55,534 nt of DNA from Candidatus Goldiibacteriota bacterium (lineage in GTDB: Bacteria; Oederibacteriota; JAAXVQ01): positions 1 to 55,534 of the forward strand of contig JAGVPM010000082.1 in the NCBI GenBank assembly GCA_020052235.1. Direction: 5' to 3'. Shown piece by piece: positions 1 through 55,534 of this stretch. Both the position numbers and the translations under genes were made by a program. The number at the start of each line of letters is the position of its first letter. Within the stretch, counting starts at the first letter, position 1. The notes beneath the pieces are model-generated. The model did no database searches and was not told the origin of the DNA. It worked only from the letters and a program-made list of their open reading frames with translations.

Positions 1-667
1 AGTATAAAACCGGAATATTCAGCAATTTCTTTTGAACCAAGTAGAGAATATTAATGATACGGCCTGCCCTGCCATTGCCATCATAAAAAGGATGTATGCT
101 TTCAAACCGGTGGTGAATCACCGCCATTTTAATTAAAGGATCCACCGGCGAAATAGTGTCATCATTAATATAGCTTTCCAAATTCGTCATCAATTTTAGT
201 ATCTCATCGGCATTTTGAGGTGGGACATAGATAGTCTCGCCAGTTTGATCATTTTTAAGCTCAGTCCCAGGCAGTTTTCTAAAACCAGCATTATTTTTAA
301 TTAATTCAGATTGTATTTCCAAAATAAAATTATTTGTTAACCTTTCATTATTTTTCACTAAATTGAAACCTTTTTTCAGAGCTTGGGCATAATCCCTAAC
401 CTCTTTGGCAGCTGGATTCAAACGCATTTCAGGAAAAAGTCCGTGTTTAAATAATTCATCCTGAGTAGTAATAATATTTTCAATTGCCGAACTGTCCTTA
501 GCTTCTTGAAGCGCTAATGAATTAATTAAAATACCTTCGTTCGGTATCGTTTGCGCTACACCTTTTAATTCCGCTAAATATCTATGCGCCTGTGCGGCTT
601 TTTTTAATACTTCCCGCGTTTCAATCTCAGTTTGAGGTGGTAGTGGGTTTAATTGAAATGTTGACAT
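1..667 (-). CDS. Fic family protein (AMP-transferase), C-terminus cut by window edge
   Basis: 222 codons are visible and the C-terminus lies beyond the window. The Fic core motif HPFYDGNGRAGR is present, with the catalytic His at residue 192. An N-terminal SSAIEN (residues 59-64) matches the [ST]xxxE[GN] inhibitory-helix motif of self-inhibited Fic enzymes. Fic proteins transfer AMP from ATP to hydroxyl groups of target proteins, and some act as toxins; no partner is visible here and the target is unknown. The ATG at 667 has a GGGAG ribosome site just upstream. The gene is clearly richer in A+T than its neighbours, which suggests recent acquisition. Confidence 0.9.
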   Translation of the reverse strand, partial: MSTFQLNPLPPQTEIETREVLKKAAQAHRYLAELKGVAQTIPNEGILINSLALQEAKDSSAIENIITTQDELFKHGLFPEMRLNPAAKEVRDYAQALKKGFNLVKNNERLTNNFILEIQSELIKNNAGFRKLPGTELKNDQTGETIYVPPQNADEILKLMTNLESYINDDTISPVDPLIKMAVIHHRFESIHPFYDGNGRAGRIINILYLVQKKLLNIPVLY

Positions 668-967
668 ATAAAACTCCCGAATACTCTATGTATAAAAACA
701 ACTAACTTTTATACACGTTACATTTCGTTTGTATATTTTTCTATATTTTTTATACATATGTTATATTTTATCTTTTATTTATAATGTTATTACTCATCTA
801 TAGTTCGAGTAATCATATTGCCTTTTTATCCTTTTTGTCAATGAAAAATGCCAATTTAAAGGTTATGGTTTTTAACCAGTGTGGGGAGCCACCCTGCCTT
901 AGTCAGAATTGGCGTATAATGCTACTGTGACATTTTACTGTGACACCAGTGGGATGATACGGTCTGA
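668..967. other. A+T-rich non-coding stretch upstream of fic
   Basis: No gene is seen in these 300 bases. The fic-proximal half is extremely A+T-rich, with several GTATA/TATAC motifs. The half next to the DRTGG gene holds a direct repeat of TACTGTGACA (923-932 and 936-945) and a TATAAT at 915-920 that has no convincing -35 and no plus-strand gene to serve. Confidence 0.5.
690..714. promoter_or_regulatory. Inverted repeat upstream of the fic gene, possible operator
   Basis: GTATAAAA (690-697) and TTTTATAC (707-714) form perfect 8-bp arms around a 9-bp spacer, 23 bp upstream of the fic start. More TATAC-type motifs follow to about 760. A regulator-binding site is a guess from position and symmetry only. 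Confidence 0.3.
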
Positions 968-2080
968 CTAGCACTCCGGACAAATGGCGGCAATATCGAA
1001 GTTTTGTCCCACCAAGCGCGTGGCATGCTCGATCTTGGACAAATCCGTGGGCCGGATCTTGGCCATCAAATCGTGAACGATCGAAGCCACCGTATAGGTA
1101 TCCTTGGCGCAGGAGATGATGGGAATTTTGCTGTGCCGGATCAGGTCCATGATGGCCGGATGAGGCAAAAATTTCCCGGTCAGGATGATCCCGGCCACGG
1201 TTTCCAAATTTTTCGCATTGTCGGAAATGGTCACGCCAATGGCCGCCAGGATAATGTCCTCGCGGTCGCTGGGGGTTATGATGAGCGAGCCGGGACTGAA
1301 ATAATCCAAGGCCTGGTGCGTGCTCATGGCCCCGACCAGGGGATGCTTCACCAGGGTGTTGAGCAGAGTCTCATCCGCGTGCTCGCTAATGAGCTCCCCG
1401 TCGGTCTCCTCCAACACCTCGCGCACCGAGGGCGCGGGCAAAACTTCGTCGTAGGGCAACACGCCCAGCACTTTGATGCCTAAGCTCTTGAACCCGCGCG
1501 TCACCAGCTTGCACACGTGATCGTACTTGCTGGGTTGCACCTTATTGATAACTACCCCCGCCAGTTCCACGCCTTCTTTGGCCAGAAGCTCGCGGTTGAG
1601 CGCCACTTCGTCAATCGGGCGCCCCACGCCCCCCGGCGCCACTAAAATCACCGAGGCCTTGAGCAGCTTAGCCACGCGCGCATTGGACAGGCCCAGCACC
1701 GAACCCACCCCGGCGTGCCCAGTGCCCTCGATTACCACGAAGTCGCGCCCGGCGCTCACACGCGCATACGCCTGTAAAATGGATGTGTCCAGCGGGTGCT
1801 CATCTGTCCGTGTCTGCATGATCCAGTCCGTGGTAAACCCCTGCCCGACAGTTACGGGATTCATATCCCGCAGATCGGAACCCGTATTAAAAACGCGCTC
1901 CATCAATACCGAATCCTCATCGACTTTGATGTCTCCCACGGCCACGGTGCGCTGTCCCACGGGTTTGATGTAGCCGAAATTTTTGTTGCGCAATTTCAGG
2001 TTGCCCAGCAGCCCCAGCGAAAGTGTGGTCTTACCTTCGTTCTGCTGTGTGGCGGCAATGAAAATATTAGGAACTGACAT
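968..2080 (-). CDS. BioD-like P-loop / DRTGG-domain protein
   Basis: 370 aa. The N-terminus has the dethiobiotin-synthetase-like P-loop (AATQQNEGKTT) of the AAA_26 family. The second half, from about residue 240, resembles the DRTGG domain. This pairing is known from the N-terminal part of long phosphotransacetylases and from stand-alone proteins of unsettled function; no acetyl-transferase domain is present. A TTG at 2083 is also possible, but the ATG at 2080 follows GGGAGGG at a suitable distance. Its ATG overlaps the TGA of the upstream methionine synthase (TGATG), so translation is probably coupled. A role beside MetH is not obvious; regulation by nucleotide binding is a guess. Confidence 0.75.
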   Translation of the reverse strand: MSVPNIFIAATQQNEGKTTLSLGLLGNLKLRNKNFGYIKPVGQRTVAVGDIKVDEDSVLMERVFNTGSDLRDMNPVTVGQGFTTDWIMQTRTDEHPLDTSILQAYARVSAGRDFVVIEGTGHAGVGSVLGLSNARVAKLLKASVILVAPGGVGRPIDEVALNRELLAKEGVELAGVVINKVQPSKYDHVCKLVTRGFKSLGIKVLGVLPYDEVLPAPSVREVLEETDGELISEHADETLLNTLVKHPLVGAMSTHQALDYFSPGSLIITPSDREDIILAAIGVTISDNAKNLETVAGIILTGKFLPHPAIMDLIRHSKIPIISCAKDTYTVASIVHDLMAKIRPTDLSKIEHATRLVGQNFDIAAICPEC

Positions 2081-4488
2081 CAAACCCTCCCCACCAAACG
2101 GTTCACGACTTCGACAGCCTGGACCGAGTCTGCCGCATAGCCGTCAGCGTCGATCTCTTCCGCGTACTTGCGCGTCACCACCGCGCCCCCAACCATAACC
2201 TTGACCCCCGGGCAGCGCTGCCGCGCCAGGGCAATCACCTTGGGCATTTCCACCATGGTGGTGGTCATAAGCGCAGAAAGCCCGATCACACAAGCTTTGT
2301 GGACCAAGGCCTGCTCGACGATAGTATCCTCATCCACGGACTTACCCAGGTCCAGCACAGTGTATCCGTTGTTGCGCAGCATAAGCCCCACGATTTTTTT
2401 ACCAATGTCGTGCACGTCGCCTTTGACCGTGGCCATGACCACCGTGCCCTTCTGCGTCTGCTCGCCCTGTTGCAACAAGGGCGTAAGAAATTGCACGCCG
2501 CGCTCCATGGCCTCGGCTGCCGCAATCAACTGCGGCAAAAAAATCACGCGCTGCGCGTACTTGTCCCCCACTTCCTGAATGGCCGGAAACATCTGCCCAG
2601 TCAAAATCTCCAGCGGTTTCGCGCCCTGCTCCACGCGCTGCTTGAGCACCTCGACAATCTTTTCCTTGCGCCCTTTGATGATAAGGCCGCGCACGTCCCC
2701 GGGTTCGCTTTCTTGGGAAGCGTTGGCTGCCGCGGCTTTGGGGTCCATCTGCGCAAAACGTTCCAAAAACGCCAGGGCGCCGGGATCGCGCCCGGTCAGC
2801 ACATCCGAACTCAAGCGCAAGTCGCGCAGCAATTCATCAGCCGGATTGGCAATCACGCTCGAAAGCCCCGCGGCCGCGGCCATGGCCAAAAACGCGCTGT
2901 TGAGGTACGGCCGCGCCGGCAGGCCAAAAGAAATATTGGAAAGTCCCAGCACCGTGTTGGCCTGGAGTGACTGGGACGCATATTTCAGCGTATCCAGCGC
3001 CAGGGATGCATGCGCGGGATTGGCCGACACAGTCAATGCCAGCCCGTCCACCACCATGTTTTCCGTGGAGATGCCCAGCTCCAAGCACTGCTGGACAAAA
3101 GCATCTAAAATCTCGCGGCGCTCGTCGAGGGTTTCGGGGATGCCGCCGTCATCCAAAGGCAAAAAAATAAACGCGGCGCCGTACTTGGCCACCACGGGCA
3201 AAAGTGTTTCCAGTTTATGCTTCTCGCCGGAAAGCGAATTCACCAACACACGCCCCGGATACACGCGCAGCGCCGCCTCAATAACTTCCGGTTTGCTCGA
3301 ATCCAGGCACAGCGGCAGTTCCGAAGCCAAAGCCAATTCTTCCGCCACTTTTTGCATGAGCGCCTTTTCATCCACGCCGGGCATCCCTACGTTCACATCC
3401 AAAATATCCGCGCCTTGCGCTTGCTGCGCCAGAGCCAAATCTTTCAAGCGGTCGAGCTTGCCTGCCAGCAGTTCAGCCTGCAACTGCGCTTTGCCCGTGG
3501 GATTGATGCGCTCCCCGATCACGCGCAGGGGCTGATGCGGTTGGCTGGACAAACCCACGGTCTTGCGCGCACTGGAGATCAATAAGGTTTTAGGCGCAGC
3601 CATGACCTGTTGCACTGCTTTACCTTTAATGCCCGCAGCCAAAGCGCGAATATGCTCAGGCGTGGTGCCGCAGCATCCACCTGCAAGCGTGACCCCCGCT
3701 TCCCAAAACGCCTGGGCAAATGACCCGAACTCCTCCGGACCCATGGGAAACACGGTCTTGCCATCCACGACCTGCGGCAGCCCCGCATTGGGTTTGACCA
3801 AAAGCGGTATGCGCGCAAAAGGCGCCAAGGCACGAATGATCTCTACCATAGGAGCAGGACCCGTGGAACAATTCACGCCAAACCCGTCTGCCCCAAGTGA
3901 TTGCAAAATGTTCAAACAAGTCAAAGGATCAGAGCCGGTCAGCGTGCGCCCGTGCTCGTCAAAGGTCACGGACACAATTACCGGCAGGTTGGAAACTTCT
4001 TTAGCTGCCAGGAGCGCCGCGCGGCATTCCTGGATATCGATCATGGTTTCAATGACCAACAAATCCACTCCAGCCGAGTGCAGCCCTTGGATCTGCTCGC
4101 GAAAAATATCCACGCCTTCCTCAAACGGCGTCTCGCCAAAAGGCCGGAAGAAAATTCCGGTAGCGCTCACGTTTCCCGCCGCGTACCCGCCGCGCGCATG
4201 CGCGACTTTGAGCGACAACTCCGCCAGGCGCCGGTTGTACTCAGCAACTTTTTGCTCCAGCCCGTAGTTGTGCAGCTTCACCCGGTTGGCGCCAAACGTA
4301 GGTGTGTAAACAATATTCGAACCCGCGTTAAAATATTCGTTTTGAATGCCCTGGATCACATCTGGATGCTCCAGGCAAAACGTCTCCGGGCAAACACCCG
4401 CAGGCATCCCGCGCCGCTGAAGCATTACCCCGGTGGACCCATCCAGGATGGCAATTTTATTTTTCAACAAACCCGTTAGCCGGCTCAC
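2080..4488 (-). CDS. metH: Cobalamin-dependent methionine synthase, short form without activation domain
   Basis: 802 aa against about 1,200 for full-length MetH. Homocysteine-binding domain at residues 1-290 with zinc ligands C207, C272 and C273. Pterin-binding (methyl-tetrahydrofolate) domain at about 320-560, with INPTGK near its start. B12 cap and B12-binding domains at about 600-800, with DVHDIG supplying the lower cobalt ligand H693. The enzyme would transfer a methyl group from methyl-THF to homocysteine via cobalamin. The protein ends right after the B12 domain, so the AdoMet-binding reactivation domain is missing; the gene at 17669-18283 looks like that domain. It starts with GTG behind AGGAG and overlaps the DRTGG gene by one base. 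Confidence 0.93.
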   Translation of the reverse strand: MSRLTGLLKNKIAILDGSTGVMLQRRGMPAGVCPETFCLEHPDVIQGIQNEYFNAGSNIVYTPTFGANRVKLHNYGLEQKVAEYNRRLAELSLKVAHARGGYAAGNVSATGIFFRPFGETPFEEGVDIFREQIQGLHSAGVDLLVIETMIDIQECRAALLAAKEVSNLPVIVSVTFDEHGRTLTGSDPLTCLNILQSLGADGFGVNCSTGPAPMVEIIRALAPFARIPLLVKPNAGLPQVVDGKTVFPMGPEEFGSFAQAFWEAGVTLAGGCCGTTPEHIRALAAGIKGKAVQQVMAAPKTLLISSARKTVGLSSQPHQPLRVIGERINPTGKAQLQAELLAGKLDRLKDLALAQQAQGADILDVNVGMPGVDEKALMQKVAEELALASELPLCLDSSKPEVIEAALRVYPGRVLVNSLSGEKHKLETLLPVVAKYGAAFIFLPLDDGGIPETLDERREILDAFVQQCLELGISTENMVVDGLALTVSANPAHASLALDTLKYASQSLQANTVLGLSNISFGLPARPYLNSAFLAMAAAAGLSSVIANPADELLRDLRLSSDVLTGRDPGALAFLERFAQMDPKAAAANASQESEPGDVRGLIIKGRKEKIVEVLKQRVEQGAKPLEILTGQMFPAIQEVGDKYAQRVIFLPQLIAAAEAMERGVQFLTPLLQQGEQTQKGTVVMATVKGDVHDIGKKIVGLMLRNNGYTVLDLGKSVDEDTIVEQALVHKACVIGLSALMTTTMVEMPKVIALARQRCPGVKVMVGGAVVTRKYAEEIDADGYAADSVQAVEVVNRLVGRV

Positions 4489-4526
4489 GATGAAACTCCT
4501 GAAAAGAGATAAGATCGGAAAGGCGT

Positions 4527-4532
4527 ATTATA
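4527..4532 (-). promoter_or_regulatory. Candidate -10 box for metH
   Basis: TATAAT on the minus strand, about 40 bp upstream of the GTG start of metH. No good -35 box is seen at the right distance, and no riboswitch structure could be recognised in the 119-bp gap. Confidence 0.3.
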
Positions 4533-4607
4533 CAATGGGAGATGGGAGAGGATGAGGAAAAAGTGCGAAAATCAATAAGCTTGCCGCTAATGCTTTCTTG
4601 CGGTGTG

Positions 4608-5426
4608 TTATTTTAAGCCCAGATTTACTTTAAATCGCAGTTTGCGTATGCGCTGCTTGACGTTGTGAATCCACTCGGCATTTTCCGGATCATGTGCGTC
4701 CACGTACTTCAGGAAAAGCGTATAGGCGCCGATGGCCTCCGGCAACGCGCCTTGGTCCTCGCAGATTAATCCCATCTGGGAGTACGCTTCGGCATACGTG
4801 GGATCGTGCGACAGGAGGATTTCCAAAGCCGCCGCCGCATCGTTGTCCCGGCCCAAGCTGCGCAAAATTTTGGCCCGAAAATTTTGTATATACGCCGCAT
4901 CCTGCCCGGTATGGGCCAGGTCGTCGAACACACTCAATGCCGTGGAGAAATCGTTTATGAGATAGTAAATATATCCTGACAATTTCAAAGTCATGGCATC
5001 GTTGGGTTTGAGCACCAGGCAGTGTTCCAAGTCGGCGATGGCCTTGTCAAAAACATTGAGCTGGGCCTGCACCGAAGCGCGCAAATAATATCCGTAGTGA
5101 AATTTCGGTTCCAAGGTCACTGCCTGTTGGCAGTCGTCCAAAGCCAGCGGAGTTTGCCGGTTTTGCAGGTAACAATAACCGCGGTCCGCCAGGACCAGCG
5201 CGCGTTGGCTGCGTGGAGCCAGCGCCAGGGCGCGGGTCAGTGGCACGATGGCGTCGGGGTACTTTTTTTGCAGCATAAGCGCTCGCCCTGCTTCATAGAT
5301 CGTCATGAAGTCGCGCTGCACTTCGGCAGCGCCCGTTGCCGTATGCGGATAGGTCCGGGGTGCGGGCGTGCATGCACCGGCTGTCATGAGTGTGCCCAGC
5401 AGGAAAATGAAGAAGACACGAAACAC
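4608..5426 (-). CDS. TPR-repeat lipoprotein
   Basis: 272 aa. A short hydrophobic leader ends in AGAC, which suggests a lipoprotein. Four to six TPR units follow, with typical phrases such as ALALAPRSQRAL and DPTYAEAYSQMG. TPR proteins are scaffolds and no enzyme motif is seen. The open frame extends upstream into the histidine kinase gene, but the GTG at 5426 has a near-perfect site AAGGTGG (5435-5441) eight bases away and gives a proper signal sequence, so this start is preferred. It follows the kinase by about 30 bp and is likely in the same operon. Confidence 0.75.
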   Translation of the reverse strand: MFRVFFIFLLGTLMTAGACTPAPRTYPHTATGAAEVQRDFMTIYEAGRALMLQKKYPDAIVPLTRALALAPRSQRALVLADRGYCYLQNRQTPLALDDCQQAVTLEPKFHYGYYLRASVQAQLNVFDKAIADLEHCLVLKPNDAMTLKLSGYIYYLINDFSTALSVFDDLAHTGQDAAYIQNFRAKILRSLGRDNDAAAALEILLSHDPTYAEAYSQMGLICEDQGALPEAIGAYTLFLKYVDAHDPENAEWIHNVKQRIRKLRFKVNLGLK

Positions 5427-5457
5427 TATAAAATCCACCTTATGCCGGATAGCGGCC

Positions 5458-7611
5458 TTATTCGGAAAAAACCGGTAAACGGACCACAAAACAGCTTCCC
5501 TGGTTTGGTACACTTTCAACCCGGATGGTGCCGCCGTACATGTCCACAATATCCTTAACGATCCGCAACCCCAATCCTGAACCCGAAATATTATTTTGCA
5601 GCTCGCTGGGGATGCGGTAGAACCCTTCAAAAATCTTCTGCAAATTTTCCGGTTGTATGCCGATGCCCGTATCCTCAACCCTAAGCTCAACTTCACCGGC
5701 ATTCTCGGGAGCAAGCGCCAGTTTCACCGTGACCCGCCCCTTCAAAGTATATTTCAAGGCATTGACGATCAAATTCGTGACCAATTCTTCAATATGCTCC
5801 TGCTGCGCCCGGATTTTAAGCTCCTGTCTTGGCTCCAAGTCAGCGGACAAGTCCAGGCCCTTTTCACAAGCCATGAGTTTGACCGAGTCCACCGCCTGCC
5901 GAACCGTTTTGGAAAAATTCACTGCCACTAATTTTGCGGGAGCCTGCGAAAACTCAAGCTGTTCCACCGTTAAAATCGAATCGGCCAAAGTTTTTAACCG
6001 GCCGGTGTTGCGGTTGATAATATTAATGAAATCTTTTTCGTCATCGGAAAACTGGTGCGATTTCTCCAAAAGCCGGAAATAACTGATAATAATTGCGAGC
6101 GGATTTTTCAACTCATGCGAGAGTGTCGAAAAAAGCCGCTTACGCATGTCTTCCAAGCGATGACGCTCGGTCAAATCGATGACCAGCAAAATGCCTTGCG
6201 ATTTTTCCGGAAAGAGCGCGGCCATGCAGGATACAGGGACGCGGGTGCCGTCGTCCCGGACCGCGTTCATTTCTGCGGAATCCATGCGCCCTTGGCCAAT
6301 TATCTTCTCCCAATAACCCGGCGAATTTCCGGTTTTAGGTTCAATCACATTCGTCAGGGAAAGCTCACCGGCCCTGGCTTCTTCGGCCGTGTGCTCCGTC
6401 AAACGCATAAAGTATTCATTGGCGTCTAAAATTTTCCCTGCCAAATCGAAATATAAAACTCCGACCAGGTTGGATTCAAACATATACCTGTATTTTTTTT
6501 CGTTCTCCCGCAAAGCCTCCTCGGCCACTTGCCGCCGTTCATTGGCACGCGCTGCGATCCAGGAAATTAATAGGATAAAGACCAGCAGCGCGCTGAGGGC
6601 CCAGGATAAATACTGCAGGCGTTTCCATTTCAGCGCATTCAATTCAGCCCGGGGGATGAAAGAAATCAAAGTCCAGTACTTTCCTTGATTGGCGGCCCCA
6701 AATTGCCCCGCTTTGGTTTCCAATTTTTCTGCGCTGGTTTTTAAAAATACCTCGTTGCTAAACCAAGGATAAACCCGGGCAAATGTGAAAAGTCCCTTGT
6801 CAGTTTGGATCTGGCCGCTGCTTTGGCGGGCAATGACACTCCAGGCAACCGGATCCCAAACTTGCATCCTCTGCGTGCGGTTATTTGGGATGATCCAGCC
6901 CCATTCAGGCCCCGGGCGTATGGCGCGAATCCAAAATCCGCGGGAGTCCACAATCAGCATCCGGCTGGATGCGGAAGCAACTGCCTCTTCCAATTCGCTA
7001 ATCAAGTGGGCGCCGAAAAAATTGATGATTACACAACCTTTTTTACGTTTCATCCGGTCCATCACCGGAGTGCCGAAGCGAATGACTGCGGTCAACGGAT
7101 ATTCAACCATGCCCGTAGGCGCGCTTAAATCAAAACCCGATACATAGACTTCCCCGGGGGACATTCGCATACTTTCCCGGAAATAATCGCGGTTCGACTG
7201 CTCCACCAACCGGCCGATGGCCGCATGCGGAGCTTTAATCTGAGGGTTTTGAACTTTAATGATCTCCCGGCCCGTTGCATCCAAGACGCGGATTTTATAA
7301 TACATTCCGGTCTTCCCCAAAACAGTTTCAAACTCCTTGATTAATATATCTTTCGCCCGCGCGCCGCCCGGTTCGAACAACTCATGCAGTTGCACATGAT
7401 CGGCCAATTGCATGAGGTCATTGCCGACCAGGGAAAAATGATTGTAGGTAATTTCCCTTTGGAGCTTACTCTTGGAAAGTTCCCGGGTTTTTAAAAGATT
7501 TTGATCCGACCGGATATCCTGCAGGTAACCCAACCACATAACCACACAGGCCAACAAGGCCAAAGGCAAGGCTATGCTCAAGGTATTTTTAAGCAATTGT
7601 ATGTTTTTCAA
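5458..7611 (-). CDS. Membrane sensor histidine kinase with extracytoplasmic Cache-like sensor and PAS domain
   Basis: 717 aa. Membrane segments at about residues 11-31 and 336-356 enclose a 300-residue outside region that looks like a double Cache sensor. A PAS domain follows (about 370-490). The HisKA domain has phospho-acceptor H499 in SHELKNP, and the ATPase domain shows the N box (NLIVNALKYT), DTGIGI and GSGLGLRI. All catalytic boxes are intact, so autophosphorylation is expected. No response regulator gene lies next to it in the window. Translation appears to start at TTG with only a weak G-rich ribosome site. The downstream TPR lipoprotein may be linked to its signalling. Confidence 0.92.
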   Translation of the reverse strand: MKNIQLLKNTLSIALPLALLACVVMWLGYLQDIRSDQNLLKTRELSKSKLQREITYNHFSLVGNDLMQLADHVQLHELFEPGGARAKDILIKEFETVLGKTGMYYKIRVLDATGREIIKVQNPQIKAPHAAIGRLVEQSNRDYFRESMRMSPGEVYVSGFDLSAPTGMVEYPLTAVIRFGTPVMDRMKRKKGCVIINFFGAHLISELEEAVASASSRMLIVDSRGFWIRAIRPGPEWGWIIPNNRTQRMQVWDPVAWSVIARQSSGQIQTDKGLFTFARVYPWFSNEVFLKTSAEKLETKAGQFGAANQGKYWTLISFIPRAELNALKWKRLQYLSWALSALLVFILLISWIAARANERRQVAEEALRENEKKYRYMFESNLVGVLYFDLAGKILDANEYFMRLTEHTAEEARAGELSLTNVIEPKTGNSPGYWEKIIGQGRMDSAEMNAVRDDGTRVPVSCMAALFPEKSQGILLVIDLTERHRLEDMRKRLFSTLSHELKNPLAIIISYFRLLEKSHQFSDDEKDFINIINRNTGRLKTLADSILTVEQLEFSQAPAKLVAVNFSKTVRQAVDSVKLMACEKGLDLSADLEPRQELKIRAQQEHIEELVTNLIVNALKYTLKGRVTVKLALAPENAGEVELRVEDTGIGIQPENLQKIFEGFYRIPSELQNNISGSGLGLRIVKDIVDMYGGTIRVESVPNQGSCFVVRLPVFSE

Positions 7612-7699
7612 CTCAATAGTCCCCCACGGCTATTATCTCACATTCGGCCTGTAATTTCACGCGGGTAAGGGAAGGTACAAGCTACCGATTGCAAAACGA

Positions 7700-8662
7700 C
7701 TACTTGGTGTTCGGCTGTAATGGACGCATCCGCTCCGCGATCCAGTGTTGGATCGTTTCATTGGATTTTAAAATCGTTTCTTTGCCGTGCGGGCCCTCGG
7801 GTACTAATGCCAGCTGCTTATCCGGATGGCTCCAGGCCGCCAGGATTTCCTCACACCCCCGGCGGTCCGCCACGCTGTCTTGTTCTCCGTAGATCATCAG
7901 CAACGGAACTTTTTGCGCTTTCGCTTGGGCGGCCATGCTCTCGATGAGCTTCTGCACTCCCAACATATAACTCAGGCTGAAATATTTGACCAGCATGGGG
8001 TCCTGGTTGCGTTGGCGGGCTTCTGCGCGCTCCCGCGGATCGCTGATGCGTTCCGGATCCCCGGACATGTTGACAATCGGCGTGTGCGGCGCAAACAGGT
8101 AATACGCGGCGTACCGCATATACTCCCACCACGTGGGCGTCATTCCGGGCGCGGCTTTTCTACGGTAAGGGGGATTGACCAGGATGATGCCATCCACGCG
8201 GTCCAGGGCTTGGGCCGCGGCCAGCGCCACGGCGCAGGACATACTGTGTCCGAAAATAAACACCCGCCGGCTCGGCGTGAGCGCAGGCGCGTCTTGGGCA
8301 ATGCCTTCAATAAAATCATCCACAAAACGTGTAAGCGAAATTATATCCCCGCGCGTCCCTTCCGAGTATCCGGTTCCCCGTGGGAATACAGCCACCACGC
8401 GGCGGTCAACACCGGCCAATGTATTCAGCACATCGCGATCCATTCGGGGATTCATGCCCGTAATGCCCGGAGCCATGTATGCGGTCGAGGATGCGCCGGA
8501 CGCGGGCTGAAGCTTAACCACGTGCAGCCGAAGTCCGTCGCGTGTAGTAAAAAAAGCGTCCTCCCCGGACATAGATGAAACCTCCGGCCGGGGATTGGAC
8601 AAGCCTGCACATCCCGCGCAAACATTGCCCAACAAAACAGCCAACGCCATCCACACCCGCAT
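7700..8662 (-). CDS. Alpha/beta hydrolase, exported
   Basis: 320 aa. A signal sequence ends near CAGC, so it may be a lipoprotein, though the box is not ideal. The nucleophile elbow is GHSMS, the acid probably the Asp in YGEQDS, and the His in EGPHGKE near the end, in the normal order for a serine esterase or lipase fold. It resembles monoacylglycerol-lipase-type hydrolases; the substrate is unknown. The ATG at 8662 is preferred over an upstream one because AAGGAGAG precedes it closely and the product then begins with the signal peptide. Confidence 0.82.
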   Translation of the reverse strand: MRVWMALAVLLGNVCAGCAGLSNPRPEVSSMSGEDAFFTTRDGLRLHVVKLQPASGASSTAYMAPGITGMNPRMDRDVLNTLAGVDRRVVAVFPRGTGYSEGTRGDIISLTRFVDDFIEGIAQDAPALTPSRRVFIFGHSMSCAVALAAAQALDRVDGIILVNPPYRRKAAPGMTPTWWEYMRYAAYYLFAPHTPIVNMSGDPERISDPRERAEARQRNQDPMLVKYFSLSYMLGVQKLIESMAAQAKAQKVPLLMIYGEQDSVADRRGCEEILAAWSHPDKQLALVPEGPHGKETILKSNETIQHWIAERMRPLQPNTK

Positions 8663-8733
8663 CGTCTCTCCTTGGCTTGGCCGCTGCTGTTCTAAGGCCA
8701 ACACCGCCGTTTGTTCAACCTCATAGTTTCCAG

Positions 8734-9369
8734 CTAAAAATCGAAATACAGAGATATACGGGGATAAAAGCCCGTATCTGATTTGCCATTATATGTAAAA
8801 GCCGAGATCATATTTACTTTCAAGTCAATTCCGAACCATTTCCAAATTTTATATATTCCGCCAATGGCCAATTCATGCCAAACTCCATCCAAGAAAAACG
8901 TGAGGTCATTGGAACAGTAGAATTTATATTTTTCCGCATAATATTCATAATTTAAACCCAGTAAGGGAGCGCAACCGAATCCCTTGTTAGGATCGAACAT
9001 GTCCCAAACATCGAAAAAAACCGACATTCCGGCTTTCGGCAGCAAATACTGGCCGGATTTTTGATCGGAATTCCCCAGCGGAAACTTGTAATCCGCAGAA
9101 ATATTCAAACGGGTGAAATTTCCGACAACATATTCGGAAATATAAAACGCATCGAGATCCGCATTGAGGCCAAGTTGGTTTTCCCAAATAAAACGGGGAG
9201 AGGAATAATTAATTGCATAGTTTAAATAACCGTATTTTGCATTCATAAAAACGCCCAAACTCATTTCATGGCTATCGGGCAAATTGTCCTTGGCATAGGC
9301 CGTTGGATTGAAATGCGGCAATAGAACTAAAAATACAAAAAAAAATTTTATAATACCTTTATTGTTCAT
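8734..9369 (-). CDS. Probable outer-membrane beta-barrel-like protein
   Basis: 211 aa with a clear signal peptide ending near AYA. The rest consists of alternating strands rich in Tyr, Phe and Trp, ending in a final Phe (YFDF), as expected of small outer-membrane barrels. No family was recognised. The ATG at 9369 follows AAGGGAG and lies inside the end of the beta-helix gene (11-bp overlap), so the two are probably translationally coupled. It is the last gene of a three-gene envelope operon. Confidence 0.6.
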   Translation of the reverse strand: MNNKGIIKFFFVFLVLLPHFNPTAYAKDNLPDSHEMSLGVFMNAKYGYLNYAINYSSPRFIWENQLGLNADLDAFYISEYVVGNFTRLNISADYKFPLGNSDQKSGQYLLPKAGMSVFFDVWDMFDPNKGFGCAPLLGLNYEYYAEKYKFYCSNDLTFFLDGVWHELAIGGIYKIWKWFGIDLKVNMISAFTYNGKSDTGFYPRISLYFDF

Positions 9370-10780
9370 AGGCTCCCTTATCATAGGCTGGGCCGGCCGG
9401 CCGCGGATTAAGGTTATAGTCAAAACGAACTTCATCCAACGCCATGCCTGTATTGATCGCCGGGCTGTTGGGGAGCAAAGTCAGATCACCGCTTATGGGA
9501 TTTGAAAAATAAGGGTTGCTTATTATTTCCGTGCTGTCCGCATTGTCCGGATAATTCCACGTAGAATCTTGGTTTTCGGAAAAGAAGATATTATAGCCAT
9601 GCCGAAGCGAACCAGTTTTGTGTATCCGGGCATTATCCGCATAAAATTTCTCTACCGGGTGGGCTGAATCATTATACGCGGCATTATTAAAAATGCTGAT
9701 TTCCGAGGTGGCGACATGGTCGGGTTCCGGCACTCTGATCAATGTTTTGGATTTATAGCCGCAGTTGTAAAAAGAGTTATTGAAAATTTTGCCTTTTTGA
9801 CAGGAGCCGATGCTAATACCGGCCATTTCACAGTTGATGAAAACATTATTGAAAATAATTTGTTCATACGCCGAAGGGTACTCAAACCAGGCATTATCGC
9901 GCCAGCTGAATTGCCCCCATCCGCCAAAATTCAAACCGGCGCCATTGGTTTCTTTGCCAACCCACATGCCGCAATTTTGAATCCGGTTGTTGTACCAAAT
10001 ATTATTTGCGCTTCCGCCTTTGAAATACCCGCCCGTGCCTCCCCCGTTATCATGCAGAAAGTTATTCCGGCAGATGGAGTGATAGACGGCCACCCCGTCA
10101 ATACAATCATCATATTGCAGGCGATTAGTTACTTGGGAAATATCATTTTTCTCAATCAAAATAAATTCAATATGGGCGCTTTTCACCCCATCCCGGCCGG
10201 TATGATGTACTATGTTATTCCTCACCACACAATATTTTCCCTTATCCTGATCATCTTTGCCAAATACTCCAATGCCGTACCCCCGGCAATTTCTGATCTC
10301 AAATCCATCGATGACAACGGCTTGGCCTTCTATGACAATTAAATTTTCCGTATCATTATTGCCTTCAATGATTGCTCTTCCCGGGCCGTCTTCCGAGTAC
10401 AGTACGAACGGTTGGGCGCTTGAGGCATACATGTTCAAGTTGATCATTCCCTCGGAATAAATTCCGGATTTCACTCGGATGATCGTTCCGGACTGACCGT
10501 GGATTTGAACGGCATGTTTGATGGTGCGGTAAGGATGGACGGCCGAACCATCGCCGGATTGGTCATCGCCATCAGGTGATACATATACACTACTAAGCGC
10601 GAAATAATTTTCCGTGGGGAAAAAAAGTTCCATCTCCTGATAAGTGTAGATGGGGATTTTCCATGGGGGAGTTTTGGCTTTCCCCAAATCCATGGAAGGA
10701 AAATTCGGATTTGGCGTTTGCGCACAACCGGCTACTAAGCAAGTGGTTATTAATAAAACCTTAAATTCATTTTTCAACAT
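9359..10780 (-). CDS. Lipoprotein with right-handed parallel beta-helix (DUF1565-like)
   Basis: 473 aa. Lipoprotein signal with box LVAGC at residues 15-19. A VYVSPDGDD...PYRTI segment is the DUF1565-type entry to a pectate-lyase-like helix. Beta-helix coils follow (repeated NN.., INC.. and IFNN.. phrases), and the end is of the choice-of-anchor type (DKGAYEQ). Such proteins bind or cleave polysaccharides; no catalytic set could be confirmed. It sits between the small FlgD-like protein and the barrel-like protein in one transcription unit. Confidence 0.78.
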   Translation of the reverse strand: MLKNEFKVLLITTCLVAGCAQTPNPNFPSMDLGKAKTPPWKIPIYTYQEMELFFPTENYFALSSVYVSPDGDDQSGDGSAVHPYRTIKHAVQIHGQSGTIIRVKSGIYSEGMINLNMYASSAQPFVLYSEDGPGRAIIEGNNDTENLIVIEGQAVVIDGFEIRNCRGYGIGVFGKDDQDKGKYCVVRNNIVHHTGRDGVKSAHIEFILIEKNDISQVTNRLQYDDCIDGVAVYHSICRNNFLHDNGGGTGGYFKGGSANNIWYNNRIQNCGMWVGKETNGAGLNFGGWGQFSWRDNAWFEYPSAYEQIIFNNVFINCEMAGISIGSCQKGKIFNNSFYNCGYKSKTLIRVPEPDHVATSEISIFNNAAYNDSAHPVEKFYADNARIHKTGSLRHGYNIFFSENQDSTWNYPDNADSTEIISNPYFSNPISGDLTLLPNSPAINTGMALDEVRFDYNLNPRPAGPAYDKGAYEQ

Positions 10781-10818
10781 TAAAAAAAACCGCCTGGTTC
10801 TTCATCAGAATTGAAGGC

Positions 10819-11190
10819 TTACTTTGCCACGGTAATCCGGCTTTTTTTCTCCACGCCGTCCACTTTAACCCGGGCCTGAAAAGTGCCGGGCGGAACCGCG
10901 CCGCAATTCCAGACAATAATCCCGGGGCCGGGAGGCAGCACTTTTTTTATTACCGCCACTTTTTTTCCTTTGGCATTGTAAATATCGATTTCAACGTCCG
11001 CTTTCTTTTTCATGGTCAACCGGAACGTGATTTCGCCCTTTTTCTCTGCCGTGGCTTGTTGCCGGCCTGCCACAGTCACCGCAGAAGGCGTTGAGGATGT
11101 GCCCGACAGTTTGATTTCCGCCCACCCGGGTAAATGAACTGCCAACAAAAAAATAAATACTACCGCGAAAAACGCACCTGATCTACGCAC
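10819..11190 (-). CDS. Small secreted protein with FlgD-Ig-like C-terminal domain
   Basis: 123 aa: signal peptide, a Ser/Thr-rich stretch, then an Ig-like domain of the FlgD / type A sorting-domain kind (DIYNAKGKKV, WNCG, PPGTFQARVKVDG). The tail matches the end of the protein encoded at 46270-46908, including the unusual WNC in place of the common WDG or WNG. It starts with GTG behind GGAGGA. It leads the beta-helix/barrel operon and may be a minimal form of the sorting tail; the function is unknown. Confidence 0.65.
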   Translation of the reverse strand: MRRSGAFFAVVFIFLLAVHLPGWAEIKLSGTSSTPSAVTVAGRQQATAEKKGEITFRLTMKKKADVEIDIYNAKGKKVAVIKKVLPPGPGIIVWNCGAVPPGTFQARVKVDGVEKKSRITVAK

Positions 11191-11207
11191 GAGAACTCCT
11201 CCGATAG

Positions 11208-11220
11208 GGTTAATTTAACC
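11208..11220. promoter_or_regulatory. Short palindrome upstream of the envelope operon
   Basis: GGTTAA-T-TTAACC, a perfect 13-bp palindrome about 18 bp upstream of the GTG start at 11190. It could be an operator or part of a promoter; this is inferred from position alone. Confidence 0.25.
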
Positions 11221-11263
11221 TGACGCCGGATAACGCCAAATTCATCCTCTTGTCAAATATTTT

Positions 11264-11824
11264 CTATTCCCACGCGTACTTAAACACGCAATGTTTTTTT
11301 CCCCGGTTCAGGCATTCCGAATGATCTATGGTTAGTTGCTTGGCCCCCGCGTATTCCAAGGCCATGCGCGACCAGCCCAAGATCCCGCTGCAGCCCGCCT
11401 GGCCGTAGGGCTCGGCGCCGATCAGCTCAAACTCGGCGGAGTTTGACGTCATACTGATGGTTTTAAACTCTCCGACATTAAAATATTGTTTATACGAGTT
11501 CGGAAAGGACTTGGCGGTAAACGAGGGTGTGCCTATTTTTATAAAAATACGCAAAATAGTCCCCAGGTCGTTAAGCGCCACCGCGCCGCCGATTTTTTGA
11601 AAGAGCTCATCGCTCCACATGGTACAGATGATTTTGTAAAGGTTGACGTACATAGAAGCCGGAATCTTGCTGATGGGCATGACCTTGGCCTTGGTCCAAT
11701 ACTCCCGCTCGTTCTCAGGAAACGCTTTCACAAACGTTTCAAATTCCTCAGGCGATTTGTTCTCCGCGAACCATTTTTTCGCGCCTAAAATAATAAGCCC
11801 CTTGAATGTTGCGTTGGATTCCAT
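11264..11824 (-). CDS. V4R / DUF2378-like sensory protein, copy 1
   Basis: 186 aa, without signal or membrane segment. The end HSECLNRGKKHCVFKYAWE has the Cys-x(3)-G-x(3)-Cys pattern seen at the end of V4R-like (4-vinyl reductase) and related small-molecule or heme-NO-type domains. A homologue of identical length lies at 51618-52178. Its ATG follows AGGGGGA. No partner kinase or enzyme is attached, so a free-standing ligand sensor is a guess. Confidence 0.55.
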   Translation of the reverse strand: MESNATFKGLIILGAKKWFAENKSPEEFETFVKAFPENEREYWTKAKVMPISKIPASMYVNLYKIICTMWSDELFQKIGGAVALNDLGTILRIFIKIGTPSFTAKSFPNSYKQYFNVGEFKTISMTSNSAEFELIGAEPYGQAGCSGILGWSRMALEYAGAKQLTIDHSECLNRGKKHCVFKYAWE

Positions 11825-11926
11825 GGGTTCCCCCTGTATACGATATGCAGCTGTTGTGGTGACAAGACGATATTTTAGAACTTTAAACGCGCAATATCCA
11901 GCTATTTAAAGAATCGCCCGCGCATT

Positions 11927-12301
11927 TTATGCGCAGCGCCAGCGTCCCCGGGTTTTCTTTTTCCCCCTGCCTTTTTCCTTTCCCTTAACGCCGTCATAGT
12001 GTTTTATGCCCCATTGCAGCATGGCGTCCAATACGGGCATGAAGGACTTGCCCAAAACCGTGAGCTGGTACTCCACCCGGGGCGGGACTTCAGGAAAAAT
12101 CGTGCGAATGAGCATCCCGTCGGCTTCCAATTCTTTGAGGTGTTTGGTCAGCATTTTCAAGGAAGCATCCTGCACGGTACGGCGGAGCTCCCCGAAGCGC
12201 AGCGGTTTGTCCTTAACGGCCCACAGGATCAGCGGCTTCCATTTGCCGTCAAATTTGCTTAAAGCGTAGGTGAGCGGGCAATGCACTTGAATTTTATTCA
12301 T
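11927..12301 (-). CDS. HxlR-family transcriptional regulator
   Basis: 124 aa. HxlR-type winged helix with the conserved N-terminal Cys in VHCPLTYAL, the KWKPLILW helix and LRFGELRR. The C-terminal tail is unusually basic (KGKEKGRGKKKTRGR). An ATG six codons upstream (12319) is possible but lacks a ribosome site, while AAGAGA precedes the one chosen. It is divergent from the nitroreductase gene, the usual arrangement for HxlR regulators of redox or electrophile stress genes. Confidence 0.88.
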   Translation of the reverse strand: MNKIQVHCPLTYALSKFDGKWKPLILWAVKDKPLRFGELRRTVQDASLKMLTKHLKELEADGMLIRTIFPEVPPRVEYQLTVLGKSFMPVLDAMLQWGIKHYDGVKGKEKGRGKKKTRGRWRCA

Positions 12302-12337
12302 GTTATATTCTCTTTTCATATCACAATAGTCACTTCT

Positions 12338-12372
12338 GGTTACTATTATACCAAAAGGTAACTACTTGCAAA
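12338..12372 (-). promoter_or_regulatory. hxlR promoter with overlapping inverted repeat
   Basis: On the minus strand TTTGCA (12367-12372), a 16-bp spacer and TATAAT (12345-12350) form a good promoter. The repeat GTTAC (12339-12343) / GTAAC (12358-12362) brackets the -10 box, so binding there could block hxlR. Confidence 0.45.
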
Positions 12373-12392
12373 AGGGAAATAACCAGTATAAA
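12365..12392 (+). promoter_or_regulatory. Candidate nitroreductase promoter, divergent from hxlR
   Basis: CTTGCA (12365-12370), a 16-bp spacer and TATAAA (12387-12392). The -35 region is shared with the hxlR promoter, so one regulator could control both directions. Confidence 0.35.
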
Positions 12393-12429
12393 CTTGGCCA
12401 GTGCTCAATTCATCCGGGAGGAATACTCT

Positions 12430-12930
12430 ATGATATTACCAGCCATCCAGGAACGCCGCAGCGTGCGGGAATACGAAACCAAGGAAGTGCCCCAAGCCTT
12501 GATTTGGGAAATAATCCAAGCCGCCCAGTATGCGCCCACGGGCATGAATAACCGGGCCGTGGAATACGTGGTGCTGCGCGGGGCGGAAACAAAAAAACGG
12601 TTGTTTGAAATCTTGGAACCCAAACAGCCCTTTATCAAGGAAGCGCCGGCCATTATCATTCCGGTTACGGACACGCGCAAAACCATTGTCGCCACCGCGG
12701 ATTTGGCCATTGCCTCTTCTTTTATCATGACCCAAACCACGGCTCTGGGGTTGGGTACGGTTTGGAAACACATTGATCCGGACAAGGCTCACGAGGTCGG
12801 TAAATTCCTGGGCTTGCCTCCGGAATACATCCTAATTAACGCCCTGCCGGTCGGGTATCCCAAAAAAAAGATGCCCGATCACCAGGAAAAAGAATTTTCG
12901 GAAAATAAAATCCATCAGGAAAAATGGTAA
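12430..12930 (+). CDS. Nitroreductase-family flavoprotein
   Basis: 166 aa. RRSVREY near the N-terminus and the PTGMNNRAVEYVVLRG segment are typical of small FMN-dependent nitroreductase-like oxidoreductases, followed by the LGLGTVWKHID helix and ALPVGYP. It likely reduces quinones or nitro compounds with NAD(P)H. The ATG at 12430 follows GGGAGGA. It is probably controlled by the divergent HxlR regulator and cotranscribed with the next gene, 27 bp downstream. Confidence 0.88.
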   Translation: MILPAIQERRSVREYETKEVPQALIWEIIQAAQYAPTGMNNRAVEYVVLRGAETKKRLFEILEPKQPFIKEAPAIIIPVTDTRKTIVATADLAIASSFIMTQTTALGLGTVWKHIDPDKAHEVGKFLGLPPEYILINALPVGYPKKKMPDHQEKEFSENKIHQEKW

Positions 12931-12957
12931 GTATCTTACTTAACTACGGGAGGAACC

Positions 12958-13359
12958 ATGCAAGAGATTATTGATTTTTTAACTGCCAATGCGAACGGAT
13001 GTTTGGCCACAGTCAGTGAAGGGAAACCGCGGGTGCGCCCCTGGATGTTCGCGCATGCGCACAAGGGCAAATTGTATTTCGGCACTTCCAATAAAAAATC
13101 CGTGTTTCAGCAGCTTAAAACCCTGCCGTATGTGGAATTCACCTCGACCTCACCTGCTTTGGTTACGGCCCGGGTACGTGGCACGGTTGAATTCACCGGC
13201 GACCGCGAGCTCAAAAAGAAAATCCTCGATACCCACGAAATGGTGCGCTCGATTTATCAAAGCCCGGACAATCCCGAGTTCGAGCTGTTCTGCATTGCTT
13301 CCGGCGAAGCCAGCCTGTCGGATTTCTCCGGGCAGCCGCCCAAGGTTTTCAAATTTTAA
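12958..13359 (+). CDS. Pyridoxamine 5'-phosphate oxidase-like flavin-binding protein
   Basis: 133 aa. A split-barrel FMN-binding fold is suggested by GCLATVSEGKPRVRPW, LYFGTSNKKSVF and ARVRGTVEF. Members of this family bind FMN or F420 and reduce small molecules; true PdxH is much longer. It follows the nitroreductase in a likely stress-response operon. GGGAGG lies just before the ATG. Confidence 0.85.
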   Translation: MQEIIDFLTANANGCLATVSEGKPRVRPWMFAHAHKGKLYFGTSNKKSVFQQLKTLPYVEFTSTSPALVTARVRGTVEFTGDRELKKKILDTHEMVRSIYQSPDNPEFELFCIASGEASLSDFSGQPPKVFKF

Positions 13360-13377
13360 CCACCGCGTTTATCCACA

Positions 13378-13407
13378 GGGGCGGGTTTTAAACCCGCCCC
13401 ATTTTTT
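13378..13407 (+). terminator. Rho-independent terminator after the nitroreductase operon
   Basis: Arms GGGGCGGGTTT / AAACCCGCCCC with a one-base centre (8-bp G+C stem with a TTTTAAA loop), followed by ATTTTTT. It sits 19 bp after the stop codon. Its form matches the palindrome at 25857-25879. Confidence 0.8.
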
Positions 13408-13499
13408 CCTCAACTGATTTATACCTTTTCGTTTTCGTTGAAACTGCCGGCATACACCCACTCCCCGTTGCGAGGTTACATTTAATTACAAATTTCTTT

Positions 13500-13528
13500 T
13501 TGCGTTAAAAAACGTTATTCTTTATCAT
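13500..13528 (+). promoter_or_regulatory. Candidate promoter of the exbB-tonB operon
   Basis: TTGCGT (13500-13505), a 17-bp spacer and TATCAT (13523-13528), 68 bp upstream of exbB. No Fur-box-like site could be recognised around it. Confidence 0.45.
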
Positions 13529-13596
13529 TGACACTTCGCATCCGCTTGCGGTTTTTACTTGTTGGTGGATATCCCGAAGTATTCTCAGGAGGCATT

Positions 13597-14244
13597 ATGA
13601 ACGAAATTTTCAGGCATCTGGCTCTGGCCGGGGATACGTGGGTTCTGTACTTGCTGGTCGCAGCCAGTGTGCTGAGCGTGGCGATTATGCTCGACCGCTA
13701 TTTGGCGTTTTCCAAGGCCAAAGGCGATGTCCCGGCCTTGATGGACGGTTTGGCGCGGCTCTTGGAAAACCATGATATCCCGGGCGCGATTAAACTGGCG
13801 GAAGCCTCTTCCCGGCTTGAAGCGCGGGTGGCCCTGGAAGGCTTAAAAAGCGTGGGACGCGGCGTGGCGGCCGTGGAAGAAGTCATGTCCTCCCGCTGGC
13901 TGCGCGAAAAAATGGCGCTGGAAAAAAACCTGATCATATTAGCCACCTTGGGCAACAATGCGCCGTTTGTAGGCTTGTTCGGGACAGTGCTGGGCATCAT
14001 CAAAGCATTTAATGATCTGGCTGCCACCGGACAATCCGGGGTGGCCGTGGTCATGGCGGGTATTTCCTCGGCCCTGATCGCCACCGCGTTCGGCATCTTG
14101 GTTGCCATTCCGGCCGTGGTGGCCAACAACTACTTTGCCGCGCGCCTGAAACAGACCCAGACTGCTTCCGAGAGCCTCTCGCATATTTTGCTCGCCTATC
14201 TGAAAGAAGAAAAGAAAGGAAAGGGCAGCCATGCAAACCAATGA
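13597..14244 (+). CDS. exbB: ExbB/TolQ-type proton channel protein
   Basis: 215 aa. One membrane segment lies near the N-terminus and two follow at about residues 110-185, with the signature NNAPFVGLFGTVLGII. The start follows TCAGGAGG; an upstream ATG at 13528 falls inside the promoter and is rejected. With ExbD it forms the motor that energises TonB by proton flow. First gene of a four-gene operon. Confidence 0.93.
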   Translation: MNEIFRHLALAGDTWVLYLLVAASVLSVAIMLDRYLAFSKAKGDVPALMDGLARLLENHDIPGAIKLAEASSRLEARVALEGLKSVGRGVAAVEEVMSSRWLREKMALEKNLIILATLGNNAPFVGLFGTVLGIIKAFNDLAATGQSGVAVVMAGISSALIATAFGILVAIPAVVANNYFAARLKQTQTASESLSHILLAYLKEEKKGKGSHANQ

Positions 14245-14632
14245 GGATGATTCCAATGTCGTATCGGGCATCAATGTAACGCCTCTGGTGGACATTACCT
14301 TGGTGCTGCTGATTATTTTCATGGTCACGGCCACGTTTGTCAGCGAACAGGGACTGCAGGTCCGTTTGCCCAAAGTCATCACGCAAGAAAATGCCCCGGC
14401 CCCGGCCATCACCGTGGCCGTGGACAAGGAGGGCCGCCTGCGCCTGATGAAAAAAGATGTAACCTTGCCGGAGCTGGCCACGCAAATGGCGCTGGAAGTA
14501 AAACTGGACCCCGGCGTTAAAATTTTGGTCAAAGCAGACAAAGATCTTTCTTATTATAAAGTGGCGGAAGTGCTTGATACGCTCAAACTCGCGGGCGTGA
14601 ATAAAGCCGCGCTGGCCATGGATAGAAAGTGA
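14231..14632 (+). CDS. exbD: ExbD/TolR-type motor protein
   Basis: 133 aa. A single N-terminal membrane helix carries the essential Asp (D21, in PLVDITLVLLIIF), followed by a periplasmic ExbD fold. It overlaps exbB by 14 bases and has AAGGAAAGG upstream, so the two are cotranslated. Confidence 0.94.
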   Translation: MQTNEDDSNVVSGINVTPLVDITLVLLIIFMVTATFVSEQGLQVRLPKVITQENAPAPAITVAVDKEGRLRLMKKDVTLPELATQMALEVKLDPGVKILVKADKDLSYYKVAEVLDTLKLAGVNKAALAMDRK

Positions 14633-14690
14633 AGCCCCCCGAGGCCTGCCGAGGGATATCGGATATCATGCCCCGAGCACCCTTTATTAT

Positions 14691-14710
14691 CCCTGCCGCT
14701 GGCGGCAGGG
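14691..14710 (+). other. Hairpin between exbD and tonB
   Basis: CCCTGCCGC-TG-GCGGCAGGG, a strong stem 19 bp before the tonB start and without a U-run. It may stabilise mRNA or tune tonB translation relative to exbBD. Confidence 0.4.
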
Positions 14711-14729
14711 TATTGATAGGCGAAAGGGT

Positions 14730-15365
14730 ATGAAACTGCTGAAGGGGTTTTCTTTTTCCCTCCTGATCCATGCCCTGCTGTTTTCCGCGGGCTTTGGGTA
14801 CATTGCCTGGGAAAAAGCCCACGCCGTGTCCGTGATGGATATTGATTTGCACAACTCCTCGCTGCTCTTGCGCCCGAAGCAAATTTCGGGAGGACGGCGG
14901 CTGATGACAATTCCTCTTGAACCTTGGTATTTAACCACCAATAAACGCACGGTGCCCGCAGTGCCTAAAGTTCCGCAACCCAGGCCCACGGAGGAACCAA
15001 TACTGTCCGCGCCTGTGGCGGATAATCCCAATCTCAACGGTCCGCCCGGCCCGGGCACGGCACCCGAATGGGTTCCCGCTTCCCTGGCAGCGCACAGTCC
15101 GGATTGGGTGGAAGGGTTCATTACCGAGGATGATTATCCTCCGGTGGCCCGCAAGCAGGGCAAAGAAGGCCGGGTCGTGGCCGTGGCGCTGATTGACGCG
15201 CAAGGCATTGTGCGCGACGTGCAAATCACCGAAGGCAGTTACCCTGAATTCAACCAGCTGGTCTTGGAACGCCTGAAGGCCGCAAAATTTCTGCCTGCGC
15301 GCGATCAGAATAACCAGCCCATTGGCGTGCGCATGACCATTCCCATTGTATTTGAATTACACTAA
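14730..15365 (+). CDS. tonB: TonB-type energy transducer
   Basis: 211 aa: one membrane anchor at residues 8-27, a short Pro-rich stretch at about 70-115 (less Pro-rich than E. coli TonB), and a C-terminal TonB domain (VEGFITEDDYPPVARKQG, GRVVAVALIDAQG). It passes energy from ExbBD to an outer-membrane receptor. It lies between exbD and its likely cognate receptor. Confidence 0.9.
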   Translation: MKLLKGFSFSLLIHALLFSAGFGYIAWEKAHAVSVMDIDLHNSSLLLRPKQISGGRRLMTIPLEPWYLTTNKRTVPAVPKVPQPRPTEEPILSAPVADNPNLNGPPGPGTAPEWVPASLAAHSPDWVEGFITEDDYPPVARKQGKEGRVVAVALIDAQGIVRDVQITEGSYPEFNQLVLERLKAAKFLPARDQNNQPIGVRMTIPIVFELH

Positions 15366-15382
15366 CTATCAATGAGGATTCT

Positions 15383-17662
15383 ATGAATGCTTTCGGTTCC
15401 CGCGCGGCCCGGTTTTTATTCCTGCTGGCTTGCAGTCTGTTTTCATCCTGGGCCTGGGCCGAACCCGGCGTACCGCTGCCCTTGACGCCCACGGTTGAGG
15501 CCGCTCCCGCTGCGCACCTCTTCGGCCGGGTTCGGGAACTGGGATCCTCCGATCCCCTGCGCAGCGCTCTGGTGGAATTGCTGGGCACAACCCGGTGCGC
15601 GGAAACCGACGCGCGCGGAAATTATCGCCTCGACAGCGCGCCCGGCAGCCTCCAACTCCGATTCAGTGCTGTGGGCCACGCACCGGTTTTGAAAACAATC
15701 ACCCTGGCACCCGGACAAGAACTGAAACTCAATGTCTCGCTTGACCGCGTGGATTTCACATCGGGAACCATCGTGGTGCGGGGGAAAAAAGAAAGACCCC
15801 AGGTAATCACCACCACCTTATCCCAAACTGAAATTAAAAAAAATCCCGGCTCGGCCGGGGACGCGCTCCGGGCCGTGCAAAACCTGCCGGGCATTGCCAT
15901 TCCCAATGATCTTTCCAGCCAGCTGGTGGTTCAAGGCGGCGGCCCTAATGACAACCTTTTTCTGCTCGACAATATTCCCTGGCCCGTTCCCTTTCATTTC
16001 GGAGGTATCCTCTCAACCGTAAACTCGGACTTGCTCTCGACAGTCGATCTCAATGCCGCGGGCTTCGGCGTGCGCTGGGGCAACTGCCTGGGCGCGGTAC
16101 TCGACGCCAAAACGCGTGCCGGGAAAAAAGACCGCCTGCATGCTTCGCTGGATACCAACCTCGTTACCACTCAAGGCCTGGTGGAAACCCCTCTGGGCTG
16201 GGGCGACGCGTCATTAACCCTGGCCGGACGGCGGAGTTACTTTGATCTCTTCATGGGGCCATTGATGAAACGCTTTTCCAGTTCATCCGGGTCCGGCTTT
16301 ACGGCTTTTCCATATTTCTGGGACTTAGGGGGCAGCTTGGATGTTTCGCTCACGCCGCACGACCATATCCGCGCCCTGGCTTTGGGCAGTGATGATATCC
16401 TGGGGCTCTACATTGCCCCCGAGGATTCGCGCGATCCGGCCTTCTCCGGGGATTTCCGCATGGAGAACCGGGCATTCACCAGCGGATTCAGCTGGATCAA
16501 CACGGCAGTAACGGGCTTGGTCTCCACCCTGACACCCTATTATTATCAAACCCTGTCCGCCAACTCCCTCGGAACCGGATTCGAAATTAACCTGCAACAA
16601 GATGTGGCCGGCGTGAAAGAGGAAGCGGAATGGAATGCCGGGGAGTGGCTGGGAATGAAACATGAACTGGGCGCCGGGGGCGGTATCGAATGGCAAACCT
16701 ACAGCCAATCAATGTATTTTTATAAAAGCGTCACCAACGGCATCCCCACCGACCCCACCGGAACCACGATCACAGCCCGCTGTATCAACCGCAACGCGTA
16801 CCTGCAGGACCGCGTCTTGCTCCTGCCTGCCTTAGCACTGACCGCGGGCTTGCACTATGATAAAAATGACCGGGTGGCCGGGGACGTACTGACCCCGCGT
16901 TTGAGCCTGGAATGGCAAGCCGATCCTCTCACCCTATGGAAAGCCGGGTGGGGCCTCTACGACCAGTTCCCCGGCGCGCTGCTGACCAACCCGGACTTCG
17001 GCAATCCGCAGTTAAGCGCCAATCGCGCCGAACACACAGTGCTCAGCCTGGAGCGAAAATTTTCGCGCGACCTTTTGGGGCGCGTTGATGCTTACTATAA
17101 AAAATACTATGACTTAGTAGTCAATGATTCGGATACCACCATCAATAAAGGACTGGGCACGGCCAAGGGTGTGGAATTTTTCCTGCGCGAAAACTTGGGT
17201 GAGAAATTTTTTGGTTGGATTTCATATGCCTACTCCAAATCCGAACGCATGCGTCCGCCGGTGAATGACTGGACCGTGTATCAATACGATCAGCCTAACA
17301 TCCTGACCTTGGTGGCCCACTACAATTTCACTCCGGCCTGGGGCCTTGGGAGCAAGGTGCATTACAATTCCGGCCCGCTGGTGAAAAGCCTGAAAACCCG
17401 CTACCAGGACTTGGGCGGCACCTGGCGCGCCACCTACTCGGATACCTATGACCAGCGTTTGGATGATTACTTGCGCGTGGACATGCGCATGGATTACGTC
17501 TGGCGCTTCGAAGGCTGGCGCCTGAGTGCCTACCTGGAAATTTTAAATGTATTGGACCGCGGCAACCCGGCGGGTATTACCTATTCCGAGGATTATTCCA
17601 AGGCGGAAGTTATTAACAATTTGCCGCGCATGCCCTATTTCGGAATCGAAGCGGAGTTCTAA
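15383..17662 (+). CDS. TonB-dependent outer-membrane receptor
   Basis: 759 aa. Signal peptide (to about residue 26), a carboxypeptidase-regulatory-like domain (about 45-115), a plug domain (about 130-240, with VQNLPGIAIPNDLSSQLVVQG), then a barrel of about 500 residues ending EAEF with the expected terminal Phe. The extra N-terminal domain is typical of receptors in Bacteroidetes and many candidate phyla. Substrate unknown. The ATG follows TGAGGA, 17 bp after tonB, so receptor and motor form one operon. Confidence 0.92.
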   Translation: MNAFGSRAARFLFLLACSLFSSWAWAEPGVPLPLTPTVEAAPAAHLFGRVRELGSSDPLRSALVELLGTTRCAETDARGNYRLDSAPGSLQLRFSAVGHAPVLKTITLAPGQELKLNVSLDRVDFTSGTIVVRGKKERPQVITTTLSQTEIKKNPGSAGDALRAVQNLPGIAIPNDLSSQLVVQGGGPNDNLFLLDNIPWPVPFHFGGILSTVNSDLLSTVDLNAAGFGVRWGNCLGAVLDAKTRAGKKDRLHASLDTNLVTTQGLVETPLGWGDASLTLAGRRSYFDLFMGPLMKRFSSSSGSGFTAFPYFWDLGGSLDVSLTPHDHIRALALGSDDILGLYIAPEDSRDPAFSGDFRMENRAFTSGFSWINTAVTGLVSTLTPYYYQTLSANSLGTGFEINLQQDVAGVKEEAEWNAGEWLGMKHELGAGGGIEWQTYSQSMYFYKSVTNGIPTDPTGTTITARCINRNAYLQDRVLLLPALALTAGLHYDKNDRVAGDVLTPRLSLEWQADPLTLWKAGWGLYDQFPGALLTNPDFGNPQLSANRAEHTVLSLERKFSRDLLGRVDAYYKKYYDLVVNDSDTTINKGLGTAKGVEFFLRENLGEKFFGWISYAYSKSERMRPPVNDWTVYQYDQPNILTLVAHYNFTPAWGLGSKVHYNSGPLVKSLKTRYQDLGGTWRATYSDTYDQRLDDYLRVDMRMDYVWRFEGWRLSAYLEILNVLDRGNPAGITYSEDYSKAEVINNLPRMPYFGIEAEF

Positions 17663-17668
17663 ACGCAC

Positions 17669-18283
17669 TTACCCGGCTTGAAACACCGGCGCCAAGGCAG
17701 TCACGGTTTTTTCGGGGTGCAATATGAAACGGTCGTCGAGCGTGATGCCCTGCTGCGCCAGGTGCAGTGTTTCAAAAAAGTAGCGCTGGTTTTCCAATTT
17801 AAAATCACCATAGCCGCACGAAAGCCTTTGGCCCAGCTTCAGGCCTTCGCGGCGTATCTGCACCGTAATTTCGGTTTCCAAAAAATCCAGGGCAAAATCA
17901 ACTTTCTCGGACAATACCGCATCCAGCATCACGGACTGCTTCAATTCTCCTGCATCCGCCAGTTGCTCAATTTTAGCAAAATCCGCGGGATCGGCGGAAG
18001 CGGCCAGCAATAAAACCTTCGGCGCATTAGCAAAGCGTTCGGCAATTAAGCGGCTGGAAAATGTATGGGTGCCCAAACGGCAGACATCCCCGTCAATGCC
18101 GAGGGGCTGAAAAAGATACGTCACCCGCACCCGGGTTGCGGCCACCAAACTGCGCAGCCTGGGCGCGTATTCGGTAAGAATCGGTTCAGCTTCCGACAAT
18201 CCCGCGCGGTAACCCAACCGCGTGTATATCGTCAAGAGCGGCATATGACTGAGGCTGAGCCATTTCATGATGGGGTCGGTCAT
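17669..18283 (-). CDS. Stand-alone MetH reactivation (AdoMet-binding) domain protein
   Basis: 204 aa. The C-terminal part matches the activation domain of B12-dependent methionine synthase: CGYGDFKLENQ followed by ITLDDRFILHPEKTVTALAPV, corresponding to the SPGYGD...Q and IGV.LT.S..M.P.KS..A motifs. In MetH this domain binds AdoMet and remethylates oxidised cob(II)alamin. It would complete the truncated MetH at 2080-4488, as reported for split systems such as that of Thermotoga. The ATG at 18283 follows AAGGA; the longer open frame upstream overlaps dcd and is rejected. It ends six bases from the convergent receptor gene. Confidence 0.78.
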   Translation of the reverse strand: MTDPIMKWLSLSHMPLLTIYTRLGYRAGLSEAEPILTEYAPRLRSLVAATRVRVTYLFQPLGIDGDVCRLGTHTFSSRLIAERFANAPKVLLLAASADPADFAKIEQLADAGELKQSVMLDAVLSEKVDFALDFLETEITVQIRREGLKLGQRLSCGYGDFKLENQRYFFETLHLAQQGITLDDRFILHPEKTVTALAPVFQAG

Positions 18284-18308
18284 GGGTACGGTCCTTAATC
18301 TTTCATCG

Positions 18309-18860
18309 TTACGATGTTTTCGCCAGCGTAATGCCCTTGGTGCCCTGGTACTTGCCGCCTTTATCCGCGTAGGAAATATGCGGCAAATGCTCGCTCTGTA
18401 AAAACAGCACCTGGGCAATGCCTTCGCGTGCATAAATTTTCACCGGCACCGTGCTGGTGTTGACGATCTGCATGGTCACGTGCCCTTCCCACTCGGGCTC
18501 CAGGGGCGTAACATTGACCAACACGCCGCAACGGGCATAGGTGGATTTGCCGGTGCATACGGTGATCACATTGCGCGGAATGCGAAAATGCTCCACCGAA
18601 CGCCCCAAACAAAATGTATTCGGAGGCAACAATAATATATCGCCTTTGAAGTCTTCAAAATCTTCGGCGCGGGATTTTTTAGGATCCGTGATTTGTCCCC
18701 CTTGGGGCCGGTAAACTTTAAATTCATCATCCACGCGCATATCATAGCCGTACGAGGAAATGCCGTACGAAACCACGCCGCCGGAAGTCGGCTCAGCGCA
18801 GGGGTCAATCATGCCGTTCTCTTTCGCCAGCTTACGAATTAAATGATCGGGCAACACCAT
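18309..18860 (-). CDS. dcd: dCTP deaminase
   Basis: 183 aa, normal length. SYGYDMRV, the GKSTYARCGVLVN segment and the PLEPEWEG catalytic region are intact. It makes dUTP from dCTP for thymidylate synthesis; whether it is also bifunctional (dUTPase) cannot be told. AAGGAGG precedes the ATG. It lies between pepA and the MetH activation gene with short gaps. Confidence 0.93.
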   Translation of the reverse strand: MVLPDHLIRKLAKENGMIDPCAEPTSGGVVSYGISSYGYDMRVDDEFKVYRPQGGQITDPKKSRAEDFEDFKGDILLLPPNTFCLGRSVEHFRIPRNVITVCTGKSTYARCGVLVNVTPLEPEWEGHVTMQIVNTSTVPVKIYAREGIAQVLFLQSEHLPHISYADKGGKYQGTKGITLAKTS

Positions 18861-18895
18861 AAGAATTAAGCCTCCTTAATTATTAAAATAAAGTT

Positions 18896-20392
18896 CTATA
18901 GGGAACTAAACGCAAGCTTTTTTCGAAGCCATTCCACCACCAGCCGCACGCCCACACCCGTGGCGCCTTTGGCATAAACCGATCCCCCGTCCCCATAGGC
19001 CGTGCCCGCAATGTCCAAGTGCACCCAGGGCGTTTGGCCCACGAACTTCTCCAAAAATGCGGCACCCACAATGGTCCCGGCGCCGGGCTTGCTGCCGATA
19101 TTGGCCAGATCCGCCACATCGCTTTTTAATAAATCCCGGTATTCGTCCCACAAAGGCATGCGCCAAACGCGTTCCCCGGATTCCTCCCCGGCCGCATGGA
19201 TCTCGGCCGCCAGGGTATCATCGTTCCCGGCCATGCCAATGGCCGCGTGCCCCAGGGCCACCACCACGGCGCCGGTCAGTGTGGCCATATCCAAAATTTG
19301 CGACGGCTTGTGACGCAGTGCATAGGTTAACGCATCGGCCAGGATCAACCGTCCCTCGGCATCGGTGTTGAGGATTTCAATGGTCTGACCCGACAAACTG
19401 GTTACCACGTCCCCGGGACGGCACGCCGTGCCCGAAGGCAAATTTTCCGCAGCCGGGATAATGCCCACCAAATTTATAGGCAGCTTCAGTTTAGCCACGG
19501 CTTTAAAAATACCCAACACCGCGGCAGCTCCGCACATATCAAACTTCATGTCTTCCATTTTTGCCGAAGGTTTTAAACAAATCCCGCCCGAATCAAACGT
19601 GATGCCTTTTCCCACAAGCGCGATCGGCGCGGCCTTGGGTTTGTCGCCGTGATATTTAATTTCGATCAGCACCGGCGAATGACTGCTCCCGCTGCCCACG
19701 GCCGTCAAAGCGCCAAACCCGGCTTTCCCCAATTGCGGCTGGGTCAACACGCTCACGGCCAAATTGGAATACTGACGCGCCAACAAACGCGCTTCATTGG
19801 CCAAGATCTGCGGATACACTTTATTTCCCGGGCGGTTGGCCAGGGTGCGCGCGTAATTGGCGGCTTCGGCTATAATTTCGCCCCAGTCCACGGCCTTGGC
19901 GCAAGCTTCGGGGTTCCGGCTGGCCAAAAACAACTTGGGTGCCGTGGTTTTGTCTTCGGGCTTCAGGAAAGTTTTAAGTTCCTGATATTGATACAAAGCC
20001 AGCAAACCCACCATGGCGGCTGCTTGAGCCACTTCGGCCAGATTGCCTGATTCTCCGGCAAAGGTTTCCAGCCACACGGCGACTTCCTTGGATTTCAAAG
20101 CCTGGGCGCGCTTCGCGCCCAGGCCCAAGGCTTTGCGCACATTGGGCAAACTCCATTTCTTCATTTCCCCCAACCCGCACAGGATCAAGCGGCAACTGCC
20201 TTTTTCCTCGGGATACAGGACATGCACTTCGTCGGCTTTGCCCGTTACGTCCCCAATTTCCCGCACGCGGGCAATCAACCCTTCCATGGACTTAGGCAAT
20301 CCAACAGGCACCTCCCTTACGTCCGAAAAAACCCCCATCACCAGCGTTTCACATTGGGCTAATTTTTCATAGGTCAACAATTTCACAGACAC
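18896..20392 (-). CDS. pepA: Leucyl aminopeptidase (M17)
   Basis: 498 aa. The signature NTDAEGRLILADAL and the metal-binding segment VGKGITFDSGG are complete. It cleaves N-terminal residues from peptides in the cytoplasm with two divalent metals. GTG at 20392 lies eight bases after AGGAGG; a TTG two codons earlier is too close to it. It follows rsmA by about 18 bp. Confidence 0.95.
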   Translation of the reverse strand: MSVKLLTYEKLAQCETLVMGVFSDVREVPVGLPKSMEGLIARVREIGDVTGKADEVHVLYPEEKGSCRLILCGLGEMKKWSLPNVRKALGLGAKRAQALKSKEVAVWLETFAGESGNLAEVAQAAAMVGLLALYQYQELKTFLKPEDKTTAPKLFLASRNPEACAKAVDWGEIIAEAANYARTLANRPGNKVYPQILANEARLLARQYSNLAVSVLTQPQLGKAGFGALTAVGSGSSHSPVLIEIKYHGDKPKAAPIALVGKGITFDSGGICLKPSAKMEDMKFDMCGAAAVLGIFKAVAKLKLPINLVGIIPAAENLPSGTACRPGDVVTSLSGQTIEILNTDAEGRLILADALTYALRHKPSQILDMATLTGAVVVALGHAAIGMAGNDDTLAAEIHAAGEESGERVWRMPLWDEYRDLLKSDVADLANIGSKPGAGTIVGAAFLEKFVGQTPWVHLDIAGTAYGDGGSVYAKGATGVGVRLVVEWLRKKLAFSSL

Positions 20393-20410
20393 AATCAATT
20401 CCTCCTAGAA

Positions 20411-21214
20411 TTATTCCACTGCTTCCACCAGCCTGGCCAAATCTTCCATGCTCAAGGTTTCGGGCCGGCGCTGTGAATCAATGCCTGCTTTTTCCAAAGC
20501 CGCATCCCACGCGGCTTGGTTTGGCACACCCGCCGATCCCTGCAAACAGCGGCGCACGGTCTTGCGCCGGTGCGTAAACATGGCGTGCACAATAAAGAAA
20601 AATTTTTCCGGATCGCGCAAAGCCACGGGCGGGTTTGGCCGCCGGTCAATGCGCACCACGGCCGAGGAAACTCTCGGCGGCGGATTAAACGCCTTGGCCG
20701 GCACGCGCACCACAAACGAGGGCACGCCATAGTACTGCAGCGCCACGGAGTAGGCGGAATATTCCTTGCCCCCGGGCACAGCGCACATGCGGCGCGCCAC
20801 TTCTTCCTGCACCATGACCACCAAGCGGTCGCACCCTTGCGGCGCGGCCAGGGAATGAATCACCATTTGCGTGGCCAGATAATACGGCAGGTTGGAAACA
20901 AGCTTCACCTGTTGATACCCCTTAGCGCGCAATTCCCCGGAGATAGCGGTCCAATCCACCTGCCGCGCGTCCTGCAAACGCACTTCCAAATTAGCCCGCG
21001 CCCCCAAGCGTTCGTGCAAACGGTTGGCCAGGCGCTCATCGAGTTCCAAAGCCAATACGTGCCCGGCGCGCTCGCACAATCCCTTGGTAAGCACGCCCTT
21101 GCCCGGCCCAACTTCCACAATGGCGTCCGCAGACGTTACTTCAGCTGCGTCCATAATGGGTTGTAAAAACGAAATATCGGCTAAAAAATGCTGCCCCAAA
21201 CGTGGTTTGCTCAT
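20411..21214 (-). CDS. rsmA: 16S rRNA dimethyladenosine transferase
   Basis: 267 aa. The AdoMet-binding motif VEVGPGKGVLT and the target-adenine motif NLPYYLA are present. KsgA/RsmA dimethylates two adenines near the 3' end of 16S rRNA. It overlaps pdxA by four bases (ATGA), the same pdxA-rsmA pairing found in many bacteria. Confidence 0.95.
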   Translation of the reverse strand: MSKPRLGQHFLADISFLQPIMDAAEVTSADAIVEVGPGKGVLTKGLCERAGHVLALELDERLANRLHERLGARANLEVRLQDARQVDWTAISGELRAKGYQQVKLVSNLPYYLATQMVIHSLAAPQGCDRLVVMVQEEVARRMCAVPGGKEYSAYSVALQYYGVPSFVVRVPAKAFNPPPRVSSAVVRIDRRPNPPVALRDPEKFFFIVHAMFTHRRKTVRRCLQGSAGVPNQAAWDAALEKAGIDSQRRPETLSMEDLARLVEAVE

Positions 21215-22242
21215 GCACGCTCCGTATGTTTATTTTTACCCTTTTGCTCATACCGCACCATATCCACGGCGCATAAAATAGCGGCTGTCATGGAACCGGC
21301 GCCGGCCTTTCCGGTGCCCGCCAAATCAAACGCCGTGCCGTGATCCGGCGAAGTGCGTATGATCGGCAGTCCGGCCGTAACATTTACCCCCGTGTGCATG
21401 GCCAGCATTTTAAACGGTATCAATCCCTGGTCGTGATACATGCACACCAGTAAATCCCATTGCCCCTTGAGCGCTTCGGCAAACATGGTATCCGGCGGAA
21501 ACGGCCCTGCCACGCTGAAGTCCCGATTTTTTTTTAATTGTTTAATTGCCGGCACAATGGCGCGGGCTTCTTCGGTGCCGAACAGTCCGCCTTCCCCGGC
21601 GTGAGGATTAAACCCGGCCACGGCCAAACGCGGATGCGCAATCCCAAAACGCTGCTGCAATTCGCGCACGGCCAGCGTGGCGGTTTGTGCGATCCGGTCC
21701 GGCGTTAATAATTTGGCAACGCGGGCCAGGGGTTCATGAATGGTCGCCAGCACCAGCCTAAACGGGCCGCCTACGAACATCATGGCATAGCGCCTGCTTC
21801 CCGTTAATTTGGCCAACAATTCAGTATGCCCGGGAATATTGGCCCCGGCCGCGTGCCAGGCTTCCTTGCAAATCGGCGCGGTCACCAAAGCATCGGCCTG
21901 CCCTTGGCCGATCAGTTCCACCGCCAGATGCACGGCTGCCAGCGAGGCCATGCCCGTAGCTTCGGTCCAATGCCCTGGGGCCGGAAGTTTGGGCATGGGC
22001 CAGGCATTGACCACGGGCAAAACTGTTTGGGGCGCATTCCAGGCATCTTCCAGCACAGCATATTCCCGCACCTGCAATTTGGAACCACACACAGTTGCAG
22101 CTTTTTGCATAACCCGCGCATCGCCTGTCACCAAAATGCGCGCACTCCGGATAACGCTCCTTTGCATCCGCGCTTTGACGATGATCTCCGGACCCACGCC
22201 CGCCGGATCTCCCATGGAAATAATCAATTTCGATTTGTTCAT
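21211..22242 (-). CDS. pdxA: 4-hydroxythreonine-4-phosphate dehydrogenase
   Basis: 343 aa. MGDPAGVGPE at the N-terminus, YHDQGLIPFK and TSPDHGTAFDLAG near the end are hallmark PdxA motifs with the metal-binding His residues. The enzyme acts in deoxyxylulose-5-phosphate-independent steps of pyridoxal phosphate synthesis. The ATG at 22242 is preferred over one 19 codons upstream, because the family begins just before MGDPAG. Confidence 0.94.
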   Translation of the reverse strand: MNKSKLIISMGDPAGVGPEIIVKARMQRSVIRSARILVTGDARVMQKAATVCGSKLQVREYAVLEDAWNAPQTVLPVVNAWPMPKLPAPGHWTEATGMASLAAVHLAVELIGQGQADALVTAPICKEAWHAAGANIPGHTELLAKLTGSRRYAMMFVGGPFRLVLATIHEPLARVAKLLTPDRIAQTATLAVRELQQRFGIAHPRLAVAGFNPHAGEGGLFGTEEARAIVPAIKQLKKNRDFSVAGPFPPDTMFAEALKGQWDLLVCMYHDQGLIPFKMLAMHTGVNVTAGLPIIRTSPDHGTAFDLAGTGKAGAGSMTAAILCAVDMVRYEQKGKNKHTERA

Positions 22243-22320
22243 GTCACCCGCGCTTCCCCGTTTTGATTTTGCGTATTCCGTACCAGCAGATTTTAACACG
22301 CTTTCCCGGCCAGGGTCATT

Positions 22321-23190
22321 TCATTTCGGATTGGCGTAGCAATAGACGCAGCCCTGTGGGCACGACAGCGCATAATCGCCGATGTCGATCGCGGGCGTGC
22401 AGCCGCAGGCCTTGCGCTGCCCCGAATCTTTCCCTCCCGGCGCCGGCCAGCCTTGCGGATGCAACCGCGTCAGCCGCGCGCCGTCCACACACTGCGCCGG
22501 AAGCACGCCCGCCCCGGTTAAGGGCGGACAGCAGCACGCGCGCACCTGCAAACCAAAACGCGTTGCCAGCGTCAAGATATGTGTTGCCAAACTTCGCACC
22601 CGCCCGGGCTTGGGGTCCACCCAAGTTAATCCCGCGTGTCCGAAGCGGCGCCGGACCTTGGCGTATGCTTGGCCAAGGGACACGGTCACTTGCGTCAACC
22701 CCGAGTCTTTGGCTATGCGCATCCACTCCGGCAACTCGCGTAAATTGGTCCGCACCTTGCCGTCGCTGCACCAAGCCAAAATCGGATCAAACCGCCAGTT
22801 CACGCGTTCAGGATGCCCGGCCACGGCAACCAGGGCTTTGAATTGTTGCGCTATAACCTTGGGAGAGGCAATGCCGGGTTCAAGTCTGCTTCCGCCCAAG
22901 CCGGTCAAGGTGAGATGAAAAATCAATTGCGCATACCTGCGCAATTGATCCAGTACGCCGCACTCATTGGCCAAAACCCGCGCGTAATCTTTGGACCACA
23001 AAACCAGGGTATGCACCGCCTCGGGCCTTAAATCCACGCAGCGGACTTTTCGGTTAAAAGGATTGGGCACCAACACCTGCCCGGCTTGCAACCATTGCGC
23101 CAATTGGTCCGGGAAACAGCGGGATAAATCTGTACGGCGCGAGGCCGAGATGACAACCCGTTCGGGAGGGAAAAGGGACTGGGGCTCCAT
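22321..23190 (-). CDS. DUF1848 family protein with C-terminal cysteine cluster
   Basis: 289 aa. ISASRRTDLSRCF at the N-terminus and the end ACGCTPAIDIGDY...CPQGCVYCYAN are the two landmarks of DUF1848. The C-terminal cysteines suggest an iron-sulfur cluster, and the family is distantly similar to radical-SAM-type proteins; the reaction is not known. It begins 14 bp after the pfkA stop without a clear ribosome site, so coupled translation is likely. Confidence 0.85.
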   Translation of the reverse strand: MEPQSLFPPERVVISASRRTDLSRCFPDQLAQWLQAGQVLVPNPFNRKVRCVDLRPEAVHTLVLWSKDYARVLANECGVLDQLRRYAQLIFHLTLTGLGGSRLEPGIASPKVIAQQFKALVAVAGHPERVNWRFDPILAWCSDGKVRTNLRELPEWMRIAKDSGLTQVTVSLGQAYAKVRRRFGHAGLTWVDPKPGRVRSLATHILTLATRFGLQVRACCCPPLTGAGVLPAQCVDGARLTRLHPQGWPAPGGKDSGQRKACGCTPAIDIGDYALSCPQGCVYCYANPK

Positions 23191-23203
23191 CAAAGCAACC
23201 GGG

Positions 23204-24178
23204 TTACAGGGCCAATTGGTAGGTTAATTTATACGCTTGGTAATCTATGTGTTTGGTTTTATTAACCGCCAGTGACAGCGGTGCATGCACAAACCCGCCT
23301 TTCTGGATGGCGGCCAAAATGGCAATATGGCCCTCGCACAAAGCCCGGACCGCCAAATTTCCCAAACGCGCTGCCAAAAAACGGCTGCGGGCCGTGGGGC
23401 TGCCGCCGCGTTGAATGTATCCCAGCACGGAAACGCGGACTTCCAATCCCATCTCCTTGGTGATTTGAGCCGCAAGCTTGCGCGAGTCCCCGGCGCCTTC
23501 GGCCATGACAATGATGGAGGACACCTTGCCCCGCTTGTGTCCCAAAACCAAACTCCGGCAGATCTGTTTCAAATCAAACTTCACTTCCGGCACCAGCACG
23601 GCCTCGGCGCCGCAGCACAAGCCGACTTCCTGGGCAATAAATCCATTCTCCCGCCCCATGACTTCGGCCACAAAAATCCGCTCGTGCGAAGACGCGGTGT
23701 CGCGGATTTTATCAATGGCGCTTACCGCCGTGTTGACCGCCGTATCAAACCCCACGGTCTCGTCCGTGCCGTACACGTCATTGTCAATGGACGCCGGCAC
23801 CACGGCCACGGGCAATTTTAATTCCCGGTGAATGGTATAGGCCGCGGCCGACGTGCCGTTGCCTCCAATGGCCACCAGCGCGTCCAGGCCTTTATCCAGG
23901 ATATTGCGGTAGGCCTGATCTCGGTTTTTCCGTTCGCGGAACTCCGGGCAGCGGACCGTGCGCAGAATCGTTCCGCCGCGCGAAATGATGTTGCCCACGC
24001 TGCGCGAATCCATGTCATGAAAATCTCCGGTCAGCAAACCCCAATAGCCGCGCTCGATGCCTGTTACTTTTAATTTCCGGTCCAACGCGCTGCGCACCAC
24101 GGCCCGGATGGCCGCATTCATGCCCGGCGCGTCCCCGCCCGAAGTTAATACGCCAATGTGTTTAATCGCTTTTTTCAT
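23204..24178 (-). CDS. pfkA: 6-phosphofructokinase
   Basis: 324 aa. LTSGGDAPGMN, SRGGTIL, PASIDNDVYGTDETVGFDTA and GYIQRGGSPTA are complete. The usual GGDGS motif reads GGNGT (N107 in place of Asp), a variant in the nucleotide/metal loop. It does not carry the GGDD typical of pyrophosphate-dependent forms. GGAGG precedes the ATG. Confidence 0.93.
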   Translation of the reverse strand: MKKAIKHIGVLTSGGDAPGMNAAIRAVVRSALDRKLKVTGIERGYWGLLTGDFHDMDSRSVGNIISRGGTILRTVRCPEFRERKNRDQAYRNILDKGLDALVAIGGNGTSAAAYTIHRELKLPVAVVPASIDNDVYGTDETVGFDTAVNTAVSAIDKIRDTASSHERIFVAEVMGRENGFIAQEVGLCCGAEAVLVPEVKFDLKQICRSLVLGHKRGKVSSIIVMAEGAGDSRKLAAQITKEMGLEVRVSVLGYIQRGGSPTARSRFLAARLGNLAVRALCEGHIAILAAIQKGGFVHAPLSLAVNKTKHIDYQAYKLTYQLAL

Positions 24179-24214
24179 ATTCTAATGCCTCCGAAAAAAA
24201 ATACTCAGGTCATA

Positions 24215-24312
24215 TTCACCGCAGAGACGCAAAGGGCGCGGAGAAAGCCATAAAAAAAACAAAGCTTATTTCTCGGGAATTTTCTCTGCGTGCTCCGCGC
24301 CTCTGCGGTGAA
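24215..24312. repeat. Imperfect long inverted repeat of the CACCGCAGAGACGC type
   Basis: Outer arms TTCACCGCAGAG (24215-24226) and CTCTGCGGTGAA (24301-24312) are perfect. Inner parts match with gaps out to about 32 bases per arm. It fills the gap between pfkA and the PorV-OmpA gene. Similar elements are scattered in many unrelated bacteria. No U-run supports a terminator role. Confidence 0.65.
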
Positions 24313-24340
24313 ATCATTGCCGATTTTGGACACAAATGAG

Positions 24341-25792
24341 TTACTGGTAATCTTGATTCACAACCTTGAATTCCACCCGGCGGTTTTGGCTGCGTCCGGT
24401 TTTTGTTTTATTGCTTGCAATGGGGCGGGTCTGCCCAAATCCCACGGCTTGAATGTGGTCGGCGTTCAATCCCTGTTTGTCCGTCAAATAGGCTTTCACC
24501 GCATCCACCCGGCGCTGGGATAATCTCAAATTATCATCCGCGATTCCCTGGGCATCGGTATGTCCCTCGATGCGGATGGTCAGCGCAGGATACTGCCGCA
24601 GCAGGACGCCGATTTCCTTGAGGGTTTTCAGGGAAGCCGGGTTTAAATCCGCTTTATTGCTGGCGAATTGCACCTTGGAAAATTTGCCCAGCGCGATCTG
24701 CTGCGTAAAGTCATCAATTTTTTTCTCCAGTTCCTGAGCCTGCGCCTTGATTTCAGGCGCCGGTGCCGGGGTAGGAGCTGCCGTAGGTGCCGTCGTGGGA
24801 GCCCGGGCCGGAGTGGCCCGGGGAGCAGGCGTGGATTTGTCCAATGCGGGCAAGGCATACGATAAAGCGATACGGTGCGTATTTCCTAAAAATCCGTACG
24901 GCACAAACGCATAATCCAGCTTAAAATCCCGATAGTAAATTCCCATGCCCGCAGACACGCCGGCCAAGGTATTGGTGCCGTAACCTTCGTAATACTCCGA
25001 ATTATCAACCGCGCTTTGGTAACGGTAACCGACGCGCAAGGCCAGAATTTTTTCAAATACATATTCCAGCCCCAAACTGATTTTTCCGTCCTGTTCCAAC
25101 AGTTGGTTGTAATCCACCGAGGCCAGCAACCGCGGCATGGCTTGCCAGGAAACGCCTACTTTTAAATTAACGGGCAGCCGGGCATAATTGTCTTCCGGCC
25201 GTGTAGCAGGCCCCAGGTTTTGCGCCACGGCCCCTATTTTCCAGGCCGGCCAGGGCAGACGGTATAAAAACGACAGATCCACGGCCCACCCCATGTCGGC
25301 TCGGCTGTCGATGTTTTCGGAAAATAGTTTCAGGGCGCCGCCCAAGGATAAGCTGGGGTCAAACGGATACGCGTAAGCGGCTGAGAAGCCGAGGTTGGAT
25401 GCGGAAAAAGTTCCCCGGTCAGGAGAACTCGGCGTGTCGCCTTCCTCGGAACGCGAAATATCCCCGTGGTTCAAATAAATAAGCGATGCTCCGCAAGTTC
25501 CCACGGGCAAGGGGAAAGAGAACGCCAAATGTTCAAAATAAATTTCTTCCAGCCAAAAGGTGTGCATGGCCGTCACGGCCGGGGTGGGAATTTGCGATAA
25601 ACCCGCGGGATTCCAATAAACAGTCGAAGGGTCATCGGCCACGCCTGCGAACGATTCACCCATGGCCACCGCACGCGGACCCACGCCGATTTTTAAAAAC
25701 GTCGCGGCCGTGGTGCCTTTGCCGGAAATCGCGCCGGCCTGGGAAGCCGGAAACAAACTCAAAATCACAAGCAGCGCCTGAAATTTACGCAC
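24341..25792 (-). CDS. PorV/UPF0164-like outer-membrane barrel fused to an OmpA domain
   Basis: 483 aa. After the signal peptide, TTAATFLKIGVGPRAVAMG and ADDPSTVYWNPAGL are the opening of the PorV/PorQ/UPF0164 barrel family. The barrel runs to about residue 320, then an Ala/Pro/Thr-rich linker, a short helix, and an OmpA-type peptidoglycan-binding domain (IEGHTDAQG, LSQRRVDAVKAYL, NRRVEF). In Bacteroidetes PorV is a shuttle of type IX secretion, and OmpA-type proteins anchor that machine. GTG at 25792 follows AGGGGG; the TTG six codons earlier lacks a site. Last gene of the giant-protein cluster. Confidence 0.85.
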   Translation of the reverse strand: MRKFQALLVILSLFPASQAGAISGKGTTAATFLKIGVGPRAVAMGESFAGVADDPSTVYWNPAGLSQIPTPAVTAMHTFWLEEIYFEHLAFSFPLPVGTCGASLIYLNHGDISRSEEGDTPSSPDRGTFSASNLGFSAAYAYPFDPSLSLGGALKLFSENIDSRADMGWAVDLSFLYRLPWPAWKIGAVAQNLGPATRPEDNYARLPVNLKVGVSWQAMPRLLASVDYNQLLEQDGKISLGLEYVFEKILALRVGYRYQSAVDNSEYYEGYGTNTLAGVSAGMGIYYRDFKLDYAFVPYGFLGNTHRIALSYALPALDKSTPAPRATPARAPTTAPTAAPTPAPAPEIKAQAQELEKKIDDFTQQIALGKFSKVQFASNKADLNPASLKTLKEIGVLLRQYPALTIRIEGHTDAQGIADDNLRLSQRRVDAVKAYLTDKQGLNADHIQAVGFGQTRPIASNKTKTGRSQNRRVEFKVVNQDYQ

Positions 25793-25856
25793 GCCAAGCC
25801 CCCTGGTCAATCTATAGGGGTTATCTTATCATCGCGCGCGGACAGAGTCAACCGTA

Positions 25857-25879
25857 GGGAACGGTTTAAAACCGTTCCC
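25857..25879. repeat. Palindrome between the giant gene and the PorV-OmpA gene
   Basis: GGGAACGGTTT / AAACCGTTCCC around one base, preceded by GTA. Same form as the terminator hairpin at 13378 but without a U-run on either strand. Confidence 0.7.
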
Positions 25880-25898
25880 ATAAAATTCATGCCTGCGG

Positions 25899-28800
25899 TT
25901 ACGCCGAACCGGCCAGGGTGCGGATGACGCTCGGATCAGCGGGTTTCAGTTCCTGCCCTGAATCATCATACACCGGAAAATGATTCACCAGCTGATTGCG
26001 CAAGTGCGGATGATGCAGCACCAATTCCGGCACCCAATATGCAGGATAAGTTACCGTGTTCCCTGCGGATACGGCCAGGCGGATACGCACTTGCCGTTCA
26101 GGCGTGAACACGGACATGGCCTTGACCACGGCCAGTTGATAGGCGGCATCCGCACCGGGCTGTTGCATTTCCGCAAGCAGGGCCGTGAGCAGCCGCCGCT
26201 CCAAACGTTGCAGCCGCAACTGCTGCCGCGCGGCATCGGCGCCCTGCTCCGCGCTGCGGCTTAAAGCTTGAAGACGCGCCAAATTATTCGTCCACGAGGC
26301 ATTTTCCCAAAGATTGCGCAACAACAAGCCGCGTTCCCGGGGGGCCACCTGCGCTTCGGTTAGCTGCTGTTCCAATTGATATTTTAAATATGCCGCAGGC
26401 GCCAGTTCCAACCCGATATCGCCCAAACGTTCGGTTTCCCGGCGCAACGCGGCGGTTTCGCGCTGCAATGCATCCACCCAGGCCGATTTACCAAACCACG
26501 CCTTGAAAACCGGATTGCGGTTCAACGCAGCCTTAACCTCGGCCGCGGTCACGGGGTCCACCTCGCCTTGCACCATCAAGGTTCCGTTGGTGACCGCCCA
26601 CAGGGTCTGCGACACGGTCCAAAATTGTGAGTGCCGGACAATGGCCCACAGTTTTAATCCGTGCACTTCCGGTGCGCGGCCGAAAACTTTCTGCAGGAGC
26701 GAAACCTTGCGTGTCATGAAAATGCTTGCTGCCAACGCCAAATACAAACGGTTTCTTAAGCCCAGCGGTGCGCGCATGGCGGACGAGCCCTTAACTTCAA
26801 GCCTCAAACGCGCACCCGATTTTTTTCCTGCCGGCAATTCCTTGGCGGCATTGGCGCGCGCAGCATATTCCCAGGGCGTGGTTTCCGTGGATTGAATCCG
26901 GGCAATCGGCAAGGGCATCTGAATGCCGCTGCTCAACACTTGGTGTTCGGGGCCATAGGCCAGCTCGTCAAAAATTTGAGCTGCCGCATCGCGCAGTACC
27001 GCGTCCCGCGCTGAACGCGTTTGAGCTCCCAGAACCGAGACCCGTAACTCTTGCTGCAGCACTCCGGAATTGACCGCACGCTCTTCAACCTCTTCGGCCA
27101 ATTGATCTTCCTCCAGGGCCTTTTCTCCCAAGCCCGCCTGCAGCCATTCGGCTTCCTGACCCACCACAGTCCGGCCCGCGGCTGCGAACACGTTTTGCCA
27201 AGCATTCCAATCCACGGTTTTTTCCGCGGCAAATGCTGCGGTGGCCGGGGTCGTGGCCGACCCAAAAACATATACGCGTCCTTGCGAAATCAATTTCGCC
27301 CATCCGGCCAGCACCACAGGCGCGGTCAATTGATTTTGCCGGGTGAGAACCAACAGTCCAGGCGCCGGAGCCGCAACCGGAACTTGCCCCCCAAGCAGCG
27401 GAACAGCCTGCATTTGTTGCAGCACCTGCTTGGCTTGGTCATTTCCGGCTTTATTCAAACGGCTTAATTCCATATTAATGGCAGCCAACAACTCCGTATC
27501 ATCGGAATACAATTTTAGATTGCCGCGCTGGGTCTGAGGCAGCTGCGAAAAAATTTGCACGGCCTGACGCGCAATCCAATATGCGCGAACGTGCAGCGTT
27601 ATCTGCGAACGCAAGGTATTGGCCACGGTTTGCGGAACGGTGAGTTCCCCGGCCTTCGTGGTGTCCAACCGCAACACGGGGCGCAATAAATTCAATTGCA
27701 GCCAAGCGGCAAGCTCGGACGAACGCACGCTTCCGGCCTGGCGGCGCAGAATATCCCAAATACCGTTGAAACCCAAACGCGAACGCCAGACATCGCCCAC
27801 TATGCGCAGGGACGCTTGGCGCAGCCACGCCTCGGCCTGAACCATAGCGGGCATTCCCTGACGGGCGGCTGCGCCAGTGAAAACTTGGCGGAATGCCCAA
27901 GCCCGGATCCCAATGCCCGGACCCGAAACCTGGACTTGCCCCAAGGCCAATTCCCAAACCGCGTTGGGCGCCGGCGCCAGGAAAACCGCCCCCGGATATC
28001 CGGCTTGACCCAACAACAGGCGCGGATCCAAAATCCACAACGAACCCTGTTGTTGAATCAATAAATCGCCGGAGGCACGGGCAAAACGAATACGCCCTCC
28101 GCCTTGAATATGCTGCGTTAAAGCCTGCAGCACCATGCCGGAGGCCGTGGCCAGCAGCCGCTCCCAAGCCCGCAACCATTCCGGATCCGTGCTGTTGAAC
28201 TCCAACCGGCCTTGATTCAGCTTTACTTCCAGCGGTTCCCGGATGGAACTATTTTCCGATTTGGCTTGAAAATACGACTTGTATTCCTCCCATGTCGCGC
28301 GCACATGCCCTTGGCCGAAAGCCTCAAACACTTCATGGCGCAGAACCGCCACTTGCGCACCAAACGGCAGGGATAAAAAGCTTGCATGCAAACGCACCAA
28401 CGGCCGCCCCTCGCGGTCCTTCAGGCCTTGACCCACCAACACCCCCCGCAGCAGTGCGGATAACCAATTTTGACGCGGCAAGACCTCCACGCGCGGGCGC
28501 CGGTAACTTGCCGGCAATCCGCCCACACGTTCTATCTCCGCAAACACGCTGCGCAATAACGCCCCGGCCGCGTCACTATCCAGCTTGGGTGCCCGGCCTT
28601 GCCGCAGCCGCAGCCAATAATACAACCGTGGTGCGTAAATTACCGCCAACCCCAAACCCGACATCGCGCCCCACACCGATAGCGTGGTCAGGACGGCTGT
28701 GGGAGAAAACAAGCTTGAGACTATTGCGCCGATGGCGAGCGCAGCACCCGCAGCCATCACCGCGCGCAGGGGAGACACCCGCAATTCGTTCCCGGCAAAC

Positions 28801-31800
28801 GCCCACCGTTCGCGCAAAACTAAATCCGGGGTGGGAAGCGCCGGATACAGTAACCGGGTAACTCTCAGGTCCCGCCGGTTTAATCCATAGCGCCCGAACA
28901 TTTCATCCTCATACGCGAGTTCGCCGCCATATATGCTGAAATCTTCCATGGCCAAATTCTCAGCCGCACGAATGGTTTGCATGCCGGGTTTCATAGGAAA
29001 TTCGTAATGGGTGTCCTCGTAGAAAAAATGCACCCCCAGCGGGCGCATGCTGCCGTCGGCTTGTTTCTGATACAATACAAAACGCGCATACGGGACTTCA
29101 TTCTGCGTGGACGCGAATCCGTTCAGCAAATACCCGCCGGTTTCCAAATCTTGCCCCATGCGGTTAATAATCTGGGTTTCTTTGCCGGGGTTCATGTACA
29201 TGACATTGAAACACAATTTAATGCCAGCCGGGATATCCCGGCCGTATGAAGCGGTTTGAACCGTAAACCCATTTTTCAGGGCATAGGCCTGAATGGGATC
29301 GGGCGTCACCTCGATGTTTTGGTCCACGGCCAGGCCGTTCTGAAAATTAAAAAATTGCTCCCGGAACCGCGCCTGCACTGCCGGATTCTCAGCCTCGGCC
29401 AAAGGTTTTCCATCCTGGTGATACAGGCCGACGATCTCCCCGGCGGCATTGTGGTAGGCAAATACTCCGGTTGCAAAATCCCAGGTGCGGAATGCGGGAA
29501 GTAAAATATCCGCCCCGACCACGGAGTTATCCGGATTTATGGCTTTTACAATTTTGGTGAGTTCGGCCGTGGTAAACGGAACCGGGCCGCCCAACCCAAC
29601 ATCATTAATCACCACGCCGCCCGGGCGTTGCAAAAGTTGTTGAATGCCCTGATGCGCAAGCATAAAGCCATAGACACTTTTCAACCGCTGCGGCGAAGTG
29701 GTAAGCACCAAGCGTCCATTCCGGCGATTCGCCTTCAAATTGGCGGCAACTTCCCGTTGCAACGAAGGCGACAATCGCTCTTGAATGGCATTGAGTGTCT
29801 GCCACGCCGTGCGCGAAATGCGCGGATGGCCAAAACCATTAAACCGCATCAAGTCACGGGCAAAATTCTCCAATTGCTCCGGCGCTATTTCATCGGCCCG
29901 CAGTTCAATATTAACCATACCGCGGACATTCTCTGAGACATAACGCGAAAAAAGCAGCTGTGTTATGGCTTCCACCGGAACCGTTTGTGCGTGGTTGGCC
30001 GGAATCAAGGCCACTTCCCCGCGGCCGCCTTGGGTGAGCTCTGTTTCCTCCGGGTTATCCTGCGTGGGTGCATACGGTTTGCCCGCAAGTCGGCGCAACG
30101 GAGCCGGTGCTGTGGTGTTGAGCCACCACGCCAGGTAGAACGCGGTGACAGGAATATATTGCCCTAGAAAAATAACTTTTTGCAAAACTTTCCAAAATGC
30201 CGCAACGGCATTCTTTTTAAATACGTCCGCCAAATACGTCAGCGCCGACTGCACCCACGCGCGGTATTCCTGCCAAGTGGCTAACGCATGATTTGCGGTA
30301 TGGGCTTCAAAAATTTCATGAACCAGCACCGCGCGCTGAGCGGCCGGGGACAGGGAAAGAAAATTTTTATGCAACTGCACTACACCCAAGCGGCCTCGGC
30401 CTATTAAAATACCTTTCCCAAACATGGACCGCAGGGATTGTCCGGGCAATACCCTGAATAATGGACGCTGATACTTCGTCGGCAGGATGCCTTGCCTTTC
30501 AATATCCACAATCACGTTGAGCAACTGACGTTCAATTTCCCAAGGATGCAAGGCCGGTGCGCGCGGACGCGACACAGACCAAACATACCACAATCGCGGC
30601 ATAAAGCTGAGCGCCAAACCCAGCCCGGAAACAGCGCCTGCAATGGACAATGTGGTCAGGGAAACAGTAGAGCCAAGCGTGGTGGAAAACAACCCTGCCG
30701 CACCCACCACCGCCGCAAACACCGCCCCCCAGCGCGCCAAGGAAAACCGCAGCTCGCCCTTGCCCGGTTGATCCGAACGCCGGAAGAAAACCCGCATCCA
30801 GTCATTGTCAATTAATTGCTCAACCGGAATAGCCGGCGTTGGGGCAACCACGTCATTGGTGTCGGCCGATTTCAAAACGCCGGTTTTCAATTTTTCGTCT
30901 TGAAGCAAAACGGGTTCCACGGCTTGCGGTGTTCCATTTTTTTGGAGCGAAATGCCCACCACGTCCGAACTGCCCTCGCGGGACTTGTGATAGATCAATG
31001 TGGCCTGAAACTGCGGATTATCCGCCGTGATTTCCCGGATAGTTTTTATGGCCTGCTCGCTGTCCAGCGGAGCAAACTCGTTTGAATATTCAGGCGGCAT
31101 GAAATGCATATATACAATGCGGCCGCCATCCGGGAGCAACTCCCAAGCGCGGACCAAATAGTATAGGTTGTTGTATTTCATGCGTTCGTCTACGTTTGTT
31201 AATTGAATCGGACCGTACATCCCCATGAAACGAAACATATTGAAAAATACCAACACGGAAGGAAATGCTCTCAGCTTGGCGTCGTCCTGAAGCTGAATCG
31301 GAAATTTTTCATTAAAAAAATCAGCTCTGTACACTTCCTGGCCATCCTGGGCAAAGAAATCACTATCCATCAGGTTGTCAATGTTCAAAACGCGATAGCC
31401 TTGCGCCAGCAACGGATTCCGGCCAGAGCCCACGTTTAAAACAACCGCATCTCGGGGAACATTCAGGGCACGCAGGACCGTGCCGAGATTCTGCGATGCT
31501 TCCCGCCAGTAATTCTCTCCGCGATGTTTCGTCAGCTCAACTTCAATCTTGGCTGGATTGCCGGGCTGTCCTTCCTCCCGAATTGATTTTCCGCCATACA
31601 TCGGACCCGGCACAATCTTCATATCTCCGGCTACCAGAAAACCCCAACTCAGTTCCAACTTTTTCCCCAAAAACCAGTAGACCAGTACCAAACCCACCCC
31701 GGCGCCTGCCAAAATCATCCGCGGATTTTCGCGAACCCATTGGACCAGGCGAAGCAAAGCAGGACGCATCTGAATTTGGGGACGGTCTATGGTTCCGGCG

Positions 31801-34800
31801 TGCGTCTGTTCCTGAAGCCGTGCCTGTACCCAGCCCGTTAAGCCCTTTCGAAAAAGGCCGATATTCAAAAGCGTGCTGAACCGTATCCCCTCAGCCGATT
31901 CAGCCGTCCCTGCTTGCCGCTTCAGGGCCATCCCCTGGCGCAGGGCAGTATCCAGGCTCTGCACTGAAACAGCCCACAAGGCTTCCAGCGCCTCAGGCCG
32001 GCTTTGGTGCCACCAGCCCTCGCGGACCCACGTATCGATCACCAAACCCATGGCCGTTTGCACCGCGGCCAAGCGGCCGGCAAGATTTTCGTTTTCTTCC
32101 CAGGGACTCTGCGCCTGCACCACGGCGGCTTGCGTATACAGTTGCAGAATAGCGGCGGCTTTCTGCTGCGCGGTTTCTCCCAGGGATATATGCAGCTCCG
32201 GCACGCCCGCGGTCAAGGCCGCACTGGCGACTTCGCGTGCTTCAAATTGTTTCAACAACTGCCGCGCAAACTCCCGCAGCGGCAAACTTGCCGCTTGTGC
32301 CGGATCCGCCAAGCGTTGCAGCCATTTATGCCACCGGGCAACGGCCCGGGGCGCGGAGGCAACCTGGACGGTTATTTGCGCCAAATCGGCAGTGGTTAAA
32401 ATACCCTGTTGCCACCGTTGTTCCAGCCGGCTTTCCCACTCCGGCTTATCCAATGTTTCGGCCATGGCCAGCGGCAGCCCTTGCGCCAAGCGGAGCCGGT
32501 CTAAGTCTTGAGCAAAAATATTTCCGGTTTGTGCGAATTGATTGGCCGTGGGATCAAAAATCCATTCTGCCCCAGTCCGGGCATCCGTAACTTTTAGGAA
32601 AAAATGGTTCACTTCCCAACCGCGGCTCGCATGCCGGAGCAGCGTCACCCGATGCCCCTGAGCCGTTAGGGCTTGGTAGGCAGCCAGCGACGCCCAGTGA
32701 CAAACGTTCTCGCCATACCCCTGAAGATAAAATATCGCATTGGTGGCCGCATAAATCTCCCGGCACTGCGCCAATAAACCAATGCCCTGCAAGCGGCCTT
32801 CCAGCATTTTTTGAATACGGCTTAATCCCGGAACCGTATGCTCATTCACCAAAACCCGCGGCACAACCGCGGCATCTTGATAAAATGTATGCACCATGGC
32901 ATTGCCGGGATCCAATTGCGGCGTGCGGATCAACACATACGGTTCGTTGGCCAGAAAAAACACATCTTCCCCGTAGGCATCCAGCATGGATTCCGGGCGA
33001 GTGTCTTGCACTGCATTGGCCAATAAAGCATTCCGATTTTCCCGCCAGCGCCTGACCAATCCCGTACCCAGTGCCCAGGATTGCATCCCAGCCCATACGG
33101 TTTGCACTATTTCCTGCCAGCGGGGCCGAACCCGTTCCCGCAAGCCGGCAGCCAAAGCCGGAGTCAACGTTACATTGTATAATGACAGTTCCGCCTGATC
33201 CTGATGGTAGGTATAAAAAGGCACTGTCGGGGAATTTTTCCACGCTCCGGAAACAGCCGTGATGCGGAATAATTTTTCTCCGGCTTCCAAAATTAACGGT
33301 ACGGCTTTTTTCGCTGCATCCTTTTGCCAAGCATCCCAATCCACCCGGATGCGATAGGGTGAGCCTTGATTCAAAATTTGCAGCAACGCTTCAACCCGCG
33401 ATCGGAAACCGGACGCGTTCCGGCCTTGGGCCAGCAAAGGTGTCACTTGGGCCAGATATAATGCCCCGAAAGCTTGCCAAAAATCCTGATGCTCAGGGCG
33501 CAACTCCAATACCGAGGACAGAGCCAGCAAATGTTTTTCCGGCGGAGCAAACAAAGACCGGAAAGGCCCGAACTCTCCGGACAGTTGCCGAAAATAATGC
33601 CCGGAATCCTGACAGGAACGTATGTTGGGCCGCACGGTTAAACGCGAAATCCCGCGCGCTTTCAATTCCGCGTCAATCCCGGAGGTATGAAAACCGCCTG
33701 CCACCAGCACCGCGCGGTCAGTTTTGTAAACCTTCATGGCCCGCAACGTGTTTTCCACCAAAATCCGATTGCGCTTTTCAGCCAGTGTATAAAATTCCAG
33801 TGCTTCCTGCAGGCGCATATCCAAGTCATACAATTTTGGTTCTACCTCGGCCGTCACTCCCAATACGGATGCCTGATCTTGGTAAAAATCCAAAAACGCC
33901 TTAATGCTGAAACGCAGCCCTTGGCCGCGCGCATACGCCAGATCATCCTGAAACGCCGCGATATTCAGCAGCCGCTCCATGCGGTCCAAATCCTCGCGCC
34001 AGCGGTCAAGGGCCGCTTGCTGCGCCGGGTGTGAATACAATTTTGTTCGGATGGCCTGACGCAGGCGCTGGGTCTTAACTTCCACCTCGTGGGCTTCCCA
34101 GTCGGATTTGGCGTCCAATTCCGCCGCTTCCGGATATTCGGAAACATTGACCCGGACCGCCTGCGCGCGTGCTTTTAAAAACCGGAGATACACCGGCAGG
34201 GAAATTTTCTGTTCTTGAAACGCCTCAAGCTTTTCGTCCAGTTCCGCCAATTCTTCGGTATTCACCGCCCCCAGCAATTCTTCCAGCAGGTAACGGACAT
34301 TTTGAAACTGATTTTGCACTTTTTGCCATAAAAAACCCCGGACCATGCCCAGCGAACGTTCATATATTTCCGCATCTTCCACGCCATACAGTACAACACT
34401 TTCCTGAGAGGAAATCGCTGCTGCTTCGGTTCCCGAAAGTTGTCCGCTCTGCCTGAAGTAACTGAATAAGCGCTTTTTAATATCCGGATACGGCAGCTGC
34501 CGCAAGCGGTCAATATCCAAAAATCCCACTGACCCTTCAACCGCTACCAGGCGAATTTTATTTTGTTGAATGAATTGGGTAATAAGCTGTTGAATTTTTT
34601 CTTGAGCTTCGCTATTGGAATGCAAGTCTTCCACGTGAATAATGCCGGGAGGCTGTTCTTTATTTTCGCGTTTCAAATTGCGCCAATCAAATGCCCAGGA
34701 AAGTTCCGGCATAATAAAAATCACGGATAATATAACCGCCATGATCCGGAAAAAAGTGCGCCGTGTAACTTCATTCCAGCCTAAAAAATAATGAAAAACT

Positions 34801-34805
34801 AACAT
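25899..34805 (-). CDS. Giant multidomain membrane-associated protein (2,968 aa)
   Basis: One uninterrupted frame, ATG behind AAGGA. An N-terminal membrane or signal segment (about residues 18-38) leads to a TraB/ChaN-like region (about 50-390), with HVEDLH at 57-62, VAVEGS (E90) and GGFH (H373). A transglutaminase-like domain follows at about 690-760 with C702, H734 and D751 in the right order and spacing. After helical filler comes one membrane helix (about 1030-1048). A Rossmann methyltransferase-like domain (about 1100-1290) has LNVGSGRNP. A first module has two membrane helices (about 1362-1402) and HEIFEAHTANH (from H1496). A second methyltransferase-like region (about 1700-1960) has VINDVGLGGP. 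A second copy of the module has two helices (about 2012-2050) and HEVFEAFGQGH (from H2157). The last 750 residues are Gln/Ala-rich and not recognised. The function is unknown; a membrane-tethered protein-modifying factory is one reading. Its neighbours are a cyclase-like protein and a PorV-OmpA fusion. Confidence 0.9.
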   Translation of the reverse strand: MLVFHYFLGWNEVTRRTFFRIMAVILSVIFIMPELSWAFDWRNLKRENKEQPPGIIHVEDLHSNSEAQEKIQQLITQFIQQNKIRLVAVEGSVGFLDIDRLRQLPYPDIKKRLFSYFRQSGQLSGTEAAAISSQESVVLYGVEDAEIYERSLGMVRGFLWQKVQNQFQNVRYLLEELLGAVNTEELAELDEKLEAFQEQKISLPVYLRFLKARAQAVRVNVSEYPEAAELDAKSDWEAHEVEVKTQRLRQAIRTKLYSHPAQQAALDRWREDLDRMERLLNIAAFQDDLAYARGQGLRFSIKAFLDFYQDQASVLGVTAEVEPKLYDLDMRLQEALEFYTLAEKRNRILVENTLRAMKVYKTDRAVLVAGGFHTSGIDAELKARGISRLTVRPNIRSCQDSGHYFRQLSGEFGPFRSLFAPPEKHLLALSSVLELRPEHQDFWQAFGALYLAQVTPLLAQGRNASGFRSRVEALLQILNQGSPYRIRVDWDAWQKDAAKKAVPLILEAGEKLFRITAVSGAWKNSPTVPFYTYHQDQAELSLYNVTLTPALAAGLRERVRPRWQEIVQTVWAGMQSWALGTGLVRRWRENRNALLANAVQDTRPESMLDAYGEDVFFLANEPYVLIRTPQLDPGNAMVHTFYQDAAVVPRVLVNEHTVPGLSRIQKMLEGRLQGIGLLAQCREIYAATNAIFYLQGYGENVCHWASLAAYQALTAQGHRVTLLRHASRGWEVNHFFLKVTDARTGAEWIFDPTANQFAQTGNIFAQDLDRLRLAQGLPLAMAETLDKPEWESRLEQRWQQGILTTADLAQITVQVASAPRAVARWHKWLQRLADPAQAASLPLREFARQLLKQFEAREVASAALTAGVPELHISLGETAQQKAAAILQLYTQAAVVQAQSPWEENENLAGRLAAVQTAMGLVIDTWVREGWWHQSRPEALEALWAVSVQSLDTALRQGMALKRQAGTAESAEGIRFSTLLNIGLFRKGLTGWVQARLQEQTHAGTIDRPQIQMRPALLRLVQWVRENPRMILAGAGVGLVLVYWFLGKKLELSWGFLVAGDMKIVPGPMYGGKSIREEGQPGNPAKIEVELTKHRGENYWREASQNLGTVLRALNVPRDAVVLNVGSGRNPLLAQGYRVLNIDNLMDSDFFAQDGQEVYRADFFNEKFPIQLQDDAKLRAFPSVLVFFNMFRFMGMYGPIQLTNVDERMKYNNLYYLVRAWELLPDGGRIVYMHFMPPEYSNEFAPLDSEQAIKTIREITADNPQFQATLIYHKSREGSSDVVGISLQKNGTPQAVEPVLLQDEKLKTGVLKSADTNDVVAPTPAIPVEQLIDNDWMRVFFRRSDQPGKGELRFSLARWGAVFAAVVGAAGLFSTTLGSTVSLTTLSIAGAVSGLGLALSFMPRLWYVWSVSRPRAPALHPWEIERQLLNVIVDIERQGILPTKYQRPLFRVLPGQSLRSMFGKGILIGRGRLGVVQLHKNFLSLSPAAQRAVLVHEIFEAHTANHALATWQEYRAWVQSALTYLADVFKKNAVAAFWKVLQKVIFLGQYIPVTAFYLAWWLNTTAPAPLRRLAGKPYAPTQDNPEETELTQGGRGEVALIPANHAQTVPVEAITQLLFSRYVSENVRGMVNIELRADEIAPEQLENFARDLMRFNGFGHPRISRTAWQTLNAIQERLSPSLQREVAANLKANRRNGRLVLTTSPQRLKSVYGFMLAHQGIQQLLQRPGGVVINDVGLGGPVPFTTAELTKIVKAINPDNSVVGADILLPAFRTWDFATGVFAYHNAAGEIVGLYHQDGKPLAEAENPAVQARFREQFFNFQNGLAVDQNIEVTPDPIQAYALKNGFTVQTASYGRDIPAGIKLCFNVMYMNPGKETQIINRMGQDLETGGYLLNGFASTQNEVPYARFVLYQKQADGSMRPLGVHFFYEDTHYEFPMKPGMQTIRAAENLAMEDFSIYGGELAYEDEMFGRYGLNRRDLRVTRLLYPALPTPDLVLRERWAFAGNELRVSPLRAVMAAGAALAIGAIVSSLFSPTAVLTTLSVWGAMSGLGLAVIYAPRLYYWLRLRQGRAPKLDSDAAGALLRSVFAEIERVGGLPASYRRPRVEVLPRQNWLSALLRGVLVGQGLKDREGRPLVRLHASFLSLPFGAQVAVLRHEVFEAFGQGHVRATWEEYKSYFQAKSENSSIREPLEVKLNQGRLEFNSTDPEWLRAWERLLATASGMVLQALTQHIQGGGRIRFARASGDLLIQQQGSLWILDPRLLLGQAGYPGAVFLAPAPNAVWELALGQVQVSGPGIGIRAWAFRQVFTGAAARQGMPAMVQAEAWLRQASLRIVGDVWRSRLGFNGIWDILRRQAGSVRSSELAAWLQLNLLRPVLRLDTTKAGELTVPQTVANTLRSQITLHVRAYWIARQAVQIFSQLPQTQRGNLKLYSDDTELLAAINMELSRLNKAGNDQAKQVLQQMQAVPLLGGQVPVAAPAPGLLVLTRQNQLTAPVVLAGWAKLISQGRVYVFGSATTPATAAFAAEKTVDWNAWQNVFAAAGRTVVGQEAEWLQAGLGEKALEEDQLAEEVEERAVNSGVLQQELRVSVLGAQTRSARDAVLRDAAAQIFDELAYGPEHQVLSSGIQMPLPIARIQSTETTPWEYAARANAAKELPAGKKSGARLRLEVKGSSAMRAPLGLRNRLYLALAASIFMTRKVSLLQKVFGRAPEVHGLKLWAIVRHSQFWTVSQTLWAVTNGTLMVQGEVDPVTAAEVKAALNRNPVFKAWFGKSAWVDALQRETAALRRETERLGDIGLELAPAAYLKYQLEQQLTEAQVAPRERGLLLRNLWENASWTNNLARLQALSRSAEQGADAARQQLRLQRLERRLLTALLAEMQQPGADAAYQLAVVKAMSVFTPERQVRIRLAVSAGNTVTYPAYWVPELVLHHPHLRNQLVNHFPVYDDSGQELKPADPSVIRTLAGSA

Positions 34806-34820
34806 ATTTCATCCTTAAAC

Positions 34821-34848
34821 GTAGGGAACAGGCATGCCTGTTCCCTAC
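34821..34848. repeat. Perfect 28-bp palindrome upstream of the giant gene
   Basis: Each 14-base arm reads GTAGGGAACAGGCA on its own strand, with no spacer. It lies 16 bp before the giant gene start, in the short gap after the cyclase-like gene. It could act on readthrough or mRNA stability between the two. Confidence 0.8.
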
Positions 34849-34904
34849 AAATTATTTTAGAAAAAGTATAGCATACCTGACAAAATATTTCAAATTGTGT
34901 GGTT

Positions 34905-37331
34905 CTATTCCTGAGAGGTACCAAAAAGTTTATCAACCACTGAATACGGAAGGATGATTTCATATAGGTGACAGGGCTTGGAAATTCCTTTCAAAGCAAC
35001 AGTTTCCTGAATATCTCTTAAAATTATACGTTTATTTAAAAGCGTGTCATAATAGTACAAAAATTTTTCTTTTTCAAATTGTTTTTCGTTTTGATTAATA
35101 TTTTTAATATGAACTTCCGATTGCAACCGCTCAAAAACATCATCTGTCATCGCAATGCCACAGTTGAATAATTTCTTATCCCAGGCAAATACATTAAATG
35201 GAAACGGTTGGGCCAAATTTTCTTCAATGTATTTTTTCACTACATCGGAAGAACCCGAAAGCCGCGCGGATTGCGTTAATGCCGGGGAAATAACAATAGG
35301 ACATTTCGGCCGGTCATCGGACCCCACCATGGCTACGAATAATTCGCCGCAGGTCAACCCTACACCCACATCCACCCGGGGCATGCAATAATCGCCGGCA
35401 ATTTTTACCAGTGTCTTCATCAAAAAAACTTCAGCGATCGATACCGTATCCATTGCGGCCAACTCCCGCAAAAATACCATAACCTCCGGAGTGATTGCCT
35501 TCCCGCCCCAAGCGCTCAGGACTTTGGCCAAGGCTTTGGGTTTTAACCAAGGAACGCTTAAGGCTTTCGCCTCCAGGTACATGGCTTTAACCTTACGCCG
35601 GTGCTCATCGGATGATTGAGCCCGCAATTGTGTAAACCGCCCGGCAAGATTATACGCCGCCCGGATGGCATCCATGGACTTATGGTAGTGCGCGGCATAC
35701 CCGTCCCCGGCAAAATAAATCCGTTCCCCCTGGCAAGCTTGCGCCTCAAAATCCACAGCCGTGAGATACGGGGTTAAAAACGACGCAGTATCTTTGGTAA
35801 GCTTCATGGTGGTTTCCGTGGAATTGCGCAAATCCGCGAACAAAAAAGCGCTCCGGCGCCTGCGTTCCTGGGTGCCGGGATAAATATCGCCTTGGGCGCG
35901 GCAAAGATATAAATTGCCCTCGGTATAAGCATTGTCCATTTCCAGCTTCATACGGTCCCAAAGCGGCGTGCACGCGAGACGATCATGCTCGTCGTCCGGA
36001 CTTTCGGAATAATTCAACTCATATCCGCGCCAGAGTTTAACCCCGTTCCACCCCACGCTTTTATGGCTCACGCGGGCATACCGTGAACGTATCCGCTGGA
36101 AATTCCGGTACTGGAATAAAAAATCCGTCCAGCGTCCCAACGAGCGCTGCAGCACTTCGCTTAATTCCGCGCGTGAAAGCCTCCCCAGCCAGCGGCGGCG
36201 GCTGCGCTGCAGAAAATGTTTTGCATCTCCCAATATTTCCTGCGCGGGTTTGGCTAACTCCTTATGCCTGAGTTTCAACTGCTTGATGAACCGCCGGCGG
36301 GTTGGAGCATTTTTTAAAAAATCTTCTAAAAACCGATTCGAGCCCAGGCTGCCTGCGCTTTCAGAATCGGCTTGCGTGCCGAGTTTTTGCCTAAACCAGG
36401 TGCGCACCTGTTCACAGGCGATTTCCAAGACCAACTGCTCACGAAAGAGCCGTTCGCGCCGGATCCAGGTTAATAGCCGCTTGCGCTCGGGAATATGCTC
36501 CCATAAACGGCCTAACGTCTGTGGGTCAGCGAAGCCGGCGTCAATGCTGGTACATTCGAACCACCGTCCGGCTTTAAAAAACTCGTTAAAAAAATCCAGC
36601 CACGCCGTATAGGTACGCAGGGATATCCGGTACGGATTTAACCCGTGCAGCAAACGTTCCGGTGTCAGCTCATCGGCCGGTCCCGGCCAACACAAGGTCC
36701 AGGGATTAATTAAGCGCAACACCTCGGGATTGGCGTCCGGCGCGCCGAATTTTTCCTTGCGCCAACGCGCCAGATCAGCGTGGGATTCGGCGGCGGTCAG
36801 GGCCAGAGCCAGGCACCTGCCCAGTGTCATCCGCAGTTGCCACGCCGTGCTCCGGTCCAAGGAAATATTTTTTTCAAAATACTCATGAATAACATCGGCG
36901 ATTAAAAGCACGGCCAACTGCGCAACCCAGACATTCAAATTCGGAATATCGGTTTCGCGCTCCTGCCGAACCGCATTGCAGCGCAGGCGCCGGTAGGCAT
37001 CCGCCACGGCTCCGATCTCATTGGCCTGCCATTGCTGAAATGCCTGGGGCGACATGCGGGGCGTAACGCACCATTGATCATAAAAAAAATCCTGCAGCGC
37101 GGAATCGCGCCAGTTCGAAACCGGACCGGGCTGCGGTTCCGGGTCATGCACCAATTGCACCAGCCTCCGGACAGCGTGAAACACAATAGCTTCCAACCCG
37201 TCCGGCTCCCCGTCTGCGGGAGGAAACGCCGCCTGGTGAAACCGGGTTTGGCCTCCGTAATTCACTTCCGAAGGTTTATGTTCGAACACGGCTATGTCGC
37301 CGAGTTCCGGAAGCGCTTGTTTGGTGCGCAT
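34905..37331 (-). CDS. Divergent class III nucleotidyl cyclase-like protein
   Basis: 808 aa. About 480 N-terminal residues are helical and unrecognised. A cyclase homology domain follows: FADLRNST with metal ligand D500, FAGDGYAAHY with D543, and VGVGLTCGELFVAMVGS at about 650. About 75 extra residues sit between the second and third blocks. The usual VNxAAR block reads LTQSAR, so the transition-state Asn is replaced by Thr while the Arg stays; activity is therefore uncertain. No signal peptide is seen. The ATG at 37331 follows GAGGTGA and lies 13 bp after the TPR lipoprotein gene. Confidence 0.72.
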   Translation of the reverse strand: MRTKQALPELGDIAVFEHKPSEVNYGGQTRFHQAAFPPADGEPDGLEAIVFHAVRRLVQLVHDPEPQPGPVSNWRDSALQDFFYDQWCVTPRMSPQAFQQWQANEIGAVADAYRRLRCNAVRQERETDIPNLNVWVAQLAVLLIADVIHEYFEKNISLDRSTAWQLRMTLGRCLALALTAAESHADLARWRKEKFGAPDANPEVLRLINPWTLCWPGPADELTPERLLHGLNPYRISLRTYTAWLDFFNEFFKAGRWFECTSIDAGFADPQTLGRLWEHIPERKRLLTWIRRERLFREQLVLEIACEQVRTWFRQKLGTQADSESAGSLGSNRFLEDFLKNAPTRRRFIKQLKLRHKELAKPAQEILGDAKHFLQRSRRRWLGRLSRAELSEVLQRSLGRWTDFLFQYRNFQRIRSRYARVSHKSVGWNGVKLWRGYELNYSESPDDEHDRLACTPLWDRMKLEMDNAYTEGNLYLCRAQGDIYPGTQERRRRSAFLFADLRNSTETTMKLTKDTASFLTPYLTAVDFEAQACQGERIYFAGDGYAAHYHKSMDAIRAAYNLAGRFTQLRAQSSDEHRRKVKAMYLEAKALSVPWLKPKALAKVLSAWGGKAITPEVMVFLRELAAMDTVSIAEVFLMKTLVKIAGDYCMPRVDVGVGLTCGELFVAMVGSDDRPKCPIVISPALTQSARLSGSSDVVKKYIEENLAQPFPFNVFAWDKKLFNCGIAMTDDVFERLQSEVHIKNINQNEKQFEKEKFLYYYDTLLNKRIILRDIQETVALKGISKPCHLYEIILPYSVVDKLFGTSQE

Positions 37332-37344
37332 ACTCACCTCGTGA

Positions 37345-38634
37345 TTATTTCGTCTCCTGCTCCACCCGCTGGATATTGGCCCGGGCTTTGGGGTGTTCAG
37401 GATCCAATTCCAAAGTTTCCGTCCATGCGGCCAAGGCTTCGTCCAATTCCCCGCGTTGATATGCCGCCAAACCATCTTCGTAGCGCACTTGCGCAGCGCG
37501 GCGTTTTTTTTCCACGGATTCAGTTAATTCTTTTTTAGCGCGCAACAGTTGCCCGCGAATGCCCGCATCCTGGGGGTCCGCGGCCGCCGCGGCTTCCCAA
37601 GCGCTGATGGCCGCAGGCAAATTGCCTTTGTGATAAGCTTCCACACCTCGGTTGTAAAGCTTCTGGGCCTCGGCCTTGGTGCCCTGAGACTTCCTTTGCG
37701 TTTCCAAACCGGCGCGCACGCTTTTGACTCCACTTAAAGCATCGGCGTTTTCAGGGAAAATCGCTAATACTTTTTCAAAGCTTGCCAAGGCAGCGTTCGT
37801 TTTTCCATTCGCCAAATCCCGGTTGGCCTGATCCAGAATTCGGCTTACGATGTTATCAACTTCCCGCCGTGTCCGCGCCGCGCCGTCGGCCGCACCCTCG
37901 GGCAACGGCTGCATGCGTTGTGCCTCCAGCCAGGCTTGGTAGGCTTTCACCCACTCTTGGGCACGTTCCGCGTCCCGGGCTTGCGCCACCAAAATTTGCG
38001 CCTGGGCCAGATCCTTCAACTTCGCCAATTCCCGGCGCGTTTTTTCCAAATATTTTTTAACTTGCACTTGCTCGGAATTCAACTTGGCGGCTTCTGAAAA
38101 CTTAATTTCCGCGCCATCCCATTCCTTTTTACGGTACAACTTCATACCTTCCTGATAAAGGTTTTCGGTCATCCGGTCAAAAACGCGCCGGGCATCGGGC
38201 TGATACCGCTCTTCCGCCATGCGATTTAATCCTTCTTGGGCCGGAACGTGTTGCGGGTCGAGCACCAATATTTGTTTATACATCAATTCAGCTTCTTTCA
38301 ACTGACTGGCTTGGTAAAGCCGCTCGGCTTGACAATAGTCCGCATTTACCCTTTGGCCCAGATCGCCTTCCGGCAATGCCATGGCTTCGGATCCGGTGCC
38401 CGGATTTTCGGCCTTGTGGATTTTCTGCGCCAACTCCTGCCGGGATGGGTCCAATTTCAACGCCAGGCGCCATTCAGCCACGGCTTCGGCAACCCGCCCT
38501 CGTTGAAAAATTTCTTCGCCCTTGGCCGCATGCCTGCCTGCGGCGCGCGCCTGATTTTCGCTTAAGCTTGCACACCCCGATAAGTTCAATGACCCTGCCA
38601 GAGCCAGCACCAATGCTATTGCCGCGCACTTCAT
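37345..38634 (-). CDS. TPR-repeat lipoprotein
   Basis: 429 aa. Lipoprotein signal with box LSGC. Several TPR units follow (AEWRLALKLDPS, YKQILVLDPQHVPAQ, AWEAAAAADPQDA, AWTETLELDPEHPKA) separated by charged helices. It is probably a periplasmic scaffold on the inner or outer membrane. AGGAGG lies six bases before the ATG. It directly precedes the cyclase-like gene and is probably cotranscribed with it. Confidence 0.85.
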   Translation of the reverse strand: MKCAAIALVLALAGSLNLSGCASLSENQARAAGRHAAKGEEIFQRGRVAEAVAEWRLALKLDPSRQELAQKIHKAENPGTGSEAMALPEGDLGQRVNADYCQAERLYQASQLKEAELMYKQILVLDPQHVPAQEGLNRMAEERYQPDARRVFDRMTENLYQEGMKLYRKKEWDGAEIKFSEAAKLNSEQVQVKKYLEKTRRELAKLKDLAQAQILVAQARDAERAQEWVKAYQAWLEAQRMQPLPEGAADGAARTRREVDNIVSRILDQANRDLANGKTNAALASFEKVLAIFPENADALSGVKSVRAGLETQRKSQGTKAEAQKLYNRGVEAYHKGNLPAAISAWEAAAAADPQDAGIRGQLLRAKKELTESVEKKRRAAQVRYEDGLAAYQRGELDEALAAWTETLELDPEHPKARANIQRVEQETK

Positions 38635-38677
38635 GCCTTGCCTCCTAAATAGATTTCCCGCCCGCCGCCCATACACA

Positions 38678-39028
38678 CTACGCTTCCTCCCATACCAATT
38701 GATCGCCGATTCGGCCCTGATTTTGCGCAAAGGTCCCGGCGGCCAGTTCCAAAACAGCTTGCGCTCGCTGAACCCTTGACCCGATCCGCCAGGGATGCAG
38801 GGTTTCGCATTGGATGACATATCCTTGTTGGTCCAGATAGAGCGCATCGATGGCATAGGCCATGCCCAAGGTGTGAATCCAGCGGCACGGCACGAGGAGC
38901 AAACCCGTACCCGGGTTTAAGCGCGGAAATGCCCATAATCCCAACCCGCGCTGCCAAAATGTTTTGGCCATCCGGGCATTTTTCACCACGATTCGATTGC
39001 GCGTGCGGTTAAAAATTTTCATGTGCAT
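38678..39028 (-). CDS. DUF192 family protein
   Basis: 116 aa. WQRGLGLWAFPRLNPGTGLLLVP and the IDALYLDQQGYV stretch follow the DUF192 pattern, a small beta-rich fold of unknown function, often exported. No signal peptide is seen here; a second ATG lies two codons in. It is the first gene of the cluster leading to the giant protein, 43 bp upstream of the TPR lipoprotein. Confidence 0.75.
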   Translation of the reverse strand: MHMKIFNRTRNRIVVKNARMAKTFWQRGLGLWAFPRLNPGTGLLLVPCRWIHTLGMAYAIDALYLDQQGYVIQCETLHPWRIGSRVQRAQAVLELAAGTFAQNQGRIGDQLVWEEA

Positions 39029-39109
39029 AATTTTATCAGAGGCACGCTTAAATTGCCAGATTCGAATCCCGGTTGAAATCGCATTTTCGGTTTATAAATA
39101 TTTATAAAC

Positions 39110-39137
39110 GTAGAGACGCAAAATTTTGCGTCTCTAC
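39110..39137. repeat. Perfect 28-bp palindrome, copy A
   Basis: Arms GTAGAGACGCAAAA and its exact complement, without spacer. An identical copy is at 41699-41726, so the two bracket comEC. Confidence 0.85.
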
Positions 39138-39207
39138 AATTTTTAATTGTAACCATGCCTAAAGTTTCCCGCTCCGATTCCGAAGCTTGTAATAACCGAG
39201 CCAGAAG

Positions 39208-39254
39208 AATGAAAAAGCGCGCGCCGTCCCCCTATCCGGCCGCGCTTTTTCATT
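39208..39254 (-). terminator. Terminator overlapping the comEC stop codon
   Basis: Arms AATGAAAAAGCGCG / CGCGCTTTTTCATT with a 19-base loop that is itself partly paired. The stem ends in a T-run on either strand, so it may stop transcription both ways. Confidence 0.6.
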
Positions 39255-41643
39255 TCCAGCAACTCCACCGCATGCTGCCGTCCGATGCTACCACAACTTC
39301 CACGGCGCCAAATTGAGCTGTGTCCAAGGCCAGGCCGGAGAACCGCTTGATGCGCTCCCACGTATTAAAATCCGGAAATTTGTGCATCCCGAAAAACCCG
39401 GATTGAACCACGGAAATTTCCGGCATTACTTGGGCCAGAAAACGCTCCCCCGACGCATGCCTGGACCCATGATGCGCCACTTTTAATATCCGGCATTTTT
39501 TCAACCCCGGCCAAAGATCCTCGCAGGCCTGATCAACGTCCCCAGTGAATAACGCATTTCCTCCGGGGAAATCCCACCACGCCACCAGGCTATTGCCATT
39601 GTTGGCCCGGCTATTTTTTCTAATCGTTCCGGGTGTGCCGGTTTTAATTACGCGGCGTTTGCGCCCTCCTTCCTTGGGTTCAAGCGCCGGATCATAATGG
39701 CGCGGCGGCCAAAGGACTGCGAACTTTAAATCCGGCGCCAAACAGACGTTGGCGCCCTGAATCAGCGCATGCCGGACGCCGGTATAAGCGCCCAGCAGCT
39801 GTTTGATCCGCTCTGAACTACGGTCATCGGAACCGGAATAATAAATTTGCCGGGGGCGAAAATACTTTAAGCAAACTTCCGCGCCCCCGGCATGGTCAGA
39901 ATCGGGGTGGGAAAGCATGAGCCCGTCCAATCGGTTTATGCCTTGGGCGGCTAAAAAATTTTTCACCCGCCATAAAAACTCGCCTTCCGTGCCTGTGTCG
40001 ATCAACACCTTCTCACCTGTGGAATTCTCCAACAGGGAAGCTTCGCCAATCCCCAAATCCAGAAAAGTAATCCTGGTCTGCCCCGGATTCAAGGCTTCCG
40101 GTTTCATGGCCGCATACCAAAGCAGATGGATAAGCAGGCATACCGTGCCCGGCCGGCGCGTGGGTTTCCACAGGGCCGCGATTCCGGCCGCATACATGCC
40201 CGCCACCCAAAGCGCTTCCCCGCGCCAAATAAAAATTCTTCCCCAGGGAATCTTTTCCGCGCTTTGGGCCAGCAGCGCCAATCCTCCTGCCGCCCATCCG
40301 GTCAGTATTCCCAGGCCCTGGCTTAACCAAGGAAAATTATTTCCCAACAACCCCAACAACAATCCGCCGTCCGTGGCCGCGGTCACCAGGGGTATGGCCA
40401 ATAAATTGGTGACAAGTCCAATGGGAGTCACGCTGTAAAAATAAAAACATTGCAGCGGCAGCGCGGCGGTCAAGGCTGCCAGCGTTAGCCCGATCAAGGC
40501 CGGCCCTTGTTTCAGCCAACCACGCCAACCTTGCGCTGAAATCCGCAACCACGGTGCCGCAATGATCAGCCCCGCTGTGGCCGCAAAGGATAATTGAAAC
40601 CCCGGTTGCGCGCCGCTGAGCGGATCGATCGCCAGGAGAACCAACCCCGACAAGCTTAACGCCGACAGGGCATCGGCCCGCCGTTCACTCCACAACCCGA
40701 TAATCGAGACACACGCCATGATGGCCGCGCGCACGATGGATGCACTGGCCCCCACCATGGCGCTAAACACGCCTACGCTCAACAGCCCGGCCAGCCATAA
40801 CCATTTACGCGGCACCCGGCATAGGCGCCCGATGCCAAACAGCGAGGTCAACACCAGGCCTATATTCATACCTGAAACTGCAAACAAATGTGCCATGCCC
40901 GTGGCCGCCATGGTCTCTTGGCAAGTGCGCCGCAAACCCGAACGGTCGCCCAATACCAGTGAAATGACCCACTCCCGCTCTTCCGGCGGAACCCAACGGC
41001 GGATGGATTGTACCCAGCGGCGGTGCAGGATTGACCCCATGCGCCGCACCCATGAGGCTTGCGACAGATACACCACGTCCGCGCGCTGCTTGATGCGGCA
41101 ACTTCCGTACACGCCTTGTTGGCGTTTATATTCCGCCAGATTCCACTCCCCCGGATTTCCCGGGCCCGGGATCATTTCCAACGCGCCCCTTACAGCCACT
41201 GCATCCCCGCCCGACCACGCAGGACAGTTGCCCGGCACATGAATTTTTACCGCACCCGATACCGGAATGCGCCGGGTTCCCTTCACAATGCTTTGGCAGT
41301 CCACCTCCGCCTGCCAGCCTTGGCCAAATGCATCTGCTTCCGGCCACTGCCGCAACGCGCCTTCGATTCGGATATCCGCGCAAGGCATGAAATGGGATAT
41401 GCCGTCCTCCGGAGTCTGAACAGCCTGCCAGGCCAAACAGGTGTAAACGCCCCCTGCTGCCAATGCCGCCCCTGCCCAAAACCAGCCGGTTTTTCGCGCC
41501 AGCACTGCCGCCATCAACCCGCCCCAGGCAACTGCCCACCATCCCGCGCCAATTCCAAAACCGCGGGCACCCAAAAGGCATCCGGCCTCAGCCATCAGTG
41601 CCAGGGGAATTAAAGGTTTAAAAAAAAGCCGCGGAATATCCAT
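39250..41643 (-). CDS. comEC: ComEC/Rec2 DNA-uptake channel protein
   Basis: 797 aa. N-terminal membrane helices and OB-like region (DUF4131 type), the competence core with MAHLFAVSGMNIG and further helices to about residue 500, then a metallo-beta-lactamase-like domain with SHPDSDHAGG. This is the full three-part layout of the inner-membrane channel for transforming DNA. A very basic stretch (GGRKRRVIKTGTPG) interrupts the C-terminal domain. The ribosome site is weak. No other competence gene lies in the window. Confidence 0.93.
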   Translation of the reverse strand: MDIPRLFFKPLIPLALMAEAGCLLGARGFGIGAGWWAVAWGGLMAAVLARKTGWFWAGAALAAGGVYTCLAWQAVQTPEDGISHFMPCADIRIEGALRQWPEADAFGQGWQAEVDCQSIVKGTRRIPVSGAVKIHVPGNCPAWSGGDAVAVRGALEMIPGPGNPGEWNLAEYKRQQGVYGSCRIKQRADVVYLSQASWVRRMGSILHRRWVQSIRRWVPPEEREWVISLVLGDRSGLRRTCQETMAATGMAHLFAVSGMNIGLVLTSLFGIGRLCRVPRKWLWLAGLLSVGVFSAMVGASASIVRAAIMACVSIIGLWSERRADALSALSLSGLVLLAIDPLSGAQPGFQLSFAATAGLIIAAPWLRISAQGWRGWLKQGPALIGLTLAALTAALPLQCFYFYSVTPIGLVTNLLAIPLVTAATDGGLLLGLLGNNFPWLSQGLGILTGWAAGGLALLAQSAEKIPWGRIFIWRGEALWVAGMYAAGIAALWKPTRRPGTVCLLIHLLWYAAMKPEALNPGQTRITFLDLGIGEASLLENSTGEKVLIDTGTEGEFLWRVKNFLAAQGINRLDGLMLSHPDSDHAGGAEVCLKYFRPRQIYYSGSDDRSSERIKQLLGAYTGVRHALIQGANVCLAPDLKFAVLWPPRHYDPALEPKEGGRKRRVIKTGTPGTIRKNSRANNGNSLVAWWDFPGGNALFTGDVDQACEDLWPGLKKCRILKVAHHGSRHASGERFLAQVMPEISVVQSGFFGMHKFPDFNTWERIKRFSGLALDTAQFGAVEVVVASDGSMRWSCWK

Positions 41644-41698
41644 GTTTCATTGGACATTCCACGGCAAAAATCATCGCATAATTTTTATTAATATATGT

Positions 41699-41726
41699 GT
41701 AGAGACGCAAAATTTTGCGTCTCTAC
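41699..41726. repeat. Perfect 28-bp palindrome, copy B
   Basis: Identical to the copy at 39110-39137. It lies between comEC and the propeller lipoprotein gene, 56 bp upstream of comEC. Confidence 0.85.
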
Positions 41727-41744
41727 GATTTAATGTTTATTTAA

Positions 41745-42716
41745 TTATTGGGTTAGGGTTTGCGGTGTCAAGACTACGACTTGATCGTGCTGGGTGTCGC
41801 ATACGGCCAGCGCTCCGTTGGGAAGGACTTGCATGCTGCCTGGGAAAAAACCGGTTTTTACGGTTCCAATAACCTGGGCCTGAACCACATTGATGGCCAC
41901 CAAACGGTAGGAATCCTCGCAGGCCACCCACAACGTTTGGCCTTGAAGCGCCAAGGAATTGGGTTGGCGCCGCACCTTGATGCGCGCGCTTTCCTTGCGC
42001 TTGATAATATCCACCAACGATATGTCGTGCGATCCATAGTTGGAAACACAGGCCGTGTTCCCAAACAAAACCACATCGCGCGGATAAATCCCCACCGGAA
42101 CCCGCGCCACTTCCGTGCCCGTCTGCGCATCCACAATGCTGAGGGCATTTTCGCCCTTAAGCGTCACCAACGCCAAATTGCCGTCAATGGAAAATGCAAT
42201 GTGCTGCGGATAACGCCCCAAAGAAATTTTTGTTTTAATCATCAACTGTTTGGCGGTTAACGCACAAACCGCCCCAACCCCGTCGCAAACCCACAGTTCG
42301 TTATGCCCGGGCCGCATGGCCGCGCTGCTGGCGAGCGACAGGGAGCCGGAACTAAGATTTTTTTCTATTTTTAAAGGCGCAGCGGATAAAATGGAAAAAA
42401 CAGATTCTTGCGGATACATGCAATACACTATTTGATTGGACGCATCGTGCACTAAAAATCCGGGTTTGGAGCGCACGGTAAGGCTTTGCTGAACTTTCAT
42501 TTTCACCGGATCGACGACGTCAATGGTTCCGCCCCCGCTGCAACTCACCAGCAGCGTGCCCGCGGCTCCGGCAATGATGCACCCCGGCCCTTTGCCCACG
42601 GCCACCCCGGCGGACTGAACGGGCAACACGGGGCTTTTATCCGAAGCGCAGCCTGCCAATACCAGCAGGCACGCCACTCCCAGCCAAGCCCGAAAAAGTT
42701 TAACGCCCGAATGCAT
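41745..42716 (-). CDS. YVTN-type beta-propeller lipoprotein
   Basis: 323 aa. Lipoprotein signal with box VLAGC. Repeated propeller blades follow of the YVTN/surface-layer kind (IDVVDPVKMKV, SIVDAQTGTEVARVPVG, ISLVDIIKRKESARI). It is probably a periplasmic or surface binding protein. The start overlaps the end of the STAS gene; an ATG three codons upstream (42725) is also possible, and neither has a strong ribosome site, so coupled translation is likely. Confidence 0.8.
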   Translation of the reverse strand: MHSGVKLFRAWLGVACLLVLAGCASDKSPVLPVQSAGVAVGKGPGCIIAGAAGTLLVSCSGGGTIDVVDPVKMKVQQSLTVRSKPGFLVHDASNQIVYCMYPQESVFSILSAAPLKIEKNLSSGSLSLASSAAMRPGHNELWVCDGVGAVCALTAKQLMIKTKISLGRYPQHIAFSIDGNLALVTLKGENALSIVDAQTGTEVARVPVGIYPRDVVLFGNTACVSNYGSHDISLVDIIKRKESARIKVRRQPNSLALQGQTLWVACEDSYRLVAINVVQAQVIGTVKTGFFPGSMQVLPNGALAVCDTQHDQVVVLTPQTLTQ

Positions 42717-43068
42717 CGATCGCATCGTCTACGCTTTTATAGGAATAAATCAAGTTGGAAAAAGCCAGCAGATTGAACACGTTCTTCACTTCGTTGGTCA
42801 TGGAGGCCAGTTTAATGTCCCCATGATGTTCGCGCGTTTTGTGGAGCAGGCTGATGAACAGCCCCCATCCGGCCGAAGACACATACGTTACTTTTTCCAT
42901 GTTCAGGATCATTTTGTAACGCTGTTCCCGCAAGAGCGCAGAAAGCTTTTCATCCAAAATCAGTGTTGTGCCGGTATCCACCACACCCGTGATATCAACC
43001 ATGGTAATGTTTCTTTTCTCGTCGTATCGCACTTCAACCTGGATGGTTCCATCTTTGCGCGTGCTCAT
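42700..43068 (-). CDS. STAS-domain anti-sigma factor antagonist
   Basis: 122 aa. SpoIIAA/RsbV-like fold; VSSAGWG holds the phosphorylatable serine (S64 or S65). In partner switching the unphosphorylated form binds an anti-sigma kinase and frees its target. AGGAGG precedes the ATG. It lies 22 bp after the phosphatase gene, its likely activator. No RsbW-type kinase gene is visible. Confidence 0.88.
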   Translation of the reverse strand: MSTRKDGTIQVEVRYDEKRNITMVDITGVVDTGTTLILDEKLSALLREQRYKMILNMEKVTYVSSAGWGLFISLLHKTREHHGDIKLASMTNEVKNVFNLLAFSNLIYSYKSVDDAIDAFGR

Positions 43069-43090
43069 GCTGTTTGCCTCCTAATCCGAA

Positions 43091-44611
43091 TCAATCTACT
43101 TTTAAAATAATTGCGGCAATGTCGTCGTTTTGGGGAACATCTCCGCAAAATGACGTCAATTGCCCGTCCAGTTCCCGCATCAGATCCCCGGCCTGGGACG
43201 CGGATTTATGCTGCTTTAAAAAGGCCTGCAGCCCGCTTTCGCCGAACTCTTCCCGCTCGGCATTCATGGCTTCCGTGACCCCGTCCGTATACAATACCAC
43301 AACATCGCCCGCTGTCAGAGCTATTTTCTTTTCCTGCAGCAGTTTTTCAAAGAGCGTTCCCTTGTCCACCCCGACCGGAAGGCACGGGGGCTCGGAGCCC
43401 AGGAGCCTGAATTTTTGATGAGTCGAGTTCCACAACATGGCCGGGTTATGTCCGGCCGACGCATAGGTGAAGGTTTTCTTGGAAATATCCAGCACCGCGT
43501 AAAAAACCGTAATGAACATGCCGCCTTTTAAATCGCTGTGCAACAAGCGGTTCAATTCCTTCACCACCTGGGCCGGCGAGGAAAAATTGTGCGCCATGCC
43601 CTTCAGCATGCTCCGGGCCACGCTCATCAGCATGGCCGCCGGAATGCCTTTGCCGCAAACGTCCGCGACCGCGATGCCCAATTTATGCTTATCCAGCCAT
43701 AAAAAATCGTAATAATCGCCGCCCACTTCCTTGGCCGCGCGGTACAAGGCGCCGAAAGAAAACCCTTCCACCTGCGGAGTATGTTTGGGCAGCAGGCTTT
43801 GCTGAATCTGATGGGCCAGTTGCAGTTCTTTTTTTATGCGCTCCTGCTCCAAAGCCCTTTCGGTGGCGGCTTTCAATTCCAAGGTCATGCGGTTGAAGGT
43901 GATGGCCAACTCGCCCAATTCATTATTCCGCATGGCGGGAATTTGATACTCCAGGTTGCCGCCGCCGATGGCTTCGACGCCTTTCGTTAGTTCCGAAATC
44001 GGGCGCAGCATCAACGTCACCAGCACAATGGAGCCCAACAACCCGCCCGACAAAAAGAGAAAAGCAACCAACGTTACCTGTTTCCAAGCGCGGCGCACCA
44101 CTTTATCAATCGTAGATTTTGAAACTCCCAGGTGCACTTCCCCGATTTTGGACGTTCCCTGCAAAATCAAGGGTATGCCAATATCAATCACCCGCCCGGC
44201 CTGGGGATGCGTCCAGGTAAACGCGCGGGCCGCCGGCCGGTCCAGGGGATAATCCCCCCGGGGCCGCGTATAAGCCTTGCCGATCAGATCCGACTTGTCC
44301 GACGCCACTACGCGCCCGTTGCGGTCGATGATCAGTGCATAAAGCATATCTTCATTTTTCATGACATCGGCCACCAAGGTAGCCAAGGTGAGTTTATCGT
44401 TGGTTAAAAAAGGATCTTGGCCGTGTGCGGCCACATACTGCGCCAGGGCCATACCGCGGCGCGTGACTTCCTGGGTCAAGGCTTCGCGCTCCTGGCGGAG
44501 GGTAAACCAAGTCAGCACCAAAATACTTACGGCCAACAGGAGCATAACCCAAAGTGCGAGCTCAACTTTAACGCTGGATTTCCTGGATTTTGGATGCAAC
44601 ACGCTGGTCAT
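43091..44611 (-). CDS. Membrane SpoIIE/RsbU-type PP2C phosphatase with sensor and HAMP domains
   Basis: 506 aa. Two membrane helices (about residues 18-38 and 183-203) enclose a Cache-like outside sensor. A HAMP domain and coiled linker follow, then the PP2C core with VGGDYYDF, ADVCGKGIPAA and the end PQNDDIAAIIL, so the metal ligands are in place. It probably dephosphorylates the STAS protein next door in answer to an external signal. GAGGCG lies just before the ATG. Confidence 0.92.
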   Translation of the reverse strand: MTSVLHPKSRKSSVKVELALWVMLLLAVSILVLTWFTLRQEREALTQEVTRRGMALAQYVAAHGQDPFLTNDKLTLATLVADVMKNEDMLYALIIDRNGRVVASDKSDLIGKAYTRPRGDYPLDRPAARAFTWTHPQAGRVIDIGIPLILQGTSKIGEVHLGVSKSTIDKVVRRAWKQVTLVAFLFLSGGLLGSIVLVTLMLRPISELTKGVEAIGGGNLEYQIPAMRNNELGELAITFNRMTLELKAATERALEQERIKKELQLAHQIQQSLLPKHTPQVEGFSFGALYRAAKEVGGDYYDFLWLDKHKLGIAVADVCGKGIPAAMLMSVARSMLKGMAHNFSSPAQVVKELNRLLHSDLKGGMFITVFYAVLDISKKTFTYASAGHNPAMLWNSTHQKFRLLGSEPPCLPVGVDKGTLFEKLLQEKKIALTAGDVVVLYTDGVTEAMNAEREEFGESGLQAFLKQHKSASQAGDLMRELDGQLTSFCGDVPQNDDIAAIILKVD

Positions 44612-44701
44612 GGTCGCCTCATAAACGTTGGTCGCGTTGGCGCGGGCAGTATTTTGTGATTATACACGAATCCCAAGGCTTTGTAATTGGGAAAACAAAC
44701 A

Positions 44702-46273
44702 TCAGCGCAGCAAAAATACAGTGGCGCTGAAATGTTGATTTTCTGTCTCGATCCGGCAGGCATAGACACCGCCTTCGCAAAGCATGCCTTGCGCATTTTT
44801 TCCATCCCAGTCCAACGTATCATTTAATGTAATAACGCATCTGCCTTTGAGGTTGAATATTTTAATTTTCAAGGATGCATACGAACTATTTTGCGGACAA
44901 TTAAAATGCGCTTTTTGGCCACGAACCGGTGCGAAAGGATTGGGGGTTATGACCCACCGCGATGTCCCGGCACCGGCCAATGGAGTTAGCGTCGCCGTTG
45001 TACTCGCTGATTCCGTGGACGATGGCGTGGGGGAGAGCAACGGCGGGGTCTGCGTGCTCGTTGGTGTTAGGGTGGCTGTTTGGGTAATCGTGGCCGTGGG
45101 GGTGGGCGTTAAATAGTGTTGCACATATATTTGATATTTCGCGCTGGTTTGATCCTTCTCTTGCCAAGTAAGATATAAAGTATTCCCCATAAAAGCAATA
45201 TAAGCAGACAACGCATCCTGAGTTGAAACTTTATTTAAACTTCCGCCCAGTAAATTCCAAACAGACCCATTAAAAACCGCGGCATATATTTGGCCTGCAG
45301 TACCGGCATTTTCAGCCCATGAAGAATACAAAACATCGTTATAAAAGGCCAACATAGGCCTTTGGGCATTTACATTACTATTTACATTTAGCGCTGATCC
45401 ATCCTGAGCCCAACCGGCTCCATCATAATGCTTCACACAGGCAAGCAACGTTGTGCCGGATGCTTCTAAAAAAGAAACATACGGCGTACCGGAGGAATTT
45501 AATGCAAGGGAAGGCCACTGCGCATCCGCGTTCGTATTATTATTAAGGCTGCCTCCCACCGCCTGCCAATCGGTTCCATTAAAATATTTCACATAAACCT
45601 GCCTGATCGTACCTTCGGTCCACGCTACATACGGCGTGCCATTAAACATGCGCAAATCCGGGTCTGTGGCATTTTCGTTTTCATTAATATTCAAATAATT
45701 GCCATCTTGTTGCCACGAGGCTCCATTCCAATGTTTGACAATCACTTTGCAGGCTACTCCGGCGGCAAATTCATACCATGAAACATACGGCGTAATGTTG
45801 TTAAATTGTATATCCGACCGCCAAGCCACGCCTGTGTTGCCATATATATTTAGGTTGCCGCCCACGGATGCCCAAGCAGCTCCAATATAATTTTTCACAT
45901 TAACTTGATAATAACTATTTGTGGAATTAGTTGATTCGGTCCATACCACATGCGGCGTGGTATTATCAACAGCGATTCCCGGCATCCTCGCATCGCGGTT
46001 GCCGTCCATATTCAGGCTTCCGCCCACCAAATCCCAGCTTGATCCATTAAGTCTTTTTACATATATATTGGAAGTATTGCCATACATTTCCCGCCAGGTC
46101 ACCCAGGCCGCATAAGGTTCGCTCTTCGAAAAAGCCATCGCCGCCACATAGGCATTCTCATTTTGATTGAAATTCAGACTATCCCCGTCTTGCATCCATC
46201 CGGCCCAGGATGGTTGGCTGGTTAGGATCAAGGCCATCGCCGCCAGTGCCAGCCGCACTAAGCAGGCGTTCAT
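44702..46273 (-). CDS. Secreted repeat (propeller-like) protein with Thr/Pro linker and FlgD-like tail
   Basis: 523 aa. Signal peptide, then about six repeats of some 58 residues built on the pattern W..DG..LN.N.N.NA..P.....GTPYVAW.E....VYVK..NG, suggesting a propeller. A Thr/Pro/Ser-rich linker (about 380-425) and a C-terminal Ig-like domain with ITPNPFAP, IFNLKGRCV and LDWDGKN follow. The tail is of the FlgD / sorting-domain type. Its ATG overlaps the stop of the upstream gene (ATGA), so both are made together. Ligand unknown; a surface adhesin or binding protein is likely. Confidence 0.78.
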   Translation of the reverse strand: MNACLVRLALAAMALILTSQPSWAGWMQDGDSLNFNQNENAYVAAMAFSKSEPYAAWVTWREMYGNTSNIYVKRLNGSSWDLVGGSLNMDGNRDARMPGIAVDNTTPHVVWTESTNSTNSYYQVNVKNYIGAAWASVGGNLNIYGNTGVAWRSDIQFNNITPYVSWYEFAAGVACKVIVKHWNGASWQQDGNYLNINENENATDPDLRMFNGTPYVAWTEGTIRQVYVKYFNGTDWQAVGGSLNNNTNADAQWPSLALNSSGTPYVSFLEASGTTLLACVKHYDGAGWAQDGSALNVNSNVNAQRPMLAFYNDVLYSSWAENAGTAGQIYAAVFNGSVWNLLGGSLNKVSTQDALSAYIAFMGNTLYLTWQEKDQTSAKYQIYVQHYLTPTPTATITQTATLTPTSTQTPPLLSPTPSSTESASTTATLTPLAGAGTSRWVITPNPFAPVRGQKAHFNCPQNSSYASLKIKIFNLKGRCVITLNDTLDWDGKNAQGMLCEGGVYACRIETENQHFSATVFLLR

Positions 46274-46908
46274 GGGGCCAGCGCAAACTTGACCCGCCGC
46301 ACGCTGCGCCCATCGACTTTCAAATGTGCCAGATAAATGCCTGGTGCCATGCCGCGGCAATTCCAGGCCACCACGTGGGGTTCGGCCGTGGGATGGCTGA
46401 CGCGCACATTGGCAATGTGCTCACCGTATACGTTGTAGACATCGACTTCGCTGCTCAAACCGGCAGGCAGGATGAATTTGACCTGCTCATGCGCGGGATT
46501 GGGGAAAGCCGTGCCTTCCCACGCCGATAAATTGTTGTGTGCGTCCAAGGCCGTGGCTGTGCTCGTCGGCGTGGCCGTGGGCACCAAGGTCGCGGTTTCC
46601 GAAGCGTGCGGCGTGGCCGTGGTGGTGATCGTACTGCTTAACGTGACTGTCGGCGTGGGCGTAAATGTAGGTGTCACCGTAGCGGTGAGCGTGATTGTTC
46701 CCGAAGGCGTAACCGTGCCGGACTGGGTAGCTGTCAAGGTTTGCGTCGCTGTCGGCGAATACGTGGGAGTCATGGTAACGGTGCGTGTAATCGTGGGCGA
46801 AGCAGTCCGGCTGGGCGTGGCTGTAACAGTTGAAGTAACTGTTGGGCTTACCGAAGGGGTGGGTGTAGATGTGAACGTCACGGTAGTGCTGGACGTTGGG
46901 GATGGGGG
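46270..46908 (-). pseudogene. 3' part of the beta-helix protein gene, out of frame: Thr/Pro linker and FlgD-like tail
   Basis: About 212 codons. A Thr/Pro/Ser/Val-rich linker of about 115 residues is followed by FPNPAHEQVKF, VDVYNVYGEH, AWNCRGMAPGIY and LKVDG, a FlgD-like C-terminal domain. It has no start or signal of its own. Its frame joins that of 46878-49139 if the C7 run at 46904-46910 (minus strand) had eight Cs. With that change one protein of about 965 residues results, with the same design as its neighbour. Confidence 0.7.
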
Positions 46909-49139
46909 GGACTGACCAGCGCATTTAAGCTGAACCCCGATGTGCTGCCGTCGGCATTGGTGGCCGTGGCACAAATATAATCCCCGTATTGCAGGCCCGT
47001 GCATGCAATAGCCCAATTGCCCGTGCCGCCGGCCGCGCCCTCGCCGACGCAACGCAGACTGCCGCCATTTACCCCCGCGCCCCGGTCGGAAACAAAAATT
47101 TGAATCCGGTCATTGTTGCCTGATGTGCCTTGAACCAAACTCAAGCCCGCGCTTTGAATGACCGGGACGGCTTTGCTTTCATTGGCTCCGCTCAGCAGTT
47201 GAATGCCTTGGCCCGAGAAGGCGCAAATGGTATTGGTCCAAAAGGAATTACGGATGCACGTGTTGTTGCCCACCGTGATGCCGTTGTTCGTACCAGCCAT
47301 AAGGTTGCCCGGTCCGCCCGCGGGTTGGCCAAAAAGATTATCCCTGGAGGTAGTGGTCACGAAAACCGCGTACGTAAAATTAGGCGTCGTGGGGACGCCG
47401 GTGGCCAGTACGCCAATCCAGTTGGCCGTGCAGGTGTTGTTGCTGCTGTTGCTGAGATAAATTCCCGAGAGTGTTCCGCCGGTGCCGCCACAAATGACAT
47501 TACCGCCCGATGAAGTGCCGCCGATGGTGGTGTACGCGGCATTGCCGATATAGAGGGCGTGCATTTGATTGGTTAAAAGTGAAGTCCCGGCCTGATTGGT
47601 GCCAAGGTAGTTGCCAAAAATCTGATTACCCGTGCCGCCGGTCAGGGCAATACCGTATTGCGTGTTTCCGGCAATCACATTGCGCGAGCCGGGATCCGGG
47701 CCTCCGATGGTGGTGTTCGTGCAATTGTTGGCATACAGCCCGGAATAACCGTTGGGCAAGGCGGCATTACCCGCGGCATTAAGCCCGATCCGGTTGCCTA
47801 AAATTTGATTGTCGCTCAACGGATTGGAAAAAAACCATTTATCCATGACAATGCCGTAGTTATTGTTTCCCGAGATCAGGTTGCCGAACTGTCCTCCGGT
47901 GTTGGCTCCTCCCACGCAATTGCCCCAGCCGCCGCCCAAATTGATCCCATTGCCGTTGGGCGCAGCCCCACTGCCGTCTACTAAGGTTCCGACGTAGTTT
48001 CCGGCCAGCGTGTTGCCATACCCATCTTCCAGGTAAATGCCATTATCCGTATTCCCGGATATAATGTTGCCCTGATTCGCATTACGGTCTCCGCCGATCA
48101 GATTGTTGCCGGCATGGTATAAATAAATGCCCGAACCATTCGGCCAAAGCGTATTGTCGGGGCCAATCCCCACATAATTATTTTGCACGGAATTCCAACG
48201 AGGCGTGGGCTCGCTGTTGACATTGCCCGAGAGGATGATGCCTTTGCCGGAATTGCGTCCCACAATATTTTCGCATCCGGTTGTGGTCAAGCCGATGAAA
48301 TTGCCTTTGGCGCCGTATAGCTCGATGCCTTTATAGTTGGCGGCCGCAGCACTCAAATCCGGTAGCATGCCCACGATATTACCGCAGACAGTATTGCCCC
48401 AGGCCGTGGAATCCACGTAAAACCCGCGGTCGCTATTGCCCCCGAGCACATTGCCTTCGCCGGCCAGGCGGTTGCCGCCGAACATCGTCTGGGTCGTTCC
48501 GTAATCAGCATCAATGCCGATGTTGTTGGCGATCACGCCCAGGCCCGTGGAGTTGATTCCAAAATAATTCCCGCGGATCGTGCAGCGGAAAACGCTCACG
48601 GTTTGCAAACCAATGGCATTGCCGGAGAAAATATTGCGCTCCGCCGGGGTAGTGCCGCCAACATCATTGAACGAACCATGCAGGGTCATCCCATAATAAT
48701 TGGTCAAGCCGCCGGTATCGTACCAGTCCGTGCCGAACCTGCAGCCGTATATACGGTTGCACGATGTGAAAACTTCCAGTCCAATGGCATCAAATCCCGA
48801 GGCAAGAATAAAAGCCAGACCGGTTACAGTGCTTCCTTGGCTGGCGCTCACCAAACGGAGCAGGTTGTTGCCGGAAAGCACCACCTGGCCGAAGCCGTCT
48901 AAAAGCAAAGGATCACTCACGGAAATCACCCCGCTGGTGATGGTGATGCACATAGGTCCTGAAAATATAATCGTATCCGGACCCAGGTTGGCGTTGGCCA
49001 AAGTGACTTGATCGCGCAAAGACCCGGCACCGCTGTCCGCATCCGTGGTGACCGTATATGTGGCGGCTTGCGCCGCCCACGCGCTCCCCAAACAAATCAT
49101 ACTCAAAAGCAGCAAACGCAACCCGGAGCTCATTTTCAT
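46878..49139 (-). CDS. Secreted right-handed beta-helix protein, frameshifted near its 3' end
   Basis: 753 aa as read. Signal peptide, then TYTVTTDADSGAGSLRDQ, the common opening of CSLREA/polymorphic-outer-membrane-type beta-helices, and many coils with NVI.GN...GI.L...GN.I.GN.IG. It ends with a short junk tail after LVSPPHP because a C7 run shifts the frame; the Thr/Pro linker and sorting-type tail continue in the next frame (46270-46908). The ATG at 49139 follows GGAGAT; earlier in-frame ATGs are weaker. Likely surface-exposed. Confidence 0.8.
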   Translation of the reverse strand: MKMSSGLRLLLLSMICLGSAWAAQAATYTVTTDADSGAGSLRDQVTLANANLGPDTIIFSGPMCITITSGVISVSDPLLLDGFGQVVLSGNNLLRLVSASQGSTVTGLAFILASGFDAIGLEVFTSCNRIYGCRFGTDWYDTGGLTNYYGMTLHGSFNDVGGTTPAERNIFSGNAIGLQTVSVFRCTIRGNYFGINSTGLGVIANNIGIDADYGTTQTMFGGNRLAGEGNVLGGNSDRGFYVDSTAWGNTVCGNIVGMLPDLSAAAANYKGIELYGAKGNFIGLTTTGCENIVGRNSGKGIILSGNVNSEPTPRWNSVQNNYVGIGPDNTLWPNGSGIYLYHAGNNLIGGDRNANQGNIISGNTDNGIYLEDGYGNTLAGNYVGTLVDGSGAAPNGNGINLGGGWGNCVGGANTGGQFGNLISGNNNYGIVMDKWFFSNPLSDNQILGNRIGLNAAGNAALPNGYSGLYANNCTNTTIGGPDPGSRNVIAGNTQYGIALTGGTGNQIFGNYLGTNQAGTSLLTNQMHALYIGNAAYTTIGGTSSGGNVICGGTGGTLSGIYLSNSSNNTCTANWIGVLATGVPTTPNFTYAVFVTTTSRDNLFGQPAGGPGNLMAGTNNGITVGNNTCIRNSFWTNTICAFSGQGIQLLSGANESKAVPVIQSAGLSLVQGTSGNNDRIQIFVSDRGAGVNGGSLRCVGEGAAGGTGNWAIACTGLQYGDYICATATNADGSTSGFSLNALVSPPHPQRPALP
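46904..46910 (-). other. C7 homopolymer at the frameshift
   Basis: Seven Gs on the plus strand (Cs in the coding strand) exactly where the two reading frames meet. One extra C restores a single long frame. It may be a sequencing or assembly error, or a slippage-prone phase-variation tract. Confidence 0.75.
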
Positions 49140-49308
49140 GGGCATCTCCATGCAATAAGTGGAATAGTGCCACACTCCCATAGTTTCGGGTTATGCCCGG
49201 GAAATATAAAGCGCCTTGCGGCTTGCCGCAGGGAGCAAGTGTATAGTAAACTGTTTCCAGACAGATCAGCAACCCATCCACCAGGAATGGTCAACACGGA
49301 GGAAACGT

Positions 49309-49515
49309 ATGCCGCAAAGAAACGGACAGAATCCCATCAGAATGGAAAAAACGTTCAAACAAGCGCGTAATAAATTTGTCCAAACAAACTCCGGTCAGAT
49401 CAGAACCGCAGGCATGATGCAATGCCCCGCCTGCAAGGCGGATGTACCCCCAAAACCGGGTTTCAGAATGCAGTCATTAAAATGCCCCAAGTGCGGGACT
49501 GCCATGCACAAGTAG
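49309..49515 (+). CDS. Small zinc-ribbon protein
   Basis: 68 aa. The C-terminal half has CPAC and CPKC about 25 residues apart, separated by a PPKPGFR segment, a likely four-Cys zinc ribbon. The N-terminal half is basic and unrecognised. Start at 49309 follows GGAGG. No signal peptide. It is on the opposite strand to the secreted proteins and 69 bp before the peroxiredoxin. Confidence 0.6.
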   Translation: MPQRNGQNPIRMEKTFKQARNKFVQTNSGQIRTAGMMQCPACKADVPPKPGFRMQSLKCPKCGTAMHK

Positions 49516-49584
49516 CCCCAATGCGCTGCGCCTGTTACTTTTACTTGGGGTCAAACTACCATCAAAGGTAAAAGGAGGGTTTGC

Positions 49585-50130
49585 ATGGATACTATCTTAG
49601 GTTTGGTTTTTATATCTTTACTGGCTTTGGCTGGTAATGCCTGGAGTGTGGAAAATGAAAAACCGCTTTTAAAAGCGGGAGACGCGGCGCCTGAATTCTC
49701 TTTGCCGGATCCTAACGGCAATATGGCGACCCTTTCATCTTTCCGCGGACGTTATGTGGTGCTTTATTTCTACCCCAAGGATAATACGCCCGGGTGCACC
49801 CGCGAAGCATGCAGTTTCCGGGATCAGGAAAAAAGTTTTCAGGATTTAAATGCCGTGATCATTGGTGTTTCCCGTGATTCGGGCGAGAGTCATGCCGGGT
49901 TTGCAGCCAAATACGGTCTGCCCTTTCTTTTGCTGACCGATGCCTCCGGCGACATGATCAAACAATACGGAGTCTGGAAACCCAATTTTCTAACGGCCGC
50001 AGCCGGATTGGGGATTGAGCGCACGACTTTTCTAATTGATCCCAAGGGGAAAATAGCGCGCGTGTATCCCAAAGTGGATGTTAATGGGCATGTGGAACAA
50101 GTGCTGAATGATTTGCGTGCGGCCAAGTAA
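49585..50130 (+). CDS. Exported Bcp-type peroxiredoxin
   Basis: 181 aa. AhpC/TSA fold with NTPGCTREACSFRD: C71 is the peroxidatic Cys and C76 the resolving Cys, as in atypical 2-Cys Bcp enzymes. The N-terminal hydrophobic segment looks like a signal peptide, so it probably acts outside the cytoplasm, unlike usual Bcp. Reduction of peroxides with a thioredoxin-like donor is expected. AAGGAGGG precedes the ATG. Confidence 0.88.
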   Translation: MDTILGLVFISLLALAGNAWSVENEKPLLKAGDAAPEFSLPDPNGNMATLSSFRGRYVVLYFYPKDNTPGCTREACSFRDQEKSFQDLNAVIIGVSRDSGESHAGFAAKYGLPFLLLTDASGDMIKQYGVWKPNFLTAAAGLGIERTTFLIDPKGKIARVYPKVDVNGHVEQVLNDLRAAK

Positions 50131-50147
50131 AAATCACCGGAGCATAA

Positions 50148-50183
50148 GCAAGCTACCCCGCTGTAAACAGCGGGGTAGCTTGC
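50148..50183. repeat. Hairpin between convergent genes
   Basis: Perfect 16-bp arms (GCAAGCTACCCCGCTG and its complement) with loop TAAA. It lies between the peroxiredoxin and LEA-type genes, which face each other. No U-run follows, but a two-way transcription barrier is plausible. Confidence 0.65.
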
Positions 50184-50220
50184 AACCAACATCTAAAATT
50201 CTACTATATTTTTAATTACA

Positions 50221-51051
50221 TCATTCCGTTGCGCCTTGGGTCTCAAAGGGCACGGTCCAATTCCCAAAATCAGTGCCAAACACAATCTTACCTTTAACCC
50301 GGATATTAGCCTTGCCTTGGTTGGAAATTAAATTGGCCAGCATGCTCACGCCTTTGCCCAAGGGATTATCCATAGTCAAGGTCAGCGTTTTTTTATTCAT
50401 CGCCGACCATGAAGAATTTGAATCATTGCTCGTCAATACATAGTTTTTACCATTCATTATCATCGTGGCTTCCACGTTTTCAACGGTTACGGCAAAGGGG
50501 TTTTTATTTTCAATCCCCAGGCTGACGCTAAACTCCGAACCAAACGGCGATCCCTCGGTGCCTTCAAAACTAAAAACCGGAATTTCGGGTATGGCAAAAC
50601 GGCCGCTCATATCAAACGGCACAACGTTAAAAGGCAAATTGCCCTTTACCTTGATTTTTCCTCTAAACTTGGCCCAGTACCAGCGGGAGTTATTCTCCGT
50701 TACTGCATTCTTAACCAAAGCTTCCCAAGTCAGCAGAAAAGGCAATATAACTTCTTGAGTTTGGCCGGGCCGAAAATTCGTGATTTTATTATATCTCCCC
50801 GTGAGATATCCTGCCTGGTTATCCAAGTCCAAAGCATAGTCTATGCTCTCCACAGGAAGATCCATGGCCATAAGATTTTCAACTTCCATTTTCACTTGAA
50901 ATTGCAATCCATCCGCCGTAATTTCAATTGCTTTAAAATTTTTAAAAGTAATCTTGGGTTCCGCCGGCATTTGGGAAAGGGTGGCACAGCCGCTCAACCC
51001 AATACAGATCGCTGCCAGACTTGCGGTGTGTCTTAAAAATTTCAATTGCAT
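50221..51051 (-). CDS. LEA type 2-like lipoprotein
   Basis: 276 aa. Lipoprotein signal with box GLSGC. Two LEA14/WHy-like beta units follow, with VKMEVENLMAMDLPVESIDY and VSLGIENKNPFAVTVENVEA matching the NPN-type pattern of the family. In bacteria such periplasmic proteins are thought to protect other proteins under stress. The exact role is unknown. Confidence 0.8.
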   Translation of the reverse strand: MQLKFLRHTASLAAICIGLSGCATLSQMPAEPKITFKNFKAIEITADGLQFQVKMEVENLMAMDLPVESIDYALDLDNQAGYLTGRYNKITNFRPGQTQEVILPFLLTWEALVKNAVTENNSRWYWAKFRGKIKVKGNLPFNVVPFDMSGRFAIPEIPVFSFEGTEGSPFGSEFSVSLGIENKNPFAVTVENVEATMIMNGKNYVLTSNDSNSSWSAMNKKTLTLTMDNPLGKGVSMLANLISNQGKANIRVKGKIVFGTDFGNWTVPFETQGATE

Positions 51052-51289
51052 TGTTTTCTCCTTTAATAATCAAGATGGTAAAAATCAAAAATGCCGTTCA
51101 AATAGCCCGAATCCACCTCCTTTTTCAAACCGGTTTTACTTCCATTAGTGCGCAAAATAATGACCTCAAATATTCAGACAATTGGCACGAAAAATAATTG
51201 CACAAATTTTTCTAATTCAATGCAATCTTTTTTTCCATCCACGGTCTAATTCAGTGTGTTTTGATAAATATCATTTAGGAGGAATGCGC

Positions 51290-51514
51290 ATGAAAAAGAC
51301 AGGTTGGTTGCAAGCTGTTGTGTTGGTGGGGGCCTTGAGTATCGCGAGCCTGGCGGCAGCCCAGGGATTTTATGCCAGCACCCAGTCGAAAAAGTTTCAC
51401 ACCGAGCAGTGCCAGGCGGCCAAAAAAATCAAGCCCGAGACCTTGAAGGTGTTCAAGACCAAGCAGGAGGCGGAAACCGCCGGGTTTAAGGCGTGCAAAC
51501 GCTGCAAACCCTAA
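51290..51514 (+). CDS. Small secreted Ada-like metal-binding protein
   Basis: 74 aa. Signal peptide, then FYASTQSKKFH..QCQAAKKIKPE...FKTKQEAETAGFKACKRCKP, the Ada-type zinc-binding motif (His/Cys pair, then CKRC). Similar modules occur at the ends of secreted nucleases. Here it stands alone. AGGAGG lies seven bases before the ATG. Confidence 0.78.
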   Translation: MKKTGWLQAVVLVGALSIASLAAAQGFYASTQSKKFHTEQCQAAKKIKPETLKVFKTKQEAETAGFKACKRCKP

Positions 51515-51528
51515 GTTACGCAAGAAAA

Positions 51529-51571
51529 ACGGGTACCGGTTGGCCTATACTTAACCCCGGCCGGTATCCGT
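51529..51571. other. Hairpin between convergent Ada-like and V4R-like genes
   Basis: ACGGGTACCGG / CCGGTATCCGT pair with one mismatch around a 21-base loop. No U-run follows. It may slow readthrough between facing genes. Confidence 0.35.
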
Positions 51572-51617
51572 GCATAACTGTAATCTGCCGACCCCATCAC
51601 TCTTTCTTGCCTGCACC

Positions 51618-52178
51618 TTATTCCCATTTAATTTCGGACAGGCAATATTGGTCGCCCCGCGCCATGCACTTGACATGGTTAACCGTGACGTTTTTCGCTC
51701 CTGATAGTGAAGCCAACGTAATGATCGCCGTGGAATTGGCTACATCATGGTGCAAAGGTATATTCGGAAAATCCGTAATCTTGAACAGCATGATTTTTTT
51801 TTCTTTTCTCTCAATTGTCACGGCCCCGGTATCCAGATACTGGCGCCAAGCCCGGGCGCTGCTGTTAATGATTAGTTCCATGCTTGTGAAAGAAATAAAA
51901 AGTTTGTAAATGCCGGTAAAATTCTTGCGGATCTCATATGCCACAGCGTCTTTTATCAGTTGCAGGTCGCCTTTGCCTAATATTTTGTCGGCAGTTAATA
52001 GAAAATTAAAATTCGCATGGTAATCAACCAAACTAATCGGCATAATCGGCTTGGAGAAAAGTGCGATCCGGTCTTTTTCACTCAAGGCTGCCTTGACTTG
52101 TTCAATGCCTTCCAGACCTTTGATTTTTTCGAAATATTCTAGCAAGTTCAGAAAAGACGTTCCTTTAATTTTGGCCAT
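51618..52178 (-). CDS. V4R / DUF2378-like sensory protein, copy 2
   Basis: 186 aa, exactly the length of the homologue at 11264-11824. It shares MPIS, a wRqY..G-type middle block and the same end (SGAKNVTVNHVKCMARGDQYC, then IKWE) with Cys-x(3)-G-x(3)-Cys. Cytoplasmic, with no other domain. It lies 49 bp after the zinc-ribbon membrane protein gene and may share its transcript. Confidence 0.55.
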   Translation of the reverse strand: MAKIKGTSFLNLLEYFEKIKGLEGIEQVKAALSEKDRIALFSKPIMPISLVDYHANFNFLLTADKILGKGDLQLIKDAVAYEIRKNFTGIYKLFISFTSMELIINSSARAWRQYLDTGAVTIERKEKKIMLFKITDFPNIPLHHDVANSTAIITLASLSGAKNVTVNHVKCMARGDQYCLSEIKWE

Positions 52179-52227
52179 TCGCCTTCACCTCTCCCCGCAC
52201 GACTGACGGGCACGTTTTTCCCTTTTT

Positions 52228-53325
52228 TTATTTTCCGGTGTTTGCCAATTCGGTGCCGCACGCGGAACAAAACGGAAAGTGCAGAAAGTTGCGTTTCCCG
52301 CACTTGGGGCATTTGCCGAACAGCGGGAGGCCGCAAAACGCACAATGGTCCGGCGCTTCATCCAGCGTCCGGATTTCACCGGCCACCCCGACTTTGGGGT
52401 ACCATTTGTTGATTAAAAAATCACGCTCGCAGGAAGGACAGCTGTGCGACAGATACGCCTTGTGCGCAATATCGTCCTTAATTTTACTGACACGCTCTTT
52501 GGTGGACTCCTCCAGTTCGGCTTTCTTTTTTGCCAAATAACGATTGAGCTGCTTGACCACATAGTAGCCTATAAAAAGGGAGAGCGCGGCGCCGATCACC
52601 AGGCGGATGTAGCCGCCGAAACTGGGCAGGTAAGGCAGCAAACCCACAAAAAAACAATACAGTGAAAAAAGAATCATGCCCCATACCAAGGGCCAGAAGC
52701 GTGAATTGCGCCCACGCAAGAACAGGAACACACCAATAAGCAGCATCGGCAGCACAAAAGCCAACCGGATGAAAAAAATCTTCAGCCCGTAATGTTCCAT
52801 GGCCGTATTGTATTTTTGGCCCGCCGCCTGTTCCAAATTCCGCAATTTTTCCCGGATCGGCTTTCGCTGCTCTTGAAGCGCATTGATTTGCGCATTGACT
52901 TCGTCAATCTTAACCTGCCAGCTTTCCTGAATCTGGCGAAAACGATCCAGGGTTTTGGCCCGCAAACGCACTTCCGAATCCTCTTGGCTGGAACCAATGG
53001 TTGAACGGGCTTGGAGCCAATCACCGTAAGACTGCTTTTGCGATTCATACTGGCGTTCGGCTTTTTCCAACGAGGTTTGATACCTGCCTTTGGTATCCTC
53101 CAAGCTCTCTATTTGTTTGTTAAAACCAGCTTCACCCGCAGCCGTCTTCTGCAGGGCTTCTTTGTCCTGGTACGTTTCCTCCTGAGGCGCTTTCACCCAG
53201 TGATTGACATCGGAAAGAATTTTGTTGCCCAGCGCGCTTAAAAACCCGGCCAAAATCAACATGACCAGAAAAAGAACAAAACGGGACCATTTTTCAATCC
53301 GGGAAACAGAACCTTTATAGCTCAT
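52228..53325 (-). CDS. Membrane protein with coiled coil and double zinc ribbon
   Basis: 365 aa. One membrane helix near residues 15-36, a coiled coil (about 45-165, rich in Glu, Gln, Lys and Arg), three more membrane helices (about 175-265), a charged helix, then four CxxC pairs (CPSC, CAFC, CPKC, CSAC) forming two zinc ribbons at the C-terminus. No family was recognised. ATG at 53325 follows AAGGAG. Confidence 0.7.
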   Translation of the reverse strand: MSYKGSVSRIEKWSRFVLFLVMLILAGFLSALGNKILSDVNHWVKAPQEETYQDKEALQKTAAGEAGFNKQIESLEDTKGRYQTSLEKAERQYESQKQSYGDWLQARSTIGSSQEDSEVRLRAKTLDRFRQIQESWQVKIDEVNAQINALQEQRKPIREKLRNLEQAAGQKYNTAMEHYGLKIFFIRLAFVLPMLLIGVFLFLRGRNSRFWPLVWGMILFSLYCFFVGLLPYLPSFGGYIRLVIGAALSLFIGYYVVKQLNRYLAKKKAELEESTKERVSKIKDDIAHKAYLSHSCPSCERDFLINKWYPKVGVAGEIRTLDEAPDHCAFCGLPLFGKCPKCGKRNFLHFPFCSACGTELANTGK

Positions 53326-53474
53326 AGGGCTCCTTGGATACAAAGATCAATGTGATAAACAGGCTTATTATGTGGATAACCCGGAAAAAAACAATACAAA
53401 AAACCAACCCGAACTTACACAAATTCCGCAAATGCGCAGTGGCCTTCCCCCGAAATCACTATAAAATTCGCTGG

Positions 53475-53507
53475 AAATAAAAAACCCTGCACCATATGGG
53501 GTGCAGG
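53475..53507 (-). terminator. Rho-independent terminator of ilvC
   Basis: On the minus strand CCTGCACC and GGTGCAGG pair around a 6-base loop and are followed by GTTTTTTATTT. It lies about 50 bp after the ilvC stop. Confidence 0.8.
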
Positions 53508-53559
53508 ATTTTAAAGTAACGGTGTAGATTGTTGCCATTGACCGAAACAGGGGCTTTTT

Positions 53560-54660
53560 TTAATTCACTGTGCGGCCGCTGATGCCTTTTGTCCCTTTTG
53601 TAATTTCCTTGGCTTTTTCTTTTGGTCTCAGGGCGCGGACCGCTGCGCCTGTGCGCCACATTTCCGAATTATGAACCTCCGCAAGCTTCTTTTCCAAGAA
53701 CTGCTTGTAATCTTTACCGCCGCAATCGCGGATGACCTCGCGTGTTTCCTGCCCTGTTTTCACTGATTTATAAAGCTTCTCAAACACGGGCAGATTCGCC
53801 GTACGGAAAATCGGGCGCCACTTGAGCGCGCCGTGCTGCGCAGTCGCCGAGCAGTTCGAAAACATCCAGTCCATGCCATTTTCGTCGACCAGGCGGATGA
53901 GGCTCTGGGTGAGCTCTTCAACCGTCTCGTTAAAAGCCTCTGATGGCGAATGGCCATTTTTCCGCAGAACGTCGTACTGCGCCTGCATGACTCCCGCCAG
54001 CGCGCCCATGAGAATGCCGCGTTCGCCTGTCAGATCACTATAAACTTCCTGCTCAAATGTCGTGGGGAAAAGGTATCCCGAACCAATGGCAATTCCCACC
54101 GCGATGCAGCGTTCCTCTGCGCGCCCAGTATAATCCTGGAACACGGCAAAACTCGAATTGATGCCTGCGCCGGAAAGGAAATTGCGGCGTACGGACGTTC
54201 CGCTGCCCTTAGGGGCAACCAAGATTACGTCCACGTTTTTCGGCGGAATAACCTTCGTCTGTTCTTTGTAAACAATCGAAAACCCGTGGGAAAAATAAAG
54301 CGCATCCCCGTCCTTAAGGCTTTTCTTGATCGACGGCCATACTATCCGCTGTGCGGCATCGGAGACCAAAATTTGGATGATGGTCGCTCTTTGCACGGCT
54401 TCTTCAATGCCAAAAAGCGTTTTACCGGGAACCCATCCGTCTTTGACTGCCCGGTCCCAATCTTTTTTATATTCTTTGGACTGGCCAATGATGACATGAA
54501 TGCCATTGTCCTTCATGTTGAGCGCCTGTGCCGGACCTTGAACTCCGTAGCCAATGATCGCGACGGTTTCCTTTGCCAGGACTTTACGCGCTTTGGTAAG
54601 GGGGAATTCCTTCCGGGTAACAATTTTCTCTTTCTTTCCGCCAAAATCGATGATTGCCAT
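53560..54660 (-). CDS. ilvC: Ketol-acid reductoisomerase
   Basis: 366 aa. The nucleotide motif GYGVQGPAQALN, the SDLTGERGILMG metal region and the block SNCSATAQHGALKW resemble the KARI type common in Bacteroidetes rather than the classic 330-residue form. It converts acetolactate to dihydroxy-isovalerate for Val/Leu/Ile synthesis. AAGGAG precedes the ATG. It stands alone here, with its own promoter and terminator and no other ilv gene nearby. Confidence 0.92.
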   Translation of the reverse strand: MAIIDFGGKKEKIVTRKEFPLTKARKVLAKETVAIIGYGVQGPAQALNMKDNGIHVIIGQSKEYKKDWDRAVKDGWVPGKTLFGIEEAVQRATIIQILVSDAAQRIVWPSIKKSLKDGDALYFSHGFSIVYKEQTKVIPPKNVDVILVAPKGSGTSVRRNFLSGAGINSSFAVFQDYTGRAEERCIAVGIAIGSGYLFPTTFEQEVYSDLTGERGILMGALAGVMQAQYDVLRKNGHSPSEAFNETVEELTQSLIRLVDENGMDWMFSNCSATAQHGALKWRPIFRTANLPVFEKLYKSVKTGQETREVIRDCGGKDYKQFLEKKLAEVHNSEMWRTGAAVRALRPKEKAKEITKGTKGISGRTVN

Positions 54661-54756
54661 GCCAATGCTCCTTTTTGATAAATGATAATTGAGCGAGCCG
54701 TGCCCGCCGCCTATAGGAATTTGCCTTTCGGAAGCAACCTATTCATAACGGCTAAA

Positions 54757-54785
54757 AACATATCACGCCTGACAAAAAATCTCAA
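54757..54785 (-). promoter_or_regulatory. Candidate ilvC promoter
   Basis: TTGAGA (54780-54785), a 17-bp spacer and TATGTT (54757-54762) on the minus strand, about 97 bp upstream of ilvC. No attenuator or T-box could be recognised in the leader. Confidence 0.4.
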
Positions 54786-54853
54786 TGGCTTTATATCGCA
54801 CCAATTCGCAAAAATACGTTTTATAGAAATTTATTTGCAAACTCCAAAAAACT

Positions 54854-54886
54854 ATGTAAAATGGAATTACATATACCAGATTACAT
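54854..54886. promoter_or_regulatory. ATGTAA / TTACAT repeats in A+T-rich gap
   Basis: ATGTAA (54854-54859) and TTACAT (54867-54872) form a 6-bp inverted repeat, with another TTACAT at 54881-54886. They lie upstream of a decayed gene and may be its old control region. Confidence 0.2.
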
Positions 54887-54939
54887 AAACCGCCAAAAAA
54901 AATCTCTCCCTTTTTCGCACGGCACGGATTACCCGCGCC

Positions 54940-55092
54940 ATGTTCACGGGGTTAAAATTATTTTTAAAAGATTATCCCATGGCCAAAGCATTTTTGATTT
55001 ACGGGGGCAAACGCCGGATGCGCGAGGGCGCCATTGACATAGTGCCTTTGGAAGAAACATTAAAAACCCTTCCGCAATTACTCCAAGGATGA
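54940..55092 (+). pseudogene. Remnant of a DUF4143-type ATPase gene (C-terminal end only)
   Basis: 50 codons reading GLKLFLKDYPMAKAFLIYGG, then EGAIDIVPLEETLKTLPQLL before the stop. This fits the C-terminal end of AAA/DUF4143 proteins (a Lys-rich helix, a Y-G-G turn, then I.V.P...L..L). The long N-terminal ATPase part is missing upstream, where the DNA is A+T-rich and non-coding. Decay after transfer is likely. Confidence 0.5.
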
Positions 55093-55196
55093 ACCACCAA
55101 GGCAATGTGTAGATTGTTTCACCTTCAACTTCTTTACCGTTGGATTTTGGCTGTATAATGAAGCAGTTGAAAAACTAACTGCCTATCCGCGAGACT

Positions 55197-55324
55197 GTGT
55201 CGTAACGCGAAAAACTAGATTGCCGCGCTCCCTACGGTCGCTCGCAATGACAGCATTAAAGGTTTTTCAGTCATTGCGAGAAGCGTAAGCGGCGAAGCAA
55301 TCTCTATTTTTTGCGTTGTGACAC
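55197..55324. mobile_element. MITE-like imperfect inverted repeat
   Basis: 128 bp with long arms: GTGTCGTAACGCGAAAAA... and AGATTGC...CGCAATGA on the left pair with TCATTGCG...GCAATCT and TTTTTGCGTTGTGACAC on the right, with some mismatches. The core resembles the ATTGCGAG...AAGCAATC element scattered in many bacterial genomes. No gene inside. Confidence 0.6.
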
Positions 55325-55350
55325 ACTCTCCGTTAGGGGAGGAAACACCC

Positions 55351-55446
55351 ATGACTTTCATCACTAATTTAAAAATCGGATTTTTACGCATGTTTGGAGA
55401 TATAAAAATATTCAAATGGCCCATGTTTATTCTCTATGACCCGGGA
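55351..55446 (+). pseudogene. Start of a YiiX-like cysteine hydrolase gene, interrupted
   Basis: GGGGAGG precedes ATG at 55351. The first 32 codons (GFLRMFGDIKIFKWPMFILY, then DPG) resemble the opening of YiiX/NlpC-P60-like proteins, which usually continues with a VKG...PGDI.LR stretch. Here the likeness stops abruptly at DPG and IS-like sequence follows. The family call rests on this short match. Confidence 0.45.
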
Positions 55447-55534
55447 TGCGCATTCCGCTCAAGACGGCCACCTATTCCGATGCATGGCGGCCACCCTCCC
55501 ACCGAACAAAATCTCAACGATCAAAATATAACAC
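55447..55534. mobile_element. Probable left end of an IS21-type element, cut by window edge
   Basis: From TGCGCATTCCGC onward the sequence has ACGGCCACCTATTCCGATG and GGCGGCCACC, the spaced GGCCACC/ATTCCGAT repeats typical of IS21-family ends (transposase sites). The transposase gene would lie beyond the window. Confidence 0.5.

What the first reader, a model, noticed from the sequence alone, without database searches (positions are those of the whole stretch)
25899..34805. A 2,968-residue membrane protein joining TraB/ChaN-like, transglutaminase-like and methyltransferase-like domains
The frame is open for 8.9 kb with a good ribosome site. Visible motifs (HVEDLH, VAVEGS, GGFH; a Cys-His-Asp set; GSGRNP; two HExFE motifs; at least five membrane helices) suggest several enzyme-like domains strung along the membrane. 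I know of no described protein with this order. It could modify or cross-link envelope proteins.
Basis: partly seen in the sequence, partly recalled or inferred. Interest (0 to 1): 0.85.

Follow-up and report, generated by a model that had tools for sequence, protein, structure and literature searches.

The report
Giant mosaic exported multi-enzyme proteins
This 2,968-residue protein is one of 11 giant patchwork proteins in its genome that share a signal peptide and one hydrolase-like front domain but carry quite different enzyme-like tails; the same front domain heads many giant proteins per genome in a little-known group of bacteria and in Elusimicrobiota, which gives a first handle on the unexplained huge proteins of those bacteria.

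Summary
The reading frame is real: minus strand, 34805..25899, 2,968 aa. It is not a one-off. It belongs to a large family of giant mosaic proteins: signal peptide, a constant ~380-aa head, then tails of up to ~12,000 aa that differ between paralogues even when heads are 60-80% identical. Heads occur 8-32 times per genome in all 8 genomes of this order (candidate division FCPU426 / Ca. Firestonebacteria by record titles), are absent from 37 other genomes of the phylum (one weak hit), and occur in 41 of 150 sampled genomes of the phylum of its Elusimicrobia relatives. The head has the invariant residues and spacing of TIKI/erythromycin-esterase hydrolases (D60-x-H62, E90, R345, H373); a confident model finds EreC/BcR135 first, but weakly; it is not a Pfam TraB or ChaN member. 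In this protein a CheR-like methyltransferase is supported by fold search, a second methyltransferase by motifs and one homologue, a transglutaminase-like triad by motif only. Tails are about 2-9 fold depleted of cysteine, suggesting that they work or travel outside the cytoplasm. My reading: recombination-diversified, exported multi-effector proteins acting on other cells or the cell exterior. Architecture is solid; delivery is inferred.

The parts
25899..34805 (-). Whole giant ORF, 2,968 aa (P0001)
34812..34816 (-). Ribosome site AAGGA, 6 nt before ATG
34689..34805 (-). Signal peptide, residues 1-39 (...PELSWAF; typical family form PYLTWAF)
33516..34658 (-). Head: TIKI/erythromycin-esterase-type hydrolase domain, residues 50-430; D60, H62, E90, R345, H373
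   Evidence: spacing compared with PMC6254334 and PMC7979712
32406..32843 (-). Papain/transglutaminase-like motif region, residues 655-800 (C702, H734, D751); motif only
31662..31718 (-). Predicted membrane helix, residues 1030-1048
30975..31559 (-). Methyltransferase-like domain 1, residues 1083-1277 (VLNVGSGRNP, LNIDN, PDGGRIVYMH); one homologue, in a giant of a related genome
30255..30752 (-). Module A copy 1: TM hairpin + HExxE...H domain, residues 1352-1517
28851..30020 (-). CheR-like methyltransferase domain 2, residues 1596-1985
28269..28784 (-). Module A copy 2, residues 2008-2179
26256..28238 (-). Unassigned stretch, residues 2190-2850; no homologue found in the giants held
25941..26234 (-). 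C-terminal domain shared with other giants, residues 2858-2955, ending 13 residues before the stop

Best explanation
The protein is one member of a large family of giant mosaic proteins. Each has a Sec-type signal peptide, a constant hydrolase head of the TIKI/erythromycin-esterase superfamily, and a tail built from a shuffled stock of enzyme-like and membrane-hairpin modules; some, like this one, end in a shared C-terminal domain. Working model: the protein is exported by Sec; the head is active outside the cytoplasm as a protease or esterase, processing the giant itself or a target; the cysteine-poor tail works outside the cell or is passed to another cell (host protist, prey or competitor), where methyltransferase and protease-like modules modify its components. 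Many paralogues plus tail recombination give a changing effector repertoire. Shown by sequence: the family, the head residues, mosaicism, purifying selection, cysteine depletion. Inferred: export route, catalysis, processing, delivery and target. The family architecture alone I hold at about 0.9 and action outside the cytoplasm at about 0.7; the figure below is for the whole model.
For: Family and copy number. Signal peptide on complete members. Head residues: D, H, E, R, H invariant in 78 heads; H62-E90 spacing is 28, as in EreC (H50-E78), BcR135 (H85-E113) and VvRRSP (H3902-E3930); R345-H373 is 28, against 29 in VvRRSP; model pLDDT 86.7, pTM 0.85, best folds EreC and BcR135. Mosaicism: 61 of 66 similar head pairs stop matching before residue 700, median end 482, and a median of 0% of the remaining tail aligns; the same modules sit at different places in different giants. 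Tail enzymes with motifs intact: LOG PGGFGT, HD-GYP HHEWLDGKGYP, GH26, methyltransferases; tails of Elusimicrobiota relatives also carry enzyme domains. CheR-like domain in this protein: the top 38 PDB fold matches are SAM-dependent methyltransferases or close fold relatives, best probability 0.99. Tail cysteine 0.119% against 1.11% in other ORFs of the same genome; about 2-6 fold lower in the other genomes. Purifying selection in tails: dN/dS 0.12-0.50.
Against: No secretion system or target was identified. Methyltransferases need S-adenosylmethionine, which a Sec-exported protein would meet only inside another cell or if the chain crosses back into the cytoplasm. Membrane topology is unresolved: charge bias at the first helix after the head does not decide it. 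At least one tail enzyme is degenerate (cytidylate kinase without a proper P-loop). The head fold match is weak (E 0.027, TM-score 0.21). No adjacent immunity-like gene, which argues against the kin-competition version but not against host-directed effectors.
Confidence: 0.45

Rival explanations
1. Membrane-tethered cytoplasmic multi-enzymes: the head sits in the periplasm as sensor or hydrolase, and helices after it return the tail to the cytoplasm, where methyltransferase, Nudix, HD-GYP and HTH modules act in the cell's own metabolism or signalling.
For: Tail enzymes are of cytoplasmic type and some need S-adenosylmethionine or nucleotides; a hydrophobic segment follows the head within 350 residues in 68 of 89 giants.
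Against: Strong cysteine depletion of tails relative to other proteins of the same genomes; charge bias at the first helix does not favour re-entry; many segments come as hairpins.
Confidence: 0.23
2. Surface or periplasmic scaffold, adhesion or coat proteins built from captured genes whose enzymatic functions are mostly lost; size and hairpins matter more than catalysis.
For: Giant genes of Omnitrophota have been proposed as coats or adhesins (PMC10066038); degenerate cytidylate kinase; much tail sequence matches nothing.
Against: Catalytic motifs are intact in LOG, HD-GYP, GH26, Nudix and methyltransferase modules; the head's catalytic set is invariant; no adhesin domain among the Pfam families listed for this order (the list is cut at 25 of 52).
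Confidence: 0.22
3. Classical polymorphic toxins for kin competition: constant delivery head, variable toxin tail, immunity gene downstream.
For: Constant head with abrupt tail replacement.
Against: No recurrent small downstream gene; the neighbours are housekeeping genes or another giant; diversity lies along thousands of residues, not in one C-terminal toxin domain, and some C-termini are a conserved part.
Confidence: 0.06
4. Artefact: assembly or frameshift fusion of separate genes.
For: It comes from a draft assembly in 200 contigs, and many giants break at contig ends.
Against: One open frame of 8.9 kb; homologous ends and modules in independently assembled genomes; purifying selection in relatives.
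Confidence: 0.02

Closest known systems
Erythromycin esterase / TIKI superfamily (EreC, BcR135, VvRRSP domain, HopBA1, ChaN; PMC7979712, PMC6254334)
   Same: acid-x-His (as in VvRRSP), Glu 28 residues later, C-terminal Arg and His; strands and helices with a helical insertion resembling the minor lobe of EreC; EreC and BcR135 are the best fold matches
   Different: Asp instead of the first Glu; always N-terminal on exported giants; no match to Pfam TraB or ChaN; substrate unknown
Giant or 'huge' proteins of Omnitrophota and Elusimicrobiota (PMC10066038, PMC11573180, PMC12057145)
   Same: ORFs of thousands of residues, predicted membrane helices, related or host-associated lineages, function unknown
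   Different: Here a common head, a mosaic build and defined enzyme modules are identified; none of these is described in the passages I read. The preprint those papers cite on giant genes (West-Roberts 2023) was not held, so priority is not excluded
MARTX-type multi-effector toxins
   Same: several enzymatic effector domains in one exported giant chain, a TIKI-type hydrolase among them (PMC6254334); module exchange (general knowledge)
   Different: Sec-type signal peptide, a TIKI-type domain as the constant head, 8-32 paralogues per genome; RTX repeats and an autoprocessing domain were not seen in the Pfam lists but were not searched for specifically
Polymorphic toxin systems (PMC3482391)
   Same: constant N-terminal part, tails replaced by recombination
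   Different: no downstream immunity gene; diversity is internal and multi-module; some members share the C-terminus
CheR-type methyltransferases
   Same: Rossmann-type methyltransferase fold; CheR structures rank 1, 3 and 5 in the fold search
   Different: embedded in a giant with a signal peptide; no chemotaxis context

Membership tests
TIKI/Ere hydrolase superfamily | 2 His / 2 acidic catalytic set | tested here: met
   D60, H62, E90, H373 invariant in 78 heads; Asp replaces one Glu
TIKI/Ere hydrolase superfamily | Characteristic spacing (His to Glu 28) and conserved Arg before the last His | tested here: met
   28 in the head, EreC, BcR135 and VvRRSP; Arg 28 before the last His against 29 in VvRRSP
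TIKI/Ere hydrolase superfamily | Parallel sheet core with helices | tested here: inconclusive
   Confident model with such strands and helices, but best PDB matches EreC/BcR135 only E 0.027-0.049, probability 0.63-0.84, TM-score about 0.2
TIKI/Ere hydrolase superfamily | Hydrolase activity | not testable with these tools
   needs the expressed domain
TraB (PF01963) | Match to the Pfam profile | tested here: not met
   not among the listed hits of 39 heads at E<=1 (25 of 33 families shown); the PF01963 search rings in controls but not in these genomes; hhalign against 3 TraB proteins probability 0.3%
ChaN (PF04187) | Match to the Pfam profile | tested here: not met
   (this profile rang in only 1 of 14 controls, below its cut-off)
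Transglutaminase / papain-like | Cys-His-Asp triad in order | tested here: met
   C702, H734, D751; C702 is one of only four Cys in the protein
Transglutaminase / papain-like | Profile or sequence similarity to known members | tested here: not met
   (only a weak PF15645 hint, E 0.078)
Transglutaminase / papain-like | Papain-like fold | not tested
Class I methyltransferase, CheR-like (residues 1596-1985) | Fold of SAM-dependent methyltransferases | tested here: met
   top 38 matches are methyltransferases or close fold relatives, best 5y4r_B (CheR) E 4.9e-4, probability 0.99; model confidence moderate; linked by profile to an L050 segment with a Pfam CheR hit
Class I methyltransferase 1 (residues 1083-1277) | Motifs of the SAM-binding fold and similarity to known members | tested here: inconclusive
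   motifs visible and conserved in one homologue; no significant Pfam or PDB match
Polymorphic toxin | Constant N-terminus with recombined tails | tested here: met
Polymorphic toxin | Downstream immunity gene | tested here: not met
   24 giant 3' ends inspected (three with little sequence beyond), no recurrent small downstream gene
Zincin metallopeptidase (module A) | HExxH with third ligand | tested here: not met
   motif is HExxE...H, enriched over shuffles (17 against 0-3), and lost in some copies

The most novel reading that the evidence does not exclude
A new class of delivery or polyprotein system: a Sec-exported TIKI-type hydrolase serves as the universal front end of giant chains that capture ordinary enzymes of many kinds, process them outside the cytoplasm and deploy them on other cells, and the uncharacterised huge proteins of Elusimicrobiota and FCPU426/Firestonebacteria are largely this one system.
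Probability: 0.3. Interest if true: 0.92.

Novelty: new variant of a known kind. Interest (0 to 1): 0.75.

Why it matters
Huge proteins are over-represented in Elusimicrobiota and some related phyla, but those of Elusimicrobiota had no COG assignment (PMC11573180), and the roles of giant ORFs in Omnitrophota are called poorly understood (PMC10066038). A shared head with a defined catalytic set, a shuffled stock of tail modules and a cysteine signature turn that open question into testable ones: is the head a protease or esterase, is the chain self-processing, and where do the tails end up. Some relatives lie in records titled Endomicrobium, a genus that includes intracellular symbionts of termite-gut flagellates, so a host-interaction role could be examined there. 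The investment is large: head-bearing giants take up about 3% of this genome and about 9% of a relative's.

Tried and rejected
Whole-protein Pfam, NCBIfam and PDB sequence searches gave nothing useful. Head as Pfam TraB or ChaN: rejected. Module A as a zincin: HExxH absent, kept only as a named module. Transglutaminase-like region: no homologue in this phylum or in 150 genomes of the relatives' phylum; the second search had no positive control. Topology by positive-inside charge at the first helix: not decisive. Immunity genes: none. Plus-strand reading: full of stops.
Full report
What is there. The frame runs on the minus strand from 34805 to 25899, 2,968 residues with a single terminal stop. 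Shuffled sequence gives open runs of at most 267 codons, codon-position bias holds along the whole length, and AAGGA lies 6 nt before the ATG. Whole-protein searches of Pfam, NCBIfam and PDB sequences return nothing useful. The flanking genes are ordinary (phosphofructokinase, PdxA, KsgA, an OmpA-type protein, a ComEC-type protein).

It is one of many. Ten other ORFs in the same genome carry the first ~430 residues at roughly 26-36% identity, and a head profile finds 11 copies in this genome. In the eight genomes of the order there are 8 to 32 copies each; in 37 other genomes of the phylum only one weak hit. More distant heads, again behind a signal peptide and followed by large ORFs, lie in records titled Endomicrobium, Endomicrobiales and Elusimicrobia. 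In the phylum of one of these (record titled Elusimicrobia bacterium), 41 of 150 sampled genomes carry heads at E<=1e-25, on ORFs of up to 12,027 residues. The genome-contig scan used one peptide pattern, so heads in other phyla may have been missed.

Head. In 78 aligned heads D, H, E, R and H (D60, H62, E90, R345, H373 here) are invariant. The published catalytic residues of the TIKI/Ere superfamily show the same layout: EreC E47, H50, E78, H289; VvRRSP E3900, H3902, E3930, R4001, H4030; BcR135 H85, E113. The His-to-Glu distance is 28 in all of them and here; Arg to last His is 28 here and 29 in VvRRSP. The AlphaFold2 model is confident (pLDDT 86.7, pTM 0.85), and its best PDB matches are EreC twice and BcR135, though only at E 0.027-0.049 and TM-score about 0.2. 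So the head is probably an intact hydrolase of that superfamily; it is not a TraB or ChaN family member by profile.

Tail of this protein. A Cys-His-Asp set (C702, H734, D751) suggests a papain or transglutaminase-like domain; the protein has only four cysteines and one is at the presumed nucleophile, but no homologue or profile supports it. A methyltransferase-like domain at 1083-1277 has one homologue, in a giant of a related genome. Residues 1596-1985 are CheR-like: the model of 1590-2190 is moderate (pLDDT 68.8, pTM 0.42), yet the top 38 PDB matches are SAM-dependent methyltransferases or close fold relatives, the best being 5y4r_B (CheR). Two copies of a module with a TM hairpin and an HExxE...H motif lie at 1352-1517 and 2008-2179; it recurs in other giants. 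The last ~100 residues match the ends of other complete giants.

Mosaicism. Among 66 giant pairs with heads at least 55% identical, 61 stop matching before residue 700, the median end is 482, and the median share of the remaining tail that aligns is zero. Modules recur at different positions in different giants. Tails of this genome's giants hold methyltransferases, Nudix, LOG, GDE_C, GH77, GH26, HD-GYP, helix-turn-helix and a cytidylate kinase; most motifs checked by eye are intact, the cytidylate kinase P-loop is not. Tails of the Elusimicrobiota relatives hold AAA, starch synthase, Maf, methyltransferase and other domains. dN/dS between orthologous or closely related giants is 0.13-0.21 in heads and 0.12-0.50 in tails, so the tails are under purifying selection. 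This protein itself had no close orthologue to test.

Where they act. Tails in this genome have 0.119% cysteine against 1.11% in its other ORFs; the other groups compared are about 2-6 fold depleted, with G004 and G005 resting on only three other ORFs each. I take this as the best evidence that tails work or travel outside the cytoplasm. It does not say whether they end up in the periplasm, on the surface or in another cell. Charge bias at the first helix after the head does not decide topology. No immunity-like gene follows the 24 giants inspected.

Interpretation. The best-supported reading is a family of exported giants with a constant hydrolase head and a recombining store of tail modules, probably acting on other cells or the cell exterior. 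Family, head residues, mosaicism, selection and cysteine depletion are shown; export route, catalysis, processing and target are inferred. Giant genes as such are known in Omnitrophota and Elusimicrobiota (PMC10066038, PMC11573180, PMC12057145), but the common head and the mosaic build were not described in the passages I read; the West-Roberts 2023 preprint was not held. I therefore file it as a new variant of a known kind (giant proteins of these lineages), with the possibility of a new class of system left open.

Noticed in passing
window 34821-34848: A palindrome GTAGGGAAC...GTTCCCTAC, 46 copies in this genome (0 in the control reading), sits just upstream of the giant; copies also lie beside the giants on contigs C72 and C144. 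A possible aid to recombination, not tested.
   Followed up: partly
L049:7565-13978 (G000:C140) and counterparts in G001-G007: A giant of about 2.1-2.4 kaa with a divergent head appears about once per genome, in several genomes directly behind another giant (G001:C100, G002:C44, G004:C36, G006:C297); several of these giants end in the same C-terminal domain as this protein.
   Followed up: partly
L051:9577-18834: A 3,085-aa giant without the head, in the same genome, carries two copies of module A similar to this protein's.
   Followed up: no
L067:366-19814: Three head-bearing giants in tandem on one contig of a related genome.
   Followed up: no
window 44702-47052: Two ORFs weakly match T9SS-type C-terminal sorting domains (Por_Secre_tail, CHU_C), a possible export route in this organism.
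   Followed up: no
window 34905-37475: The 856-aa ORF upstream of the giant has no Pfam match.
   Followed up: no
L048:1806-18788, L043:347-19999 and the Elusimicrobiota loci: Carbohydrate and glycogen-metabolism enzymes (GDE_C, GH77, GH26, starch synthase, UDPGP, CBM48) recur among tail modules in both lineages.
   Followed up: no
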